Of a stretch of DNA of 64,000 bases, positions 1 to 64,000 are shown in pieces (the first letter of the stretch is position 1; the number at the start of each line of letters is the position of its first letter). The notes beneath the pieces are model-generated. The model made no database searches, was not told the origin of the DNA, and saw only the letters and a list, made by a program, of their open reading frames with translations. The stretch covers positions 1 through 64,000 of the forward strand of contig SOEU01000003.1 in NCBI GenBank assembly GCA_021646415.1, written 5' to 3'. The position numbers and the translations under genes were made by a program. This DNA is from Candidatus Brocadia sp. (GTDB lineage: Bacteria > Planctomycetota > Brocadiia > Brocadiales > Brocadiaceae).

Positions 1-56
1 CGCCTATAACGCCACCGGGTAACTCCGCAAACCGCCAAATATTGAAGTTTATTATT

Positions 57-110
57 GATTTTTGCGTAGTAAGGGTATTATGGAAGGCCGATTTTTGCTA
101 CGCGAAAATC
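57..110. repeat. Imperfect inverted repeat at the broken end of the TPR remnant
   Basis: gatttttgcgtag at 57-69 is complementary, with one mismatch, to ctacgcgaaaatc at 98-110. It sits where the coding frame of the downstream remnant loses its head, and may be a small mobile palindrome. Confidence 0.4.
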
Positions 111-642
111 ATTTGCAGAATTTAGGTTATATTATTTAACCGGTGAGAATTTTCGTCCACTTGAAATAGATTCTGTAAAAGGGTGGTGGGCAAAACATAA
201 GAACGAAGCAAAGTACAAATCACCATACAAATATTACTTTAAAGCCCTTAGCTACATTAAAAGAGGTACTCTTACCGATAACAAAAAAAGAGAAGTTATT
301 GCGCTTCTAGACAAAACGATTGATGTCGATTCTAACGCTATTCATGCAAGATGTATTCGTGGTGGATTTTACTCTTTAATCGGAGAAGATGATAAAGCAA
401 AAGAAGATTTTGAATTTGTTAAGAATTTTGTTAATAAATTTCCGTTACAGCCTAAATATGAGTATAAATGGTTATTTTTCTGGCAGGCAGCGTCGCAGGT
501 AAAACAAGGCAAAATCAATAATGCTGTAAACTCTCTAAAAAAGGCGTTGGAAATTGATCCAAAACTGAAAAGTGATTTAAAAGCTTATGCCAATAAATTT
601 GAAGAGTTCAAAACACTAAAAGAAAATTTAGAAGTTAAGTAG
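73..642 (+). pseudogene. C-terminal remnant of a TPR-like protein (no start codon)
   Basis: An open frame runs from just after the TAA at 70-72 to the TAG at 640-642 and translates to coherent protein: residues such as GWWAKHKNEAKY, then YYFKALSYIKRG and a final NAVNSLKKALEIDPKLK, which is TPR-like (an alternating helix pattern ending in ALEIDP). There is no ATG and no plausible GTG or TTG with a ribosome site at its head. The frame begins inside the stem-loop at 57-110, so the gene appears to have lost its 5' end there. It could instead be a gene split by a frameshift just upstream of the window. Function of the parent is unknown. Confidence 0.5.
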
Positions 643-870
643 GTTGGGTTGGACGAAGTGAAAGCCAACATTTCTTTATGCTAATGACAAATCGGGAAGA
701 AAACCATGGAAATAGCTCCAAGAATCAGTGTCGATGAGAAAGTCCGTTTTGGCAAACCTGTCATTACAGGGACACGAGTTCCTGTAGATCTTATTCTTGG
801 TAAACTGGCAGGCGGCATGACTTATGAAGAAGTTATGGCTGAATATGAGATTACACGTGAAGATATATTA
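634..870 (+). repeat. Segmental direct repeat, copy 1 (contains intact DUF433 gene start)
   Basis: This stretch and 1364-1600 align over about 237 bases. The shared block starts inside gttaagtaggttgggtt, includes a short palindrome and the 5' two thirds of the DUF433 antitoxin gene, and ends at gatatatt. This copy keeps the ATG and the reading frame. Confidence 0.8.
641..671. repeat. Palindromic repeat family A, copy 1
   Basis: aggttgggtt and gccaacatt flank a short GAAGTG core, giving an imperfect hairpin with a gttgg/ccaac stem. Related copies lie at 1371-1401 (better stem: gttgggtt with aacccaac) and, inverted, at 18335-18364. Confidence 0.6.
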
Positions 871-930
871 GCAGTTCTCGATTACGCAGCCAAGACCTTG
901 TCAAGTGAAGAAATACGGGCAGTAAGTTAA
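706..930 (+). CDS. DUF433 family antitoxin (VapB-like)
   Basis: This 74-residue protein has the DUF433 pattern: ISVDEKVRFGKPVITGTRVP, then VDLILGKLAGGMTYEEVMAEY and EDILAVLDYA. The fold is a small winged-helix DNA-binding domain that in known systems binds and neutralises a PIN-like nuclease (DUF5615). It is separated by one base from the DUF5615 gene at 932, the classic antitoxin-then-toxin order with translational coupling, so it should also act as the operon autorepressor. ATG at 706 follows a GGAAGA ribosome site. A decayed second copy lies at 1439-1600. Confidence 0.88.
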   Translation: MEIAPRISVDEKVRFGKPVITGTRVPVDLILGKLAGGMTYEEVMAEYEITREDILAVLDYAAKTLSSEEIRAVS

Positions 931-931
931 T

Positions 932-1294
932 ATGCCAAAGTTTTTAATCGATGAAGATATGCCACGCTCTACTGCTGGAGCTCTCAAAGATCGTGGTTAT
1001 GAAGTCAAAGATATCCGAGATTACGGACTTCGTGGTGCCGATGATAAAAAGGTTTACCAATTTGCCCAGAACGATCAGGCAGTGCTTATTACTGGTGGTA
1101 TGGGCTTTGGCAATATACTGCATTTTCCAATAGGACGTCATTTTGGTATCGTTATTGTACACTTCCCGAACGAAATGACTACCAATGAAATAAACCGTCA
1201 ACTTGTGGAAAGATTTAGTGAGTTTGCAGAGGATGATTTTAATAGCAATTTGATTATAATAGAACCGGGCAAGGTGAGGATTAGAAAAGAGTAA
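932..1294 (+). CDS. DUF5615 PIN-like toxin, probable catalytic-site variant
   Basis: This 120-residue protein opens with KFLIDEDMPRST, the typical N-terminal acidic signature of DUF5615 PIN-like ribonucleases, and continues with GYEVKDIRDYGLRGADD. Family members then usually carry LITxDxDF. Here the segment reads LITGGMGFGN at residues 52-61, so both expected aspartates (56 and 58) are glycine. The rest of the protein, including the C-terminal IVIVHFPN strand region, looks intact. Known partners cleave RNA. The loss of two metal ligands suggests a detoxified enzyme that may persist only as a partner for the antitoxin. ATG lies one base after the antitoxin stop. Confidence 0.82.
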   Translation: MPKFLIDEDMPRSTAGALKDRGYEVKDIRDYGLRGADDKKVYQFAQNDQAVLITGGMGFGNILHFPIGRHFGIVIVHFPNEMTTNEINRQLVERFSEFAEDDFNSNLIIIEPGKVRIRKE

Positions 1295-1329
1295 AGTTGT
1301 TTATAAAGTCTATACGATCGTAAAATATT

Positions 1330-1356
1330 CGGGTTCAAGTTGAAAACTTGAACCCG
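1330..1356. terminator. Perfect 12-bp hairpin after the toxin-antitoxin pair
   Basis: cgggttcaagtt and aacttgaacccg pair perfectly around a gaa loop, 36 bases after the toxin stop. There is no clear T run after it, so it may be a repeat-derived hairpin acting as a weak terminator or an RNA 3' end protector. Confidence 0.45.
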
Positions 1357-1370
1357 CGAAAGAGTTAAGT

Positions 1371-1401
1371 AGGTTGGGTTGAACGAAGTGAAACCCAACA
1401 T
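1371..1401. repeat. Palindromic repeat family A, copy 2
   Basis: gttgggtt, gaacgaagtgaa and aacccaac form an 8-bp stem. It is carried within the second copy of the duplicated segment. Confidence 0.65.
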
Positions 1402-1438
1402 TTCCTTATGCTTATAACAAATCTGGAGGCAAATCGTA

Positions 1439-1600
1439 GAAATAGCTCCAAGAATCAGTGTCGATGAGAAAGTACGGTTTGGCAAACCAGTCATCACTGG
1501 TACCCGTGTCCCTATATATCTCATCCTTGGCAAATTGGCAGGGGGGAGTGGCTTATGAAAAAGTTATGGTTGAATATGAGATTATCAGTGAGGATATATT
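1439..1600 (+). pseudogene. Decayed DUF433 antitoxin gene
   Basis: The translation matches the intact gene at 706 (EIAPRISVDEKVRFGKPVIT), but the start ATG has become GTA. The stretch gcaggcggcatgactta has become gcaggggggagtggctta, an extra base that puts a TGA in frame three codons later. The 3' third of the gene is missing. It therefore cannot make the antitoxin. It sits directly before the small gene at 1601 and has no toxin partner. Confidence 0.8.
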
Positions 1601-1846
1601 ATGGACAAAGTAGAAAAAGCTATTGAAACGACTGCCACTATTGATGCAAAAAGGCAACTTGTATTAGATGAACCACTACCAGTTGTTGGTCCAAAAAAAG
1701 TTCGTGTTATTATATTATTGCAAGAAGAAATAGACACGGATGAAAAGGAACGGCTCAAGTTGGCAGGTGTTAATAATGCTTTCGATTTTTTGAAAGAACC
1801 AAGGGAGGATATTTACACTTCTTCTGATGGGGAAACCATTGTATAA
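1601..1846 (+). CDS. Small antitoxin-like protein of unknown family
   Basis: This 81-residue protein has an N-terminal beta-rich segment (TIDAKRQLVLDEPLPVVGPKKV) followed by RVIILLQEE and an acidic C-terminal tail containing FDFLKEPREDIYT. The layout (a swapped-hairpin-like N-terminus stating how a ligand surface is read, then a tail ending in DIYT) resembles stand-alone antitoxins that precede PIN or MazF toxins in cyanobacteria and planctomycetes. Here no toxin follows: the next gene is a radical SAM gene 100 bases on. It is therefore probably an orphan antitoxin. ATG at 1601 starts exactly at the end of the duplicated segment. The family call is inference. Confidence 0.6.
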   Translation: MDKVEKAIETTATIDAKRQLVLDEPLPVVGPKKVRVIILLQEEIDTDEKERLKLAGVNNAFDFLKEPREDIYTSSDGETIV

Positions 1847-1947
1847 TCAGGGGTAAAGTAATATTAGTGAAGTGAATAATAAGCTGAAGAAATTATTTTA
1901 CATATCATAAAGACCCAGTTATATTTTAAATTTAAAAAATATATCAT

Positions 1948-3465
1948 ATGAAAATTACCTTTCTCGTACCACCCCCAATTGATGGAAATATCCCTGAACG
2001 AGTTGCAGGGTGTGCTTATTTACTCTATTATGTCCCAAACATCTTTCTGCTGAGCGCCGCCGCCGTCCTGGAGAAAGAGGGTTATGAAGTTAAGTACATT
2101 GAGACTACTATTAAAAAGTGGGATCGGGGGCATTTTTTGGCATTTTTAAGAGAAGACCTGAGCGATGTCTATTGTTTCTATTCTGTCAATCTCTCCCAAA
2201 ATACCGATTTTCAGGCGCTAAAGGACATTCGTGAGATTCGAGGAGATTTACCTATCGTCTTTTTTGGTCCTGCACCATCTGACCGGCCAGCAGAGTTTGT
2301 AGTTGATGACAATACCTATGTTGTCAGGGGTGAACCTGAATACACGATGCTTAAGCTCGTGAAGGCCTTAGAAACAAAATCAAATATGAAAGGTATAGAA
2401 AGCGTATCTTTTAGAAAGAAAAGTGGAACTCATATAGGCCATAGACTTATAGAAAATACCCCCCCTCTATCCCCCCATTCGCAAGGGGGGGATGTGGGGG
2501 TGGAAAATCCATTCTCAGGTGAAATCATTCATAATGCTAACAGGGAACCGATAGAAGACTTGGATATGTTGCCCTTTCCAGCCAGGCACCTCCTGGAAGA
2601 AAGAGATGTCTATTATAATCCAAAGTTAGGGAAAAGACCTTTTACGGCTGTTTGTACATCAAGGGGTTGCTCATACCGGTGTATCTATTGTGTCCCATCT
2701 TCTTTAAGCTTTTCGCGGGAACTTGAATACAAACACCATGTTGGCAAGAAACCAGCGGTAAGAAAGAGGTCTCCTGAAAATATTATCAAGGAATTTCAAT
2801 TGCTAAAATCTCAGGGTTACAAGGCCGTAAATATCCAGGACGACCAGTTTGTATGGGGCGAAGAGCGGACGGTTAAAATTTGCGAAGGTATCAAAGACCT
2901 GGGTATCGTGTGGGGCTGTTCAGCGAGATCAGACCATCTAAGCGAACCCATTGTAAAAGCCATGTCAGCAGCAAACTGCAAATTTATCGATCTCGGCGTT
3001 GAATCATTTAATCAAGAGATACTGGATTACGTCAGGAAAGACATTGACGTCAGGAAGAACGAAGAAGCCATAAAATTGGTCAGGAAATATGGTATTAATG
3101 CAAAGATCAATATCATGTTTGGTGCATCGCCACTGGAAACAATGGACACCATAAAAAAGAATATGGAAGAGGTCAAACGGCTGAAGGTAGATCAGGTCAT
3201 GTATAACATTGCCAACCCTTTCCCCGGTACAGAATTTTATAAAATTGCCAAAGAAAACAAACTCTTTGTTTATGGAGATTATAAGCCCGTCAATGTGGCA
3301 AAGGAGGCCAATATTGCCTATCCTCATCTTGGCAAGACTGATTTGGAAAATGCCGTGCGCCGTGCCAATTTTGAATTTTTTCTGACGCCCCGTTTTATCC
3401 TGAAAAACATACGACGATTGGGTTCCCTGGATTCCTTAAAGGCCATGTTCCGGAAGCTCTTTTAG
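1948..3465 (+). CDS. B12-binding-domain radical SAM protein
   Basis: This 505-residue protein has an N-terminal Rossmann-like cobalamin-binding domain (about 1-150, with ITFLVPPP and the strand IVFFGPAPS). A radical SAM core follows, with C241xxxC245xxC248 in RGCSYRCIYC for the 4Fe-4S cluster. IDLGVESFN and INIMFGASPLE are typical downstream strands of the TIM barrel. Substrate is unknown; relatives act on lipids, sugars and cofactors. Residues about 171-187 (TPPLSPHSQGGDVGVEN) are encoded by a palindromic dispersed repeat inserted in frame between the two domains. It stands alone, with a glycosyltransferase gene 170 bases downstream. Confidence 0.85.
   Translation: MKITFLVPPPIDGNIPERVAGCAYLLYYVPNIFLLSAAAVLEKEGYEVKYIETTIKKWDRGHFLAFLREDLSDVYCFYSVNLSQNTDFQALKDIREIRGDLPIVFFGPAPSDRPAEFVVDDNTYVVRGEPEYTMLKLVKALETKSNMKGIESVSFRKKSGTHIGHRLIENTPPLSPHSQGGDVGVENPFSGEIIHNANREPIEDLDMLPFPARHLLEERDVYYNPKLGKRPFTAVCTSRGCSYRCIYCVPSSLSFSRELEYKHHVGKKPAVRKRSPENIIKEFQLLKSQGYKAVNIQDDQFVWGEERTVKICEGIKDLGIVWGCSARSDHLSEPIVKAMSAANCKFIDLGVESFNQEILDYVRKDIDVRKNEEAIKLVRKYGINAKINIMFGASPLETMDTIKKNMEEVKRLKVDQVMYNIANPFPGTEFYKIAKENKLFVYGDYKPVNVAKEANIAYPHLGKTDLENAVRRANFEFFLTPRFILKNIRRLGSLDSLKAMFRKLF
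2458..2503. repeat. Palindromic repeat family B inserted in a coding sequence
   Basis: ccccccattcgcaaggggggg with flanking cccctct and gatgtgggggtgg matches the layout of the intergenic element at 33238-33282 (cccctcctt cgc aaggagggg, then gatgaaggagagg). Here it is read as protein without a stop and in frame with both sides. Confidence 0.75.
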
Positions 3466-3521
3466 ATAAATGATTTTATGCATAGCAACCCACAAAAAAA
3501 CATAAGTATTTTTCACCTTTC

Positions 3522-3632
3522 CAAACACTCCTTCCAACGAGGGAGAGGCATATTAAGCTTCCTAGACAGCCTTAGTGATAGAGGAGAAAAATCCCCTCCC
3601 CCCCCGTGGGAGAGGGTGCGGGTAAGGGGGAA
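3522..3632. repeat. Composite of C-rich/G-rich repeat fragments before the glycosyltransferase gene
   Basis: cactccttccaacgagggagaggc and tcccctccccccccgtgggagagggtgcgggtaaggggg are pieces of the family B type. The terminal aaggggg also serves as ribosome site for the gene at 3639. Confidence 0.45.
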
Positions 3633-3638
3633 TTTCTG

Positions 3639-4694
3639 ATGAAATTTTCCATCCTCGTTCCTGCATACAATGAAGAACGATCTATTTCATCCTGTCTCAA
3701 TTCCCTCACTTCACTTACTTATGACGGTAAGGAAATCATTGTTATTGACGATGCCTCAACCGATGGTACCGTTCAGTCAGTTGAGGGGTTTTTGGACAAA
3801 GGAGTAATTTTAGTCAGACGGGAAAAGAATGGTGGAAGGGCTGCTGCCCTGAACTCCGGGTTGCAGAAGGTTACAGGTGATGTTGTTATCACAACGGACG
3901 CCGACACGGTTGTACCCGTTGATTGGTTGCAAAGGTTTCAATCACCCTTTGAACAACAGGGCGCCATTGCCGTAGGAGGGGCTTATCAGGCACGAAACAA
4001 GGATAAACCCCTGGTAAATGCGACGAGTGTTCTGGATCAAATATTAAATGGGGTATTTAAGAAGTCACTTGTGCCCAATAAGCTGTCGGGTGTGAATTCA
4101 GCTGTTCGTAGAGATGCGCTATTAAATTTAGGAGGTTTTAACGAAAATTCGTGGTGGAGTGAAGATTCTGAATTAGGATGGAAATTAAGCAGGATAGGTA
4201 AAGTTGTTTATGATCCCAACAATATTGTGAGTACCCAATATCCAGACACATGGCCAGGTATCTGGAAGAGAAAGTTTTACTGGGGATATGCAATGGGCCT
4301 GAAATTTCGTGAACAACTGCCATTCAATATAAAACTATGGATACGCCCCATAATATTTATGGCGCTTTTCATAAGTCTTTTCGCATTTCTGGCTACAGTG
4401 CCTTATGGAATACGCGTGTATTTCGTGCCAGGTTTGATTTTCTTACTTTTATTAAGTTTATTGACACTTCTTTACGTTCCATTAGGTGCAATCGTTATGG
4501 CAAGAACCGGAAACAGTGCATCGTTAAAAACGTTACCTGTACTTGCAGTCTTACCCCTCGTTCGTGAATTCGCCTATGTCTATGGTTTGTGTCTTGGTTT
4601 TTACAAAGGAAGGGTGGGATCAATAAGGCCTTCATGGAAGGAAAAAATAAACCACAAAGACACAGAGAGGACAGAGAAAAAAATAGTAATTTAA
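3639..4694 (+). CDS. Family 2 glycosyltransferase with C-terminal membrane segments
   Basis: The protein is about 351 residues from the ATG at 3639, preferred over an upstream in-frame GTG because aaggggg lies at the right distance. The GT-A core shows SILVPAYNEE, IVIDDASTDGT, TTDADT (DxD metal site) and WWSEDSELGWKL (catalytic ED). Three hydrophobic segments follow (around FMALFISLFAFL, FVPGLIFLLLLSLL and later), so it is membrane anchored and probably elongates a polysaccharide or glycolipid on the cytoplasmic face. The last residues (NHKDTERTEKK) come from an accacaaagacacagag-type repeat that overran the original stop. It stands apart from the large sugar locus at 39.8-64 kb. Confidence 0.85.
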   Translation: MKFSILVPAYNEERSISSCLNSLTSLTYDGKEIIVIDDASTDGTVQSVEGFLDKGVILVRREKNGGRAAALNSGLQKVTGDVVITTDADTVVPVDWLQRFQSPFEQQGAIAVGGAYQARNKDKPLVNATSVLDQILNGVFKKSLVPNKLSGVNSAVRRDALLNLGGFNENSWWSEDSELGWKLSRIGKVVYDPNNIVSTQYPDTWPGIWKRKFYWGYAMGLKFREQLPFNIKLWIRPIIFMALFISLFAFLATVPYGIRVYFVPGLIFLLLLSLLTLLYVPLGAIVMARTGNSASLKTLPVLAVLPLVREFAYVYGLCLGFYKGRVGSIRPSWKEKINHKDTERTEKKIVI

Positions 4695-4744
4695 TTATTG
4701 TAGGACGAACGGACGTTTTACCCCTGCTTTACAATGGATAATCT

Positions 4745-5815
4745 ATGACAAAAAAAATAAAAAAAGGACTTTCATATAAAAATGCAGGTGTTAACATTGA
4801 CACAAAAGGTCAATTTACAACAGATATTTACTCAAAAATGCAAACGACCTTTAGTTCACGGGTAATTGAAAATCCTGATGGTTTCGGGGGGCTGTTTGCT
4901 TTAACCTCCCGTTTTAAGAAATATCGTCAGCCCATACTTGTCTCCTCCACTGATGGGGTTGGTACCAAATTGAAAATCGCCTTTATGATGGATAAGCATG
5001 ATGCCATTGGAATCGATCTGGTAGCCATGTGCGTCAATGACATCATCGTATTGGGAGCCGAACCCTTATTTCTTCTCGACTACCTGGCAAGCAGCAAAAT
5101 TGTACCAAAGGTCCTGCATGAGGTAATAGATGGTATTGCAGAAGGATGTCGCCAGGCTGGGTGCGCCCTCATTGGCGGTGAAACACCGGAAATGCCAGGA
5201 TTTTACCAGGAAGGTGAATACGACATTGCAGGTTTTGTGGTGGGCGTTGTTGAAAAGGACAAGATTATCAATGGCAAAACAATAAAACCCGGGGATATAG
5301 TAATCGGTTTGAGTTCAAGCGGAATCCATAGCAATGGATTTTCCCTTGTACGAAAGGTCTTCTTTGACAAGGCAAAAATGAAAATAAACCAAAAACTTAG
5401 TAAATACGACTTGAATACCACCCTGGGAGAAGAATTGATAAGACCTACTAAGATTTATGTAAAACCGATCTTGAAGGTATTGAATAAACAGAAAACAAAG
5501 AAGATCATCAAAGGTATGGCGCATATTACGGGGGGTGGGCTACTGGAAAATATACCTCGTATCTTACCGGAAGGATGTGCTGTTCAGCTAGAAAGGGACC
5601 GATGGAATGTCCCAAGGATATTCAAAATCATACAGGACCTGGGCAACATCGATGATCTGGAAATGTCCCATGTATTTAATATGGGTATTGGCATGGTACT
5701 GATCGTATCCAAATCTGATGTGAAAACAGTCTTAAATGATCTTAAATACGCAAAAGAACCGGGAATGGTTATTGGTGAAGTCGTAAAAGGAAACAGAATT
5801 GTGCATATTGTGTAA
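4745..5815 (+). CDS. purM: Phosphoribosylformylglycinamidine cyclo-ligase
   Basis: This AIR synthetase catalyses step 5 of purine synthesis (FGAM plus ATP to AIR). At 356 residues it is of usual length. Motifs seen are YKNAGVNID near the N-terminus, STDGVGTKLK, the GIDLVAMCVNDI block, ALIGGETPEMPGFY, GLSSSGIHSNGFSLVR, and the C-terminal HITGGGLLENIPR and FNMGIGMV. The enzyme is cytosolic and homodimeric. It is not in an operon with other pur genes; purF lies at 19.6-21.0 kb on the other strand. Confidence 0.96.
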   Translation: MTKKIKKGLSYKNAGVNIDTKGQFTTDIYSKMQTTFSSRVIENPDGFGGLFALTSRFKKYRQPILVSSTDGVGTKLKIAFMMDKHDAIGIDLVAMCVNDIIVLGAEPLFLLDYLASSKIVPKVLHEVIDGIAEGCRQAGCALIGGETPEMPGFYQEGEYDIAGFVVGVVEKDKIINGKTIKPGDIVIGLSSSGIHSNGFSLVRKVFFDKAKMKINQKLSKYDLNTTLGEELIRPTKIYVKPILKVLNKQKTKKIIKGMAHITGGGLLENIPRILPEGCAVQLERDRWNVPRIFKIIQDLGNIDDLEMSHVFNMGIGMVLIVSKSDVKTVLNDLKYAKEPGMVIGEVVKGNRIVHIV

Positions 5816-5844
5816 AGGAATTCTGCCCAATATCTGAGGGAAAA

Positions 5845-5889
5845 TTTCCCCTTTTTCTCCTCCTTCGCAAGGATGGGACGAGGGGTGGC
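5845..5889. repeat. Palindromic repeat family B after purM
   Basis: tttcccctttttctcctccttcgcaaggatgggacgaggggtggc has the same CTCCTTCGCAAGGA core as the 33.24-kb copy. It may double as a weak transcript end for purM. Confidence 0.6.
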
Positions 5890-5967
5890 TATAAAATACA
5901 ATTGAATTTTGGCCGGTATTGCGTAAAGGATAAATCCCGCTCAGCAGGGTATGCATACTAATACTAT

Positions 5968-6327
5968 ATGAATATAAATATGGATAATTTTGAAAAAGGC
6001 ATAAAATTCTTTAATGAAGGGAATTATTTCGAAGCCCACGAAACCTGGGAAGATCAATGGCGTGATACTGAAAGATCACCCGAAAAATATTTCATCCAGG
6101 GACTGATCATGGTTGCAATAGCGCTCCATCACTACAAGCGGAAAAATTATACCGGGGCATTAAAACTCCTCAAAAAAGGCATTAAACTCTTAAAAGAATT
6201 CGAAAGGCTGAAAACGAAAATAGACCTGGACAATTTCCTGGAAGAGACAATCACATTTTATGAAAAATTTAAGTCATCCAGCCAATGCATATCAGAGAAA
6301 GAATTTCCACGGATTAAAAAACTATAA
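5968..6327 (+). CDS. DUF309 protein
   Basis: This 119-residue all-helical protein matches the DUF309 pattern: GIKFFNEGNYFEAHETWEDQW, then EKYFIQGLIMVAIALHHYKR and GALKLLKKG. The conserved HE/W and Q residues of the family are present. Function of the family is unknown; some members sit beside metal-dependent or signalling genes. An ATG four codons downstream (5980) is an alternative start. It stands alone after purM, with a decayed region of nearly 900 bases after it. Confidence 0.82.
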   Translation: MNINMDNFEKGIKFFNEGNYFEAHETWEDQWRDTERSPEKYFIQGLIMVAIALHHYKRKNYTGALKLLKKGIKLLKEFERLKTKIDLDNFLEETITFYEKFKSSSQCISEKEFPRIKKL

Positions 6328-6541
6328 AATCATTCAAATTTAAATTTTTTTACGATTCCTGTTAGTGATCCGCAATGCAGTGTAAAAACTTGCAAAATAG
6401 ACTTGTAAGCTGAAAGTTTACAAAGATTTACCTTGGAAAAAAGTGGTTACTAGTTACAAATTCTCAGATGAATTTTAAAACCTTTAGAGATACTACTGGT
6501 AGAGAACAGACCAGAGACCGTTTAAATCGTCTTTGAAACAC
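6328..6541. other. Non-coding stretch after DUF309
   Basis: This is AT-rich sequence with no frame longer than a few dozen codons and no clear hairpin. Part may be the earlier, more decayed portion of the HD-GYP remnant that becomes readable near 6503. Confidence 0.4.
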
Positions 6542-6652
6542 AACGATGCCTTAAAGGTTATAACTGAAGGCGATGGAAGAACGATGCCAGAGCACTTTGA
6601 TCCAAAAGTACTTAAGGTGTTTAAATATTGCTCCAGCGTTTAAAGAGATTTT
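6533..6652 (+). pseudogene. Remnant of an HD-GYP response-regulator C-terminus
   Basis: A short frame reads LKHNDALKVITEGDGRTMPEHFDPKVL, split here as DALKVITEGDGRTMP and EHFDPKVLKVF. The pattern GDGRTxPEHFDPxVL is typical of the end of HD-GYP domains (cyclic-di-GMP phosphodiesterases). No start, REC domain or HD core survives upstream. It is a fossil. Confidence 0.6.
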
Positions 6653-6659
6653 TTATAAA

Positions 6660-7076
6660 CACCAACACTGATTAAAATTTCTTGCATCAATCTACCGCCC
6701 ACCCGTATTGAGTAAATTTTTAAATTTCCCCTAAATTACCACAGTATCATTCCGATAATTGAGTATAAAAAATGCAATTAAAAAACAATATATGCAAAGA
6801 AAATAAATAACGAATCTTAATCCTTTAAAAACCTTTATATGCAATTTATTTTTTTAAATGAGTCAAGTTTTTTAAAATGACTACGGGAACCACAGATTGC
6901 ACAGATTTCACTGACAAGAATGTAAATAATCTGTGGAATTGCATTGTCAGATATCTGGTAATCAGCGAAATCTATGGCTCCAAGCGTCTTCTATCGGTCT
7001 GAGTCTTCGCCCCGTTAGGGATTAAGATTCAAAATTCTCTGACTTCCTATGGTGAAGTTGCTGTGGAAGTAGTGGA
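6660..7076. other. Intergenic region with accacagattgcacagatt-type repeat
   Basis: This is AT-rich sequence without coding potential. At about 6890-6965 lies aaccacagattgcacagatttcactgac and a partly complementary aatctgtgg, a widespread low-complexity intergenic repeat. Nothing else is recognised. Confidence 0.45.
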
Positions 7077-7204
7077 ATGGACGAAAAACAGATAAAATTC
7101 TTCTGATAGAAGATAACCCGGGTGATGCTTGATTGATACGGGAAATGCTGAAAAAGACAGAGACCACTCTGTATAAGCTGGAACACGCAGATAATCTTTC
7201 TTCA
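7077..7204 (+). pseudogene. Truncated receiver-domain (REC) response regulator remnant
   Basis: The frame starting near 7085 reads KTDKILLIEDNPGDA, then TGA, then LIREMLKKTETTLYKLEHADN. This is the start of a REC domain (KILLIEDNPGDARLI pattern). The nearby ATG at 7077 is out of frame with it, so there is at least one frameshift and one nonsense codon. The remnant runs directly into the start of the intact REC-HDOD gene at 7209. Confidence 0.7.
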
Positions 7205-7208
7205 TGGC

Positions 7209-8420
7209 ATGAAAAGAATTCTCTTTGTTGACGACGAGTTGAAAGTACTTCAGGGGCTTCAGCGAATGTTGCGCTTCATGCGTCATGAATGGCATATGGA
7301 ATTTGCCACAAGTGGACAAGAAGCATTAGAAATATTGGCAAAATCCTCGTTTGATGTAATAGTAACGGATATGCATATGCCGGGTATGAACGGCACACAA
7401 CTCCTGAACGAAGTGATGAGAAGATATCCCAGTGTGGTGCGAATCATCCTATCCGGACAGACAGATCAAGACGTCTTCCTATCATCATCCCACCTCATAC
7501 ACCAATTCCTTTCAAAGCCATGCGACACAGAGTCTTTGAAAACAACGATTGCCCGCTCGTGTGCGATGCAAGGTTTGTTGAAGGATAAATCACTCAAGAA
7601 ATTAGTATTGCAGATAGAGTCGCTCCCAAGCCTTTCAAATTTGTATCTTGAAATACTGGAAGTGTTACAATCACCAAATGTATCTATGGAAAAGGTAGGA
7701 CAGGTCATATCTAAAGACCTTGGAATGACCGCAAAAATTCTACAGATTGTTAACTCAGCCTTTTACGGACTCCGCCGTCGTATCTCCAATCCAACTGAGG
7801 CAGTAGTTGTCCTGGGTTTGAGTACCATCAGGGCTTTAGTTCTGTCATATCAGCTATTTTCAAGTTTTGAACATGTTAAATTGCGAAGGTTTTCGGCTGA
7901 TATTCTCTGGAAACATAGCATGATAGTTGGAGCATTTGCAAAGCAAATCGCCAGGGCAGAGAACTATCCATCGAAATTGATCGATGATGCGCTGATCGCA
8001 GGCATGTTTCATGATATAGGCAAATTAATACTCGCTGCAAACCTCCTTCTTCAATACGACAAAATGTTAGACTTGGTATATGAGAAGAGCATTCCCCATT
8101 GGGAAGGGGAACAGGAGATATTCAACGGAACACATGCCGAAGTAGGTGCATATCTCCTCGGTCTCTGGGGTTTATCCGATTCCATTATTGAAGCCATTGC
8201 CTTCCATCACATCCCAGCAAAATGCCCCGCTAAAACCTTTACTTTAGTGACCGCGGTACACATTGCCGATGCGCTGGGAAACACGGTGTATCCAATGGAG
8301 ATCGAAGCGGGGTCACAAGTGGATTATAATTATATAACCGAATTAGGGTTGTCTGAACGGCTTTCCGTATGGCGGGAATCTTGCATGGGGATTTCAGCAA
8401 AGGAGTTCATTGATGGATGA
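7209..8420 (+). CDS. Response regulator with HDOD output domain
   Basis: The protein has 403 residues. REC domain (about 1-120): acidic D8/D9, phospho-acceptor D54 in VTDMHMPG, the conserved S/T in LSGQ and K103 in FLSKP. HDOD domain (about 125-330): LPSLSNLYLEIL, ISKDLGMTAKILQIVNSAFYG, VVLGLSTIRALVLS and GMFHDIGKL. HDOD proteins couple phosphorelay input to c-di-GMP or other output control; no kinase is adjacent. The gene sits just after a decayed REC fragment, so this looks like the survivor of a larger signalling cluster. It is convergent with nrfA, 31 bases away. Confidence 0.92.
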   Translation: MKRILFVDDELKVLQGLQRMLRFMRHEWHMEFATSGQEALEILAKSSFDVIVTDMHMPGMNGTQLLNEVMRRYPSVVRIILSGQTDQDVFLSSSHLIHQFLSKPCDTESLKTTIARSCAMQGLLKDKSLKKLVLQIESLPSLSNLYLEILEVLQSPNVSMEKVGQVISKDLGMTAKILQIVNSAFYGLRRRISNPTEAVVVLGLSTIRALVLSYQLFSSFEHVKLRRFSADILWKHSMIVGAFAKQIARAENYPSKLIDDALIAGMFHDIGKLILAANLLLQYDKMLDLVYEKSIPHWEGEQEIFNGTHAEVGAYLLGLWGLSDSIIEAIAFHHIPAKCPAKTFTLVTAVHIADALGNTVYPMEIEAGSQVDYNYITELGLSERLSVWRESCMGISAKEFIDG

Positions 8421-8451
8421 AAAATCCTTTTCGCATTAAGAAATTATTACT

Positions 8452-9891
8452 TCAACGTGCCACTGTTTCCAATTTTAATATCTCAAGCTGCCCTTGCCGT
8501 GCATAATCAATTGCCTCACCCAGGATACGTGCAGCTTCTTGTGGGGAGTGGAAGCCCATTGAATTTTCTGCAGCCACAAAGTCCAATCGCCACTGAGACT
8601 TACGGTGCAAGTCTTGCGCTGCTTTCAATTGTTCTGTAAGTATTCCAGATTCTTGCGCCCGTTGTACATCACGAATAAGAGCAACAACAGCAACCTCAGC
8701 ACGACCCATTAACTCTCTCGTGCGGTCCTGAATCAATTCGACACGCGCCTTGAGTTCCGATTCGCTAAAATGATGACAGGTTTGACACGCATTGGAAATG
8801 TTCAATAACGGACTACGCACATGGTGATCGCTGATTTTGATTGCACCTTCCCGCTTGTAGGGCATATGGCAATCCGCACATGCCACGCCGCTGCGGGCAT
8901 GAATCCCCTGGCTCCACATTTCAAATTCAGGATGTTGTGCTTTGAGTGCTTGCGCACCGGTTGTTTTATGCGTCCAGTCTTTAAAGCCCATTTCATCATA
9001 ATAGCCTTCGATCTGTTCTACCCTCATACCTTTGCGCCAGGGATACGTTAAGAGCTTGCCTTCGCCTTTAAAGTAATACTCTACATGACATTGACCACAG
9101 GCAAACGAGCGCATCTCTTGCCGTGTTGCCATGATGTTAACATCATACTCGCCTTTAAGCCCATCTTTCCGCCAGCGTTCAATGCTGGGTAAATGGGGTA
9201 ATGGATAATCCGATCTGGCTAACTCTCGAATCGCATTGAGAAAGGCAGGCCGGGTAACTCGTAATTGCATGGTCTCCGGATCGTGGCAATCAATACAGGA
9301 TACAGGATGGGAGACCATCTTGCGAGCCTCATCATACGGCATGGCACAGACTATTTCAAAACCTTTCATAATTTGCTCCTGCCGATGTGCTTCATCCGCA
9401 GGTATACCTGCCATAATTCCAGCTTCACGATAAGCAGACAGGACAGATGAATGACAGTGCAGACATGCCCCCGGTTGCCTGACAATTTTAATCCGTTCCG
9501 TTATATCCTGGTCAGAGAGCATGTAGGCATGACCTCGGTCCTCGCGATAATCCACGCCGAAGGCATAACCTTTAAAGATCTCACGCCAGTGCGGATCTTC
9601 TTCAAGCTTATTAAAGGCATCACTTCCACCGTGTCGGGTCCGCTCTGTATCCACTGTCCGGCGATATCCATCGTATTGACGTGGATAATTTTTTCCCCAA
9701 ACTACAGGATCGATGGTATCCTCAGTTACTTCCGCAACGCGAAACACGTGCTGTTTCGCCTCTTCTTTGCGTCGGGTAACATTTTTTAACAGAAAAACAA
9801 CTCCCACCGTCGCTGCTGCAACCACAACAATTATTAACAGATAAAAAAACTTTGTACTATCTCGAAAATGAACTGACGATTGACGATTCAT
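8452..9891 (-). CDS. nrfA: Ammonia-forming cytochrome c nitrite reductase (CXXCH type)
   Basis: Pentaheme periplasmic enzyme reducing nitrite to ammonium with six electrons. From the ATG at 9889-9891 it has 479 residues. It has a single N-terminal membrane anchor or uncleaved signal (FFYLLIIVVVAAATVGVVF). Heme motifs are at C143-H147 (CLHCH), C199-H203, C265-H269, C338-H342 and C369-H373. The first is normally CXXCK in NrfA; here lysine is replaced by histidine. Active-site Tyr (Y272 or Y273 in VEYYF) and His (H320 in KAQHPEFE) are present, as is the C-terminal SQWRLDFVAAENSMGFH block. A farther upstream start (9993) would overlap nrfH. It lies 19 bases after the nrfH stop. Confidence 0.93.
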   Translation of the reverse strand: MNRQSSVHFRDSTKFFYLLIIVVVAAATVGVVFLLKNVTRRKEEAKQHVFRVAEVTEDTIDPVVWGKNYPRQYDGYRRTVDTERTRHGGSDAFNKLEEDPHWREIFKGYAFGVDYREDRGHAYMLSDQDITERIKIVRQPGACLHCHSSVLSAYREAGIMAGIPADEAHRQEQIMKGFEIVCAMPYDEARKMVSHPVSCIDCHDPETMQLRVTRPAFLNAIRELARSDYPLPHLPSIERWRKDGLKGEYDVNIMATRQEMRSFACGQCHVEYYFKGEGKLLTYPWRKGMRVEQIEGYYDEMGFKDWTHKTTGAQALKAQHPEFEMWSQGIHARSGVACADCHMPYKREGAIKISDHHVRSPLLNISNACQTCHHFSESELKARVELIQDRTRELMGRAEVAVVALIRDVQRAQESGILTEQLKAAQDLHRKSQWRLDFVAAENSMGFHSPQEAARILGEAIDYARQGQLEILKLETVAR

Positions 9892-9910
9892 GACTTCGTT
9901 TTTCCTCAAT

Positions 9911-10381
9911 CTAGCGTGCCGGACCGTGACCAACGCCACTGTGACAATGGATACAATCCAGCATTTGCCGGTCGTTATCAGGGTGAGTAGCAATCTCGCT
10001 TACGAACTCCCCGTGGCAATACAAACAATTCTTTTGCAAAATGACACGATTCTCCGGAAGAATTCGAATTGGCTCACTGAAATCCTGCAAGGTAAAGCCC
10101 TTTGAATGCCAGAAACCGTTTTTTAACTTTATGAAATATTTTACCACAAACTCATGTGGTATATGGCAATCGTTGCACGTTGCAACAGCATGATGACTCG
10201 CCTTTTGCCAGCCATCATACTGTTCACGCATGATGTGGCAGTTAACGCAAGCCTTCGGATCGTCCGATAGATAGGATGCCCCGTTTGCATAATAAAATGT
10301 ATAGCAGCATAACCCGATGAATATTCCCACACAGCAGCACAGGAAAATAATGAATAAATTTAAACCCGACAGAATTCTCAT
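9911..10381 (-). CDS. nrfH: Membrane tetraheme cytochrome c, NrfA electron donor
   Basis: This 156-residue NapC/NirT-type quinol dehydrogenase has an N-terminal transmembrane helix (LNLFIIFLCCCVGIFIGL) and four heme sites: C45-H49 (CVNCH), C69-H73 (CNDCH), C119-H123 (CLYCH) and C143-H147 (CIHCH). The length and four-heme layout are those of NrfH. It takes electrons from the quinol pool and passes them to NrfA, encoded next on the same strand. ATG at 10379-10381 follows a GAGGAAC ribosome site. Six cysteines in and near the membrane helix are unusual. Confidence 0.92.
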   Translation of the reverse strand: MRILSGLNLFIIFLCCCVGIFIGLCCYTFYYANGASYLSDDPKACVNCHIMREQYDGWQKASHHAVATCNDCHIPHEFVVKYFIKLKNGFWHSKGFTLQDFSEPIRILPENRVILQKNCLYCHGEFVSEIATHPDNDRQMLDCIHCHSGVGHGPAR

Positions 10382-10483
10382 CGTTCCTCAAATTTTTGAG
10401 TTGATGTGAATAAACTGGATTTTTTGTAATGTGAAAGATTATTAACTTCTTTTTCTGGTAAAAACGCAAGAAAATAATCTGAT

Positions 10484-11815
10484 TTATTTGACAAGCAATA
10501 GCATAATATCCATCACGTTTGTTTTCGTTGGGCCAGTAACGATCTGGTCATTCAACCCTTTAAAAAATGAATACGAATCATTATTACCAAGATATGCTTC
10601 TGGATTCATTGCTATGCTCTTTGCACGTGCAACGGTAAAACCATCTGCAATGGCCCCGGCAGCATCTGTATTTCCATCTATACCATCCGTACCCGCGCTG
10701 AAAATAACCGTATTTTCCAATCCGTTAATTTCCATCGCAGCAGATAAAACAAATTCCTGATTTCTCCCGCCTTTCCCGTCTCCCTTTACTGTAACGGTAG
10801 TTTCTCCACCCGCAATAATGCAAGCAGGCCGTTCAGCAGGATTTCCTGTCTGATAGATTTCTTTGGCAATAGCGCCATATACCCTGGCTACCTCCCGTGC
10901 CTCACCGTTCAGATAAGAAGTAAGGACAACGGTGTGATATCCTAATTCCATCGCCTTGTTATACGAGGCTTCTAATGCCATACGATTATTTCCAATTATT
11001 ACATTGTAGACCTTATCAAAAATTTTATCGGTAAATTTCGGTGTTTCTTTTATTTTACCATCAAGACCTTTTTGGATATGCATTCTGATTGATACGGGAA
11101 TTTTTTGAAATAGTTCATACTTCATAAAAATCTTTTCACAATCTAAAAAGGTGCTATAGTCTGGTAATGTTGGTCCGGATGCAATGGTGTCCGGTTGATT
11201 ATTCACTACATCTGACAATATTAACGACGCAATCTCCGCCTTGCACATTTTTGCCAAACGACCCCCTTTTACCTGTGAAATATGCTTTCGTATGGTATTG
11301 ACTTCATTAATCCCTGCACCACTTTTCAGAAGCAGTTCAGTAATCTCCTGCACTTCACCCAAACTTATCCCATCGCAGGGCAACTCAAATAAAGCCGAAC
11401 CCCCTCCAGAAATTAGACATATGACAAGATCGTTTTCCTCAGCATTTCTTAAAAGATGAACGATTTCGATTGTGCCTTTTATTCCAGCCTCATCAGGAAC
11501 CGGATGCCCGGCCATATTTATTTTGATAATCTTGCATGGCGCATGATAACCATATCGTATATTAACAATGCCCGCCTTTATCCTTTCCCCCAGCAATTCT
11601 TCAAGTGTTACAGCCATGAAACCACTGGCCTTGCCAAATCCAACAACATAAATATCCTTATAGGTATTAAGGCGGTAAGTTACTTCCCCTATCCGCAACG
11701 AACTACCATCGAGGTGAATATGCCTGCGCATGCAAGTACTAGGCTCTACCGCTCGTAGTCCTGCATAAAATATTTCTCGGGTATGTGCCCGTAAAGTATT
11801 CAATTGATTTATCAT
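10484..11815 (-). CDS. Glycerate 2-kinase / MOFRL family protein
   Basis: This 443-residue protein of the DUF4147-MOFRL family phosphorylates D-glycerate to 2-phosphoglycerate. Older annotations call it hydroxypyruvate reductase (TtuD). Visible motifs are YVVGFGKASGFMA, ICLISGGGSALFELP, NTIRKHISQVKGGRLA, LILSDVVNN, SGPT, and in the C-terminal domain IIAGGETTVTVKG, GGRNQEF and FSAGTDGIDGNTDAAGA. It is cytosolic. It appears monocistronic, between nrfH and the riboswitch-controlled zinc-ribbon gene; a strong terminator of the latter lies just upstream of its start. Confidence 0.9.
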   Translation of the reverse strand: MINQLNTLRAHTREIFYAGLRAVEPSTCMRRHIHLDGSSLRIGEVTYRLNTYKDIYVVGFGKASGFMAVTLEELLGERIKAGIVNIRYGYHAPCKIIKINMAGHPVPDEAGIKGTIEIVHLLRNAEENDLVICLISGGGSALFELPCDGISLGEVQEITELLLKSGAGINEVNTIRKHISQVKGGRLAKMCKAEIASLILSDVVNNQPDTIASGPTLPDYSTFLDCEKIFMKYELFQKIPVSIRMHIQKGLDGKIKETPKFTDKIFDKVYNVIIGNNRMALEASYNKAMELGYHTVVLTSYLNGEAREVARVYGAIAKEIYQTGNPAERPACIIAGGETTVTVKGDGKGGRNQEFVLSAAMEINGLENTVIFSAGTDGIDGNTDAAGAIADGFTVARAKSIAMNPEAYLGNNDSYSFFKGLNDQIVTGPTKTNVMDIMLLLVK

Positions 11816-11851
11816 GCAGAGGTACTAGTAAAATTATAAATAGGCAGTAAC

Positions 11852-11890
11852 AAAAAAGGGGTTGGGTAATACCTATTACCCAACCCCTTT
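11852..11890 (-). terminator. Intrinsic terminator of the zinc-ribbon gene
   Basis: A 16-bp perfect stem (aaaggggttgggtaat at 11855-11870 with attacccaacccctt at 11875-11890) has a 4-base loop. On the minus strand it is followed by six T. It ends the transcript of the gene at 11920-12189. Confidence 0.9.
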
Positions 11891-11919
11891 CGAACAACAA
11901 TTAATGCTCCTACTATTCA

Positions 11920-12189
11920 TTAACCTACCGGTGCAAAATCTCCTGCAGGACTGCCATCGTTATTGTATATTGTCGGCATGTAAAAAGTGTTTTCTGCAGC
12001 CTGATCTATCTTCTGGTTGCACTTTGGGCACCGCCTATTGTGTGGACCTCTGCTAATGAATTTTTTTCCACACATGAGACAACTCCTTTCCGCCTTGTCT
12101 GTGTAAACATTTTTTAAGGAAAGGGTTTTTTCATTGTATTTTTTTAAAGTTTTACGCTTTGATTTTTCTTTATGCTGGACACTCATCAT
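11920..12189 (-). CDS. Small zinc-ribbon protein controlled by a cyclic-dinucleotide riboswitch
   Basis: The protein has 89 residues. A lysine-rich N-terminus (HKEKSKRKTLKKYNEK) precedes a zinc ribbon: SCLMCGKKF and later RRCPKCNQK, giving CxxC-x14-CxxC. The short tail is uncharged and aromatic. The basic arm plus ribbon suggests RNA or DNA binding. An AAGGAG ribosome site precedes two ATGs (12187-12189 and 12184-12186); spacing favours the second. The gene has its own promoter, riboswitch leader and terminator and is therefore monocistronic. I do not recognise a named family. Confidence 0.82.
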   Translation of the reverse strand: MMSVQHKEKSKRKTLKKYNEKTLSLKNVYTDKAERSCLMCGKKFISRGPHNRRCPKCNQKIDQAAENTFYMPTIYNNDGSPAGDFAPVG

Positions 12190-12295
12190 GAACTCCTTAA
12201 AAGGTTAATAAAGTAAATTACAATCGATTTAAAAAACAAAACTCTGTATAATATTGTTCCAAATATTTAATTTTTTGACATATTCAATCCATGAA

Positions 12296-12350
12296 CAAAA
12301 AAAGCCTTACTGCAAAGATGGTCACGAAAAACATCTTCGGCAGTAAGGCT
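12296..12350 (-). terminator. Leader terminator downstream of the riboswitch aptamer
   Basis: On the minus strand agccttactgc pairs with gcagtaaggct (12303-12313 with 12340-12350), and an inner stem aagatg/catctt (12315-12320 with 12332-12337) extends it. Seven T follow (12297-12303). Its 5' arm overlaps the 3' strand of the aptamer, as expected for a transcriptional switch. Confidence 0.85.
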
Positions 12351-12440
12351 GTCTTTATATTCTCCTGCCCCAGCAGGAAAATACTTTAAAGATCCTTTAC
12401 TTTGCGTCCCCTAGTTGCCTAGGGTTTGCCTTTATCTGAA
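12340..12440 (-). promoter_or_regulatory. Predicted cyclic-di-GMP riboswitch (GEMM-I class)
   Basis: The minus strand reads AAAGGCAAACC, then a stem CCCTAG/CTAGGG closed by a GCAA tetraloop, then GGACGCAAAG. This is the invariant core of GEMM-I aptamers (GGCAAACC-GNRA hairpin-GGACGCAAAG). A second hairpin (cctgc/gcagg around tggg) follows, then GACAGCC toward the 3' side. The guanine of the AGGCAAACC segment that distinguishes c-di-GMP from cGAMP binders appears to be G, which favours c-di-GMP. It lies between a promoter and a terminator ahead of the zinc-ribbon gene, so ligand binding probably blocks the terminator (ON switch). Confidence 0.8.
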
Positions 12441-12479
12441 TATGTACTATTTATTTAAAATAGCTCTTAATTTGCAATT

Positions 12480-12508
12480 ATTTTAATCCTAATAACGTTC
12501 TATGTCAA
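12480..12508 (-). promoter_or_regulatory. Sigma70-type promoter for the riboswitch transcript
   Basis: On the minus strand TTGACA (12503-12508), 17 bases, then TAAAAT (12480-12485). This is a near-consensus promoter whose start point would fall about 35 bases before the aptamer. Confidence 0.75.
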
Positions 12509-12664
12509 GGAAAATATTGCGAAACCGCAAGCCGAGCTAACCTATAGAAACTTAAGCTCTTACAAATTCAAACCTTACAAAAACATTTACGCTGGTTTTC
12601 CACTATTTTCCTATTTTATAATACTTCAGAATTTTCATGAAATATAAATAAATATTGTTTTTCC
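12509..12664. other. Divergent spacer between riboswitch promoter and tRNA-Pro promoter
   Basis: This is AT-rich sequence with no frame or hairpin that I can support. It separates two outward-facing promoters. Confidence 0.4.
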
Positions 12665-12692
12665 TTGTATTTCAATATATACACCGTATAAT
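12665..12692 (+). promoter_or_regulatory. Probable promoter of tRNA-Pro
   Basis: TTGTAT (12665-12670), 16 bases, then a perfect TATAAT (12687-12692), 42 bases before the mature tRNA 5' end. Confidence 0.5.
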
Positions 12693-12733
12693 ATGGAAAC
12701 TGTTGCTGGTGTGGCTAGCACTAAATTAATTAA

Positions 12734-12811
<78 letters not shown>

Positions 12812-12973
12812 CTAAAGCACTTACACTACCAAACTCCACATTCCTTTCACTTTGGAAGTCATATACCATACCGCCGTATAGGAATTTTTTGAATTAATCA
12901 ATAGTGTCGTCTATGCTTTCATTGCGATTTTATGTCAATGCTGGAAAGCCTGCTCCTATAAAATGCAAATTAC

Positions 12974-13276
12974 CTATTTTGATTTTGATTTTTTAGCTTT
13001 CCCTACTTTTTTTGAAACAGACTTTTTGACTGCCTTCTTCTGTTTTGGTATGGGTGATGGGCGGCAAAGCATATCACGCTTGGAAGCAAGCCGACCACAT
13101 GAGTCACAAATGTATTTTAAATTAACGACCTGTGGTGCGCACACATGTCGGGGGTCACCAGTTACAGTACCACAAAATTTGCAAGCAACGACCTTCTTGG
13201 CGGGTACTGGATTGCAAAGGTGACCTTTTTTTGTCGTTACCATACCGCACGTCTCACAAGTATAAACATTTTCCAT
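12974..13276 (-). CDS. Small triple zinc-knuckle protein with basic tail
   Basis: The 100-residue protein has three repeats of a CxxC-x8-12-C motif: YTCETCGMVTTKKGHLC, ACKFCGTVTGDPRHVC and YICDSCGRLASKRDMLC. A lysine/serine-rich tail follows (KKAVKKSVSKKVGKAKKSKSK region). Each repeat probably binds a metal with the aid of the trailing Cys or His. Its charge suggests nucleic-acid binding or a ribosome-associated role. It differs from the zinc-ribbon protein at 11920, but both carry Lys-rich arms. It starts 16 bases downstream of the polyferredoxin gene and so may be its operon partner. No family name is recognised. Confidence 0.75.
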   Translation of the reverse strand: MENVYTCETCGMVTTKKGHLCNPVPAKKVVACKFCGTVTGDPRHVCAPQVVNLKYICDSCGRLASKRDMLCRPSPIPKQKKAVKKSVSKKVGKAKKSKSK

Positions 13277-13291
13277 AATGCCCCTCTCTTT

Positions 13292-14812
13292 CTATCCGGT
13301 TTGTTCCTTATTGGGTTTATATAACATATTAATGCATTTTAACATATCTTCTTCGTTTTGAAAGACTTTTCTGAGAAAGGGAATGGCCTCCTTTACACTT
13401 CCTTTCTTTAAAAGAACTAAACCAAGATTGCCATACGCTGCCGTTAGTTGTTCATTTATTTGTATAGACTTCTTGTATTCTTCAATAGCCAAATCGTAAT
13501 TTTCACTCCTGTAATAAACTGTTCCCAAATTATTATGGAGTGCTGCACTTTCAGGATTGCTATTAATGAGGATCTTATACTCAGTTATAGCACGACGATA
13601 ATCGCCCTTTTGTTTATACGCTAATGCAAGGGCAGCTCTGATTTCATGATTAGAGGGAAATTCATTAATTGCTTGCTTGTAAATCGCAATGGCCTTGTCA
13701 TATTCCAATAAATCCAAGAATCTGTTACCCCTTAATAACAAACGGATATCGTGGGGGGTATTTGTCATCCCACACCAAACAAGAGTGGACAAGGTTATCA
13801 AGCCTACAGTCAAAAACCACCTTTTTTGAGGGATAGTTTCTGGCATATGTACGTGTTTACGCTCTAAATATCTTATAATTAAAATACCCAGGCATAATCC
13901 CCATGCAGCACCAAGAAAGGTCTGAAAACTCCCCAGCCATTTCTGGGTGTAATACGCAACCATTAAACCGCAGAAGATCAGCAAGAAGTCACAATACCAG
14001 TTATAATTACCCTGTCGTGGAATCAGCCATTTGATTCGGCGGGTAATTGAAATCACATTTAAGCCCCATCGGTAACTTAACGTACCGTTTGGGCAGGCGT
14101 TTTTACAAGCAAGGCATCGGATACAGTTTGTATTTACGACAGCATTGTGTTGAGCAATTTCCTCATGTACCGGGATTCCCATGGTACAACTCCTGGTACA
14201 ACTCATACAGCCTCTACACTCATTAACCTTTCGAATACGCCAAAAGCTCAAATTATCAAAGATTGCAAGCATGGGGGCCCATGGGCATACATATCGACAA
14301 AATGCCCTTGATCCCAGAAGATAAATAAAAAGAAAGGCATCAAATACAATAAACGATGCAATAATGAAGGGGTTTCGAGGAAGGTCTACGGTCATTACTT
14401 GAGTATCACTGAAACCTATGTGGAACTGAGGATAGCCGTAAATAAGCCAAAATTCAAAAATCACAGTTACTGTTTTCAGGAGAAAGACATATTGAATGAT
14501 GCTTGCTTTTGAGTGGATGATTTGCGGATTTATTCCAATTTTATAAAGGATTTTTAAGGCAAGGTCTTGAAAAAAGGCAAAGTGGCATCCCCATCCGCAA
14601 AAGAGTCTTCCAAAAAAGACTGTTAGAAATACTACAAAAATGAAAAATGCAGCCGCGGAATTTAACAAGCCCATTCCGAAAAGGCTAACAATTCCGTTTA
14701 AGCTGAATGTCCCGACTTTTTGATAGCCAAATTTATACCATAGGATGATATGAACAGCGATTAATATATTTATCAAAAACAGGACTAAGAATCTTTTCTT
14801 ATTGACGTCCAT
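13292..14812 (-). CDS. NapH/CcoG-like membrane polyferredoxin fused to TPR repeats
   Basis: The protein has 506 residues. The N-terminal half has several membrane helices with the paired motifs FCGWGC (about 71-76) and FCRYVCP (about 171-177) typical of NapH/RdxA proteins. Two 4Fe-4S sites follow: C199xxC202xxC205xxxC209 and C230xxC233xxC236xxxC240P. More helices follow, then three to four TPR repeats (about 360-490; ALALAYKQKGDYRRAITEY and AALHNNLGTVYYRSENYDLA). NapH-like proteins move electrons between quinol and periplasmic partners; TPRs recruit partners. The fusion is unusual. A secreted protein is encoded just upstream on the same strand. Confidence 0.88.
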   Translation of the reverse strand: MDVNKKRFLVLFLINILIAVHIILWYKFGYQKVGTFSLNGIVSLFGMGLLNSAAAFFIFVVFLTVFFGRLFCGWGCHFAFFQDLALKILYKIGINPQIIHSKASIIQYVFLLKTVTVIFEFWLIYGYPQFHIGFSDTQVMTVDLPRNPFIIASFIVFDAFLFIYLLGSRAFCRYVCPWAPMLAIFDNLSFWRIRKVNECRGCMSCTRSCTMGIPVHEEIAQHNAVVNTNCIRCLACKNACPNGTLSYRWGLNVISITRRIKWLIPRQGNYNWYCDFLLIFCGLMVAYYTQKWLGSFQTFLGAAWGLCLGILIIRYLERKHVHMPETIPQKRWFLTVGLITLSTLVWCGMTNTPHDIRLLLRGNRFLDLLEYDKAIAIYKQAINEFPSNHEIRAALALAYKQKGDYRRAITEYKILINSNPESAALHNNLGTVYYRSENYDLAIEEYKKSIQINEQLTAAYGNLGLVLLKKGSVKEAIPFLRKVFQNEEDMLKCINMLYKPNKEQTG

Positions 14813-14832
14813 ATCGCAGCAGAGCCGCCGCT

Positions 14833-14865
14833 AAATCCCCCTTAAGAAAAGGGATCCGGGGGGTG
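14833..14865. repeat. Palindromic G/C-rich element (aaatcccccttaag...gggatccgggggg)
   Basis: This common short interspersed palindrome lies in the leader of the polyferredoxin gene. The core aaatccccc and gggggg arms can pair. It is related in style to family B but distinct. Confidence 0.5.
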
Positions 14866-14897
14866 TAAAAAGGAGATATGTTACAATAAAACAAGGT

Positions 14898-15404
14898 TTA
14901 TTCGGTCAGCATCAATGTGATCTTCGAACTTCCCGAGTTCTTAATACCTACCTTGTATGTATAAAAATCTGGCCTGCCAAGCGTGTCGTCAATATATGCC
15001 AAAAATGTACTTTCTCCGGGAATGGTAAACTCTGCATCTTCTTTTCCGCTCCTGATACCAAACAGTTCGAAGGTGACGGTTACGTCTTTGTCTCTGTCAC
15101 TATTATTGACTATGACAATTCCTACATAAAATCTGCTAAACGTTGGATATTCATATTTAAGGGGTATGGGTTCTGTTGTAGGTTCATCCGTAGTAGCAAA
15201 TGCCCCCATCACTACCAGAGAGTTCGATTTGGTATTTTTATTAATAGCCGTGTTTTTTAGGGCATATCCCTGAATATTCCACCGGGATTTTCCGCCTGTT
15301 TTGCTAAATGCCTCCGACTGGAGTGAAAACAAAAATAAAACTGAAATTGATAACAAAAATACTTTATACGGAGCACGTTTCGTTTTTCGAATCCATTTAT
15401 GCAT
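14898..15404 (-). CDS. Secreted hypothetical protein
   Basis: The 168-residue protein has a basic N-terminus and a hydrophobic signal (YKVFLLSISVLFLFSLQSEA), probably cleaved after SEA or AFS. The mature part is beta-rich (FYVGIVIVNNSDRDKDVTVTFELFG), suggesting an immunoglobulin-like or sandwich fold acting outside the inner membrane. No cysteine or heme motif is present. It is encoded upstream of the polyferredoxin-TPR gene on the same strand, so it may be a periplasmic partner of its TPR domain. The family is not recognised. Confidence 0.65.
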   Translation of the reverse strand: MHKWIRKTKRAPYKVFLLSISVLFLFSLQSEAFSKTGGKSRWNIQGYALKNTAINKNTKSNSLVVMGAFATTDEPTTEPIPLKYEYPTFSRFYVGIVIVNNSDRDKDVTVTFELFGIRSGKEDAEFTIPGESTFLAYIDDTLGRPDFYTYKVGIKNSGSSKITLMLTE

Positions 15405-15536
15405 CTATCATCTCCTTTGATTCGCAAAGTAACGTCGGGTTTGAGATTCTAAATTGAAAGTTGTAAAAAAAGCGTGAAAACACTTTACGCATGATAGCAG
15501 GAATGATTTCCGTTGCATTATAGTTACCTCTGGTAG

Positions 15537-15609
15537 TACCCCCAAGGGGATTTGAACCCCTGTCTCCAGGCTGAGAACCTGGCATCCTGGGCCGCTAGAC
15601 GATGGGGGC
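15537..15609 (-). tRNA. tRNA-Glu (anticodon CTC)
   Basis: On the minus strand the acceptor GCCCCCA pairs with TGGGGGT (one G-T pair). The D arm is CGTCTAGCGGCC. The anticodon arm CCAGG-TTCTCAG-CCTGG gives CTC (reads GAG), and the T arm is AGGGGTTCAAATCCCCT. CCA is not encoded after discriminator A. Confidence 0.93.
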
Positions 15610-15709
15610 ATGATAAATGCAAGGAAAATTAAGAATATGCAAACTCTTATAAATTATGTTATAGAAAATACTATATTTATTTTATGAAGTCAATAAAATT
15701 TCAATTATG

Positions 15710-16483
15710 CTATCGATTACACAGAATAACCCTTTCCCCTGTTTTCAAGATGGTTATTTTGCCGAAGTCTTTCATCTTGTTTAACTCTGTTGTATTAAAA
15801 ACAGGGCCGTCAATACATACACGTTGACCACTGCAATCACATTGTCCACAGATACCAAAACCACATTTCATGTACCTATCTAAAGATACTTCGCAATCGA
15901 TGCTATGGTTTCTACATATTTCAACCACCTTATACAGCATCTTCTCAGGACCGCATGTATAGACCTTGTTGAAGGTTTGTGTTTCTAACAATTCCTTTAG
16001 TAAATCAGCGGTTGTTCCTTTAAAACCGGCAGTGCCATCTTCAGTGCACAGTCTCATCCCCTGAAAACGTTTTCGATAGATTAATTCCGAAACAGTTCGT
16101 GCCCCGTGTATAACAGTTACATCATGCAATCTGTCCACAACCGTTGCCAGAGATGCCATCCCAATACCACCTCCCACAACACATGAATTTGAGTTGGTTT
16201 GCAAATTAAATCCCTTGCCATAAGGGCCACGTATCCCAATGAGATCCCCTACTTTTTTATTGTGAAGCGCGAGGGTAAATGCCCCACATTTTAAAACAGA
16301 GATACCCATGATATCCTTTTGAATATAAGATATGGTAAAGGGTTTTTCATCGATAAGGGGTATCCACACCATAATAAATTGCCCTGGAACAAAATCCAGA
16401 TTGCATTTGAAAAAGAATGTTTTTACACCTAGGGATTCTTCCGAAATATCGCAAATTTTTACCATTTTCGGCTGTTCAATCAT
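15710..16483 (-). CDS. pyrK: Dihydroorotate dehydrogenase electron-transfer subunit
   Basis: The protein has about 257 residues: an FAD/NAD ferredoxin-reductase fold with FIMVWIP and PFTISYI (flavin site), GIRGPYGKGF, the NAD-site VVGGGIGMAS, and the C-terminal 2Fe-2S motif CGFGICGQC with a downstream RVCIDGPVF. It passes electrons from PyrD flavin to NAD in class 1B enzymes. The ATG at 16481-16483 overlaps the pyrD stop by 8 bases, hence translational coupling. A GTG three codons upstream is possible but has a poorer context. Confidence 0.92.
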   Translation of the reverse strand: MIEQPKMVKICDISEESLGVKTFFFKCNLDFVPGQFIMVWIPLIDEKPFTISYIQKDIMGISVLKCGAFTLALHNKKVGDLIGIRGPYGKGFNLQTNSNSCVVGGGIGMASLATVVDRLHDVTVIHGARTVSELIYRKRFQGMRLCTEDGTAGFKGTTADLLKELLETQTFNKVYTCGPEKMLYKVVEICRNHSIDCEVSLDRYMKCGFGICGQCDCSGQRVCIDGPVFNTTELNKMKDFGKITILKTGERVILCNR

Positions 16484-17396
16484 GGGCAACACCTACGATA
16501 TTGCTAATGTTGTCAAAACCGTTCTCGTCCATCCATTGAGTCATTTCTCCGCATACCTTTTTAAAAACATCAATACCACGATAATAAACACCCGTTCCTA
16601 TACCTACAGCAGATGCCCCTGCCATCATCATCTCAATGGCATGTCGACCTGTGGAAATCCCCCCCACACCGATAATGGGAATATTTATAGCCTTGTACAA
16701 ATCATACACGCACCTTACGGCAATGGGTCGTAAGGCATCACCTGTTACACCACCCACCATGAAACTCAAGACAGGTTTTTGTGCCTCTATATTGATGATC
16801 ATGCCGGGTCCCATTGAATTCACGGCCGTGATGGCATCGGCACCGGCATCCTCGGCAGCCCTTGCAATCGTGCAAATCTCAGGAATATTGGGGGATAGTT
16901 TCACGAATATGGGCAATTTGGTCGCTTTTCTTACCTCAGAAGTTATGGCATATGTAGCCTCAGGGGTGCCTTGCCCTGCGAGAAGCCCAAACCCTGGGGT
17001 ATGCGGGCAGGAAAGAGGTATTTCGATGGCTGAAAATTTTGCCCCAGCAAGGCCCTCTACAACCCGTACAAAATCCTCTTTCTGGGTGCCAATGACGCTC
17101 GCAATCACCGGTGCACTTATATCCTGAAGGTTGGAAAATTCCCTGGCTGCTGCATCTATGCCAGGATTTGAATAACCTACGGCGTTCAGCATTCCCGCCT
17201 CAAAGGTAATAACGGTGGGATTTTTATGCCCCTCTCTGGGTTCAACGCTGATAGATTTGATCGTCACCGCTCCGGCACCATTCTCAGCCACTCTCTTCAG
17301 TAATGCCTTTGTCGTACCTAATATCCCAGATGCTAGAATAGTAGGATTAGCCAATTGGATATTACATAAATTGACAGACAGGTTTATATTCGACAT
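16476..17396 (-). CDS. pyrD: Dihydroorotate dehydrogenase, class 1B catalytic subunit
   Basis: This FMN TIM-barrel enzyme of pyrimidine synthesis oxidises dihydroorotate to orotate. From ATG 17396 it has about 306 residues, the usual class 1B length. Motifs seen are LANPTILASGILG, GAGAVTIKSIS, NAVGYSNPG, EIPLSCPHTPGFG (catalytic Cys of the class 1 enzymes), PIFVKLSPN, AITAVNSMGPG, PIIGVGGISTGRHA and the C-terminal VGIGTGVYYRG. A start 13 codons farther upstream is open but adds a non-conserved hydrophobic stretch. It is coupled to pyrK. Confidence 0.95.
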   Translation of the reverse strand: MSNINLSVNLCNIQLANPTILASGILGTTKALLKRVAENGAGAVTIKSISVEPREGHKNPTVITFEAGMLNAVGYSNPGIDAAAREFSNLQDISAPVIASVIGTQKEDFVRVVEGLAGAKFSAIEIPLSCPHTPGFGLLAGQGTPEATYAITSEVRKATKLPIFVKLSPNIPEICTIARAAEDAGADAITAVNSMGPGMIINIEAQKPVLSFMVGGVTGDALRPIAVRCVYDLYKAINIPIIGVGGISTGRHAIEMMMAGASAVGIGTGVYYRGIDVFKKVCGEMTQWMDENGFDNISNIVGVAHD

Positions 17397-17838
17397 TGGG
17401 ATTATTGAAATTAAGATAAAATTTATTCGCATCAAAATAAAGATTCTTAATTATATAGGTAAAAATTAAAAATCAAAATGCAAAAATACAAATAAAAACG
17501 TAAAAATTATACAAAGATTTATTATTGACAATCAAAAAAACTCCTATAATATTTAAAAAGGACTGCAGGAATAGGGCATATTCCCAAATCAGTCAGGCAT
17601 TAGCTCACAAAGGATGCGAAATAAGATTCTTCGCGGAATTTACCCTGAGCAATAAAAGAGATTCTTCGCTCAGAATGACAAAAAGCAAAAGGGCAGTCAC
17701 AATGACTGCGTAGTATCTTCCAAAGATAATTTTGACATTTTCAGCAAAAAATAAATTAATTCTGACAGGGTTGACTCATGAATTTCGTGCTTCGGATTTT
17801 GTCTTTTCCGACTTGTTTGGGTTAGGAGGTATTTTGAG
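17397..17838. other. Intergenic region between pyrD and ruvC
   Basis: This is AT-rich sequence with an unlikely 62-codon open frame. At about 17615-17685 there is a direct repetition of the phrase gattcttcgcgg / gagattcttcgctcagaatgaca, a widespread short interspersed repeat. Divergent promoters for pyrD and ruvC must lie here but none is clear. Confidence 0.45.
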
Positions 17839-18312
17839 GTGAAAATTCTTGGAATCGATCCAGGTACGCAAGTCGCTGGTTACGGTGTGATCGAAAAGTT
17901 AGGATCAAAAGTGGTCGCCATCGAATATGGTTCTATCAAGGCCAATAAAATCCATAACTTTCCACAACGACTGCAAACAATCCATGACAAGATCATGGAC
18001 ATCATTCTGAAACATCAACCCGACCAGATGGCTATCGAAGAAGTCTTTTACAGTAAAAATATCAAGTCGGCAATAAGGATTGGGGAAGGCAGGGGCATTG
18101 TATTCTTGTGCGCGGCATCAGCAAACATTCCCATTACTGAGTATGCTGCCACAGTTATAAAAAAGGCGGTTGCAGGGAATGGGAATGCCCAAAAGGAACA
18201 GGTACAGGAAATGGTAAAGATTATCCTCGACCTGCCTGAACTTCCGGAACCCAGAGATGCCTCAGATGCCCTTGCCATTGCGATTTGCCACAGCCATAAT
18301 CTTAGGTACTAA
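17839..18312 (+). CDS. ruvC: Crossover junction endodeoxyribonuclease RuvC
   Basis: This Holliday-junction resolvase acts with RuvAB. It is 157 residues, usual length. Catalytic acidic residues are seen in ILGIDPGTQVAGYGV (D7), AIEEVF (E66, E67) and the C-terminal DASDALAIAICH (two Asp). The start is GTG at 17839 after a TTGAGG, with ATT-rich upstream sequence. No ruvA or ruvB is adjacent, as is often the case in this phylum. Confidence 0.95.
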   Translation: MKILGIDPGTQVAGYGVIEKLGSKVVAIEYGSIKANKIHNFPQRLQTIHDKIMDIILKHQPDQMAIEEVFYSKNIKSAIRIGEGRGIVFLCAASANIPITEYAATVIKKAVAGNGNAQKEQVQEMVKIILDLPELPEPRDASDALAIAICHSHNLRY

Positions 18313-18334
18313 TCTCAGATAATTACAGAAAATC

Positions 18335-18364
18335 TGTTGGGTTTCATTTCATTCAACCCAACCT
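18335..18364. repeat. Palindromic repeat family A, copy 3 (inverted)
   Basis: tgttgggtttcatttcattcaacccaacct matches the reverse complement of the 1371 copy at 28 of 30 positions. It lies after ruvC and could act as transcript 3' hairpin. Confidence 0.75.
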
Positions 18365-18566
18365 ACCAGATTATCGCCTGCCAAAGAAAAACCTATCAAT
18401 ATGATGTAATGCAAGCATAGCCCCCCATTAAATAATCTGTTTAGTATCAAAAATCGTTCTTTATGCTTCATCTGAACTGGCGCGTGGGACGCGCCCTACG
18501 CTTGCAAAAAATCGTGTCTTTTTAATCTTGAAAATCTGTGTTCATCTGCGAGAATCTGCGTTCTGC

Positions 18567-19553
18567 TTAATTTATATGTCTCAATCTTAATGCATCGCAA
18601 TTACCGCAAACATCATTCTGATGTTCACGGAAATACTGCATATTCTCACCGTGCCAAATTTCATCAATACTTTGCTTTAATATGTTACCCACTTCGTAGC
18701 GGGGAAGATCACAGCATGGGGTTGCTTTGCCATCGATATTAATATACAAATAATCGTAAGGTTTCGGACAGTACTTATCAAAACGGTACATTACAGGACG
18801 TAGTCGTTTGTACAATAACCGAAGCAACCCATTGTCAAAAGCCGTGTAGTTGTTGTCGACCTGTAATCCATATTTTTTGGCTATTTCCTCAGATTCCTTA
18901 TAAATCTCCAATTCTTCTTCCAGACTAGGCCTTTTAAAATCACTGTTACCTAAAGGATTGTTTAATCGCACTAGATAAACACGATCCGCTCCCACTTCTC
19001 CGGCAAATCTGATGGTATCCAGACATTGCCGTTTCGCATGCATGGTTATTTGAATGGTCACGGTCGGTTTTGTTTTATCACCCCGGTATTTCATGAGGAA
19101 TTCAATGTTCTTTTGGACAACCTTATTGGAGGGATGACCATCTATAACTTCACTACCTCCTTCTATATTGTCTAATGAAATGGTCAGTTTATCAACCGTA
19201 TCAATAATCCTATCAATAAATGAAGCCAACAACAAACCGTTGGTTGTCATACCAACATAATGCCCTTTCACCTTTGTATAAACAATCATATCCATCAATT
19301 TTGGATGCAGTAGAGGTTCCCCCCATCCGGTAAGGGTAATATTATAACGTAATTCCAGCCTGTCGATGATTTTCTGAAAAAGGTCAAGAGAAATGTCTTT
19401 TTCAGGCAGGTTAAAGGATTCCCGGGGGCACATACCACACGTATAGTTACAGCGGTTCGTAATCTCTATCTGGATACGTTCTGGTCGTTGAGGAATGATA
19501 TAAAAGGTTCTACCTACAATACCTTTTATGAGGTACAGGGGATTTGTAAACAT
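18567..19553 (-). CDS. Radical SAM protein with SPASM-like C-terminus
   Basis: The protein has 328 residues. The radical SAM core has C35xxxC39xxC42 in CNYTCGMCPRES, then TGWGEPLLHP, MTTNGLLL and KLTISLDNI, typical of MoaA/SPASM-like enzymes. The C-terminal Cys-rich part (PCCDLPRYEVGN, IWHGENMQYF, DVCGNCDAL) would hold an auxiliary cluster. The substrate is not evident. It is close in layout to the radical SAM protein at 60589 in the sugar locus, which suggests a sugar or peptide modification role. It lies just downstream of purF on the same strand, with a 65-base gap. Confidence 0.87.
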   Translation of the reverse strand: MFTNPLYLIKGIVGRTFYIIPQRPERIQIEITNRCNYTCGMCPRESFNLPEKDISLDLFQKIIDRLELRYNITLTGWGEPLLHPKLMDMIVYTKVKGHYVGMTTNGLLLASFIDRIIDTVDKLTISLDNIEGGSEVIDGHPSNKVVQKNIEFLMKYRGDKTKPTVTIQITMHAKRQCLDTIRFAGEVGADRVYLVRLNNPLGNSDFKRPSLEEELEIYKESEEIAKKYGLQVDNNYTAFDNGLLRLLYKRLRPVMYRFDKYCPKPYDYLYINIDGKATPCCDLPRYEVGNILKQSIDEIWHGENMQYFREHQNDVCGNCDALRLRHIN

Positions 19554-19618
19554 TTGTCAGTTTAATATTATTAAATTAAGTCTCTGCACTTACACAAATT
19601 ACAAACACCAAGATACTC

Positions 19619-21013
19619 TTACTGTTTTCTCTCGGTGAGTTTCTTTGTTTCCTCTTCGATGGGTGTTGGATAATCACTGGTAAAACAAGCATTACAAAAG
19701 TAGTGGCGAGGCTGAGTTGTACAATTCATCATCCCTTCCACACTCAGATAGCTGAGACTCTCGACATTTAAAAATTGCCGAATTTCTTCTAATGTGCGAT
19801 TGGCAGCAATAAGTTCCCCTTTTTGCTGGAAATCAATTCCATAATAACAGGGATAACGATGAGGTGGGCAACTGATTCTGACATGGATTTCCTTTGCCCC
19901 TGCCTTCCGTAACAATCCAAACCGTGACTTCGACGTCGTCCCTCTTACAATGGAGTCATCGATAACAATAACTCTTTTCCCTTCCACAGTCTCTTTCAAG
20001 GCATTCAGTTTAAGCTCCACGATGCGGTGTCGCCGGTCCTGCTCAGGCAAAATAAAAGTCCGGCCCACATAATGGTTGCGGATAAACCCTCTATCAAAGG
20101 GTATTCCTGAGGCATGGGAATACCCGATTGCCGCGGAGTTCCCCCCCTCAGGAACAGAAATAACCACATCAGCATCCACGGGCGATTCCTCGGCGAGTTT
20201 GGCCCCTAATTTTTTACGAAATAAATGTACACTTTCACCATAGATTTTGCTGTCGGGTCTTGAAAAGTATACCAGTTCAAATACACAAAAGGCAGGTTTA
20301 ATATATTTTTGGGAGCAATAATATTCGCTTCGAATCCCGTCTTTACCAATATAAACCGCTTCGCCTGGATTGATATCCCGAATATATTCTGCACCCACCT
20401 GATCCATGGCACAGGTTTCAGAGGCCATGACATAACCATTGTTCAATCTTCCCAACGCCAATGGTCTGAAACCATGGGGATCACGCACCCCCACCATCTC
20501 GTCCGGGGTCATAAACAATAATGAAAAAGACCCCCGTAATTGCTGCAGTACGAGAGACAAATTTTTTTGCATCATATGTAAAGGCTTTGCCATGAGGTGT
20601 AGAATGACCTCGGTGTCAGCGGTAGTATGAAATATCGAACCGTTGGCCTCAAATTCTTCGCGCAATCTTTTTGCATTGGTCAACTGTCCGTTATGGGCAA
20701 CTGCAACTTTCCCCTTGTAATAATCCACTACCAAGGGTTGCGCATTACCTATATTGCTGGAACCGATGGTCGAATACCGAACATGTCCGATAGCAATTGG
20801 GTTTTTTAAAGATTTGAGCATCTGCGGCTTTATGACATCGCTAACAAGCCCCATTCCTTTATGACAGATGATGTCCTTCCCATTCGTTGAGGCAATTCCG
20901 GCACTTTCTTCCCCCCGATGTTGCAAAGAATACAAACCATAATAAACCCTCTCTGCTGCATCTTCACACCCATAAATTCCAAACAATCCGCAATATTCTT
21001 TTACATCCGACAT
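19619..21013 (-). CDS. purF: Amidophosphoribosyltransferase
   Basis: This enzyme makes phosphoribosylamine from PRPP and glutamine, the first committed step of purine synthesis. It has 464 residues. A short propeptide precedes the nucleophile C8 (KEYCGLFGIYG). The glutaminase part shows LQHRGEESAGI and GHVRYSTIG, and the PRPP loop is VIVIDDSIVRGTTS. Cysteines in SCPPHRYPCYYG and YFCNACFTSDYP mark the 4Fe-4S-bearing Bacillus-type enzyme, so the propeptide and cluster should be present. ATG follows a short AGGTAG. Confidence 0.96.
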   Translation of the reverse strand: MSDVKEYCGLFGIYGCEDAAERVYYGLYSLQHRGEESAGIASTNGKDIICHKGMGLVSDVIKPQMLKSLKNPIAIGHVRYSTIGSSNIGNAQPLVVDYYKGKVAVAHNGQLTNAKRLREEFEANGSIFHTTADTEVILHLMAKPLHMMQKNLSLVLQQLRGSFSLLFMTPDEMVGVRDPHGFRPLALGRLNNGYVMASETCAMDQVGAEYIRDINPGEAVYIGKDGIRSEYYCSQKYIKPAFCVFELVYFSRPDSKIYGESVHLFRKKLGAKLAEESPVDADVVISVPEGGNSAAIGYSHASGIPFDRGFIRNHYVGRTFILPEQDRRHRIVELKLNALKETVEGKRVIVIDDSIVRGTTSKSRFGLLRKAGAKEIHVRISCPPHRYPCYYGIDFQQKGELIAANRTLEEIRQFLNVESLSYLSVEGMMNCTTQPRHYFCNACFTSDYPTPIEEETKKLTERKQ

Positions 21014-21379
21014 TTTTTTACTACCTATCTCTTTTCTGATACACGTTTTTCACTCACTTTCATTCTCGTGAAAGGAGGAAATTTGATTGTTGACTTGCTG
21101 AGCTGTTTATAAAACTTGTATTTACTTTAATAAATAATTAAAATAAAATTTGTAAATTCTTATTTTTTAAAAGGACTGGCTCAAAAAATAACCAGCAGCA
21201 CAAGATTTTTTCCTCAAAGGTTTGTCGGTAACGTTTCCATTTACGGGCAACAGGGATTGGACACGCGTTTTTGCGCCATATTGTTATCGCCCTTTTGTAA
21301 GTCGAGGGTTCGTATCGATTTGTTGAATAACACCTATTGGTAGGAAACACATAACAGTAAAAATTATATCAAACATTGA
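21014..21379. other. Divergent intergenic region purF/thiE
   Basis: 366 bases without a convincing gene. A minus-strand frame at 21138-21350 has no family features and no ribosome site. A T-rich stretch follows purF's start region. Divergent promoters are expected but not identified. Confidence 0.4.
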
Positions 21380-22084
21380 GTGAGTGTCAACACATTTATG
21401 GATGCGTTTGCCGCCAATGATAAAGGCAATAAAACAAGGCTTTTTACAAAATTTTCAGGCGTAAAATTATACGTTATAATAAGTTCCAATCTTTCTAAAG
21501 AACCCGTGCTGGAGATACTGGAGAATGTCATCCAGGGCGGTGCAGATGCAGTACAATTACGGGAAAAGGCGATGTCTGACAGTGAATTCCTTCTCCTGGC
21601 CAGGGAATTTAAAAAAGTAACCTGCAAATCGGGAACTATTTTCATTGTAAATGACCGTGCTGAAATTGCTAAAAAAACTGATGCGGACGGGTTGCATATC
21701 GGACAGTCCGACATGGACATTCACCGCGCACGTAAGATCATTGGCCATGACAAAATCTTGGGCATATCTACCCACACAATAGTTCAGGCGCGAAAAGCGC
21801 AACAAGAAGGTGCGGATTATATCGGCATTGGTCCCATATTTTATACCACAACAAAGAGCAATGAGCCTCCGGTAGGTCTTAACTATTTAAAGCAGGTAAA
21901 AGGGGAAATTACTATCCCCTTCGTTGCCATAGGCGCTATCAACATTGATAATATTGCCGAAATATTACATGCCGGAGGGTCCCGCGTGGCAATCTGCTCT
22001 GCAATTATTTGCAGTGACAATATTGTTCAAACGACCAGATCTTTTAAAAACCATCTCATCACACATCAAAAGCTTCAATCATGA
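21380..22084 (+). CDS. thiE: Thiamine-phosphate synthase
   Basis: This enzyme joins HMP-PP and HET-P to make thiamine phosphate. The 234-residue (TIM-barrel) protein shows GGADAVQLREKAMSD, FIVNDRAEIA, ADGLHIGQSDMD, GISTHTIVQARKA, ADYIGIGPIFYTTTK and VAIGAINIDNIAE, covering the pyrimidine- and phosphate-binding sites. The start may be GTG 21380 or, more conservatively, ATG 21398; the N-terminal 25 residues are not conserved. It has no thi neighbours. Thiamine is a cofactor for the E1 pair at 39.8 kb. Confidence 0.95.
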   Translation: MSVNTFMDAFAANDKGNKTRLFTKFSGVKLYVIISSNLSKEPVLEILENVIQGGADAVQLREKAMSDSEFLLLAREFKKVTCKSGTIFIVNDRAEIAKKTDADGLHIGQSDMDIHRARKIIGHDKILGISTHTIVQARKAQQEGADYIGIGPIFYTTTKSNEPPVGLNYLKQVKGEITIPFVAIGAINIDNIAEILHAGGSRVAICSAIICSDNIVQTTRSFKNHLITHQKLQS

Positions 22085-22275
22085 TCTTTGAGAGGTATAA
22101 TGTTTGCTTGTCTAATCTGATATAAAACAGCTTTTGAATCAATTTAAAATAAGCACAAGTAACCATTTTACAAGAACCTAAGCAAAAAATATTTTCGATG
22201 TGCTTTAATAAATCCAAAATCAATCACCACATTACAAGTTGCAATTTTAGACATTCATTGAGGAAAGGGTGGGAT

Positions 22276-22833
22276 ATGGGGAAAATTCTTCCTTTGATTT
22301 CTTTCAGTATATTTATTTTGATGACGCTCGGCTGCGAATCCTTCATAAGAAAGGAAAATAAAAAACCTCACACAACTGATAGTCTTTCAGGAGAAACCGT
22401 ATCACCACCGAAAAGCAGGGGTTATTTAGCCAGCGGTGCAACGGTAAATATTGATACCGGCGAAGAAAACAAAAAGACCTCTTTACTCGAGCAATTTGAA
22501 CAAACACGAAAAGCCCTGTCATTATCTCAGGAAAAAATTGCCAGACTTGAAAGAGAGTTGGAAAGCGAAAAGGCAATAAGAACAATGCTCGAAGCAGAAC
22601 TGGAAGAATTCAAGAAGCAATTAGAAGCAATCCAACAACTTATTATAGAAAACGAAAAAATAGGGAAACAACTAGAACAAAGTCAGGAACCATATGAAAA
22701 AAAGATCAGAGAGTTAACCCTGGAATTAACAAAGGCACAGATTGAAGAAACAAGGGCAAAGCAGGAACTCGTTAGTCTGAAGATAGAACAATTGGTTGAA
22801 AAGAAGAAACAAAAACCGCAAAATCCCCAATGA
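22276..22833 (+). CDS. Lipoprotein with long coiled coil
   Basis: From the ATG at 22276 (after GGAAAGGGTGGG) the protein has about 185 residues. The signal is MGKILPLISFSIFILMTLGC, a clear lipobox with Cys at position 20. The mature part is low-complexity to about residue 75 and then a continuous heptad-rich Glu/Lys/Leu coiled coil (QEKIARLERELESEKAI to EIEQLVEKKKQK). It should sit on the outer or inner membrane as an extended rod. It precedes another lipoprotein gene and the fliK gene, so a flagellar-envelope role is possible. No family name is recognised. Confidence 0.78.
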   Translation: MGKILPLISFSIFILMTLGCESFIRKENKKPHTTDSLSGETVSPPKSRGYLASGATVNIDTGEENKKTSLLEQFEQTRKALSLSQEKIARLERELESEKAIRTMLEAELEEFKKQLEAIQQLIIENEKIGKQLEQSQEPYEKKIRELTLELTKAQIEETRAKQELVSLKIEQLVEKKKQKPQNPQ

Positions 22834-22974
22834 ATCTCTTTTTTGTAAGTTATTTAAAATGGTTATGAGTTGTAAGTTGAATGTTGTAAGTTATTACTTT
22901 GAATCTTAATCTAGTAACTTTCAACTACAACATTTAGTTTGGTTGCGACCAGGTCGCCACCAGGGAGTTCTTAG

Positions 22975-23598
22975 ATGAAATCTATACAGAGCATCCTTTT
23001 TATCTGTTTACTAGCAGTCATGGGCTGTTCAAGTGCTCCGCCACATCGTTCTTCAAGCCTTAGTTATAACAAAACGGATGAATATAAAAAAATATGTTTA
23101 CGCCGTGTATTACTTTTACCATTCGAAGATAATGTAGACCGTGATGCTATCATAGATGAGGTAACGGAGGCATTTGCAGTAGAATTACGAAAAATAGGGA
23201 ATTTTGAGGTCGTTGTTCCATCGGGAAACAATGCTCTGTTGACTACCGAACATGGGATATGGGATAAAGGCAGTATTGATTTGACTACCCTTTTGACCTT
23301 GAGGAAGAACTATGATGCAGATGCCATCGTATTTGGGAATATAACCCACTACCGTCCTTATGAACCTATGTTACTTGGTGTCAAAGTAGGTATGATCTCC
23401 ACAGATACCGGAGACGTCGTATGGAGCGCTGACGGCGTTTTTGATAGCAATGAAAACGAGGTTGCAGAGCTTGTAAAGCACTACTTTGAAAGCACACACC
23501 AAAAAAGCGCCCTCTATGGCTGGAAACTCATCTTGCTTTCTATGAGGCGCTACTCCCAATTTGTAGCCAATCAGATAACAGAAACACTCCAACACTAA
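22975..23598 (+). CDS. CsgG/FlgT-like lipoprotein
   Basis: The 207-residue protein has signal SIQSILFICLLAVMGC (lipobox LAVMGC) then a Ser-rich linker. The mature domain (RVLLLPFEDNVDRDAII, AFAVELRKIGNFEVVVPSG, ADAIVFGNITHYRPYEP, GVKVGMISTDTGDVVWSADG) has the alternating strand/helix pattern of TolB/CsgG N-terminal folds, as in FlgT or penicillin-binding-protein activators LpoB. It probably faces the periplasm and helps assemble an envelope structure. It is encoded 290 bases before fliK. The fold call is by sequence pattern only. Confidence 0.65.
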   Translation: MKSIQSILFICLLAVMGCSSAPPHRSSSLSYNKTDEYKKICLRRVLLLPFEDNVDRDAIIDEVTEAFAVELRKIGNFEVVVPSGNNALLTTEHGIWDKGSIDLTTLLTLRKNYDADAIVFGNITHYRPYEPMLLGVKVGMISTDTGDVVWSADGVFDSNENEVAELVKHYFESTHQKSALYGWKLILLSMRRYSQFVANQITETLQH

Positions 23599-23892
23599 TC
23601 TTAAAAACCTCGTAACGCGCAACCCAGCCCTGTTCGTAATACGGAAAACAATACCACATTACGAGAAAAAAGTACTCGGAATTTGTATCTCCATTGAATG
23701 AGCAAGCATTCTCTAAACAAATACTTTTCTTTTGTTGATAGCCATAAACAACTAATATATCAATACTTAAATATATCTCTACGATCAATCCCATTTCTCC
23801 ATTACCATAAAATACCATAAAAACGGCATATATGTTGCTCAATGATAAAATAAAATTATAGCACCATCACGATTCTCTTAGAGGAAACCACT

Positions 23893-25692
23893 ATGCCGGA
23901 AACAGCCGCAGAACTATCTAATCAAAATGATTTGTTTGGGAATTTGTTCCGCGGGACTCGTCCAACTACGAATAGCTCAAGTTCTTATGTAACGGACACA
24001 GATCCGGTTCAATCAGAAATCGGTGAAAAAGATATTGAGAATCATTCCGAAAGTATTCCATTCCAGGAAATACTTGGTCAACAAATAATCAATCGCACAG
24101 CCCGGGATGCAGTTAATCAACAAAAGCCAAATGATCCTGCAATAGAATCGAGTAACAGGAAACTATTTCAAGAGGATATTCATGAGGTAAACTCATCTTT
24201 ATTCCATGAAACACTGGTAAGCGGTAGCCCACAAAGAAATGCAAAAAATCCCAACATACCCAACTCTATCGGAGGAGAAAGCGACGGTTTTTCTTCTTTA
24301 ACAAAGAAAGGTGAAAAAGGATTTGAACTGAATCTTTCAGGGACACCAGTATTAGACACTATCCATTCATCAGACATTCTGCCCGGGACATTTCGTGAAC
24401 ACACAGAACCGGCTTTTCAAAATTTTAGCCAAAATTTCCCTTTGAAAAATGGTGTGGTCAAGGTTGATGTTAATGTAAATATTCACAATCCTTTGATGAT
24501 TGATGTCAATCATCAAAATTTGTTCACTTCTCCCTTTTGTGGTTTGGAACAGAGGAAAATTGATATACGAAAAAATAACCAGTTCACTAATATAACCAGT
24601 TCGGATTTTTTATACAACACAGAAGCATCCATTATGCAAAATCTAACTGACGAAAACGCAATCCGGAACAATGAAGGTGTTGGATCAAATCCATCCAAAA
24701 ATCTTAAAAATTTACAAAAATTGGATCAATCCATCCCCATCGTAATGCAAGAGCCAGAATTTGCAGGCTCAGATAACGCAATCAATATCAAGGAATTGCC
24801 TACTGCATTTAAATCACTAGCTCAGAATGTTTCTCCAGAAAACAGGTTTAATACACCCAGGCATGAAATAGACGGCCAAATCAATGGAACAGAAAAACAG
24901 AGGGAAAATGATTTGTCAAAAATAACCAGTAAGGTACCTTCTGAGCATAACGATCCAGGTACTTCACAAAAAAATGAGGAATGGAACTTGTTTGACAACT
25001 TTACACAGGAAGAGAGCCTCTCTAACCCTACACCATTTGACACTCATCGACAAAAAACTCATAGCAGATATCTCTTTCCCCTGGATACACAAACAACAAC
25101 CGATGGCATACAATCAAACGCATCAAACTTTACACAAAATACAGAAGTATTTCCCGCCGGTGGCACAAAACAATCACCTTCCCTGGAAGGTCATAAAGAT
25201 AGTGTAAGGCACACATTCCCCGAAAGTTTTAATGCAGGTACAGAGCATGCATACAATATTACGGATCAACTCTTTCAAAAAATCAGCCTGATACACCATG
25301 GTGATAAATCAGAAATCAAGTTACACCTGACCCCCCCTGAACTGGGCAGTGTAAAAATCCACTTTACCGAAGAAAATGATGAAATCGGGGCAAAGATCTT
25401 TGTGGAGAACGCAGAAGTCAAAGCCGTTATAGAAAACAATGCCCATCGCCTTAAAGAATCCGTGGGTGCCAACGGCGTGGAAATCCACAAATTAGAAGTA
25501 CACATACAAAATAACGATGCGCACAAACAAAAATCGTCAGAAAATTCTGACTCCAATAACACACATTATCGGGCAGGGAGCCAGGAGAACCGAAATGGAG
25601 GTCAATCCGATAAAGAAAGAAATGTAAGCAATAATTCGCGAACAGATGCCGGCATAAACACATCGAATTTAATGGTTGACTACATTATTTAA
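23893..25692 (+). CDS. fliK: Flagellar hook-length control protein
   Basis: The protein has 599 residues. A long Asn/Ser-rich, poorly conserved N-terminal part acts as the ruler. The conserved C-terminal hook domain (about 465-550) has KSEIKLHLTPPELGSVKIHF and IENNAHRLKESVGANGVEIHKLEVHI. FliK is exported and stops hook growth by switching export specificity. The ATG follows AGAGGAAA. It is followed 12 bases later by flgD, the standard fliK-flgD-flgE order. The N-terminus is fairly long for the family. Confidence 0.92.
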   Translation: MPETAAELSNQNDLFGNLFRGTRPTTNSSSSYVTDTDPVQSEIGEKDIENHSESIPFQEILGQQIINRTARDAVNQQKPNDPAIESSNRKLFQEDIHEVNSSLFHETLVSGSPQRNAKNPNIPNSIGGESDGFSSLTKKGEKGFELNLSGTPVLDTIHSSDILPGTFREHTEPAFQNFSQNFPLKNGVVKVDVNVNIHNPLMIDVNHQNLFTSPFCGLEQRKIDIRKNNQFTNITSSDFLYNTEASIMQNLTDENAIRNNEGVGSNPSKNLKNLQKLDQSIPIVMQEPEFAGSDNAINIKELPTAFKSLAQNVSPENRFNTPRHEIDGQINGTEKQRENDLSKITSKVPSEHNDPGTSQKNEEWNLFDNFTQEESLSNPTPFDTHRQKTHSRYLFPLDTQTTTDGIQSNASNFTQNTEVFPAGGTKQSPSLEGHKDSVRHTFPESFNAGTEHAYNITDQLFQKISLIHHGDKSEIKLHLTPPELGSVKIHFTEENDEIGAKIFVENAEVKAVIENNAHRLKESVGANGVEIHKLEVHIQNNDAHKQKSSENSDSNNTHYRAGSQENRNGGQSDKERNVSNNSRTDAGINTSNLMVDYII

Positions 25693-25703
25693 GGAGGTAA
25701 AAC

Positions 25704-26159
25704 ATGGGCATTTCAAGCACTTCAAGTCTGAGTTCAGAAATCAGTATGAATAATTTTCTGACGCTCTTTGTTACACAATTGCAAAATCAAAATCCATTAG
25801 AGCCGACTGACAATTCTGAATTTATGTCTCAATTAGCACAATTCAGTGCATTGGAACAAGAACAACAGCAGACAGAATATCTTTCAAGTATGACCAGTAT
25901 CGATACGGCCTCATTGCAATTGGACCAACTAACTATGGCCAGCACGTTCATCGGTAAGACCATAACATACAGTAGCGATGGTAACGATAAAGAAACCCTA
26001 ACGGGTGTTGTAGAAGGAGTAAAACTCGAAGAAGATGGAACGGTGTCTTTCATTGTTCATGGAAAGTCTGTTTCCATCTCAAATCTCATAGAAGTTAGTG
26101 AGGCGTCAACAACAAAAACATCATCATCAAACATTCAATCTAAATCACTTGACAAATAA
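25704..26159 (+). CDS. flgD: Flagellar hook-cap scaffolding protein
   Basis: The 151-residue protein has the FlgD N-terminal signature: FLTLFVTQLQNQNPLEPTDNSEF, MSQLAQFSALEQ, then a central TMASTFIGKTI and a C-terminal part. It caps the growing hook and is shed later. It lacks the larger Ig-like region seen in enterobacterial FlgD, as many planctomycete forms do. AAGGAGG lies at the right distance from the ATG. It lies between fliK and flgE in an obvious operon. Confidence 0.92.
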   Translation: MGISSTSSLSSEISMNNFLTLFVTQLQNQNPLEPTDNSEFMSQLAQFSALEQEQQQTEYLSSMTSIDTASLQLDQLTMASTFIGKTITYSSDGNDKETLTGVVEGVKLEEDGTVSFIVHGKSVSISNLIEVSEASTTKTSSSNIQSKSLDK

Positions 26160-26180
26160 TAACGGAAAGGAGGGGACATC

Positions 26181-27755
26181 ATGGGTCTCGGAGGTGCATT
26201 ATATTCAGGCGTGTCAGGTATTCGCGCCCATCAAAACATGTTGGACATCATAGGAAATAACCTGGCAAATATCAATACCTACGGATATAAATCCTCAAGG
26301 CTATTATTTTCTGACCTGCTAAGTCAAACTATAGCAATTGGGACTAACGGTAACCCGATGCAGGTAGGAAAGGGTGTAAAATTTGCAAGCATTACATCGA
26401 ACTTTAGTCAGGGAACATTAGAAAGCACCAATAATGTATTTGACCTCGCCATCCAGGGAGAGGGATTTTTTGTCGTTAATGGAGGCAGCAAGGATTTTTT
26501 TACGAGGGTTGGAGCATTTTCTACTGATGAAGACAATTATCTCGTTGATTCAAATACAGGCTATAAGGTATTAGACACAAACGGTAAAGAAATCTCCATA
26601 CCTTATGATTCAACCGTTTCCGGCAAGGCTACATCCAAGGCTTACATTACAGGCAATCTGGATGCATCGGCATCAAGTTCAACGGCCGAGGTGTTGATAA
26701 TGTCCACCGCCCTTACCGAAAGTAGCACAGCAGCAACTACGGCAACCGAATTAAACGACCTGGACTCTAACACTACAGATTACGTTGCCGGAGACACCAT
26801 TCTCATTACGGGAACGAAATCGGATGGAACTGCCGTTTCTGCAACTTATACGTATGCAGCTAATGATACAGTTCAGGAACTTATAGACGCAATAAATACG
26901 GCATTTTCCAGTGATGCAACCGCCAGTCTGGATTCTTCAGGAAAAATCATCCTCACAGCAGATACCTCCGGAAATGACGAATTATCGCTCACTCTTACGG
27001 ATGGCGGCTCCAATACTGGTGCAACGACATGGACAGATCACACCTTTAGTGGCTCCACGTACACGACCTCTGTGGATATCTTTGATTCCCAGGGGACCCG
27101 ACATGCGGTTACCCTCAGATTCACAAAACAAATGGACAACGAATGGGACCTTACCGCCTCTATGGATAGTAGTGAAGGCACATTTGCCAGTAGCGATAAT
27201 CAGATAACAAGTATCACGTTTAATGATGATGGTACATTCAGCGCAAGCGGTGATACAACGCTTCAATTTAATTTCAGTGGCATCAGCAGTACACAGTCCG
27301 TAATTTTTGATCTAGGCACATCAGGAGAAAATGATGGCCTTACACAAAATGGCGGCGACTCAACTGCCGCTGTCACAAAACAAGATGGTTACGAGTATGG
27401 AACATTTGATTCCGTGTCCATAAATTCAGATGGCACCATAAAGACATTGTACACCAATGGCAAAACACAAACTATTGCGACACTGAAGATCGCCTTATTT
27501 AACAACCTCAACGGTTTAAACAAGATAGGAGATAACTTATACGAACAAACTTCAGTCTCTGGCGAACCCATTTATGTAAACGCTAATTCAGGTCGTGCAG
27601 GTTCTATTTCAAGCGGCTATTTAGAGGGGTCCAATGTGGATATGGCCACAGAATTGACCTCGCTGATTACGGCACAGAGGGGCTTTCAACTCAACACAAA
27701 GGTCATCACCACGGCCGATGAAATACTTGCAGAAGTCGTCAACCTGAAGAGATAA
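26181..27755 (+). CDS. flgE: Flagellar hook protein
   Basis: The 524-residue rod/hook-family protein has N-terminal GALYSGVSGIRAHQNMLDIIG and NNLANINTYGYKSSR, and the central Thr/Ser/Asp-rich variable domain (about 140-430). C-terminal EGSNVDMATELTSLITAQRG and FQLNTKVITTADEILAEVVNLKR build the hook core. The rich Thr/Ser content makes it a plausible glycan acceptor. AGGAGGGG precedes the ATG. A hairpin follows the stop at 27778-27805. Confidence 0.95.
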   Translation: MGLGGALYSGVSGIRAHQNMLDIIGNNLANINTYGYKSSRLLFSDLLSQTIAIGTNGNPMQVGKGVKFASITSNFSQGTLESTNNVFDLAIQGEGFFVVNGGSKDFFTRVGAFSTDEDNYLVDSNTGYKVLDTNGKEISIPYDSTVSGKATSKAYITGNLDASASSSTAEVLIMSTALTESSTAATTATELNDLDSNTTDYVAGDTILITGTKSDGTAVSATYTYAANDTVQELIDAINTAFSSDATASLDSSGKIILTADTSGNDELSLTLTDGGSNTGATTWTDHTFSGSTYTTSVDIFDSQGTRHAVTLRFTKQMDNEWDLTASMDSSEGTFASSDNQITSITFNDDGTFSASGDTTLQFNFSGISSTQSVIFDLGTSGENDGLTQNGGDSTAAVTKQDGYEYGTFDSVSINSDGTIKTLYTNGKTQTIATLKIALFNNLNGLNKIGDNLYEQTSVSGEPIYVNANSGRAGSISSGYLEGSNVDMATELTSLITAQRGFQLNTKVITTADEILAEVVNLKR

Positions 27756-27777
27756 CGAAAAACATAGTTTGATGATA

Positions 27778-27805
27778 AGGGTGGCGAACGACCGTTCGCT
27801 GCCCT
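27778..27805 (+). terminator. Hairpin after flgE
   Basis: agggtggcgaac pairs with gttcgctgccct (12 bp with two wobble pairs, 4-base loop). No long T run follows, so it is at best a weak or factor-dependent terminator. It separates fliK-flgD-flgE from flgF. Confidence 0.5.
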
Positions 27806-28127
27806 ATCTCAATAAAATACTTTTATAAACTTCACTACATCGCACCTAACCAATATTCTTATTTATGGTTATTCATGTAAATTTTTTGTACATATTATTG
27901 ATGGGGAAATTTATTCAATTCACCATGAAATATTTACCCAACTATTTTCATAAATTTTTCATCACGTCAATTTAATATGTCCCCCTTAACTCATAGAAAG
28001 TGTTGTTATAAGGCATGTTGTAAAAAAGAATTTATTAAAGATGTTCGTTTGCGTATTTGGTATTAAGATTGCGGCTATAAAGAAAAATAGAATAATCAAG
28101 CTTTTTACTCATATACGGAGGATACAC
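27806..28127. other. Intergenic region before flgF
   Basis: AT-rich, 320 bases. No gene supported. A promoter for the flgF block is expected. GGAGGA at 28118 is the ribosome site of flgF. Confidence 0.4.
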
Positions 28128-28856
28128 ATGATCGTAGGACTTTATACAGGCGCATCGGGTATGGTAAGTCAAGGGGACTATCAGACAGTTATCGCACGGA
28201 ATCTGGCTAATATCAACACCATTGGGTATAAGAAAAATGTTGCTGTTTTTCAGTCCTATATCTCTGATACAAAAACTGAGAATCAAAATGCTAATCGAGG
28301 TGTTGGAAACAGTTTAGGTACCGTTGCCACAGACTTTTCACCAGGTACTTTGGAATATACCGGTAATGATCTTGACCTTTCTATAAAAGGAAATGGATTT
28401 TTTACCGTCAAAACGGATGATGGAATTCGTTACACGAGAAAAGGGCAATTTATGTTATCACGTGACATGAGGATTATCACGCCTGAAGGATGGTATCTAT
28501 TAGGCCACGACGGAGAAATTCAAGTCCCCCAAAATGCAAAAAGCATTACTGTCAAAGAGAATGGAAGCCTTTCTGCAGACGGCAAGGAAACCGGGAAGAT
28601 TAGAGTTGTTACTATTTCTGATTTAACTGCTCTCGAACCCACAGGGAACTGTGCCTATACATTATCTGATACTGCAAAAGAACCGGAAGATTCAATCGAT
28701 TTTAAAATAGCCCATCGCTACCTGGAACAATCAAATGTAAATGCGGTAGATGAGATGGTCAATATGATTGCAAATATGAGAGGATATCAATCTGGTTATA
28801 AGGTCACCGACTCCATCGACGAAACGCTTAAAAAACTCATTAAACTTGCAACATAG
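28128..28856 (+). CDS. flgF: Flagellar basal-body rod protein (FlgF-like)
   Basis: From ATG 28128 (preceded by GGAGGA) the protein has about 242 residues. The N-terminus IVGLYTGASGMVSQGDYQTVIARNLANINT belongs to the rod/hook family, and the C-terminus LEQSNVNAVDEMVNMIANMRGYQS matches it. As a proximal rod protein it links the MS ring to FlgG. It precedes flgG with an inserted pseudogene between. Paralogy with FlgG makes the F assignment inference from gene order. The upstream in-frame ATG (28041) would add 29 non-conserved residues and lacks a ribosome site. Confidence 0.88.
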   Translation: MIVGLYTGASGMVSQGDYQTVIARNLANINTIGYKKNVAVFQSYISDTKTENQNANRGVGNSLGTVATDFSPGTLEYTGNDLDLSIKGNGFFTVKTDDGIRYTRKGQFMLSRDMRIITPEGWYLLGHDGEIQVPQNAKSITVKENGSLSADGKETGKIRVVTISDLTALEPTGNCAYTLSDTAKEPEDSIDFKIAHRYLEQSNVNAVDEMVNMIANMRGYQSGYKVTDSIDETLKKLIKLAT

Positions 28857-28857
28857 C

Positions 28858-28894
28858 AGTAAATGAGTAGATGAGTGGATGGGTAGATGGGTGA
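28858..28894 (+). repeat. Left TGAGT/TGGGT tract flanking the inserted four-helix-bundle gene
   Basis: agtaaatgagtagatgag then tggatgggtagatgggtga, a degenerate 7-8-base unit. It is roughly the inverse complement of 29260-29304. Confidence 0.6.
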
Positions 28895-28907
28895 ATAAGG
28901 AGGAATT

Positions 28908-29266
28908 ATGAGGACGCATAAGGATTTAGATATTTGGAAACGGGGAATTGAGTTTGTGCAGAATATTTATAAAGTTACGGCTGCTTTCCCAAAAGAGGAA
29001 CTCTATGGGTTAACATCACAATTGAGGAAAGCTTCCGTATCTTATCCAAGTAATATTGCCGAGGGTGCAGCGAGGTTTTCTAAAAAAGAATACATTCAAT
29101 TTTATATATCGCATTAGGTTCATTATCAGAAATTGAAACACAACTTGTTATAGCATTAAAATTGAATTACCTAAAAAAAGGCGAGAACTTATTTGGTGAT
29201 ATTGAAATATTGAGAAAAATGACATTAAACTTTATTAAATATTTAAAAAATAAAAATAACCCATAA
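28908..29266 (+). pseudogene. 23S-rRNA-IVS-type four-helix-bundle protein gene, frameshifted
   Basis: The first 69 residues (THKDLDIWKRGIEFVQNIY, FPKEELYGLTSQLRKASVSY, PSNIAEGAARFSKKEYIQF) are the family consensus. The normal frame then reaches TAG at 29115-29117. Reading one frame over restores LGSLSEIETQLVIALKLNYL and a plausible end at 29264-29266. A one-base shift in the tttatatatcgcatt segment is therefore the break; total length restored is about 119 residues. These proteins occur in rRNA intervening sequences and as Avd accessory proteins of diversity-generating retroelements. Here it is inserted between flgF and flgG. Confidence 0.88.
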
Positions 29267-29304
29267 CCCATATACTCATAAACTCATATACCCATTTACT
29301 CACT
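29260..29304 (+). repeat. Right inverted tract flanking the inserted four-helix-bundle gene
   Basis: cccataacccatatactcataaactcatatacccatttactcact: its complement reads as TGAGT/TGGGT units like the left tract. This gives the insertion a pair of inverted terminal tracts. Confidence 0.6.
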
Positions 29305-29319
29305 TAAAAGGAGAGCATT

Positions 29320-30099
29320 ATGATAAGGGCGTTATATACTGCCGCTACAGGCATGAAAGCTCAACAGCTATTTTTGGATAATGTCTCAAATAATTTAGCA
29401 AATATAAACACTACGGGATTCAAGAGAAGCCAGGTCAATTTTCAGGACCTTCTCTATGAAAAGAAGTATATTGCTGGTTCTGAATCTGCACAAGGTTTTG
29501 AGATACCTTCAGGTATCCAGCTAGGCGGTGGCGTAAGACCCATTTCTACCTCCAAGGTATTTTCTCAAGGGAATCAACAGGCCACCAACCGATCTCTAGA
29601 TCTTGCTATTGAAGGAAACGGTTTCTTTCAGATAAGTCGGCCGGACGGTACTATTGCATATACAAGGGATGGCGCATTTGAATTAAATAGTAAGGGTGAG
29701 ATTGTTACTGCTGAGGGTTTACCATTGACACCAAGCATTACAATTCAAGATGCCAAAGAAATTTCAATTGGAACGGATGGAACAGTATTCATAAAAGGCT
29801 CCGATAGCACCCTTCAGAATGTGGGACAAATTATGCTGGCAAATTTTCCTAACCCGGCAGGTTTAGATAGTCTCGGAAGGAATATGTATGCAGAAACTGT
29901 CGCATCAGGCGCCCCCATAGTCTCAGTACCTGGTGAACAAGGAACAGGTGAAATTTACCAGGGAGCCCTTGAAAATTCAAATGTTGAAACGGTCACGGAA
30001 CTTGTTAACCTTATCACTGCTCAGCGTGCGTACGAGATCAATTCCAGAGCAATAAAAGCCAGTGATGAGATGTTGTCAACCATTAACAATATGGCATAA
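29320..30099 (+). CDS. flgG: Flagellar distal rod protein
   Basis: The 259-residue protein has N-terminal MIRALYTAATGMKAQQLFLDNVS, NNLANINTTGFKRSQVNFQDLLY and C-terminal GALENSNVETVTELVNLITAQRAYEINSRAI, the hallmark FlgG pattern. It forms the drive-shaft segment between rod and hook. AGGAGAGC precedes the ATG. It is followed 100 bases later by flgA, with a palindromic family B repeat between. Confidence 0.96.
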   Translation: MIRALYTAATGMKAQQLFLDNVSNNLANINTTGFKRSQVNFQDLLYEKKYIAGSESAQGFEIPSGIQLGGGVRPISTSKVFSQGNQQATNRSLDLAIEGNGFFQISRPDGTIAYTRDGAFELNSKGEIVTAEGLPLTPSITIQDAKEISIGTDGTVFIKGSDSTLQNVGQIMLANFPNPAGLDSLGRNMYAETVASGAPIVSVPGEQGTGEIYQGALENSNVETVTELVNLITAQRAYEINSRAIKASDEMLSTINNMA

Positions 30100-30111
30100 C
30101 GCTGCAAAACC

Positions 30112-30160
30112 GCACTTCATCTCCCCCTTCTCCTCTAAGGAAGGCGATGAAGTGAGGTAA
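30112..30160. repeat. Palindromic repeat family B between flgG and flgA
   Basis: cttcatctccccctt with aaggaaggcgatgaagtgagg: outer arms cttcatc/gatgaag pair, with related inner arms. This is the same layout as 33238-33282 in partly decayed form. Confidence 0.6.
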
Positions 30161-30202
30161 AATACTTGCAAAAGCATTTTTAATAGCTGACGGAAATTTC
30201 TT

Positions 30203-31174
30203 ATGAAATTAAACTTTTTAATACCTTTACCCATGGTAATCTTCTTCACCTTCCATACTGCAATTGGTGAAAGAATTACCATAGAAATCAAGGACAAGGT
30301 AATCCTGCCAGAAAAACAAATTGTCATGGAAGATATTGCATATGTTTCATGCAATAATCCATCCCTTTTAGAAAGAATCAACGATATTATTATTGGGAAC
30401 ACCCCCTGGCCTGGTAACGTCAGGAAAATAGAACGGGATACCATCAATGCACGTCTCATGGACGAAGGTATCAATCTGAATGATATCACTTACGGCAGCA
30501 CGACTTCTTCGTTGGTCTCTGTTGAATCAATAACCATTTCAGGAGAATATATTTTAAAGAAGGCAAGGAAATATCTTCAGTCTAAATTATTCCAGCCTGA
30601 ACGTGAAATAATCATTGAATCTGACAGACATCCAAAGGATAAATTATTACCTGCAAATGAAGGAACTATCCATTTGGAGGTATCACAAATTGATGCTACT
30701 AAAGACAGAGGTAACGTCCAACTTATCGTTCATATATTTATTAACGATAAACAATATATGAAAATACCGGTTTTTTTTAACATACGTGTATACGAAAATA
30801 TCGTTACTTCCAACAAGAAAATAGACAGAAACGACATTCTCAGCATGGATACCCTTGTGATCAGAAGGATGGAAACTACAAAGCTTGCTGGATTAACGTT
30901 TAACAATGCTGAAGATCTCATAGGAAAACGCGCCATACGTCCAATCTTGCCAAATACACCAATTACAGCAGAAATTGTGGACAATCCCCCTGTAATAAAA
31001 AAGGGTGATTTTATCAAAATTTTTGTTCAAACAGGAAATCTCCATGTTGTAACAAAAGGTATAGCAAAGGAGGACGGCTATTTGGGAAAAATCATCAGGA
31101 TAAAGAATATTGATTCGAATAAGGAGTTACACGGCAGGGTAGAGGATTCGACCTCGGTTAAGATCGTTTTTTAA
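30203..31174 (+). CDS. flgA: Flagellar P-ring assembly chaperone
   Basis: The 323-residue protein has an N-terminal signal (MKLNFLIPLPMVIFFTFHTAIG). The C-terminal SAF-type domain shows VTSNKKIDRNDILSMDTL, LIGKRAIRPILPNTPIT and KKGDFIKIFVQTGNLHVVTKG with DGYLGKIIRIKN, the FlgA pattern. It is periplasmic and helps FlgI assemble. It is longer than the usual 220-250 residues, with a non-conserved middle domain. It lies just before flgH and flgI, so it belongs to the P/L-ring block. Confidence 0.92.
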   Translation: MKLNFLIPLPMVIFFTFHTAIGERITIEIKDKVILPEKQIVMEDIAYVSCNNPSLLERINDIIIGNTPWPGNVRKIERDTINARLMDEGINLNDITYGSTTSSLVSVESITISGEYILKKARKYLQSKLFQPEREIIIESDRHPKDKLLPANEGTIHLEVSQIDATKDRGNVQLIVHIFINDKQYMKIPVFFNIRVYENIVTSNKKIDRNDILSMDTLVIRRMETTKLAGLTFNNAEDLIGKRAIRPILPNTPITAEIVDNPPVIKKGDFIKIFVQTGNLHVVTKGIAKEDGYLGKIIRIKNIDSNKELHGRVEDSTSVKIVF

Positions 31175-31183
31175 GGAAGAACT

Positions 31184-31915
31184 ATGAAAAACAATGCCAC
31201 AACTCAGTACAGTCACAATAATATTATTATTTTCTCAGCATCCTCCCTTTTGTGCGGAAAGACAAAAATGTTTAACAAAAGAAATTTGTTCTTACAACGG
31301 AAGACTATAACGTGTCTTTTTACAAGCCTGGTACTGTTAATCGTGAGTAATAATATTCAGGCTGAATCAATCTGGAAAAAACGAGTGACTTTAAACACAA
31401 ATCTGTTCAATGACAACAGGGCCAGGGGAATAGGAGACATTGTAACGGTACAAATCAATGAGTCGACAGAAATTACAGGAGTGGAAGATTCCAGTGCAGA
31501 AAACAAGAAAAGCCATAGTGTCAACGTAGATACTACAAATTTTTTTACAAAGCCATTAGGAGACACGAGCGGCTATTTACCAAATTTTTCAGCCGATATG
31601 AATCACAGTTTTAATGGCAAAGGAGCATATGAGAGCAACCGTAATATTAGTTTAGAACTTACTGCTGTTGTTACGGAAATACTAGCCAATGGGAATTTGA
31701 TTATAGAAGGAAATCGTGATGTCAATATTAATGGTGAAAAATATAACATCAAGGTATCCGGAATAGTAAGGCCTATTGATATCAGTATAGAGAATGTGAT
31801 TCAATCATCCTCAATCGCAAATGCCAATATAACACTTGAGGGCAAAGGATTTTTAACACGCGCTGGGAAACGCGGGTGGTGGAACCGGATCTATGAAGCT
31901 GTGTGGCCATTTTAA
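31184..31915 (+). CDS. flgH: Flagellar L-ring protein
   Basis: The 243-residue protein has the FlgH core: NLFNDNRARGIGDIVTVQINESTEI, then FSADMNHSFNGKGAYESNRNI and ILANGNLIIEGNRDVNINGEKY plus VRPIDIS. It forms the outer-membrane ring. The signal region reads ITCLFTSLVLLIVSNNIQAES with no cysteine, so the usual FlgH lipobox is missing and SPase I processing is predicted. The start at 31184 follows AAGGAAGA; an internal ATG (31268) would give a shorter leader. Confidence 0.9.
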   Translation: MKNNATTQYSHNNIIIFSASSLLCGKTKMFNKRNLFLQRKTITCLFTSLVLLIVSNNIQAESIWKKRVTLNTNLFNDNRARGIGDIVTVQINESTEITGVEDSSAENKKSHSVNVDTTNFFTKPLGDTSGYLPNFSADMNHSFNGKGAYESNRNISLELTAVVTEILANGNLIIEGNRDVNINGEKYNIKVSGIVRPIDISIENVIQSSSIANANITLEGKGFLTRAGKRGWWNRIYEAVWPF

Positions 31916-31974
31916 TAGTTACTTTGACCTTAGTAATAATCTCCCTATGCCTGGCTGGAACAAATTTCCGGCTC

Positions 31975-31997
31975 GTTCCCAAACTCTGTTTGGGAAC
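31975..31997. repeat. Short palindrome gttcccaaac-tct-gtttgggaac
   Basis: A perfect 10-bp stem with a 3-base loop lies between flgH and flgI. This is a widely seen interspersed hairpin and may also protect or end the flgH message. Confidence 0.7.
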
Positions 31998-32077
31998 ACG
32001 CAGTTGGAAGTCGTCGCCAAAGGCAACACAATAATATTATTTTAATAAAAGAACATATTTAAAAGAAAACGCCCATC

Positions 32078-33202
32078 ATGAATTCAGTTTTTAAATACCG
32101 CGCAACAATCTTTATCATTGTAGTCCTTTTGTTTATGACACCGCTTTGTAAATTTACTCAAGCGGCTGTCCGAACTAAAGACATTGCCTACATTCAGGGC
32201 GTTCGTGATAACCAGCTTTATGGATACGGCCTTGTCATAGGACTTCAGGGAACCGGAGATAGCCAGATATTCAGGGTCACAAGACAACTGGCCGTAAATA
32301 TTTTTGAAAAGCTTGGAGTGTTACTATCGGAATCAGATTTTCTGTCTAAAAACATTGCGGCAGTTATGGTCACTGTCAACATTCCTGCTTTTGCAAGACC
32401 AGGCGATAAACTCGATGTTGTCGTTTCTTCCCTTGGTGATGCCAAAAGCCTCGAAGGGGGTGTCTTACTCCAAACTGCTTTACAAGGAGCAGACAATGAA
32501 GTATATGCAGTAGCACAGGGACCTTTATCCATCGGCGGCTATAACGTGGAAGGGCAAGCTCAATCTCTCCGCAAAAATATATCTACAACTGCATACATCT
32601 CAAATGGCGCCATCGTGGAAAAAGAGATCCATTCTTCTATTTTATATGGCAAGTCGTTAAGCGTTGTCTTACGCGACCCTGATTTTACAACAGCAAATCG
32701 TTTGGTAGAAGTAATTAATAATCTCTATCCAAATGCTGCAAGAGCAATAGACGCAGCAGTTGTGGATATAATACCTCCGAAAGATTTCCAATCAGAGGAT
32801 TCCATTATACGATTTGTGGCAAATATCGAAGAGTTGTACGTTAAGCCGGACAGTATTGCCAGGGTCATTATCAACGAACGTACAGGAACAATCGTTGCCG
32901 GTGAAAATGTCCGAATATCGACGGTTGCCATTGCGCATGGGAATTTAAGTATCACCATCAATGAAAGACCAGAGGTTTCACAACCTGGCCCATTGTCATC
33001 CGGTCAAACAACCGTAGTACCCAGAACAGATATTCAAGTGATCGAAGAGGAAAAGAAACTAAACGTAATTCAGGAGGGGGTAACAATATCTGATGTCGCA
33101 CGGGCCCTTAATGTGTTAGGAGTAACACCAAGAGATTTGATCTCTATATTCCAGACAATTAAACGGGCGGGCGCCCTTCATGCAGAACTTATTATCATGT
33201 AA
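32078..33202 (+). CDS. flgI: Flagellar P-ring protein
   Basis: The 374-residue protein has a signal peptide (ATIFIIVVLLFMTPLCKFTQA) and the FlgI signature RTKDIAYIQGVRDNQLYGYGLVIGLQGTGD. It has further RPGDKLDVVVSSLGDAKSLEGGVLLQTAL, GTIVAGENVRISTVAIAHGNL and the C-terminal GVTISDVARALNVLGVTPRDLISIFQTIKRAGALHAELIIM. It forms the peptidoglycan-level ring. Its partner FlgA is encoded two genes upstream. Confidence 0.96.
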   Translation: MNSVFKYRATIFIIVVLLFMTPLCKFTQAAVRTKDIAYIQGVRDNQLYGYGLVIGLQGTGDSQIFRVTRQLAVNIFEKLGVLLSESDFLSKNIAAVMVTVNIPAFARPGDKLDVVVSSLGDAKSLEGGVLLQTALQGADNEVYAVAQGPLSIGGYNVEGQAQSLRKNISTTAYISNGAIVEKEIHSSILYGKSLSVVLRDPDFTTANRLVEVINNLYPNAARAIDAAVVDIIPPKDFQSEDSIIRFVANIEELYVKPDSIARVIINERTGTIVAGENVRISTVAIAHGNLSITINERPEVSQPGPLSSGQTTVVPRTDIQVIEEEKKLNVIQEGVTISDVARALNVLGVTPRDLISIFQTIKRAGALHAELIIM

Positions 33203-33237
33203 AACCTATAACGAAGCATAGCTGCAACCAAAATAAC

Positions 33238-33282
33238 CACCCCTCTTTCCCCTCCTTCGCAAGGAGGGGATGAAGGAGAGGT
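33238..33282. repeat. Palindromic repeat family B, best-preserved copy
   Basis: cccctcctt-cgc-aaggagggg (33249-33269) forms a 9-bp stem, with outer ccaccccTCTtt and gatgaaggagaggt. Other copies are at 2458, 5845 and 30112. Confidence 0.75.
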
Positions 33283-33335
33283 AAAGTTAAATCTTCCTTG
33301 TTGGTATTAGTCCTTTTTTAACAACGGAGTTATAC

Positions 33336-33797
33336 ATGGAAAATTACTCAGCAATAAACCCTTTGCTCATTTCCCAACCACCTTCGGTTGAAGCAATCAA
33401 AAATTTAAGTCAGCAAAAGGATACTAATAATAATGCGCTCTCTCTTAAGAAGGCATCGCAGGATTTCGAATCAATCCTCGTCAATTTTGTCATCGATGCC
33501 ATGTGGAAAACAATACCTAAATCAGACTTATTCGAGGAAAACAATGCGGGAATGGAGACCTACACCGAAATCATGCACAGCGCCCTTTCACAAGATATTG
33601 TTTCCAAGGGAGGTTTTGGAGTTACATCCGTAATTTATAAACAACTGATGCATGATAAAGAATCTGCTGAAAAATCGCTCAACAGACCTCCTCTATTAAA
33701 GGACAATAACAACACCGTTGATTTAAAAAGAGCATATGAAGAAGAGTTAGTCCATAGGAAAAATGGGAAAGACAATAATGGAGTAAATCCATCATGA
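33336..33797 (+). CDS. flgJ: Rod-binding protein (FlgJ N-domain only)
   Basis: The 153-residue protein contains LKKASQDFESILVNFVIDAMWKTIP and the conserved MHSALSQDIVSKGGFGVTSVIYKQL. This matches the N-terminal rod-cap domain of FlgJ. The muramidase half found in proteobacterial FlgJ is absent, as in many non-proteobacteria. It helps rod assembly in the periplasm. The stop overlaps flgN (ATGA). Confidence 0.85.
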   Translation: MENYSAINPLLISQPPSVEAIKNLSQQKDTNNNALSLKKASQDFESILVNFVIDAMWKTIPKSDLFEENNAGMETYTEIMHSALSQDIVSKGGFGVTSVIYKQLMHDKESAEKSLNRPPLLKDNNNTVDLKRAYEEELVHRKNGKDNNGVNPS

Positions 33798-34294
33798 ATA
33801 CCTTATTAGACAAATTAACTGATACGATTGACCGATTATCTATCGTTTACGATAAATTGCTTGAAACTGCAAAAACAAAACAGCACTGCCTGATATCGGG
33901 AAATATTGAAGAACTGGAAATGCTTCTCTATCAGGAAAAAAATCAGGCCGAAATTGCCCAGTTCCTCGAAGAAAAAAGGCAGAATATCATAATCAGATAT
34001 TGCAAAGAAAACAATGTGCGGGGAAAAAATGTTACCATGAGATCATTGATGAATAACATGGATAATTTGCATAGGGAGAGGACCGGCAGCCTGCTAAACA
34101 AATTAACACAGTCAATAAAGCAATTACAGAAGGTAAACCAGACCAATACGACCCTCACTCATTATTCACTTGAGATTACTGAAGATATTATAAAAATATT
34201 TTGCCCCCCTGCATTTCAATACCCGATATACCACCCTACGGGAAAAATTCAGGAACATGAGCTGCCTATGGTTTTAATTGATACAGAAATATAA
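33794..34294 (+). CDS. flgN: FlgN-family export chaperone
   Basis: The 166-residue helical protein has LDKLTDTIDRLSIVYDKLLETAKTK, then QHCLISGNIEELEMLLYQEKNQAEIAQFLEEKRQ and QSIKQLQKVNQTNTTLTHYS. Pattern and position fit FlgN, the chaperone of FlgK and FlgL, which are encoded next. Start ATG overlaps the flgJ stop. It ends 14 bases before the flgK start. Confidence 0.82.
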   Translation: MNTLLDKLTDTIDRLSIVYDKLLETAKTKQHCLISGNIEELEMLLYQEKNQAEIAQFLEEKRQNIIIRYCKENNVRGKNVTMRSLMNNMDNLHRERTGSLLNKLTQSIKQLQKVNQTNTTLTHYSLEITEDIIKIFCPPAFQYPIYHPTGKIQEHELPMVLIDTEI

Positions 34295-34307
34295 GGAGAG
34301 TTTGAAT

Positions 34308-36269
34308 ATGTCTTCGGATTTACAAATTGGTTTAAGTGGTATATTAGCTGCTCAACGTGCCATGTTGGTCACAGCCCACAATATTTCGAACTCAAATACA
34401 AAAGGTTATACAAGACAGTCAACCGTCATGGCAACAAAACTCCCCATGATGACAACTGCAGGCACCATTGGACAGGGCGTAGAGATTGTAAAGATAATCA
34501 GGCATAAAGATGACTACCTCAACAGCCGTTTGAGAGATATTTCATCATCCCTTGGCAATGCATCTATACAAAGTCAGTATCTCAGAGAACTGGAAACCGT
34601 TTTTAATGAAACTTCTGAAGCCAGCTTAAATAACGCATTGGCGTCTTTTTTTAGAGGCATAAATGACCTTTCACAAAATGTGCAAAATATAAGTTCCCGC
34701 GCAACCCTTTTAGAAAAGGCCAATACACTGACCGATACCTTTCATAGAACCGTAAATGAACTGAATCAGATGAAAATATTTGTCAAGCAAAGTATAGATA
34801 GCAAAATATCGGATGCCAACAATCTGACCGCAAACATTGCGAGTATAAACAAACAAATCTCTGCCTTGAAAGTAAAAGGCATTGAGTCCAACGACCTATT
34901 AGATAAAAGAGAGGCGTTGTTGCTTGATCTCAGCAAGTTGATCAACATCACTGTTATTACCCAGGATAATGGAATAGTGAATGTCGCGACATCGGGCGGG
35001 ACTTTAGTATCAGGTACAAGTTCCACAAGCATCTCTTCTGAGGTCGATGCATCCGGAACCATTAATATCGTAAATTCCAGGAGTACAAATTCAAAATATG
35101 CCTTCAAAAGCGGGGAAATAAAAGGATTGCAAAGCTTTTATAATGAAACTATTGTGGATTACGATGATAAACTCGATACACTGGCATCTGGTCTTATAAA
35201 AGATATCAATCGCATTCATAGCGAGGGCGTAGGACTGTCTGGTGAATTTGCCAGTATGCTGTCAACCAACACAGTATCAAGTACCGCCGCGGCGTTAGAT
35301 TCAGCCGGGCTGGATATTACACCCGATTCAGGAGATATTTATATTACGGTAATCAATACAAGCACTGGAGAAGTAACAAAGAACAAAATTTCTGTGGATG
35401 TTACAACAGATTCCCTTACTGACCTCCAGACCTCCATAGACGGTCTTGCAAACATTTCAGCATCCATCGTGGACAACAAGCTTCTCATCAAAGCCGATTC
35501 TGGTTACAAATACAATTTTTCGTATGCCTTAGACCCAAATCCTGGGTCACTGGGAAGCTCCACGGTTTCCGTTTCAGGTATTTACTCAGGACAATCTAAC
35601 GATGTATATACTTTTACCGCCCTGGGTACCGGCACAATCGGGAGCACTGCGGGACTCCAGATTGAGGTGAAGAACAGCAGTGGAGCGGTTATAGCAACAC
35701 TCGACGTAGGCAGTAATTACACACCAGGAAATATAATCAATGTCGCAAATGGAGTCTCTCTCTCTCTTTCTGGCGATGCAATCACTGCAAGCGATACACT
35801 TTCATTAGACGTTATAAGCGATTCAGATACAACCGATTTACTGGCCGCGTTAGGAATAAATACTTTCTTCAGTGGATCCGATGCCTCTGATATAACCGTA
35901 AATTCTGATATTAGTAAAGATGTATCGTTGATTGCTGCTTCGACAGGCGAGGTAGGAAATAACACAAATGCGTTGCGTTTAGCCGCATTACAGGATGACG
36001 CCAGTGCTATCGATAATACGACATTTGCTGATTATCTGCACCAGATTGCATCGTCATTGGGAGAGGAAGCCAGCAATGCCTATAAATCTGAAGAAAGTTT
36101 TACCGCTTTAGAAACAAGTCTGGGAAATCGCAGGGATGAGGTATCAGGCGTCTCCACCGACGAAGAATTGGTCAACCTGATAAGGTTTCAACAGGCTTAT
36201 CAAGCCTCTGCAAAATATATCTCCATCGTTGACGGGCTTGTTGAAAGATTATTGAGTTCCTTTGGCTAA
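34308..36269 (+). CDS. flgK: Hook-associated protein 1
   Basis: From ATG 34308 (AAGGAGAG ahead) it has 653 residues. N-terminal LQIGLSGILAAQRAMLVTAHNISNSNTKGY and C-terminal LVNLIRFQQAYQASAKYISIVDGLVE are FlgK-specific. The central region carries Ser/Thr-rich repeats and is longer than in E. coli. FlgK joins hook and filament. An upstream in-frame ATG at 34278 overlaps flgN and is unlikely. Confidence 0.95.
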   Translation: MSSDLQIGLSGILAAQRAMLVTAHNISNSNTKGYTRQSTVMATKLPMMTTAGTIGQGVEIVKIIRHKDDYLNSRLRDISSSLGNASIQSQYLRELETVFNETSEASLNNALASFFRGINDLSQNVQNISSRATLLEKANTLTDTFHRTVNELNQMKIFVKQSIDSKISDANNLTANIASINKQISALKVKGIESNDLLDKREALLLDLSKLINITVITQDNGIVNVATSGGTLVSGTSSTSISSEVDASGTINIVNSRSTNSKYAFKSGEIKGLQSFYNETIVDYDDKLDTLASGLIKDINRIHSEGVGLSGEFASMLSTNTVSSTAAALDSAGLDITPDSGDIYITVINTSTGEVTKNKISVDVTTDSLTDLQTSIDGLANISASIVDNKLLIKADSGYKYNFSYALDPNPGSLGSSTVSVSGIYSGQSNDVYTFTALGTGTIGSTAGLQIEVKNSSGAVIATLDVGSNYTPGNIINVANGVSLSLSGDAITASDTLSLDVISDSDTTDLLAALGINTFFSGSDASDITVNSDISKDVSLIAASTGEVGNNTNALRLAALQDDASAIDNTTFADYLHQIASSLGEEASNAYKSEESFTALETSLGNRRDEVSGVSTDEELVNLIRFQQAYQASAKYISIVDGLVERLLSSFG

Positions 36270-36616
36270 ATTAGGCCGGGTTTTAAAAGGCAAAACCAAA
36301 CAACCTTCTTGCCATTCAGAACGCATATGAGGAATTTTGACATCGTAAGATTTCTCTTTGGCAAGGATGCCTGTCCCGCGAAAACAGCTTGTGTAGGGTG
36401 CGTCCTACGCACAGTTCATACGGTGAATTATTTTTGGTGCGTAGGACGCACCCTACTATGGCTCAATTGGTTAACATACAAGCAGTTAGCTTTCTGCAAT
36501 TAGCAATTCAGCGCTGGCATCCATCTGTCAACTGTTGGCATTTAGCTGAGCGCTGATCACAGATAGCTTTCACGGAAATGTTCATTTGTAAGAAAATATT
36601 TATGGAGGATTAAATA
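36270..36616. other. Intergenic region between flgK and flgL with a large inverted repeat
   Basis: The gap contains the 20-bp inverted repeat at 36393-36456 and low-complexity gctttctgcaattagcaattcag segments. No gene is supported. The flgL ribosome site is TGGAGGA near 36603. Confidence 0.5.
36393..36456. repeat. 20-bp inverted repeat gtagggtgcgtcctacgcac
   Basis: Arms at 36393-36412 and 36437-36456 are perfect complements with a 24-base loop. A partly decayed piece (gtgggacgcgccctacgc) lies near 18484. This is a repeat family known from many genomes. Confidence 0.8.
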
Positions 36617-37528
36617 ATGTCATTCAGAATAGCTCAGGAAAGTATGAACAGAACTACTCTTTCTAACATAAATCTCAACTTTAAAAAAATGCAGGAAATA
36701 CAGGAAAAGCTGTCGAGCGGAAAACAAATAAACCGCCCCTCAGACAATCCTTCGGGTACACGTAAAATCCTTGGATTAAAGACAGAAGAAATTCAATTCC
36801 AACAATATTCAGATAATACTGAGATTGCTAAAGAGCAAATAAACTATACATTCAATACCCTTGAGAGCATTCAGGAAATCCTGGCTCAAGTAAAGGAACT
36901 GACCATGCAAGCTACGAACGACACACTTGGGCAATCCGAAAGAAGGATCATCGCCAGTGAGTTGAATGAATTGTTGGAATCTGTTCTGCAATTCTCAAAC
37001 ATGGATAACGATGGTCAATATATATTCTCAGGCACCAAAACTTCCACAATCCCCTTTTCAGCTATGCGCGATGGCAACGGCAAAATATCCTCAATATCTT
37101 ATGTAGGTAACAATGAAGAAATTAAATACCAAATAGGTCCAAATACGTACATACAAGTGAACATAGCCGGTGGAACATTCTTTCAAAATAACGGTGTTTT
37201 CTCGACCTTAATCTCGTTAAGAGATGCGCTCGAATCAAGTACCTTTGATTCTTCCGCTTTTCTTGATCTGAGAAGTACTTTGGACACCACAACAAGCACT
37301 TTATTATCAGAGATTACCAAGTTCGGAGCAAAGTCAAGCAGGTTGGAATTGACTGCACACAGCCTTGAAAACTCCCGAATAGCATTGAAAGAATTAATAT
37401 CATACACTGAAGATGCTGATATAGCGTCTTTGATTATGGAATTGAAGCATCAGGAAAACATCCTGCAATCCTCGCTGGAAACAGGCGCACGGATTATTCA
37501 ACCCACCCTTCTTGATTTTTTGCGATAA
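36617..37528 (+). CDS. flgL: Hook-associated protein 3
   Basis: The 303-residue flagellin-like protein shows SFRIAQESMNRTTLSNINLNFKKMQE, QEKLSSGKQINRPSDNPSGT at the N-terminus and TEDADIASLIMELKHQENILQSSLETGARI at the C-terminus. It forms the second junction zone next to the filament. TGGAGGA ribosome site. Next are fliW and csrA, which control the filament protein. Confidence 0.94.
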   Translation: MSFRIAQESMNRTTLSNINLNFKKMQEIQEKLSSGKQINRPSDNPSGTRKILGLKTEEIQFQQYSDNTEIAKEQINYTFNTLESIQEILAQVKELTMQATNDTLGQSERRIIASELNELLESVLQFSNMDNDGQYIFSGTKTSTIPFSAMRDGNGKISSISYVGNNEEIKYQIGPNTYIQVNIAGGTFFQNNGVFSTLISLRDALESSTFDSSAFLDLRSTLDTTTSTLLSEITKFGAKSSRLELTAHSLENSRIALKELISYTEDADIASLIMELKHQENILQSSLETGARIIQPTLLDFLR

Positions 37529-37801
37529 AAATATTGTTTAAAAATTACTCATTGCTGTAAAGAAATTATACCCACTTCCATAGCGACGGATACTAATCCG
37601 GAAGAATTTTCCCCTCACCCTTCTCCTGATTACATTTTTATCAAAAATCTATATCACAAAAAAATCTATAACTATCAACAAGGATACACCATAGGACATT
37701 ATTACCCTCCGGCACATTAGGGTATTTTCAGATGGTATAATCTTTGCTAAATACACTTTATAAAAGTACATCACTTTAAAATTTTAAGATAGGAGTAAAA
37801 A

Positions 37802-38269
37802 ATGTTAAAAATGGAAGACAGACAACTAAAAAACAGCAATACACTGAATTTATCAACAGAAAAATTTGGTAATTTACGCATCGAAAAAGAAAACATTATA
37901 ACGTTTGAAAGTGGTCTGCTGGGATTTGAAGATTTGAAGCAATTTGTTATCGTTGATATCGAAGAATGCCTTCCCTTCGAATGGCTGGTTTCGATAAAAG
38001 ACCCTCTCATTGCTTTTCCAATCCTGAATCCCATGCCCTTTTTTTCCGACTATAATCCGATAAAGTCCATAGGTGACCTGTCATCACTAGGCATCAAGGA
38101 TACAAAAAACGTTGAAATATTTTGTACGGTCACCTTAGGGAATAGTCCATCAAACGTTACCATGAATCTCAAAGGCCCTATAATTATCAACATGAAAAAT
38201 AAAAAAGGAAAACAATTTATAGTAACTGAAGACTATTATAGTTTACATCATCCACTTGTTCGAACTTAA
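37802..38269 (+). CDS. fliW: Flagellin assembly/translation factor FliW
   Basis: The 155-residue protein shows KFGNLRIEKENIITFESGLLGFEDLKQFVI, EWLVSIKDPLIAFPILNP and the NMKNKKGKQFI end block typical of FliW. FliW binds CsrA allosterically and flagellin, releasing CsrA from flagellin mRNA when flagellin is low in the cytoplasm. The immediate csrA neighbour supports this partner switch. The flagellin gene itself is outside the window. Confidence 0.95.
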   Translation: MLKMEDRQLKNSNTLNLSTEKFGNLRIEKENIITFESGLLGFEDLKQFVIVDIEECLPFEWLVSIKDPLIAFPILNPMPFFSDYNPIKSIGDLSSLGIKDTKNVEIFCTVTLGNSPSNVTMNLKGPIIINMKNKKGKQFIVTEDYYSLHHPLVRT

Positions 38270-38298
38270 TTCATCAATTTTCAGAAAGGTGAAATATC

Positions 38299-38574
38299 GT
38301 GTTAATACTGACAAGGAAGTTAGGAGAAAGCATTACCATAGGCGATGAGATAAAAGTTACTATTGTAGACTGTCAGGGTAAACAGGTCAAACTGGGTATC
38401 ATTGCACCGAAACATATTAAGGTTCACCGAGAAGAAATATTTGAAAAGATCCAGGAAGAAAACAAAAAGGCAGCCTCGGTATCCAAACATGCCATAGCTG
38501 AAATTGCTCAAAAGTTACGGGAGAACCCTAAACAAACAAATTCAAAGGAAAAAGAACCAGTTTCTTCTCTATAA
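38299..38574 (+). CDS. csrA: Carbon storage regulator CsrA
   Basis: The 91-residue protein matches CsrA ([49 protein letters not shown]), an RNA-binding dimer that blocks ribosome sites with GGA motifs. Starts with GTG at 38299 after AAAGGTG. The C-terminal extension after residue 58 is longer (33 residues, Lys/Ser-rich) than in E. coli CsrA (61). It is under FliW control and probably represses flagellin. Confidence 0.95.
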
Positions 38575-38597
38575 ATTTTAAATAAAGGAAAATAACC

Positions 38598-39716
38598 ATG
38601 CTAAATTTAATGAAAAATAATTCATTACAAACTGTACCCATCAGCGGGAACCATAAAGACAATCATACCAATTTTGAAACCAACTTAACACTCGCAAATG
38701 CAAACATTGAAAAAGGCAACTGGGAGGAGGCTTATTCGTATCTAAAGACGGCAGTCGAAATGAACCCTGATTATTCACAAGGATACAATCACCTTGGTAT
38801 TTTTTTTGCCAGAAAAAAAAACTATACAGAGGCAATTAACAACTTCAAAAAAGCATTACAAGTGGATTTTTCCTTGACAGAAGCACATTACAATCTTGCC
38901 GTTTTGTATATGGAACGCAAAGAATACAATATGGCACTTTCACATTTTAAAGAGGTTGTACTTGCGAATCCCGGCGACCATGAAACTTACTACCTCATGG
39001 GATTGTGCTGCATCCATAATAATCTGGAGAATGAAGCTGAATCCTTCCTTTCTGAGTCTCACAGGTTAAAGCCGGAATCCATACCGACAGCCATATCCCT
39101 TTGTAAACTCCTCATAAAGAAAAGTAATTATACAAAGGCTAAAAACATACTTTTGCAGATCCTTATGAATGATTCTTCGCTTCCCGAAGTGAATCTTCTG
39201 CTCGGTATCATCAATAAAATTCAAAAAAAGTATATCAAAGCACTGCACTATTTCAGAGAAGCGTTGCTCAAAGACAAAAACAACACTGAGGCGTATAACC
39301 TGCTGGGCGAGTGCTGCGTGGAGTCGGGTATGGATAAACAGGCGGAAACCTTCTTCGCAATGGCTATTAAACTTGACAACTCATACCTGGAGGCATTTTA
39401 CAACCTTGGAAATCTTTATTACAAGCAGGAAAAATATGGAGATGCCATTTTCACCCTGGAAGAATTTATGAAAAACAAAGAGGCGGCTGACAGTATCAAC
39501 TCACTGTGGTCAGAAACCACCCGGACAGATAATGACAAAGTAGTACCCCTCTATAATTTACTGGGACATTGTTATAAAATGGCTAAAAACCACCTTAAAG
39601 CGCGGACCATCTGGGAAAAGTCATTAGCAATACAATCCCAGCAACAAGACATAAAAGCCTTTTTAGCCGATTTGCCACAACCATTACATAAACGGATTAG
39701 CCTTACAATTGATTAA
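38598..39716 (+). CDS. TPR-repeat protein
   Basis: The 372-residue soluble protein has about nine TPR-like repeats: GNWEEAYSYLKTAVEMNP, DYSQGYNHLGIFFARKKNYTEAI, AHYNLAVLYMERKEYNMAL, EAFYNLGNLYYKQEKYGDAI and more. There is no signal peptide. It starts 23 bases after csrA, so it is probably co-transcribed with the flagellar regulators. It may scaffold glycosyltransferase or flagellin modification. Function is inferred only from repeats and position. Confidence 0.85.
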   Translation: MLNLMKNNSLQTVPISGNHKDNHTNFETNLTLANANIEKGNWEEAYSYLKTAVEMNPDYSQGYNHLGIFFARKKNYTEAINNFKKALQVDFSLTEAHYNLAVLYMERKEYNMALSHFKEVVLANPGDHETYYLMGLCCIHNNLENEAESFLSESHRLKPESIPTAISLCKLLIKKSNYTKAKNILLQILMNDSSLPEVNLLLGIINKIQKKYIKALHYFREALLKDKNNTEAYNLLGECCVESGMDKQAETFFAMAIKLDNSYLEAFYNLGNLYYKQEKYGDAIFTLEEFMKNKEAADSINSLWSETTRTDNDKVVPLYNLLGHCYKMAKNHLKARTIWEKSLAIQSQQQDIKAFLADLPQPLHKRISLTID

Positions 39717-39771
39717 GCTGTAATCGTATCTCAAAATTGAACCATAGGGATAAGTTTCTAAGACGTCTCAT

Positions 39772-40749
39772 ATGAATAATCAAATTCACAAGTTAACAGA
39801 GAAGTTTTATGGTTCATTGTACCGGATCCGCAGGGTTGAAGAAGAAATTGCGAGGATTTATCATACGGACAAAATTAAAAGCCCGGTTCATTTATCAATT
39901 GGTCAGGAAGCCATTTCGGTGGGTGTTTGCGAAGCACTAAGACCGGATGACACAGTCTTTGGAACTTACAGAGGTCATGCAATGTATCTTGCTAAGGGTG
40001 GAAATCTGAAGAAGATGATTGCAGAACTTTATGGGAAATCGACTGGCTGTTCAAAAGGTAAGGGCGGATCAATGCACCTCATCGATATCGCCAGGGGAGT
40101 CATGGGCACTTCCGCAATCGTTGGTACAACAATCCCCCTTTCCGTTGGTTATGCCTATGCACTAAAGTACAAAAAGTCAGATTCCATAGTCGTAAGCTTT
40201 TTTGGTGACGGTGCAGTTGATGAGGGGGCATTCCATGAAAGTATGAATTTCGCCACCTTGAAAAGATTACCGATATTGTTTATCTGTGAAAACAACCTCT
40301 ATGCAATACATTCTCATCATTTACGACGGCGGCATTCTGATAATATCTACGAGCGGGCACGGACTTATGGCATGAGGGCAGAGCGGATTGATGATGGTGA
40401 TATATTCAAAATATACGAATTTACCAATAATTATGTCAAACAGAGTATGCTGGGAAACATAATGCCTGTATTTCTTGAATGCATCACGTATCGATGGAAA
40501 GAGCATGTTGGCCCTAACGATGATTTCCATTTAGGATACAGAACCAAAGACGAAGCTGAATATTGGATACAAAATGACCAGCTAAAAAAATTGAAATCAT
40601 TTTTAGATACTGATATTTCAACCAAAATCGAATCCGAAATTGAGCTGGAGATTAAAGACGCCTTTGAATTTGCTGAGGAAAGCCATTTCCCTGAAGCAAA
40701 CGAACTTTATACTGATCTTTTTAAGGACTCAAAATGCAACGGATTTTGA
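39772..40749 (+). CDS. TPP-dependent 2-oxo acid dehydrogenase E1-type alpha subunit
   Basis: The 325-residue E1 alpha fold shows HLSIGQEAISVGVCEAL, FGTYRGHAMYLAKG, the TPP/Mg motif FFGDGAVDEGAFHESMN-FA and CENNLYAIHSHH. A pyruvate-type loop with RRRHSDNIYERARTYGM follows. Normally it decarboxylates pyruvate or acetoin with E1 beta and passes the acyl group to E2. No E2 or E3 is present here and the gene opens a sugar locus, so a carboligase-like or decarboxylating role in nucleotide-sugar chemistry is plausible. It overlaps the beta gene by 16 bases. Confidence 0.87.
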   Translation: MNNQIHKLTEKFYGSLYRIRRVEEEIARIYHTDKIKSPVHLSIGQEAISVGVCEALRPDDTVFGTYRGHAMYLAKGGNLKKMIAELYGKSTGCSKGKGGSMHLIDIARGVMGTSAIVGTTIPLSVGYAYALKYKKSDSIVVSFFGDGAVDEGAFHESMNFATLKRLPILFICENNLYAIHSHHLRRRHSDNIYERARTYGMRAERIDDGDIFKIYEFTNNYVKQSMLGNIMPVFLECITYRWKEHVGPNDDFHLGYRTKDEAEYWIQNDQLKKLKSFLDTDISTKIESEIELEIKDAFEFAEESHFPEANELYTDLFKDSKCNGF

Positions 40750-41777
40750 GTTATCCAGAAGCAATAAAGGAAGCTATTGAGCAGGAAATGACTCAAAACC
40801 CTTCAGTAATTGTTCTGGGACAAGGCATAGATGACCCTAAAGGCACCTTGGGAACCACAAAGGGACTTGTAGACAAATTTGGCACTGAAAGAGTCTTTGA
40901 TACCCCCCTGGCTGAAGATGGTATGACAGGAGTTGCCATAGGTGCAGCCCTCGCTGGCCTAAGGCCGATACATACTCATATAAGAATGGATTTTGTATTG
41001 TTAGCTATGAACCAGCTTATTAATATGGCAGCAAAAATGCGGTATATGTTTGGCGGAGAAGTATTCATTCCCATGGTTGTTCGCTCTATCATTGGTAAGA
41101 GTTGGGGACAAGGGGCTCAACATTCACAGAGTATTTATCCGTTGCTTATGAATATTCCCGGACTCAAAATATTTGCCCCTTCAACACCATATGATGCAAA
41201 AGGATGTTTGACACAGGGCATTCGAGACGATAACCCGGTCCTTTTTATAGAACATAGGCTCCTTTATTATCAACGTGGTTATGTACCAACCGGGAACTAT
41301 ACCGTACCTTTCGGGAAAGCAAGGATTCTTGCTAATGGAGAAGACATCACCCTGGTTGGAATTTCACAAATGGCTATTGAATGTTTGAGGGCACGTCAAT
41401 ACTTGAAAGAAATTCATATAGAGGCGGAGGTCATAGACCCGGTATCCCTTAGCCCTTTGGATATAAATACAATTCTAGATTCAGCATTAAAAACAAAGAG
41501 GCTCATGGTAATAGACAATGCATGGATGACGTGCGGGGCTGGCGCAGAGATAATTACCCAACTTATTGAAAGAAATCTACCCAGAGATGTGGTACTTAAG
41601 AGAATGGGGTTTGCGTCTGTACCGTGTCCAACAACACCATCACTTGAACGATATTTTTATCCCGATGCAAAAACAATCGCACTGAATGCGTACCAGATGC
41701 TATTTTCGGGCAAAAAGACATGGCAACCTCGTACTGAATTACAAATCGAGGAAGTAGAGTTCAAGGGGCCATTTTGA
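40734..41777 (+). CDS. TPP-dependent 2-oxo acid dehydrogenase E1-type beta subunit
   Basis: The 347-residue transketolase-like beta subunit shows SVIVLGQGIDDPKGTLGTTKGL, DTPLAEDGMTGVAIGAAL, GLRPIHTHIRMDF, the SWGQGAQHSQSIYPLLMNIPGLKIFAPSTPYDAK block, and the C-terminal EVIDPVSLSPLDINTI domain. It pairs with the alpha gene just upstream. The start overlaps the alpha stop by 16 bases. It is followed 25 bases later by a nucleotide-sugar dehydratase-like gene. It lacks any lipoyl partner nearby. Confidence 0.88.
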   Translation: MQRILSYPEAIKEAIEQEMTQNPSVIVLGQGIDDPKGTLGTTKGLVDKFGTERVFDTPLAEDGMTGVAIGAALAGLRPIHTHIRMDFVLLAMNQLINMAAKMRYMFGGEVFIPMVVRSIIGKSWGQGAQHSQSIYPLLMNIPGLKIFAPSTPYDAKGCLTQGIRDDNPVLFIEHRLLYYQRGYVPTGNYTVPFGKARILANGEDITLVGISQMAIECLRARQYLKEIHIEAEVIDPVSLSPLDINTILDSALKTKRLMVIDNAWMTCGAGAEIITQLIERNLPRDVVLKRMGFASVPCPTTPSLERYFYPDAKTIALNAYQMLFSGKKTWQPRTELQIEEVEFKGPF

Positions 41778-41802
41778 TTAACCATAGAGGGGATTCCACA
41801 GT

Positions 41803-42795
41803 ATGAAAATTTTGATTACAGGCATAACTGGCTTTGTAGGCAGTCATCTTGCTGAATACGTCCTTAATTTGAAAGAGGGACACGAAATTTATGGCCTGTG
41901 CAGGTGGAGAAGCCCGAAAGATAATCTGGCTACGATTTATAACAACATAAAGATGGTTGAGGCTGACCTTTGTGACCTGAGTGGTCTGTTACGACATTTT
42001 AAGACCATCAAGCCCGACATCATCTTTCATCTGGCAGCACAAAGTTACGTCCTGACCAGCTTCAATACCCCTGTACAGACCCTCTGGACAAACGTCATTG
42101 GCACGGCAAATCTGCTTGAGGCCGTTCGCCTTTCTGAAATTAATCCTGTTATCCATATTTGTTCCTCCTCTGAGGTCTATGGGCAGGTTTCAGAGGAAGA
42201 AGTCCCCATTAAGGAATCCTGCCCCTTTAGACCTGCCTCTCCCTATGCCGTAAGTAAGGTAGGCGAGGACATGATTGCTTATCAATACTGGGTTTCTTAC
42301 AAGATTAAAACTATTCGGACAAGGATGTTTACCCATACTGGCCCCAGGCGAGGCGATGTCTTTGCAATGTCGTTTTTTGGGAAACAAATTGCCGCCGCTG
42401 AATTGGGTCTCAGAGAACCTGTTATACACGTAGGTAACTTGAAATCTGTCAGAACCTTCTGTGACGTAAGAGATGCTGTAAAGGCTTACTGGCTTTTAGT
42501 GAACAAATGTAACCCCGGAGAGGTGTATAATATCGGCGGTGATACAATACTGACAATTGGGGATGCATTGGAAAAGATGCTCTCATTTTCAGGGAAAAAA
42601 TGTGAAGTAAAGGTTGATCTTAACCTTTTGAGACCTTCGGACGTAACACTTCAGATCCCATCTACTGAAAAATTCAGAAAAGAAACTGGATGGAAGCCTG
42701 AGATACCGCTTGAAAAGACACTCAAAGACATATTGGATTACTGGAGATATGAACTTTCCCGCTGCCCATGGAAGGCACTTACTGTTGAAAAATAG
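41803..42795 (+). CDS. NAD-dependent sugar SDR, GDP-mannose 4,6-dehydratase-like
   Basis: The 330-residue extended SDR has GITGFVGSHLAEY (Rossmann), IIFHLAAQSYVLTSFNTP, Ser-cluster CSSSEVYG and catalytic SPYAVSK (Tyr-x3-Lys). TRMFTHTGPRRGDVFAMSF is close to Gmd/Rmd enzymes. It probably makes a 4-keto-6-deoxy nucleotide sugar (GDP-linked given the neighbours). It is followed 14 bases later by another SDR. The similarity is at family level. Confidence 0.85.
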   Translation: MKILITGITGFVGSHLAEYVLNLKEGHEIYGLCRWRSPKDNLATIYNNIKMVEADLCDLSGLLRHFKTIKPDIIFHLAAQSYVLTSFNTPVQTLWTNVIGTANLLEAVRLSEINPVIHICSSSEVYGQVSEEEVPIKESCPFRPASPYAVSKVGEDMIAYQYWVSYKIKTIRTRMFTHTGPRRGDVFAMSFFGKQIAAAELGLREPVIHVGNLKSVRTFCDVRDAVKAYWLLVNKCNPGEVYNIGGDTILTIGDALEKMLSFSGKKCEVKVDLNLLRPSDVTLQIPSTEKFRKETGWKPEIPLEKTLKDILDYWRYELSRCPWKALTVEK

Positions 42796-42809
42796 CAAAG
42801 GGAGGATAG

Positions 42810-43802
42810 ATGTATAAGGGGAAAAAAGTACTTGTAGCCGGCGGAACTGGTTTGATTGGCATACCTGTTGTGAAAATGCTCATTGAGCGTGGAGCGAGGG
42901 TGAGAATTGTCTCCTTAGACGATCCAGCACTGGCTCATCAGGAAGCGGAATTCATCAGGGGAAATTTAACGAACTGGGAGTTTTGTAATAGGGTAGTAAA
43001 AGGAATGGATTATGTCTTCAACCTCGCCGGGACAAAAGGAGCTGTTTCGACGGGGAAAGCCAGGGCTGCCAGTTTTTTTGTTCCCCATCTCATTTTTAAC
43101 ACCCTCCTTATGGAGGCAGCAAGGGTATGGGATGTTGAGAGGTATCTCTATACGAGCACTATTGGCATCTATCCTTCTGCAAATGAACCTAAAAAAGAAG
43201 GCATTGCATGGAATGGCCCCCCTCATCACACGAACCTGTTCGCAGGCTGGGCCAAAAAGATGGGGGAGCTTCAGGCAGAAAGTTATAAAATAGAATTCGG
43301 ATGGAGTAATATAGCCATTGTCAGACCAGCCAATGTTTATGGCCCTTTTGATTATTTTGATCCCTCATCTGCAATGGTTGTTCCCTCTTTAATCAGGCGT
43401 GCGGTAAAAAAGGAAGACCCTTTCACTGTGTGGGGAGATGGTTCAGCAGTTAGAGATTTTGTGTTTGCCGATGATGTGGCCGAGGGAATTCTATTGGCAT
43501 TTGAAAAGGCAGCCGATTGTACCCCAATAAACCTTGGTTCCGGTATGGGAGTCACTATTAAGGAGCTTGTAGATATTATATCATCCTATATTCCGGGATT
43601 AAATGTCCGGTGGGATACATCAAAACCTGTCGGTGAGTATATGAGAGTGCTTGATATAACAAGGGCCAGGGGAAAAATTGGATACAATCCCAGGGTATCT
43701 CTGAAGGATGGAATTGCTAAAACCATTGAATGGTATCGGGAAAACATGAATAAATTGCCACAGCATTATAATGTATTTCATAAAAAAGCGCTCATTGCTT
43801 GA
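42810..43802 (+). CDS. Extended SDR lacking the usual catalytic tyrosine
   Basis: The 330-residue SDR has GGTGLIGIPVV, NLAGTKGAVS, YTSTIGIYPS and FVFADDVAEGILLAFE. The usual YxxxK is replaced: the region reads LFAGWAKKMGE, with Lys149 and Ala at the tyrosine position (145). It resembles the GDP-fucose synthase-like group (GWxK). Probable epimerase/reductase of a GDP-sugar. ATG after GGGAGGA. It is paralogous with the gene at 46755, which has the same substitution. Confidence 0.82.
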   Translation: MYKGKKVLVAGGTGLIGIPVVKMLIERGARVRIVSLDDPALAHQEAEFIRGNLTNWEFCNRVVKGMDYVFNLAGTKGAVSTGKARAASFFVPHLIFNTLLMEAARVWDVERYLYTSTIGIYPSANEPKKEGIAWNGPPHHTNLFAGWAKKMGELQAESYKIEFGWSNIAIVRPANVYGPFDYFDPSSAMVVPSLIRRAVKKEDPFTVWGDGSAVRDFVFADDVAEGILLAFEKAADCTPINLGSGMGVTIKELVDIISSYIPGLNVRWDTSKPVGEYMRVLDITRARGKIGYNPRVSLKDGIAKTIEWYRENMNKLPQHYNVFHKKALIA

Positions 43803-43814
43803 CTGTATTCTAAG

Positions 43815-45806
43815 ATGACAAAAGTTTGCAAAAATTCACATGACAAAATAAAACTGGGAATGGTACAGATAAACAATAGCTTTTCCGGGCAGAACTACCT
43901 CCCCTATTCGCTTGGTTTTCTCCAGGGATATGCCCAGAGATATCTGAAAGATATCAATAAATTTGAGTTCTTGCCGCCGATTTACAAACGTATTCCAATC
44001 AAAGTAGCGGTAGAAAGACTGCTTGATGCAGATATGGTATTCTTCAGTACGTATGTTTGGAATATAAGGATATCTCTTGAAATAGCAAGGCATGTTAAGC
44101 AAAAGATGCCGGATTCAATCATTGTTTTTGGTGGTATGCAGGTTCCAAATGTTGTAGAACCATTTTTGCGAAATAATCCTTTCGTGGATATTGTTTGCCA
44201 TGGAGAAGGAGAGATTCCTTTTCTGAATATTTTAGAAAATTGCACTACCGGTAATTGGGCAAAAGTTCCCTCCATAAGTTATATCGACGAAAATGACAAA
44301 CTTATTCAAAATCAAAGATGCGAAAGGATTTCAAACCTGAATACCATCCCTTCCCCCTATCTTGCTGGAGTATTTGATCGCCTGATGGAGATACATTCAG
44401 AAGAACAATGGATTGCACTGTGGGAGACTAATAGGGGTTGCCCTTTTTCCTGCTCCTATTGTAACTGGGGAGCAGCCACACATGTCAAAGTCTACGCCTA
44501 CGATCTCAAACGGATTTTTGAAGAAATCGACTGGTTTAGTGATCGTAAAATTGAATTCATTTATTGTTGTGATGCAAACTTTGGAATGCTTAAGAGGGAC
44601 ATCGAGATTGTTAAATACGTAGCCGGAAACAAAAAGAAGTATGGCTATCCAAAGGCATTATCAGTGCAGAACACAAAGAATTCCACGGAACGCTCGTATG
44701 AGATACAAAGGATACTTTCTGATGCTGGCTTGAATAAGGGAGTAACGCTTTCCCTTCAGTCTACGAACAAAGACACATTAAAGAGTGTAAACCGCCAAAA
44801 TATATCAATCAACGTCTTTCAGGAACTTCAGCATAAATTTACCACCGACAATGTGGAAACCTATACTGATATTATTTTGGCCTTGCCTGAAGAGACATAT
44901 GAAACTTTTATAGAGGGAGTGTCTTCTGTTATAGAGAATGGCCAGCATAACAGGATACAGTTTAATAACCTGTCCCTTCTTCCAAATACTGAGATGGGTA
45001 ACCCTGAATATCAAAATAAATATGATTTTGTTGCCCGTGAAACAAAGATCATCAACATCCACGGGAGTCTCGATGATACTGATGAAATATACGAGACACA
45101 ACAACTCGTTGTCGGGACGAATACAATGCCCCTGGAAGATTGGGTTAAGGCCAGGGTTTTCAGCTGGATGACGTCTTTCCTGCACTTTGACAAGGTTTTA
45201 CAAATACCCTTAATAATTCTTCATACCATGTGCAGAACCAGATTTAAGAAGTTAATTGAGCTTTTTACGAGAGAAAAGACGTTACCAATACTTTCCGAGA
45301 TAAATAGCTTTTTTGTTGATAAAGCACTCGACATTCAAAATGGAGGCGCAGAGTATTGTGAATGCAAAGAATGGCTCAATATTTGGTGGCCTGCTGATGA
45401 GTTAATATTAATCAAATTGTGTACAGAAAATAAACTGGATATTTTTTATGAGGAAGCAGAAAACATACTTGATAGATTTCTAGTAAAAAAAGAAATGAAC
45501 CTTCCTCCGGGTTTATTGCATGAGTCAGTCTCCTATAACAGAGATTTGATGAAATTACCATTTCAGAAGGAGGATCTATCCGTAGAATTGTCCTACAATA
45601 TCTGGGAAATGTACTGTGCAGCGTTAAAAGGAAAGTCTGCCTTACTTGAAAAAGGAAAATATCATTATCTCATTGACCGCTCTAGTTTGACCTGGTCATC
45701 CTGGAAAGATTGGTGTAAAGAAGTAATCTGGTATGGTAATAAAAAAGGCGCTTATCTCTACCGTTGCAAGCAAGTAAGTCCATCTCATGAATTTCAGACT
45801 GTGTGA
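43815..45806 (+). CDS. Cobalamin-binding radical SAM enzyme
   Basis: The 663-residue protein has an N-terminal B12-binding-like domain (about 10-150; VFFSTYVWNIRISLEIARHV, IIVFGGMQVPN). The radical SAM cluster site C209xxxC213xxC216 lies in NRGCPFSCSYCNWG, and FIYCCDANFGM, LQSTNKDTLKSVNRQN and ETYTDIILALPEE complete the barrel. A long C-terminal helical domain follows. Class B methylases and carbon-skeleton enzymes share this shape. Context suggests methylation or rearrangement of a sugar. It starts 12 bases after the previous gene, so it is in the same operon. Confidence 0.85.
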   Translation: MTKVCKNSHDKIKLGMVQINNSFSGQNYLPYSLGFLQGYAQRYLKDINKFEFLPPIYKRIPIKVAVERLLDADMVFFSTYVWNIRISLEIARHVKQKMPDSIIVFGGMQVPNVVEPFLRNNPFVDIVCHGEGEIPFLNILENCTTGNWAKVPSISYIDENDKLIQNQRCERISNLNTIPSPYLAGVFDRLMEIHSEEQWIALWETNRGCPFSCSYCNWGAATHVKVYAYDLKRIFEEIDWFSDRKIEFIYCCDANFGMLKRDIEIVKYVAGNKKKYGYPKALSVQNTKNSTERSYEIQRILSDAGLNKGVTLSLQSTNKDTLKSVNRQNISINVFQELQHKFTTDNVETYTDIILALPEETYETFIEGVSSVIENGQHNRIQFNNLSLLPNTEMGNPEYQNKYDFVARETKIINIHGSLDDTDEIYETQQLVVGTNTMPLEDWVKARVFSWMTSFLHFDKVLQIPLIILHTMCRTRFKKLIELFTREKTLPILSEINSFFVDKALDIQNGGAEYCECKEWLNIWWPADELILIKLCTENKLDIFYEEAENILDRFLVKKEMNLPPGLLHESVSYNRDLMKLPFQKEDLSVELSYNIWEMYCAALKGKSALLEKGKYHYLIDRSSLTWSSWKDWCKEVIWYGNKKGAYLYRCKQVSPSHEFQTV

Positions 45807-45991
45807 CAATTTAGTCTTTGAAAATCTCAGTAAAATTATGCCCAAGGCTGATTCAATCTTGCAGATTGAACCACACGTTTGAACCAGGTTATAAGGGTTG
45901 GGAAAAAGCCAAATGTTTCGGTTCAATCGAGGACGATTGAACCAGCGAAACGATTCAACCAGCAAAAGACACGTAGAAACAGGGAGTTAGT
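45807..45991. other. Spacer with a repeat-rich hairpin cluster
   Basis: The gap contains gattgaaccac, gtttgaacc, ggttgg and the perfect hairpin at 45920-45943. No frame is supported. It separates the radical SAM gene from the next SDR. Confidence 0.5.
45920..45943. repeat. 10-bp palindrome ggttcaatcg-agga-cgattgaacc
   Basis: Perfect 10-bp stem and a GNRA-like agga loop, with extra outer pairing (tttcg/cgaaa) around it. Related in sequence to the 1330-1356 hairpin (gggttcaa). Confidence 0.7.
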
Positions 45992-46762
45992 GTGAGAATA
46001 CTTATTACCGGGGTACTCAGCGGCATAGGGAAATACATTTATGAAAATCTCGGTGGAACGGGTATCACCAGATCAACATCCGCAGAAGAATTTGAGAAGA
46101 TAAAAAGAGACGGTGTAGACGTCATTATCCATTGCGCCTTTAATTCACAAAAAGATATAACTTCTGATTTACTTTATCAATATTTTAAAGACAACGTATT
46201 TCTCACGAACGAGTTGGTGTCTATTCCTCATAAAAAGTTTATATTTTTTTCAACGGTAGACTTATATCCGAAGAATTCTGACACTCATGCAGAGGATGAA
46301 TTGATTCGTATTGATACTATCAAAGGAATATATGCAACTACCAAACTTATATCAGAATCTATTGTGGGAAAAAAAGGACGCAATTTTCTCATCTTAAGGC
46401 CAACCACGCTTCTGGGCAAATATGCGAGAAAGAACACACTCACGACAATTATTGAAGGGGGAAAAGAACCTTTATTTCTCTCGGGCAATTCACGATTTAA
46501 CTATGTTTTACATTCAGATATCTTAGATTTCATTACGTTTTCAATACACAATGACATTAAGGGCATATTCAATGTGGCATCAACAGGTAATATCTTACTT
46601 TCTGAGGTAGCCAATTTACTCAATAAAAAGGTACGATTCGGTACCTATTTGTATGATGTTGGGAATATATCAAATGACAGGATAACAGCGTTCTTTCCAG
46701 CGTTTAAAAAGACACCAAAGGAAATTCTCAATCAGTTTATTGAGGTTTGGGAAAGTGCATAA
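45992..46762 (+). CDS. NAD(P)-dependent SDR, dTDP-rhamnose reductase-like
   Basis: The 256-residue SDR starts with GTG. ILITGVLSGIGKYI (glycine-rich), IHCAFNSQKDI, FFSTVDLYP and catalytic GIYATTK (Tyr-x3-Lys intact) are visible, then LRPTTLLGKYARK and YVLHSDILDFI. It is short for an extended SDR. It probably reduces a keto-sugar nucleotide (RmlD-like). A GAGTTAG ahead of GTG is a weak ribosome site. It overlaps the next gene by 8 bases. Confidence 0.78.
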   Translation: MRILITGVLSGIGKYIYENLGGTGITRSTSAEEFEKIKRDGVDVIIHCAFNSQKDITSDLLYQYFKDNVFLTNELVSIPHKKFIFFSTVDLYPKNSDTHAEDELIRIDTIKGIYATTKLISESIVGKKGRNFLILRPTTLLGKYARKNTLTTIIEGGKEPLFLSGNSRFNYVLHSDILDFITFSIHNDIKGIFNVASTGNILLSEVANLLNKKVRFGTYLYDVGNISNDRITAFFPAFKKTPKEILNQFIEVWESA

Positions 46763-47714
46763 GAAAAAAGTCCTGATATGCGGTGCCACCGGATTCATCG
46801 GAAGAAACATTGCTGAGACTCTTATAAAAAGAGACGATTTTGAAGTCTACGGCACATATTTTGATTCAAAGCCATTACAGGATCCCAAAATCAAAATGAT
46901 ACACGCAGATCTCACTCATAAGGAAGATGTAACCAGGGTAGTAAAGGGAATGGACATAATTATCCAGGCAGCGGCCACAACTTCTGGTGCAAAAGAAATT
47001 ATTACAAAGCCTTATTATCACGTTACCGATAATGCAGTCATGAATTCGCTTATCTTCAGGGCTGCTTACGAAAACAGGGCATTACATGTCTTATTTTTTA
47101 GTTGTACCGTTATGTATCAATCAAGCGACCTGCCGGTGAAAGAAACGGATTTTGATCCAAACAAGGAAATGCATCCAAACTACTTCGGTGCGGGATGGAC
47201 AAAGGTTTATATCGAAAAGATGTGTGAATTTTATTCAAGGATAGGTAACACCAAATATACTGTTCTACGGCATTCAAATATTTACGGTCCGTATGACAAA
47301 TTTGATTTCGAAAGATCGCACGTCTTTGGAGCAACGGTAACAAAGGTTATGACTGCCGAAAATAATGGGAAGATCACGGTGTGGGGCAGTGGAGAAGAGG
47401 AACGGGATCTTTTATATGTCTCAGATCTCGTGGATTTTTTAAAGCTTGCGATTGATAAACAGGGAACAAGGTTTGCATTGTTTAACATTGGCTATGGTAG
47501 CTCTATATCTATAAATGAACTTGTAAAAAAAATAGTAGCCCAGTCCGGCAGGAACATCACTATCGAATACGATATATCAAAACCAACGATAAAAACCAGG
47601 CTTTGTCTTGATACAACAAAAGCCAGGAATACTCTGGGATGGTACCCACAAGTTTCTTTAGATGAGGGAATACAAAGAACTATGGCATGGTACAGGGCAA
47701 ATGTTACTACGTGA
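46755..47714 (+). CDS. Extended SDR lacking the usual catalytic tyrosine (paralogue)
   Basis: The 319-residue SDR starts at GTG 46755 (8-base overlap; a TTG at 46740 is possible). ICGATGFIGRNIAE, IIQAAATTSG, FFSCTVMYQ, then NYFGAGWTKVYIEK: Lys150 and Ala146 in place of Tyr. LRHSNIYGPYDKFD and DLLYVSDLVDFLKLA match GDP-fucose synthase-like proteins. It probably epimerises or reduces a GDP-linked sugar. Relation to the gene at 42810 is clear by the shared GW(A/T)K block. Confidence 0.82.
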   Translation: MHKKKVLICGATGFIGRNIAETLIKRDDFEVYGTYFDSKPLQDPKIKMIHADLTHKEDVTRVVKGMDIIIQAAATTSGAKEIITKPYYHVTDNAVMNSLIFRAAYENRALHVLFFSCTVMYQSSDLPVKETDFDPNKEMHPNYFGAGWTKVYIEKMCEFYSRIGNTKYTVLRHSNIYGPYDKFDFERSHVFGATVTKVMTAENNGKITVWGSGEEERDLLYVSDLVDFLKLAIDKQGTRFALFNIGYGSSISINELVKKIVAQSGRNITIEYDISKPTIKTRLCLDTTKARNTLGWYPQVSLDEGIQRTMAWYRANVTT

Positions 47715-47733
47715 TTTTAAGGAGGTCTCCAGG

Positions 47734-48735
47734 ATGATTATCAGCAGAACACCCTTTCGCATCTCCTTTTTTGGTGGGGGAACTGATTACCCTTCATGGT
47801 TTCACGAAAATGGTGGTGCTGTTTTGTCGACTACTATCGATAAGTATTGTTATATAAGCTGTAGAAAACTCCCCCCTTTTTTTGAATATAAACATAGGAT
47901 TGTATATTCAAAATTCGAACAGGTTAATGAAAATGATGAAATCTTTCACCCATCTGTGAGAGAAACATTTAAATTTATGAATGTTTCTGAAGGTTTAGAA
48001 ATCCACCATGATGGAGACCTTCCAGCCAGATCGGGGATTGGTTCGAGTTCATCGTTCACCGTAGGGTTACTCCATGCATTGTATGCCCTGGATGGAAAAA
48101 TGGTATCAAAGAGGAAACTGGCGATTGATGCAATCCATATAGAGCAGGAGATGATAAAGGAAAACGTAGGTTCACAGGATCAGATTATTGCCTCATTTGG
48201 TGGTTTGAATAAGATCGAATTTTCAAATGATCACCACTTTGAAATCAGTCCAGTAACCATTAGTCAGGCCAGGTTGCAGGAATTGGAAAACCATTTGATG
48301 TTATTTTTTTCCGGTTTTACACGAATTGCCTCCAGGATAGCTCAGGATCAGATTTCCAGAATAAAGGATAAGACCCATGAACTCCAAACCATGAGAAGCA
48401 TGGTCGAAGAAGCAATTACTATCCTGAATGGCAATGATGACATTGCTGATTTCGGGAAGTTACTTCACGAGAGCTGGCAACTTAAAAAGAATCTGTCGAA
48501 TAAGGTGTCGAATTCCCACATTGACCATGTCTATGAGATGGCCTGCAAGGCGGGAGCCATAGGCGGCAAGATCCTGGGGGCAGGTGGTGGTGGTTTTATT
48601 TTGTTTTTTGTGAAACCAGAAGATAGAGAGAAGCTGAAGGAGACGTTGGGGTTTTTGTTGCACGTTCCCTTCGGATTCGAGGCATCGGGAAGCCGTATTG
48701 TGTACTACAGTGAAGAATCAGGAGATGAAGTATAA
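47734..48735 (+). CDS. hddA: GHMP kinase, D-glycero-D-manno-heptose 7-phosphate kinase-like
   Basis: From ATG 47734 (AGGAGGTCTCC ahead) it has 333 residues. The N-terminal IISRTPFRISFFGGGTDYPSWF is the HddA signature. The ATP loop is PARSGIGSSSSFTVGLLHAL and the C-terminal GGKILGAGGGGFILFF. HddA-type enzymes phosphorylate heptose 7-phosphate at C1 for GDP-heptose synthesis; other relatives are L-fucose kinases. A longer start at 47662 is unlikely. No isomerase (gmhA) or phosphatase (gmhB) is near. The heptose substrate is inference. Confidence 0.83.
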   Translation: MIISRTPFRISFFGGGTDYPSWFHENGGAVLSTTIDKYCYISCRKLPPFFEYKHRIVYSKFEQVNENDEIFHPSVRETFKFMNVSEGLEIHHDGDLPARSGIGSSSSFTVGLLHALYALDGKMVSKRKLAIDAIHIEQEMIKENVGSQDQIIASFGGLNKIEFSNDHHFEISPVTISQARLQELENHLMLFFSGFTRIASRIAQDQISRIKDKTHELQTMRSMVEEAITILNGNDDIADFGKLLHESWQLKKNLSNKVSNSHIDHVYEMACKAGAIGGKILGAGGGGFILFFVKPEDREKLKETLGFLLHVPFGFEASGSRIVYYSEESGDEV

Positions 48736-49935
48736 GTGAAGATACCATTTGGCACGGTAACAGTAACAGAGAAGTCGAAAGAATTAATAGACTATGCACT
48801 CAGGTCAAACAGGCTATCAAGCGGGAAATATGTAAGAGAACTTGAAAAAAGATTTGCTGAGCTTGTAGGCGTAAAAGAAGCTATAGCGCTTGGCTCGGGA
48901 ACGGATGCCGATGCTTTGGCACTAGCAGTTTTACACGATTACGGAGCAAAACGAGGGGATGAAGTCATCGTTCCGGCCCTTTCCTTCGTGGCAACCGGTA
49001 ACGCAGTTTTACAGGCTGGCCTCACGCCGGTTTTTGTTGATGTCGACAGAAAGACCCTGAATATCGACCCAGTAAAGATAGAAAACGTTATTACAAAAAA
49101 GACACGGGCAATAATGCCAGTTCATCTTATGGGCAAACCAGCAGAAATGGACGCAATTAACGTCATTGCGAAGAGGCATAATTTAATTGTGATAGAAGAT
49201 GCTGCAGAGGCACATGGAGCCTTATACAAAGGTACAAGTGCAGGTGCGCTGGGAGACATGGCGGCCTTTAGTCTCTATGTAGCGCATATAATATCAACGG
49301 TAGAAGGTGGAATAGTAACTACAAACAATCCTGATTTTGCAGAAATATTACGATCTTTACGAAGTCACGGGAGGGCATGCAAGTGTGAAAGTTGTGTTCT
49401 CAATACGGCATCTGCTTATTGTTCGAAGAGATTCCGATACGGAGAAAATGAAGATATACGATTTATTTTTGAGCGAGTAGGGTTCTCTTCAAAAATGAAT
49501 GAATTGGAGGCTGCCGTTGGTTTGGGAAATCTTGAAATATATGAAGATATCCTCAAGAAAAGAAGAGAAAATCTCTATTACCTTATAGAAAAATCCAAAA
49601 AATTTGAATCTTTCCTGGCAACCATTGAAAAAGAGCCCGGTGAAGAAATAGGCCCCCATGCCTTTCCCATTATCATTCAAGAGAACGTCAGATTTACACG
49701 GGCACAACTGGTAAATTATTTAGAAAAAAATGGAATTGACACAAGAAATCTATTTTCTTCCATACCCACCCAGTGTCCCGGCTTTAGTTTCCTGGGACAT
49801 AAGAGGGGTGATTTCCCCAATGCTGAATATATTGGGGAAAACGGAATACATATCGGAGTACATCAGGATCTGGGCAGGAAAGAATGTGATTTTATACTTA
49901 AGACAATTGAGGAGTTTTTACAAAAATATGCTTGA
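48736..49935 (+). CDS. DegT-family PLP enzyme with His at the lysine position (ColD/RfbH-like dehydratase)
   Basis: The 399-residue protein of the DegT/DnrJ/EryC1/StrS family starts with GTG just after hddA. IALGSGTDADALALAV, VIEDAAEAHGA and GFSSKMNELEAAVGL are family markers. The Schiff-base lysine position reads SLYVAHIISTVEGG, so it is His184. Histidine here is diagnostic of C3-dehydratases (ColD, and RfbH/DdhC E1). Four cysteines follow in ACKCESC and YCSKRF (215, 217, 220, 229), as in RfbH-type iron-sulfur enzymes. It should remove the C3 hydroxyl of a 4-keto-6-deoxy sugar. Confidence 0.88.
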   Translation: MKIPFGTVTVTEKSKELIDYALRSNRLSSGKYVRELEKRFAELVGVKEAIALGSGTDADALALAVLHDYGAKRGDEVIVPALSFVATGNAVLQAGLTPVFVDVDRKTLNIDPVKIENVITKKTRAIMPVHLMGKPAEMDAINVIAKRHNLIVIEDAAEAHGALYKGTSAGALGDMAAFSLYVAHIISTVEGGIVTTNNPDFAEILRSLRSHGRACKCESCVLNTASAYCSKRFRYGENEDIRFIFERVGFSSKMNELEAAVGLGNLEIYEDILKKRRENLYYLIEKSKKFESFLATIEKEPGEEIGPHAFPIIIQENVRFTRAQLVNYLEKNGIDTRNLFSSIPTQCPGFSFLGHKRGDFPNAEYIGENGIHIGVHQDLGRKECDFILKTIEEFLQKYA

Positions 49936-50524
49936 GCAACCAATGCCAACCAAAACGAATAATGCCCTTCCAAAAAAACTACGACCCTGGAAACTTCTTA
50001 GTAGTCAGGAGCGATTTTCCGCCCCGCCATGGGTCAAAATACATGTGGATAAAGTCAAACTCCCCAGTGGAAGGATCGTAGCTGACTATTACCGCATTCA
50101 GTTGCCAGAGTACGTAATGATTTATGCACAAAGAGACGCAGACAATAAGATACTGCTTGAACGCCAGTACAAGCATGCTTTGGGTTCCATTTCCCTGACT
50201 CTGCCTACAGGCTGCCTGGAAGAATGGGAAACCCCAATTGAAGCGGGAAAAAGAGAACTTCTTGAAGAAACCGGTTACAGTGCCCGTGAATGGCGATCTA
50301 TTGGCTCTTTTCTTGTTGACGGGAACAAAGGCTGTGGAAGGGCTCATTTCTTTATCGCACGTGGATTAGAAAAGATTGCCGATCAGGATAAAGATGACAT
50401 GGAAGAGACTGAGATTGTCTTTATAGAGCCGGACGTGTTGATAAAGGCAGTTTTACGTGGTGAAATTCCGTTCCTTGCAACCGCCGCCCTCATAGCAATT
50501 GCAGGACATCAAAAACTCTTGTAA
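49928..50524 (+). CDS. NUDIX hydrolase
   Basis: The 198-residue protein starts at ATG 49928, overlapping the previous stop by 8 bases. NUDIX box GCLEEWETPIEAGKRELLEETGY (GX5EX7REUXEEXGU; shown in part GCLEEWE and RELLEETGY) is complete. The N-terminal beta-grasp part resembles ADP-ribose/ADP-sugar pyrophosphatases. It may edit wrongly made sugar nucleotides in the pathway. Coupled position in the sugar operon supports this. The exact substrate is unknown. Confidence 0.88.
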   Translation: MLEQPMPTKTNNALPKKLRPWKLLSSQERFSAPPWVKIHVDKVKLPSGRIVADYYRIQLPEYVMIYAQRDADNKILLERQYKHALGSISLTLPTGCLEEWETPIEAGKRELLEETGYSAREWRSIGSFLVDGNKGCGRAHFFIARGLEKIADQDKDDMEETEIVFIEPDVLIKAVLRGEIPFLATAALIAIAGHQKLL

Positions 50525-50979
50525 ACGTCTTAAAAAAGTTGACGTTCTATTCTTCGATATCATTCACACGCAAGTGGGAATCCATTCGCTTTCTTTATCT
50601 GGATTCCCGTTTACACAGGAATGACAGAAAAAGGCAAATTTGTTTTACCCGGCAAACCTAATTTAACATACAAGGAATTTCAAAGCTGCGGTTGTAGAAC
50701 GACGAGGCTCGTCGCTCTACATTGAGAAAGTCGCCGAAGGCTTGATTTAATTCCTGCTTTCGCAGAACATGCCACGTACTTGATACGAGGAATGACACCT
50801 TACTTTTTGGTTCACTATAAAGTAACATTTAGCTTTGTGAAAAAGGTAGCGCCGAACCCTTGTGGTCGGCCTGTGCGGGAGATAAACCACCAGCGCTACG
50901 TATTTCCTTTCATGCAGATTGTATATAAATATACGGTTTTTCAAAAGGCTAAAGTGTACACTATAAATAGAGTGAGGAA
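50525..50979. other. Spacer holding three different palindromic repeats
   Basis: IRs: gggaatcca...tggattccc at 50576-50608; gtagaacgacgag-gc-tcgtcg...tac at 50694-50720; gtagcgc...gcgctac at 50846-50899. No gene is supported. A small plus-strand frame at 50780-50983 runs through the last palindrome and is probably chance. Confidence 0.6.
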
Positions 50980-51684
50980 ATGAAAGCTATCATTTTAGCC
51001 GGGGGTTTTGGAACACGATTAAGGGAAGTTGTCAAAGATGTACCGAAACCTATGGCCCCTGTAGCTGGAAAACCATTTTTAGAATATTTAGTATTACAGC
51101 TTGCTAAATGGAAAATTAAAGAAATAATTCTTTCTATTGGTTATAAGGGTGACGTGATTAAAGCGTATTTTGGTAATGGTAAAAATTTTGGGGTTAAGAT
51201 TAGATATTCCAAAGAAAAAGAGCCTCTGGGAACCGGAGGAGCTATAAGGCAATCTCTAACTCATGTTGACGATGATGAATTCATTGTAATGAATGGAGAT
51301 TCTTTTTTAAATGCAGATTTTTATGAATTGGTTTCTCGCCATTATGCCTGGCACGCAAAGGCTACTATAGGACTGGTACAGACACAGAATACAAGTCGTT
51401 ATGGCAGGGTAGAACGGAATGAAAAAGGAGAAGTTGTAAGATTTGTTGAAAAGAGTTCGGAAAGGGATGGCTTGATTAACGGAGGAGTATACATTTTTCG
51501 TCGCGAAGTTTTTCATGGTATTTCTTCCGGCAATGTTTCTTTGGAGAATCAAATCCTGCCTTCTCTTGTAAATCATGGGTTATATGGGATAATTGTACAT
51601 GGTTTCTTTATCGATATTGGAGTCCCCCGCGATTATCTGACTTTATATCATGAACCAAAAAGATTCGTTGACATATTGAAATAA
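50980..51684 (+). CDS. hddC: Sugar-phosphate nucleotidyltransferase, HddC-like
   Basis: The 234-residue protein has KAIILAGGFGTRLREVVKDVPKPMAPVAGKPFLEYL (nucleotide loop and metal-binding, shown in parts), IILSIGYKGDVIKAYFG, GTGGAIRQSL, FIVMNGDSF and IDIGVPRDY. This matches D-glycero-D-manno-heptose 1-phosphate guanylyltransferase (HddC) and related sugar-1-P guanylyl- or thymidylyltransferases. With the HddA-like kinase it could activate a heptose as GDP-heptose. A CDP or GDP choice cannot be made from sequence alone. Confidence 0.85.
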   Translation: MKAIILAGGFGTRLREVVKDVPKPMAPVAGKPFLEYLVLQLAKWKIKEIILSIGYKGDVIKAYFGNGKNFGVKIRYSKEKEPLGTGGAIRQSLTHVDDDEFIVMNGDSFLNADFYELVSRHYAWHAKATIGLVQTQNTSRYGRVERNEKGEVVRFVEKSSERDGLINGGVYIFRREVFHGISSGNVSLENQILPSLVNHGLYGIIVHGFFIDIGVPRDYLTLYHEPKRFVDILK

Positions 51685-51836
51685 AATTTTTATTGAGAAC
51701 CGAAAGCCTCGTTTTTCTCTTCCAACTGTTATGCAATTGGAAAACTTCTTGCCTTATCCTTTTATTTAATGGTATTCTTTTGGTTATGGCTTAGGTACTT
51801 TAGTACAATTTATTTTTTGTGAGAGAGTGAATTTTT

Positions 51837-52412
51837 ATGAGAGGAACGACAGAAATAGACGCTGCCCCGGATGAAAAGAAAATCTATACATACGATGATT
51901 ATGCAAAACTCCCCGAAGGAGAACCGTACCAGCTAATAGGGGGAAAACTCGTAATGACACCTGCGCCATCCACATATCATCAGGAAATATCAAAACGGCT
52001 TGGATATCTACTTTATGAACATGCAGAGCTTAAACAAAAATTGGGAAAAGTCCTCCATGCACCAGTCGATGTATATTTTGAAGATGAAGAAACATACCAA
52101 CCGGATATAATCTTTATTTCAAACGATAGGGTTGGAATCATTAAAAAGGAAAAAATAGAAGGTGCCCCGGATCTTATTATAGAGATATTATCCCCTACTA
52201 CTGCCTATTATGACCTGATACATAAAAAGGATATTTATGCAAAGCACGGGGTAAAGGAATACTGGATAGTCGATCCGATGGAAAAGTGGGTTGAATCTTA
52301 TAAAAACGAGAACGGTAAATTTATCCTTATTGGCAAGGTACAAAAAGACGAAAGTATAGGCTCAACAATCCTAACCGGTTTTAAGGTGGCGTTAGATACA
52401 ATATTCGCGTAA
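51837..52412 (+). CDS. Uma2 family endonuclease-like protein
   Basis: The 191-residue protein of the Uma2 (DUF820) family, a PD-(D/E)XK-type fold, shows YTYDDYAKLPEGEPYQLIGGKLVMTPAP, ETYQPDIIFIS (active-site Asp/Glu), APDLIIEILSPTTAYYDLIHKK and EYWIVDPMEKWVE. Such genes are common as orphan or mobile elements in planctomycetes and cyanobacteria. It breaks the sugar locus in two and is not part of it. The start at 51837 follows GAGAGAG. Confidence 0.85.
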   Translation: MRGTTEIDAAPDEKKIYTYDDYAKLPEGEPYQLIGGKLVMTPAPSTYHQEISKRLGYLLYEHAELKQKLGKVLHAPVDVYFEDEETYQPDIIFISNDRVGIIKKEKIEGAPDLIIEILSPTTAYYDLIHKKDIYAKHGVKEYWIVDPMEKWVESYKNENGKFILIGKVQKDESIGSTILTGFKVALDTIFA

Positions 52413-52886
52413 TCCTTCTCTAAACTACCATTTTTTTAAACACCATGTCTATTTTTTAAACATTTCCTCTCTGTTCATAATAAAGATTTTTCTCTTCAAA
52501 AATAATTTTCCAATCCATTTAAGTTTTCACGCAAGAGTTGTGATTAGACGTTAGGTATTGCAATTAGACCTTCAGTAACGTGTTTATTGCGCGGGATTTT
52601 ATTCTATCAATACAATCCATCCCTGTTAAATAAGCAAAATTCATCCACTCCAGCTTAAACAATTTCCAATACTTATGTAGTTATATTTTATCCTCTTAGA
52701 CTCTTGCCTTCTGCTTATCCCATTATGCTTTCTCCCTCAACATTTTCATACCTCTGAAATGAATCCATCCGAGTATTTGGTATTAAGATTGCTTTCCAAA
52801 GTTTATGGAATTATTTCTATATTTTTAGAATTAAAATCAAGTACTCTTTAGAACAGTCGACAAAAACCAAAAGGGAATAAATTTGC
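52413..52886. other. AT-rich spacer before the sulfotransferase
   Basis: 474 bases; no frame above 60 codons with family features, no convincing palindrome. Presumably contains the promoter of the second half of the locus, with no motif I can defend. Confidence 0.4.
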
Positions 52887-54113
52887 ATGCCATTATCTGA
52901 ACTAGATATTCTTAAAAAAGAAAATAAATCCATCCTGGACGAATATGCCAAAGTCAGCGATTTGTGCAAAAACCTTATTTTTGAAATACAAAAACGGGAT
53001 AATCATATAAACACACTCGAGCATGAGAAAAAAATGATCATGGAGGAACTCAATCTACTGAAAAATCATAATAAGGAACTTGCATTAAAGTTAAATAACC
53101 ATGGTATCCACGGAGAAGTAAAACCAGATTCTAAAGCTAACGAAACCTTAGAATATCTTCTCTCCAGGAGTCAAAGTAAAACAGCTGTGCGGGTAACGTC
53201 TTTAAAAAAGAATAATCCGAAAATATGCATGATCTCTAGTTTACCTAAATCGGGAACATGGAGCATGCAGTATTTTTGGGCTGTTTTTGATTCATTGTGT
53301 AAAGGAAGCAAAGAATATGATCCATATGACCCATTTTTTTTGGAACTAGATGGCATCGGAATCGATTTATTTGCTATCGCACATTTTTACTGCCCTGAGT
53401 ACAACTATTATGTTCCTGAAGATTATCGGGAGAAACTTGCTTCGTTGAAGTACCCTGCCGCTCCTGGATATGACTGGGGGAATGAATATCTGAGGGATAA
53501 TGGACTTGCCACACACTGCGACCTGTTAAAAAATAAGAATGTAAAAATCGTTTTCATGTATCGGAACCCATTGGATCAACTGGTATCTTACGGACGTGCT
53601 TGGTGGATGTACGATCAAAAGATTGCCCCTAGGCCAAGAAGTATTATGCAAGACAAAAATGGAAACCTTATACAGGTAGATACTTTTAAGCAATTTATCA
53701 GGACTGGTGGGGCCACATCTTATGTCTACTATTTTTTTACCTATCATATTATGAAAAATATTCTTGGGGATGACCTCCTCTTTGTACGTTACGAAGATGT
53801 ATTTCGAAATAGGTACACGAAATTAAGAGAAATTGGAAATTTTTTTCTTGGATCAATTGATAATGGCGCATATAAAGACCCATTCGATAAAGCGGTTGAT
53901 CTGACGAAAATAGAGAATATGAAATTATTGGAATCTGTCACTCCCAAAGCCATTACTCATCATTATTTAAACCCCAAGCCAGGCGGAATAAGACATGTGT
54001 TTGATGGTAGTATTGGCAAATGGAAAAGGTATTTTGATCAGGATGACATCGATTATGTATTTGGTTTGCTCGATAATCTTGGCATCGGGAAAGATTACTT
54101 TGTTTTTGATTAA
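52887..54113 (+). CDS. Sulfotransferase with N-terminal coiled coil
   Basis: The 408-residue protein has a coiled coil (about 1-80; DILKKENKSILDEYAKVSDL, EHEKKMIMEELNLLKNH). The sulfotransferase domain follows: MISSLPKSGTWSMQYFW is the 5'-phosphosulfate loop (Lys/Ser/Gly/Thr), and VKIVFMYRNPLDQLVSYGRAWW the 3'-phosphate motif. It would transfer sulfate from PAPS to a glycan hydroxyl. No PAPS-synthesis gene is nearby. Eukaryotic-style domains like this are frequent in planctomycetes. The coiled coil probably drives oligomerisation or tethering. Confidence 0.87.
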   Translation: MPLSELDILKKENKSILDEYAKVSDLCKNLIFEIQKRDNHINTLEHEKKMIMEELNLLKNHNKELALKLNNHGIHGEVKPDSKANETLEYLLSRSQSKTAVRVTSLKKNNPKICMISSLPKSGTWSMQYFWAVFDSLCKGSKEYDPYDPFFLELDGIGIDLFAIAHFYCPEYNYYVPEDYREKLASLKYPAAPGYDWGNEYLRDNGLATHCDLLKNKNVKIVFMYRNPLDQLVSYGRAWWMYDQKIAPRPRSIMQDKNGNLIQVDTFKQFIRTGGATSYVYYFFTYHIMKNILGDDLLFVRYEDVFRNRYTKLREIGNFFLGSIDNGAYKDPFDKAVDLTKIENMKLLESVTPKAITHHYLNPKPGGIRHVFDGSIGKWKRYFDQDDIDYVFGLLDNLGIGKDYFVFD

Positions 54114-54390
54114 TAGCCAGTATGCTCGATAAATTATCAAGTGGTTATAAAAAGGAAAACAATCAAATTCTTTAATAGGACTACCATTTGATTGCTACAT
54201 TCTCAACATATAGTATGAATGACTGTGAAGCGGATAGCCCAATTTTTAAAATAACCATTCACTATATTTATATTTCATGTATCACGACAAGATGATACAT
54301 TTGCAAACCCAGGATATACTATCTTCCCTCTTCCAATAGAGTTATGTGTATTATTAATATCTACGAGTACTAGAGACAACATAAAATAAA

Positions 54391-55164
54391 ATGAATAATA
54401 ATTGGAGAGTCTGGAACAAAGCAAAAGAATACGGAAATGTTTTCTTTGCACGCGCAATTGGGAATTTGCCTGAAATGGAAAGCAGTAAATCAGCTGCACG
54501 AGCAATCTCAAGCATTGCTAAAGAAAATTACCTCATTATGGATATCGGATGTGGCGCTGGGCACTATCTTGTGTCATTGGATAATACATTAAAAATCCCA
54601 TTCAAGTATTATGGTATAGATGCCACTCCATATTATATTGAGATGGCTAAAAAAGCGTTGTTTGAACGAAATACCAACCCTTTAAGATTACATACAAATT
54701 TTGAAGTAGGCGATATCTTTCACTTAACGGTGAGAAATAATTTTGCAGATATAACAATGTGCAACAATTTACTTCTCCATTTACCTTCCATTGAAAAACC
54801 TATTAGGGAACTCTGGAGAATAACCAGAAAATTTGTCGTTATTAGAACGCTTATAGGTAATATCTCTTTTCGGATTAAACAGATCGATTCACCTGAAGAA
54901 TATACCGAAGAGGGAGAACCTGTCTATTTTCAATATTTTAATATATATTTTAAAGCATATATCGAGGGTCTCATTAGAAAATTGAGTAATGTAAAAGAAT
55001 ACACTTTCATTGAAGACAACAGCTTTAATCCTGACAAAATCGTCAATTCCAAGAATTGTTATCAAAAAGTCCCGCACAACTTAACGACTGTTGTAAATGG
55101 AATGCAAGCGAATAACTATATTATTCAGCCCTGGAAGTTTGTAATTATTGAAAAGAAAGAGTAA
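54391..55164 (+). CDS. SAM-dependent methyltransferase
   Basis: The 257-residue Rossmann methyltransferase has IMDIGCGAGHYLVSL (SAM loop), GIDATPYYIEMAKKA and ADITMCNNLLLHLPS (motif for the substrate side). The N-terminus is NWRVWNKAKEYGNVFFARAIG. Probably O- or N-methylates a sugar or its lipid carrier. The stop overlaps the legB start (stop at 55162-55164). The acceptor is unknown. Confidence 0.83.
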   Translation: MNNNWRVWNKAKEYGNVFFARAIGNLPEMESSKSAARAISSIAKENYLIMDIGCGAGHYLVSLDNTLKIPFKYYGIDATPYYIEMAKKALFERNTNPLRLHTNFEVGDIFHLTVRNNFADITMCNNLLLHLPSIEKPIRELWRITRKFVVIRTLIGNISFRIKQIDSPEEYTEEGEPVYFQYFNIYFKAYIEGLIRKLSNVKEYTFIEDNSFNPDKIVNSKNCYQKVPHNLTTVVNGMQANNYIIQPWKFVIIEKKE

Positions 55165-56162
55165 TGATATTAAGGCATAAAAAAATTCTCGTTACCGGCT
55201 CTGAAGGTTTTATCGGTAGTCACCTTGTAGAGCGGCTATTGAAGGAACATTGCAAAATCAGGGCCTTTGTTCTTTACAATTCCTTTAATTCCTGGGGTTG
55301 GCTGAATACTTTCCCAAAAGAACTCCTTAAAGATGTTGAAATATTTACCGGTGATATTAGAGACCCAAATAGCGTTAGAAACGCGATAAAAGGGATAAAA
55401 ATAGTCTTTCATCTGGCGGCTTTAATTGGCATTCCATATTCCTATTATTCACCAGATTCCTATATAGATACCAATATCAAAGGTACTTTAAACATCTTAC
55501 AGGCATGTCGGGATTTTGTTGTAGAAAGGGTTTTTATTACTTCCACGTCTGAGGTATATGGTACGGCACAGTATGTTCCCATTGATGAAAAGCACCCACT
55601 TCAACCACAATCTCCATATTCTGCCACAAAGATTAGCGCTGACACCCTGGCAGAGAGTTTTTATAGGTCTTTTGACCTGCCAGTAACAATAGTAAGGCCC
55701 TTTAATACGTATGGTCCTCGGCAGTCAGCAAGGGCGGTAATCCCTACAATTATTATCCAACTTCTATCAGGGAAAAAAGTGATAAAGCTCGGAGCATTAC
55801 ATCCAACTCGGGATATGGTGTATGTAAATGACACGGTTGATGGCTTTATTGCAATAGCGAAATCGGATAATTCAGTTGGAGAAGAAATAAATATTGCAAC
55901 ACAAACTGAAATTTCTGTTGGAGAACTTGCAAACAAAATTATTGATAAGATAAATCCAGAAGTAAGGGTGACGACGGATGAACGGAGGATAAGGCCAGAA
56001 AAGAGTGAGGTCGAAAGACTATTAGGAAGTAACGAAAAAATAAGAGGATTAACGAACTGGAAACCAAAATACACCATCGATTCAGGGTTGGCGGAGACAG
56101 TTGAGTGGTTCAAAAAGAAGGACAATCTAAAGATGTACAAGTCGGAAATTTATAATGTGTAA
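55164..56162 (+). CDS. legB: Nucleotide-sugar 4,6-dehydratase of legionaminic acid synthesis
   Basis: The 332-residue extended SDR has ILVTGSEGFIGSHLVERLL, the LegB-type FNSWGWLNTF, HLAALIGIPYSYYSPDSYIDTNI, SPYSATKISADTLAESFY (Tyr-x3-Lys) and RPFNTYGPRQSARAVIPTII. LegB converts GDP-GlcNAc (or UDP-GlcNAc) to the 4-keto-6-deoxy sugar, the first dedicated step to legionaminic acid. Next genes are a formyltransferase and neuB/legI. The aminotransferase LegC is not in the window. Confidence 0.92.
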   Translation: MILRHKKILVTGSEGFIGSHLVERLLKEHCKIRAFVLYNSFNSWGWLNTFPKELLKDVEIFTGDIRDPNSVRNAIKGIKIVFHLAALIGIPYSYYSPDSYIDTNIKGTLNILQACRDFVVERVFITSTSEVYGTAQYVPIDEKHPLQPQSPYSATKISADTLAESFYRSFDLPVTIVRPFNTYGPRQSARAVIPTIIIQLLSGKKVIKLGALHPTRDMVYVNDTVDGFIAIAKSDNSVGEEINIATQTEISVGELANKIIDKINPEVRVTTDERRIRPEKSEVERLLGSNEKIRGLTNWKPKYTIDSGLAETVEWFKKKDNLKMYKSEIYNV

Positions 56163-56296
56163 AAATATTTATTTAGACGCCCCTATTGCAATAATTCGCA
56201 CTATATTTATGAGAAAGGGATTTGCCTGCCAAGTTCGGCGCTTAATGGCGAAGATGATATCCATTACGTATGTGAAGTTCTAAAGGAGTTCATTTC

Positions 56297-56956
56297 TTGA
56301 AGGTTAGTTTATTTACCAAAGTTAACAAGCCCACAGTTAAAGAATGCATTGAGTATTTACATGGACATTTCGACTGTGTGTCTGTTTATCAGGGTAAGAC
56401 CGGTGATCCATTTCCTGCTGTAGCCCACCATGAGTCTTCGGATATAGTACTTTCGTATTTGTCGCCATGGATAATTCCAAAGGTGATATTAGAAAAAACA
56501 ACGTTATGGAATATCAATTTTCATCCTGCACCCCCTGAATACCCTGGTATCGGGTGCTTTAATTTTGCCCTGTACAACAATGAGAAAACGTACGGTGTTA
56601 CCGTGCATCATATGGCAGAAAGAGTTGATACGGGTAAATTAATCGCTGTAAAACGCTTTCCATTACTGGAATCTGATTCAGTTTATAGTCTAAGTATCAA
56701 AAGTTATGGCTATATGCTTTCGTTATTTTTTGAAGTCGTAGACCTGATTATAACGAAAAAATCTCTTCCAAAGAATAATGAAACATGGAAAAGAAAACCT
56801 TATACCAGAAAAGAGTTGGAAAAACTTTGCGAGATTTCCCTGGATATGAAAGAAGGCGAAATAAAAAAACGCATCAGGGCAACCACCTATCCACGTATGC
56901 CTGGCACATACATTAAGTTGGCCGGTTACAAATTCGAATACAAACCAGAGAAATAA
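56297..56956 (+). CDS. Sugar N-formyltransferase-like protein
   Basis: The 219-residue formyltransferase fold starts at TTG 56297 after AAAGGAG. INFHPAPPEYPGIGCFNFALYN contains N and H of the catalytic Asn-His-Asp triad; the Asp is in HHMAERVDTGKLIAVKRFP. It uses 10-formyl-THF as donor and is like VioF/FdtF. It sits where legionaminic clusters usually have the LegH acetyltransferase. It may put a formyl group on the 4-amino sugar. It could equally be a cis-acting tRNA-Met family member, but it is short and lacks the C-terminal domain. Confidence 0.82.
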   Translation: MKVSLFTKVNKPTVKECIEYLHGHFDCVSVYQGKTGDPFPAVAHHESSDIVLSYLSPWIIPKVILEKTTLWNINFHPAPPEYPGIGCFNFALYNNEKTYGVTVHHMAERVDTGKLIAVKRFPLLESDSVYSLSIKSYGYMLSLFFEVVDLIITKKSLPKNNETWKRKPYTRKELEKLCEISLDMKEGEIKKRIRATTYPRMPGTYIKLAGYKFEYKPEK

Positions 56957-56964
56957 GAATAACA

Positions 56965-57969
56965 ATGAATACGGTTTTTATTATTGCAGAGGCTGGGGTT
57001 AATCACAATGGTGATCTGGGTACAGCCCTTAAACTAGTCGATGTTGCTGCAAGCGCTGATGCCGATGCGGTAAAATTTCAGACATTCAAAGCTGAAAAAC
57101 TGGCCAGCGGATTTGCCTTGAAGGCAAAATATCAAAGGAAATCAACCAATTCAGATGGTTCACAACGTGATATGCTGAAGTCATTGGAACTGGACTATCA
57201 TGCACACAAAGAACTTATAGCATACTGTAATGAAAAGGGTATTTTGTTTCTATCGACTCCCTTTGATCTCGACAGTGTCTCACTGCTTCATAAACTCGGA
57301 CTTCATATTTTTAAAATACCGTCTGGTGAAATAACTAATCTGCCCTATCTGAGAAAAATTGGAAACCTCAAGAAAAACGTAATTATGTCAACGGGCATGG
57401 CCGACCTGGGTGAAATAGAAGACGCACTTGATACACTTATCGAAGCAGGAACACCAAGAAACAATATCAAGATTTTGCATTGTAATACAGAATATCCTAC
57501 TCCTTATGAGGATGTTAACTTACATGCAATGCTTACCATAAGAGACGCCTTCAAGGTGGATGTTGGATATTCCGATCATACGCCTGGTATAGATATTCCT
57601 ATTGCTGCAGTTGCTCTTGGAGCATCGGTAATTGAAAAACACTTTACTCTAGACAAAAATATGGAAGGTCCTGATCACAAGGCATCTCTGGAACCTCGTG
57701 AATTAGCAAATATGGTAAAGGCAATCAGAAATGTTGAAAAGGCGCTTGGTAGCGGCATTAAAAAGGTTTCTCCTTCAGAAGCAAATAATAAGACTATCGG
57801 AAGAAAAAGTATTGTAGCATCGAAGGATATTAAAAAAGGAGAAATTTTCACAAGGCACAATATAACTGCTAAAAGGCCCGGTAATGGTTTAAGCCCAATG
57901 GAGTGGTATCGCGTTATAGGAAGGATGGCTACCAGAAATTTTTCTCAAGACGAGATTATCACAATATGA
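56965..57969 (+). CDS. neuB: N-acetylneuraminate/legionaminate synthase
   Basis: The 334-residue NeuB family enzyme (TIM barrel plus SAF) shows FIIAEAGVNHNGDLGTALKLVD, AVKFQTFKAEKL, KIPSGEITNLPYL, MSTGMADLGEIEDAL, ILHCNTEYPTPYEDVNLHAM, GYSDHTPG, HFTLDKNMEGPDHKASLEP and a C-terminal antifreeze-like RKSIVASKDIKKGEIF. It condenses a 2,4-diacylamino-6-deoxymannose with PEP to make a nonulosonic acid. Neighbouring legB, neuC and legF support legionaminic type (LegI). Distinguishing Leg from Neu needs phylogeny. Confidence 0.94.
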   Translation: MNTVFIIAEAGVNHNGDLGTALKLVDVAASADADAVKFQTFKAEKLASGFALKAKYQRKSTNSDGSQRDMLKSLELDYHAHKELIAYCNEKGILFLSTPFDLDSVSLLHKLGLHIFKIPSGEITNLPYLRKIGNLKKNVIMSTGMADLGEIEDALDTLIEAGTPRNNIKILHCNTEYPTPYEDVNLHAMLTIRDAFKVDVGYSDHTPGIDIPIAAVALGASVIEKHFTLDKNMEGPDHKASLEPRELANMVKAIRNVEKALGSGIKKVSPSEANNKTIGRKSIVASKDIKKGEIFTRHNITAKRPGNGLSPMEWYRVIGRMATRNFSQDEIITI

Positions 57970-58763
57970 ATTCCGGCAATAACAGCAGTGCCAATGTACT
58001 TGAATATACTGAAACACAGCGAAATCTGGCTGTAAGGATCAATGCTCACAAACACTTTTCCAATTTTAGCCTGGAGGATTGGCTCAATTCACATCTGAAC
58101 TTAATGCCCCGAGCAGCCCTTCTTGATTTAGGTTGCGGCAATGGTAATCTTTTCCCTGTATTTGGGAAAATGCTTGGAGAGAGTGGTTTGGTGGTCGGAA
58201 TCGATAAGTCCGACGAACTCCTTTGGGAAGCAAGTAAGCAAAACTGTATTACTCGTACATTATTGTTGAAATGGGACATGAACGCCAGGATGCCCTTTCT
58301 TGAAGGGAGTTTTGACTACGTTATATCATCGTTTGCAATATACTACATTGATGATGTAACAGCAATACTTAGGGAAATTAAGAGGGTCTTACGTCGGTCA
58401 GGAGAAGTTTTCCTCATTGGACCAGCGGATAATAATGCAAAGGAACTGTACGAATTTAACAAGAGAATATTTGGTTTTGGAAGATGCGAAAAGATAGACA
58501 AAAGAACAAAACGGCTTGAGAAGGAATTTTACCCTGTATTGAAGACCCTATTTACAGATGTTGCGTTCAATATAATACCCAGCAAACTGGTTTTCCCGGG
58601 TAAAAAAGAATTCCTGGAGTATTATACAGCAACACTACTTTTTGAAGAATCTGTGAAAAAATGTGTTTCCAAACCAAACATAGAAACAATAGATGCCCAT
58701 GATATATCCCCTATTGTGGTTTCCAAGGAGATGGTAATTCTGAGGGGTATTAAAAATGAATAA
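57966..58763 (+). CDS. SAM-dependent methyltransferase (second)
   Basis: Starts at ATG 57966 (overlaps neuB stop by four bases, ATGA). The 265-residue Rossmann fold has ALLDLGCGNGNLFPVFGKML, GIDKSDELL and DYVISSFAIYYIDDVTAILREIKRVLRRSGEVF (motif post II). Longer start upstream in neuB is unlikely. Probably methylates the nonulosonic acid or a linked sugar. Overlap with the neuC start (ATG 58756) indicates coupling. Confidence 0.83.
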   Translation: MNSGNNSSANVLEYTETQRNLAVRINAHKHFSNFSLEDWLNSHLNLMPRAALLDLGCGNGNLFPVFGKMLGESGLVVGIDKSDELLWEASKQNCITRTLLLKWDMNARMPFLEGSFDYVISSFAIYYIDDVTAILREIKRVLRRSGEVFLIGPADNNAKELYEFNKRIFGFGRCEKIDKRTKRLEKEFYPVLKTLFTDVAFNIIPSKLVFPGKKEFLEYYTATLLFEESVKKCVSKPNIETIDAHDISPIVVSKEMVILRGIKNE

Positions 58764-59916
58764 AAGGAAAATAGCCGTTTTTACTGGTAACAGGGCTGAA
58801 TACGGACTATTAAATCCTGTAATCGAAGAACTATCTTCGAGGACATCGCTTGAGATACATCTCATAATTTCTGGCAGCCATTTGTTAGAAGATTTCGGAA
58901 GAACAGTTGCAGAAATTGATATATCTTCTATAAGGAACGTTAGAAAAATTCCCCTGTCCATTAACCATACGGATAAAGGAGTCGAACTGCTCTTGTTATT
59001 TTCTTCCATCACGCAACATGGCGCACATATGCTCAGCAAATTAAAACCAGATTTGATTATTTTAGCTGGCGACCGTTATGAGACCTTTGCTATAGCTGTT
59101 ACTGCCTATTATTTGAATATACCCATTATCCACCTTTTTGGTGGTGACCTTTCCCAGGGAGGGCATCTTGACGATTCGGTGCGACACTGCGTAACGAAGC
59201 TCGCGCACTTGCATTTTACTACAAATGAGAGTTCCTACAATAGAATACTCAATCTTGGCGAAGAAAAATGGAGGGTTTTCAATGTTGGTTCAACTGTTAT
59301 AGACAATATTTTGAGCAGCAGATACGCAACTGCTGATGAACTTTCGAAAGAATACAATATTGACATAACAAAACCAATAATTCTTTTTACCCAGCATCCG
59401 GTAACTACTGAAATCGAAATGGCATACAATCAGGTAAAAGCAAGTCTTGAAGCATTGAGGGAATGTGGGTATCAGGCTGTCATTACCTATCCAAGCAATG
59501 ATCCTGGCTCTGATCAGATCATAAAAGCAATTTCAGAATATGCTTCCATTCCTCATTTCAGAATCGTAATAAGTCTTGGGTGGAAACGTTATCTTGGATT
59601 TATGAAAATAGCCTCAGTTGTTGTGGGTAATTCAAGTAGTGGTCTCATGGAAACCCCTTTTTTTAAAATACCTTGTGTAAATGTTGGAACGAGGCAGGAC
59701 GGTAGACTAAGGGCTGAAAATGTTATTGATGTCCCCTACCAGAAAAATGCCATCATAAATGCAATCAACACGGCTCTTAATAATAATGATTTTCGTAGAA
59801 AAGCACTCAATTGTTCAAACCCTTACGGAAACGGCGGTGCCTCAAAAATAATTGCAGATGTTTTAGAGTCTATCCCCTTAAATAAGGCATTATTGCAAAA
59901 AAAAATGACATTTTAA
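58756..59916 (+). CDS. neuC: Hydrolysing UDP/GDP-sugar 2-epimerase (NeuC/LegG-like)
   Basis: The 386-residue GT-B-like 2-epimerase has GNRAEYGLLNPVIEELS, LIISGSHLLEDFGRT, LIILAGDRYETFAIAVTAYYLNIPIIHLFGGDLSQGGHLDDSVRH (shown in parts), FTQHPVTTE and the C-terminal GNSSSGLMETPFFKIPCVNVGTRQDGR. It releases the nucleotide and epimerises C2 to give the manno sugar for NeuB. With legB in the same operon, LegG is the better functional name. Confidence 0.93.
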   Translation: MNKRKIAVFTGNRAEYGLLNPVIEELSSRTSLEIHLIISGSHLLEDFGRTVAEIDISSIRNVRKIPLSINHTDKGVELLLLFSSITQHGAHMLSKLKPDLIILAGDRYETFAIAVTAYYLNIPIIHLFGGDLSQGGHLDDSVRHCVTKLAHLHFTTNESSYNRILNLGEEKWRVFNVGSTVIDNILSSRYATADELSKEYNIDITKPIILFTQHPVTTEIEMAYNQVKASLEALRECGYQAVITYPSNDPGSDQIIKAISEYASIPHFRIVISLGWKRYLGFMKIASVVVGNSSSGLMETPFFKIPCVNVGTRQDGRLRAENVIDVPYQKNAIINAINTALNNNDFRRKALNCSNPYGNGGASKIIADVLESIPLNKALLQKKMTF

Positions 59917-59926
59917 AGTAAAACCA

Positions 59927-60595
59927 ATGAAAAAGATCTTAATAGTAGCCCCCCATCCTGATGACGAAACATTGGGTTGCGGAGGAACCATTTTAAAATA
60001 TAAAGCCATTGGGAATCAGGTATATTGGCTCATATTAACAAATATTTTACAACAGGATAAATACGGAAAGAAGGCAATCAATTCCAGACAACAAGAGATT
60101 GATGCTGCCGCAAGAGCATATAACTTTGATGAATTCTTTAAATTAGATTTCCCCGCAACAAAACTTGATACGCTACCGAAACGACAAATAATCGAACGGG
60201 TAACTGATGTTATAGGTAAAATAAAACCAGAAGTTGTGTATATACCCAATAGAAGCGATGTACATTCAGATCATAGGGTTACTTTTGACGTTATGGTAAG
60301 TGCAACAAAAACATTTCGTTACCCATTTATTAAAAAAATTCTCATGTATGAAGTTATTTCAGAAACTGAATTTGCTCCGGCCGTGTTAGATAACGCATTC
60401 ATTCCGAATAGTTTTTCTGACATAACAAATTACATGGATAAAAAACTTGCCATTATGAAGATATATAAAAATGAACTAAGAAGGTTTCCTTTCCCCAGGA
60501 GTAAAGAAAATATAAAGGCACTGGCAACTTTCAGGGGCGCAACTGCCGCGTTAAAATATGCAGAAGCCTTTACGATTCTTAAAGAAATATGGTAA
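59927..60595 (+). CDS. PIG-L family N-deacetylase
   Basis: The 222-residue LmbE/PIG-L protein shows ILIVAPHPDDETLGCGGTI (metal-binding AHPDDE), the RQQEIDAAARAYNF helix and VYIPNRSDVHSDHRVTFDVMV (second metal histidine pair). It removes N-acetyl from a sugar, or from a glycan-linked intermediate, which could free the amine for formylation. The overlap with the next gene is 7 bases. Confidence 0.88.
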   Translation: MKKILIVAPHPDDETLGCGGTILKYKAIGNQVYWLILTNILQQDKYGKKAINSRQQEIDAAARAYNFDEFFKLDFPATKLDTLPKRQIIERVTDVIGKIKPEVVYIPNRSDVHSDHRVTFDVMVSATKTFRYPFIKKILMYEVISETEFAPAVLDNAFIPNSFSDITNYMDKKLAIMKIYKNELRRFPFPRSKENIKALATFRGATAALKYAEAFTILKEIW

Positions 60596-61653
60596 CGGAC
60601 ACCATGAAATTAAATGTTTACAAAATAAGACCAAACCAGACGTACCATGAAATTACTGTACGAGAGGACTGGAAAAAGCTAAAAAATCGCAGGTATTATG
60701 AATATCGTGGACTTTGGTCGGAATTACCAGAGAAACAGATAGTGTCCAATTTCCCCTTACACCTGGATATTGAAATTACAACTTTGTGTAATCTCCTTTG
60801 CCCGATGTGTCCCAGGACGCTGATGGTTGCCCAAAATAATTTTTTAAATCCGGGAATAATGATGCCTGAGGATTTCCAGTACATCATTGATCAAGGCGCA
60901 ACTCATGGTCTGTACAGTATTAAATTGAATTACCTTGGTGAACCTCTGGTTCATCCCAACATTGTTGAATTTGTGAAGTATGCAAAGGATAAAGGTATTG
61001 AAGATGTTATGTTCAATACAAATGGATCACTTCTGACCGAAGAGATAAGCGAAAAGCTGTTAGAGGCTGGTCTGGATAAGCTTTTTTTGTCGTTTGATTC
61101 TCCATACAAAAAGCAATATGAACAGATACGATTTGGTGCAAAGTATGAGGACGTCCTGAGAAATATTAAAAATTTCTATAAGCTTAAAATGAAAAGATTC
61201 CCACATGTTCAGGTAAGGATATCTATGGTTATGATGTCTGATGATCCTGAATTAAGAAAGGATTTTGTCAAGCTATTTCAGGATACAGCCGATGCGATTG
61301 GCTTTGATGAGTATCGTAATCCTGATAACAGGAGTATAAAATCCATAGTTCATGGCTTTGTCTGTGCTCAGCTTTATCAGAGGATGTTTTTAAGATTGAA
61401 TGGGAACGTAGGCGTCTGCTGTGCAGATAATTGGGGAAAATATATTGTCGGGTGCTGGAAAACAAAATCCTTGCACGACATCTGGCATAATGAGCGATAT
61501 ACTACAATTCGAAAGGCTCACGTGGAGGGGCTCTATCACACGATACCAATGTGCGGTGTCTGTACAATACCATCAGCCCAGGACAATGCCATGAGGCGGA
61601 ATTTATCGCAAAGGAGGCTGACGAGTGATAGCCATTATTCCTGCAAGGGGTAG
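60589..61653 (+). CDS. Radical SAM protein with SPASM-like domain in the nonulosonate cluster
   Basis: The 354-residue protein has C67xxxC71xxC74 in TLCNLLCPMCPRT, YLGEPLVHPNIVEF, MFNTNGSLL and KLFLSFDSPYKK. C-terminal cysteines VGVCCADNW, VGCWKTKSLHDIW and MCGVCTIP make an auxiliary cluster. It resembles the radical SAM gene at 18567. It overlaps neighbours at both ends (7 and 29 bases) and is thus tightly coupled. Probably dehydrogenates or epimerises a sugar. The first ATG could be 60589 or 60604. Confidence 0.87.
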   Translation: MVTDTMKLNVYKIRPNQTYHEITVREDWKKLKNRRYYEYRGLWSELPEKQIVSNFPLHLDIEITTLCNLLCPMCPRTLMVAQNNFLNPGIMMPEDFQYIIDQGATHGLYSIKLNYLGEPLVHPNIVEFVKYAKDKGIEDVMFNTNGSLLTEEISEKLLEAGLDKLFLSFDSPYKKQYEQIRFGAKYEDVLRNIKNFYKLKMKRFPHVQVRISMVMMSDDPELRKDFVKLFQDTADAIGFDEYRNPDNRSIKSIVHGFVCAQLYQRMFLRLNGNVGVCCADNWGKYIVGCWKTKSLHDIWHNERYTTIRKAHVEGLYHTIPMCGVCTIPSAQDNAMRRNLSQRRLTSDSHYSCKG

Positions 61654-62317
61654 TTCTGTTGAGTTACCCGGGAAAAATATTCGTCCACTGTGTGGAAAGC
61701 CACTCATTGCATATACGATAGAAGCAGCCCTGCAGAGTAAAATATTTCATAGGGTAATTGTCAGCACCGATTACAGGAAAATTGCTGACATTTCGGCTTC
61801 TTACGGTGCAGAAGTCCCTTTTATGCGGCCTGAAGAGTTAGCCACCCATGAGGCAAAAAGTATGGATGTAGTAATTCATGCAATCCAGTGGCTGGAGCAA
61901 AACGAAAATTATATTCCTGATATAGTAACGCTTCTCCAGCCGACTTCACCGTTCAGGGATTCACAGACAATTGTTGAAGCTTATGCATTGTTTAAAGAAC
62001 ACAATGCCAGCCGTCTCGTCAGTCTCAAAGAATCGGATGATCATTATTACTGGATGTATTCTCTGTGTGATAGGTATTTGAGGCCTGTTTCAAGTGTGTT
62101 TCATACCGGGCACAGGAGACAGGACTTATCAAATATTTATTCTCTTAACGGGGCGATCTACATGGGGAAAAGGGACATCCTGATGAGAGAAAAAAGCTAC
62201 CTGGGACCTGATACCGTAGGATTTGTAATGTCCCGCCAGAAAAGCATCGATATCAACGATATCCTGGATTTCTCCCTTGCTGAAGTTATTTTAGAAAAGG
62301 GGCTATTACATGTCTAA
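61625..62317 (+). CDS. legF: CMP-nonulosonate cytidylyltransferase
   Basis: The 230-residue protein has IAIIPARGSSVELPGKNIRPLCGKPLIAYTIEAA, VSTDYRKIADISASYGAEVPFMRPEELATHEAKS and LLQPTSPFRDSQTIVEA, and SLNGAIYMGKRD. This is the NeuA/LegF/PseF family, activating the nonulosonic acid as CMP-sugar. GTG start 61625 overlaps the radical SAM gene by 29 bases. Its placement after neuB/neuC fits LegF. Confidence 0.92.
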   Translation: MIAIIPARGSSVELPGKNIRPLCGKPLIAYTIEAALQSKIFHRVIVSTDYRKIADISASYGAEVPFMRPEELATHEAKSMDVVIHAIQWLEQNENYIPDIVTLLQPTSPFRDSQTIVEAYALFKEHNASRLVSLKESDDHYYWMYSLCDRYLRPVSSVFHTGHRRQDLSNIYSLNGAIYMGKRDILMREKSYLGPDTVGFVMSRQKSIDINDILDFSLAEVILEKGLLHV

Positions 62318-63437
62318 TGATGGATATTTAAAAGACTTACTATCACCAGCTGATCAGATTATTGTAGGTGAAAACAGTACTTTTAAAGATGCGATAGCTT
62401 TAATTAACAATACACACAGCGGAATTGCCCTGGTAGTTGATAAGGAGAAAAGACTGGTAGGGATCGTAACGGATGGAGATATCAGACGGGCCATTCTGAA
62501 CGGGATCATGTTGGAAGAACCCGTTAGAAAGATAATGGTCAGAAAACCGGTCACCGTTTCAATGGATTGTACAAAGGGCGAAATAAGCAGGAGTTTTGCA
62601 GATAAAAAGATTAGTCATTTACCAGTTGTGGATAAAGAAAACCGTATTTTAGGTATTTTCTATGAAACAAGTTTCAGAAAAGAAGGATTATTAAATATAC
62701 CTGTTGTTATCATGGCAGGAGGCTTTGGCAAAAGATTGAGGCCTCTTACGGATAAAATTCCGAAACCCATGTTAAAAATCGGCGAGAAACCAATCCTTCA
62801 AATACTAATCGAAAAATTCAGGGATATTGGCGTAAACAATTTTTTTATAACGGTAAATTACCTTGCTGACATTATTGAGAATTACTTTGCTGATGGCAGG
62901 GCACTGAAGGTAAATATTACTTGCATCAGAGAAGATAAACCATTAGGAACGGCTGGATCACTCCGATTATTGCCACGGGATATTAACTCGGAATTTTTTC
63001 TTACAAACGCAGATATTGTGACAAATTTAGATTTTAAGGACATGCATAATTTCCACATAAAAAGAAAAGCAGACATCACCGTGTCGGTTAAGCGGCACGA
63101 TCTCCAGGTACCTTATGGTGCAGTAACGATTGCAAACGAAAGGCTGATAGGTCTATTTGAAAAACCCGTGCTTAACATATATGTCAATGCGGGTATTTAT
63201 ATTTTAAATCCTGAACTTATCGATGCTATTCCCAAAGATACGTATTTTGATATGACAGATTTAATTGAGAAATCACTCAAGACAAAGAAAAAGGTCTTTA
63301 GCTATACAATAGATGGGACATGGGTTGATATTGGCTATCCGCAAGATTACGAACAAGCGATAAAAACGTATGATTATCTTGTTAAAGAGGAACAGAGAGG
63401 TCAATCACTGGCAGGCCATGAAATTGGAATATTCTAA
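62310..63437 (+). CDS. CBS-domain sugar-1-phosphate nucleotidyltransferase (PtmE-like)
   Basis: The 375-residue protein has two N-terminal CBS domains (about 10-120; VDKEKRLVGIVTDGDIRRAI, SHLPVVDKENRILGIFY). The nucleotidyltransferase follows: VVIMAGGFGKRLRPLTDKIPKPMLKIGEKPI, GTAGSLRLLPRD, FFLTNADIVTNLDFKDM and IDGTWVDIGYPQDYEQA. It matches PtmE, GlcN-1-P guanylyltransferase of the legionaminic pathway that makes GDP-GlcN for LegB. CBS domains suggest nucleotide-level regulation. Overlaps legF by 8 bases. Confidence 0.92.
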   Translation: MSNDGYLKDLLSPADQIIVGENSTFKDAIALINNTHSGIALVVDKEKRLVGIVTDGDIRRAILNGIMLEEPVRKIMVRKPVTVSMDCTKGEISRSFADKKISHLPVVDKENRILGIFYETSFRKEGLLNIPVVIMAGGFGKRLRPLTDKIPKPMLKIGEKPILQILIEKFRDIGVNNFFITVNYLADIIENYFADGRALKVNITCIREDKPLGTAGSLRLLPRDINSEFFLTNADIVTNLDFKDMHNFHIKRKADITVSVKRHDLQVPYGAVTIANERLIGLFEKPVLNIYVNAGIYILNPELIDAIPKDTYFDMTDLIEKSLKTKKKVFSYTIDGTWVDIGYPQDYEQAIKTYDYLVKEEQRGQSLAGHEIGIF

Positions 63438-64000
63438 AACAAAAATACTTTTTTACATAGAACCGCGGATAGACTTAGGGAACCCTTATCTGAGAGAATG
63501 GTGGCTGAACCATTTTACCCTGGACATCATCAATACCCTTAAAAAATCTGATAGTGCTGAACGATTTGAATATTGTATAACTATAAATGAACCTTTAGCA
63601 CAAAAATACGGAATAATTGATGATGCAATAATAAAGATACTTCCACAAAAAGAATTGTTTCCTTTATTGATTGGAGATGCTGTTGAATTATCCATAGCGT
63701 GGTATAAGGAGACCTATACCGATGGACAGATGTCATACTACGTAGCTCTCATGAGGAAATATTTTTCCGATTTTGTTCCGGACATAATCATAACCTTTAC
63801 CCCCGCACCATTCCTTAGAAAGGCGTTTCCCGACTCACTAATACTACACCATGAGGTAAGTTTTCTCAGTGAACCACCGTATCCTTGGGTGCCGTACCTC
63901 GACCCCCTGGGAATGTATTTTGGGCATTCATCATTCATGAATAAATTTCGAAATGAAATTAAAGAAATACCATTTACAACAGCACAACTGGATTACCTCA
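63418..64000 (+). CDS. Partial gene of the surface-sugar locus (runs off the window)
   Basis: An open frame starts with ATG 63418, overlapping the previous stop by 20 bases, and stays open to the end (194 codons). KILFYIEPRIDLGNPYLREWWLNHFTLDI at the N-terminus, QMSYYVALMRKYFSDFVPDIIITFTPAPFLRKAFPDSLILHHE (read in parts) look like a GT-B glycosyltransferase or capsule-type transferase. Family not certain; the C-terminal half is missing from the window. Confidence 0.72.
   Translation, partial: MKLEYSKTKILFYIEPRIDLGNPYLREWWLNHFTLDIINTLKKSDSAERFEYCITINEPLAQKYGIIDDAIIKILPQKELFPLLIGDAVELSIAWYKETYTDGQMSYYVALMRKYFSDFVPDIIITFTPAPFLRKAFPDSLILHHEVSFLSEPPYPWVPYLDPLGMYFGHSSFMNKFRNEIKEIPFTTAQLDYL

Follow-up and report, generated by a model that had tools for sequence, protein, structure and literature searches.

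The zinc-ribbon locus and its leader

The window, that is, the whole stretch of 64,000 nucleotides of Candidatus Brocadia DNA analysed here, contains on its minus strand a gene for a small basic Cys4 zinc-ribbon protein (11920..12186, with an alternative start at 12189), which is monocistronic and is followed by its own intrinsic terminator with a 17-bp stem (11891..11854, minus strand). Upstream of the gene, and likewise on the minus strand, lie a distal sigma70-type promoter (P1, 12508..12480), a class-I c-di-GMP aptamer (12440..12335), a riboswitch terminator that starts inside the aptamer (12350..12296), and a proximal ECF-sigma-type element (P2, 12260..12235), with about 110 nt of leader separating the riboswitch terminator from the gene. 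An earlier note on this DNA had described a Lys-rich zinc-ribbon gene of 89 residues with a terminator of its own. Both gene and terminator are indeed present, but the Brocadia orthologues share the second ATG (12186) as start codon, and this yields 88 residues instead of the 89 obtained from 12189.

The 88-residue protein contains 13 Lys and 5 Arg, and its orthologues are found throughout the family, with those of the 11 Brocadia genomes sharing 83-98% identity with the window protein. Here, the four cysteines of its two CxxC knuckles (C37, C40, C54, and C57) are invariant in 27 sequences, and the N-terminal segment is basic. These two features fit a nucleic-acid-binding zinc ribbon, and the protein probably binds nucleic acid. 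No curated family was matched over cut-off in Pfam (best DZR, with 18 bits vs 27.3) or NCBIfam, and a profile search of the PDB gave only weak matches to ribosomal eL43 and zinc fingers (E >= 0.038). The AlphaFold model is poor (pLDDT 57), too poor for a fold search. Moreover, the protein matches PHROG 13335 (E 5.4e-10), whose annotation carries no function. A phage origin was considered and rejected, as PHROG 13335 was the only such match and none was found in phage records or IMG/VR contigs.

Two neighbours of the gene were also noted. At nearly all of the family loci scanned, the zinc-ribbon gene is accompanied by a divergent tRNA (window 12734-12808, plus strand; anticodon UGG as read by eye) as a fixed neighbour, and at the Brocadia loci the riboswitch cassette sits between the two. 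Further along, a gene at 12974-13276 (minus strand) encodes a basic protein of 100 aa that has a Lys-rich tail and several CxxC pairs and matches no Pfam or NCBIfam family over cut-off.

As the earlier note had observed, P1 has the sequence TTGACA-17-TAAAAT, and it matches the consensus at 11 of 12 positions. The -35 TTGACA is invariant in all 11 Brocadia orthologous leaders, nine of which have TAAAAT as the -10 element and two TACAAT or TAGAAT. No conserved site comparable to TTGACA was seen in the non-Brocadia orthologues of the family (n=16). The recurrence of the leader in relatives, also raised in that note, was found in 10 of the 10 other Brocadia genomes searched, so that the aptamer is present before all 11 Brocadia orthologues (10 relatives plus the window). 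An Rfam scan of the 16 family orthologues from outside Brocadia (L065-L069 and L071-L081) found no aptamer.

The proximal ECF-type element

The GGAAC-N18-GTT element between riboswitch and gene had escaped the earlier note. In fact, GGAAC-N18/19-GTT is found before the zinc-ribbon gene in all 27 Brocadiaceae orthologues, 70-96 nt from the start codon, with a spacer of N18 in 23 and N19 in four, and in an alignment of 15 sequences with a mean identity of 44%, both GGAAC and GTT are invariant. GGAAC-N18-19-GTT is the proven consensus of the ECF factors sigmaE/sigmaH of C. glutamicum (PMC10012870). Five Sigma70_r2 proteins are encoded in the Brocadia genome, one of which is of the ECF type (L165; Sigma70_r2 plus r4_2), and all 22 family members carry GGAAC-N18-GTT 46-64 nt ahead of their orthologue of this ECF sigma gene (shuffled mean 0.06). 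The small ORF after the sigma gene is possibly an anti-sigma, a weak assignment given that its zf-HC2 match (16.9 bits) falls below the cut-off of 22.2.

By itself the pattern is not rare, as the window holds nine GGAAC-N17..19-GTT matches against 5.2 expected, and so the case for P2 rests on its conservation together with the sigma gene's own promoter. A 2-mismatch pattern derived from the two known sites found no third close copy. Taken together, P2 is probably read by the ECF sigma factor, whose gene lies elsewhere in the genome, and it is apparently a stress-type promoter. Moreover, a target could be called at 42 riboswitch loci, and of these only the zinc-ribbon locus has GGAAC-N-GTT between terminator and gene; at L051, a second match, of the GGAAT type, is located 831 nt from its gene. 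Transcripts starting at P2 would escape the riboswitch, because P2 is situated beyond its terminator. The earlier note had made c-di-GMP the control of the gene, a reading that is not supported in that form, as the conserved ECF-type promoter, which the riboswitch-less orthologues keep, should drive the gene without c-di-GMP.

We considered whether the riboswitch might still be the sole transcriptional control, with GGAAC-N18-GTT serving as a conserved operator or mRNA element rather than a promoter. In many orthologues, the window's among them, the motif doubles as an inverted repeat (AACAA...TTGTT), which would fit an operator, and several chance GGAAC-N17..19-GTT matches are expected per window. 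This dyad is broken, however, in some orthologues (AACC in G002, G010, and G012), whereas GGAAC and GTT never change; the motif recurs at equal spacing before the ECF sigma gene in 22/22 family members; and the 16 orthologues from other genera retain the element with neither a riboswitch nor a conserved TTGACA. We accordingly regard sole control by the riboswitch as improbable.

Alternatively, the leader could be a recently copied cassette whose RNA is functional yet has little effect on the gene, with P2 supplying most of the transcripts. Such a view would suit a genome with about 44 near-identical cassettes, a riboswitch that precedes the zinc-ribbon gene only in Brocadia, and a full promoter downstream of the terminator. 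It is made unlikely by the state of the leader across the 11 Brocadia genomes, where the P1 -35, the aptamer core, and the terminator arms are intact while the loop and flanks diverge around them. What we favour instead is an addition to an older arrangement, as the aptamer and the conserved TTGACA are found in 11 of 11 Brocadia, while the 16 other orthologues, which keep P2, have no aptamer and no comparable conserved site.

Outside the family, the distant zinc-ribbon homologue of family f2, in the same order, has neither a riboswitch nor an ECF-type promoter. Its members (L082, L083, and L084) carry upstream a sigma54-like TGGCACAGGGTATGCT (TGGCAC-N5-ATGCT, read by eye) in place of the ECF-type motif, and the zinc-ribbon gene thus appears to change regulators repeatedly.

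Aptamer, terminator, and ligand

The GEMM-I core described in the earlier note was confirmed by the Rfam search that the note itself had proposed, with the aptamer scoring 65.5 bits against RF01051 (12440-12336; cut-off 35). It also matches RF03167 (c-di-GMP-I-GGC) at 12439-12335 with 62.2 bits (cut-off 59, E 2.8e-12), and of the two models, RF03167 gives the lower E-value and RF01051 the higher bit score. The P1b hairpin reads CCCUAG-GCAA-CUAGGG and is capped by a GNRA tetraloop, and across the 44 genome copies, its positions 1, 2, 3, and 4 show pair changes on both sides with the pairing kept. The riboswitch itself is real and of a known kind. In the window copy, the P3 tip has a variable insert, and no tetraloop receptor is evident by eye. 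Palindromic inserts of recurring sequence (GCCGTTTAAACGG... and GAGACGCATTGCAATGCGTCTC) occupy the P3 tips of other copies (L016, L022, L030, L032, L036, L037, L047, L050, and others), which gives the impression of repeats inserting there, and the P3 loop is very short in the Brocadia orthologues G002, G008, G009, and G010.

The contact bases, whose positions G20/A47/C92 we assume to follow the numbering of the Vc2 structure, are G/A/C in 42 of the 44 genome copies, the window copy included. An A at position 20, the mark of the GEMM-Ib cGAMP riboswitch, occurs in one copy (L052), and a G at position 47 in another (L053). The former (L052:3951-4110; genome C9:74490-74599, minus strand) is the lone A20 aptamer of the genome and is located upstream of a ferredoxin and a rubredoxin. 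In Ca. B. pituitae, three copies have A20, two of them at targets whose counterparts in the window genome have G20; with A20 thus found at other loci in this relative, the change is sporadic.

In the cmscan alignment, the RF03167 consensus GACGCGAAG has a G where the window reads GACGCAAAG with an A, a mismatch that we take to fall at Vc2 position 47. From the model and its name, we infer that a G at the A47 position defines the RF03167 family. The ‘GGC’ variant, Rfam's lowest-E label, was rejected for the window copy because its A47G change is absent there, and with A rather than G at position 47, the contact bases form the canonical c-di-GMP set. Sensing of cGAMP by the window copy was likewise rejected, on account of the G at position 20 and the GGDEF domains of the genome, 12 in number, none of which (0/12) carries the serine diagnostic of Hypr cGAMP synthases (PMC6456294). 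As judged from sequence, c-di-GMP is the best-supported ligand. The lowest E-value and the A20 and G47 copies might suggest that the aptamer senses cGAMP, or a ‘GGC’ ligand yet to be named, rather than c-di-GMP; as far as sequence can tell, such a variant specificity is unlikely against G20/A47/C92 in the window copy and 41 others, the A47G mismatch and higher RF01051 bit score, the missing Hypr serine, and the sporadic nature of A20.

The terminator overlapping the 3' part of the aptamer, also seen in the earlier note, is kept in the 11 Brocadia leaders and folds with -25.8 kcal/mol (z = -7.1), with no shuffle equally good. Its 5' arm AGCCUUACUGC (12350-12340) is the 3' strand of the aptamer and includes the ligand-pairing C, and its 3' arm GCAGUAAGGCU is followed by a U tract, such that AGCCUUACUGC either closes the aptamer P3 or pairs with GCAGUAAGGCU. 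Arm pairing of at least 10 out of 11 is found in 41 of the 44 copies, compared with 22 of 8800 shuffled arms, and every copy (44/44) has at least six U in the 9-nt tail. In the window copy, the shared strand pairs upstream when the aptamer is folded alone. With the terminator sequence included, this strand becomes part of the terminator in the MFE structures of 43 of the 44 copies, again including that of the window. As the aptamer 3' strand with its ligand-pairing C doubles as the terminator 5' arm, the ligand should allow read-through. In the pilM ON-riboswitch, C75 is captured by the terminator G102 (PMC9262584), and by analogy with this precedent, the window riboswitch would be a transcriptional ON-switch of the same kind, much as the earlier note had supposed.

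We consider it likely, then, that the zinc-ribbon gene is an ancestral ECF-driven gene to which Brocadia has added a sigma70 promoter with a c-di-GMP ON-switch. Here, the ancestral proximal P2 would drive the gene without c-di-GMP, and the distal promoter and class-I riboswitch would have been added upstream of P2 in the Brocadia lineage. Without c-di-GMP, P1 transcripts would stop at a terminator in which GCAGUAAGGCUUUUUUU pairs with the 3' strand of the aptamer; when c-di-GMP is present, this strand would stay in the aptamer, ligand-pairing C included, and RNA polymerase would read on. The P1 and P2 inputs are predicted to add in an OR logic, making the riboswitch a second input rather than the sole control.

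The genome-wide riboswitch set and known systems

The genome contains 44 matches to RF03167 (28 over cut-off) and 45 to RF01051 (43 over cut-off), amounting to about 44 near-identical copies with a common expression platform. The 45th RF01051 match (G000:C1:386000-386089, plus strand) has 31.4 bits, is below cut-off, and lacks an RF03167 match. Matches to RF03167 number 22-57 per genome in the 11 Brocadia genomes, 1-24 in other genera of the family, and zero in family f2 of the order. Among the sampled Planctomycetota outside the family, no genome has >5 copies; the phylum-wide counts reach a ceiling of 14 candidates in any one genome and serve only for this statement, not for ranking.

With genes called by a simple codon-usage script and targets assigned by Pfam/NCBIfam, the zinc-ribbon gene joins a group of about 40 targets rich in surface, polysaccharide, protease, and cytochrome genes, and is not the isolated odd target that the earlier note had implied. 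The surface targets, adhesins among them, include Ig-like, SBBP, Kelch, DUF11, and CHRD proteins, while those of protease type are thermolysin, subtilase, M48, and caspase-PEGA proteins, in addition to an amidase. There are UDP-sugar and polysaccharide enzymes, a STAS-PilZ protein and two sigma-54 regulators, and, as redox targets, cytochrome c', P460, and a DMSO-reductase type II enzyme whose nearest solved relatives are 5e7o and 4ydd. Further targets are an AAA ATPase and PqqD/radical-SAM RiPP-like loci. At 20 riboswitch loci, a homologous riboswitch-linked target exists in Ca. B. pituitae, the zinc-ribbon gene (88.5% identity) being among these.

Several individual loci may be mentioned. 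At L022 (801-4749; C18), an aptamer is located 58 nt before the operon of the DMSO-reductase type II molybdoenzyme (NCBIfam TIGR03479, over cut-off). At L045 (1078-3764; C8), an aptamer precedes four tandem small Cys-rich ORFs and a radical-SAM/SPASM gene in a RiPP-like cluster, and one of these ORFs weakly matches the Cys-Xaa-Xaa-Xaa repeat radical-SAM target family. Tandem c-di-GMP riboswitches before one gene are found at L041/L042 (C7:153553-153868, minus strand), L053/L054 (C28), and G002:C1:2195100-2195293; wherever the sequence was read, every riboswitch of a pair had a terminator of its own.

Through its copies, the cassette would bring genes for surface, polysaccharide, protease, redox, and regulatory functions under c-di-GMP. 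We lean, by a little, towards a wider reading in which a mass-copied c-di-GMP ON cassette (22-57 per genome) serves Brocadia as a regulator at genome scale, tying surface, matrix, proteolytic, and redox genes to the sessile state, and in which its placement before an ancestral ECF stress promoter at the zinc-ribbon gene creates an OR gate for c-di-GMP and stress. In wastewater treatment, anammox bacteria work as granules and biofilms, and how these are sensed and built is poorly known; a c-di-GMP regulon that can be read from sequence offers a concrete list of target genes, with about 20 loci sharing a common target between the window genome and Ca. B. pituitae. The zinc-ribbon locus suggests that a riboswitch cassette can be added before an older alternative-sigma promoter as a second input, the first not being replaced, and it cautions that sole control cannot be concluded just from finding a riboswitch upstream. 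In our view, the size of the regulon and the stacked promoters are of more interest than the identity of the zinc-ribbon target. Neither this size nor the two-promoter architecture was found in the open literature searched, and no report of such a riboswitch regulon in anammox bacteria was found in the open-access literature searched.

When compared with known systems, P2 shares identical -35/-10 elements and spacing with the Corynebacterium SigE/SigH promoters (PMC10012870). ECF sigma genes of this class are known to be autoregulated, and the Brocadiaceae ECF gene has the motif upstream. Corynebacterium belongs to another phylum, however, and the sigma-promoter match in Brocadia is drawn only from conservation. 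The aptamer resembles the c-di-GMP-I type (GEMM-I, RF01051) in its core sequence, P1b GNRA tetraloop, bulged P3, G20/A47/C92, and 5'-leader position, but differs in that its P3 tip has a variable insert hairpin with no evident tetraloop receptor. As for switching, the predicted transcriptional ON arrangement of the window copy is like that of the pilM riboswitch of Geobacter metallireducens (PMC9262584), in which the terminator takes up the 3' strand of the aptamer together with the ligand-pairing C, making the holo aptamer and terminator mutually exclusive; unlike pilM, which senses cGAMP, the window copy carries at position 20 the base typical of c-di-GMP sensing. Finally, Geobacter sulfurreducens has 17 GEMM-I riboswitches (PMC6456294), and the Brocadia set is similar to this regulon in its many copies per genome, its tandem pairs, and its surface and cytochrome targets, whereas Brocadia, as an unrelated lineage, has 22-57 copies per genome, and of those that were read nearly all are of the c-di-GMP type.
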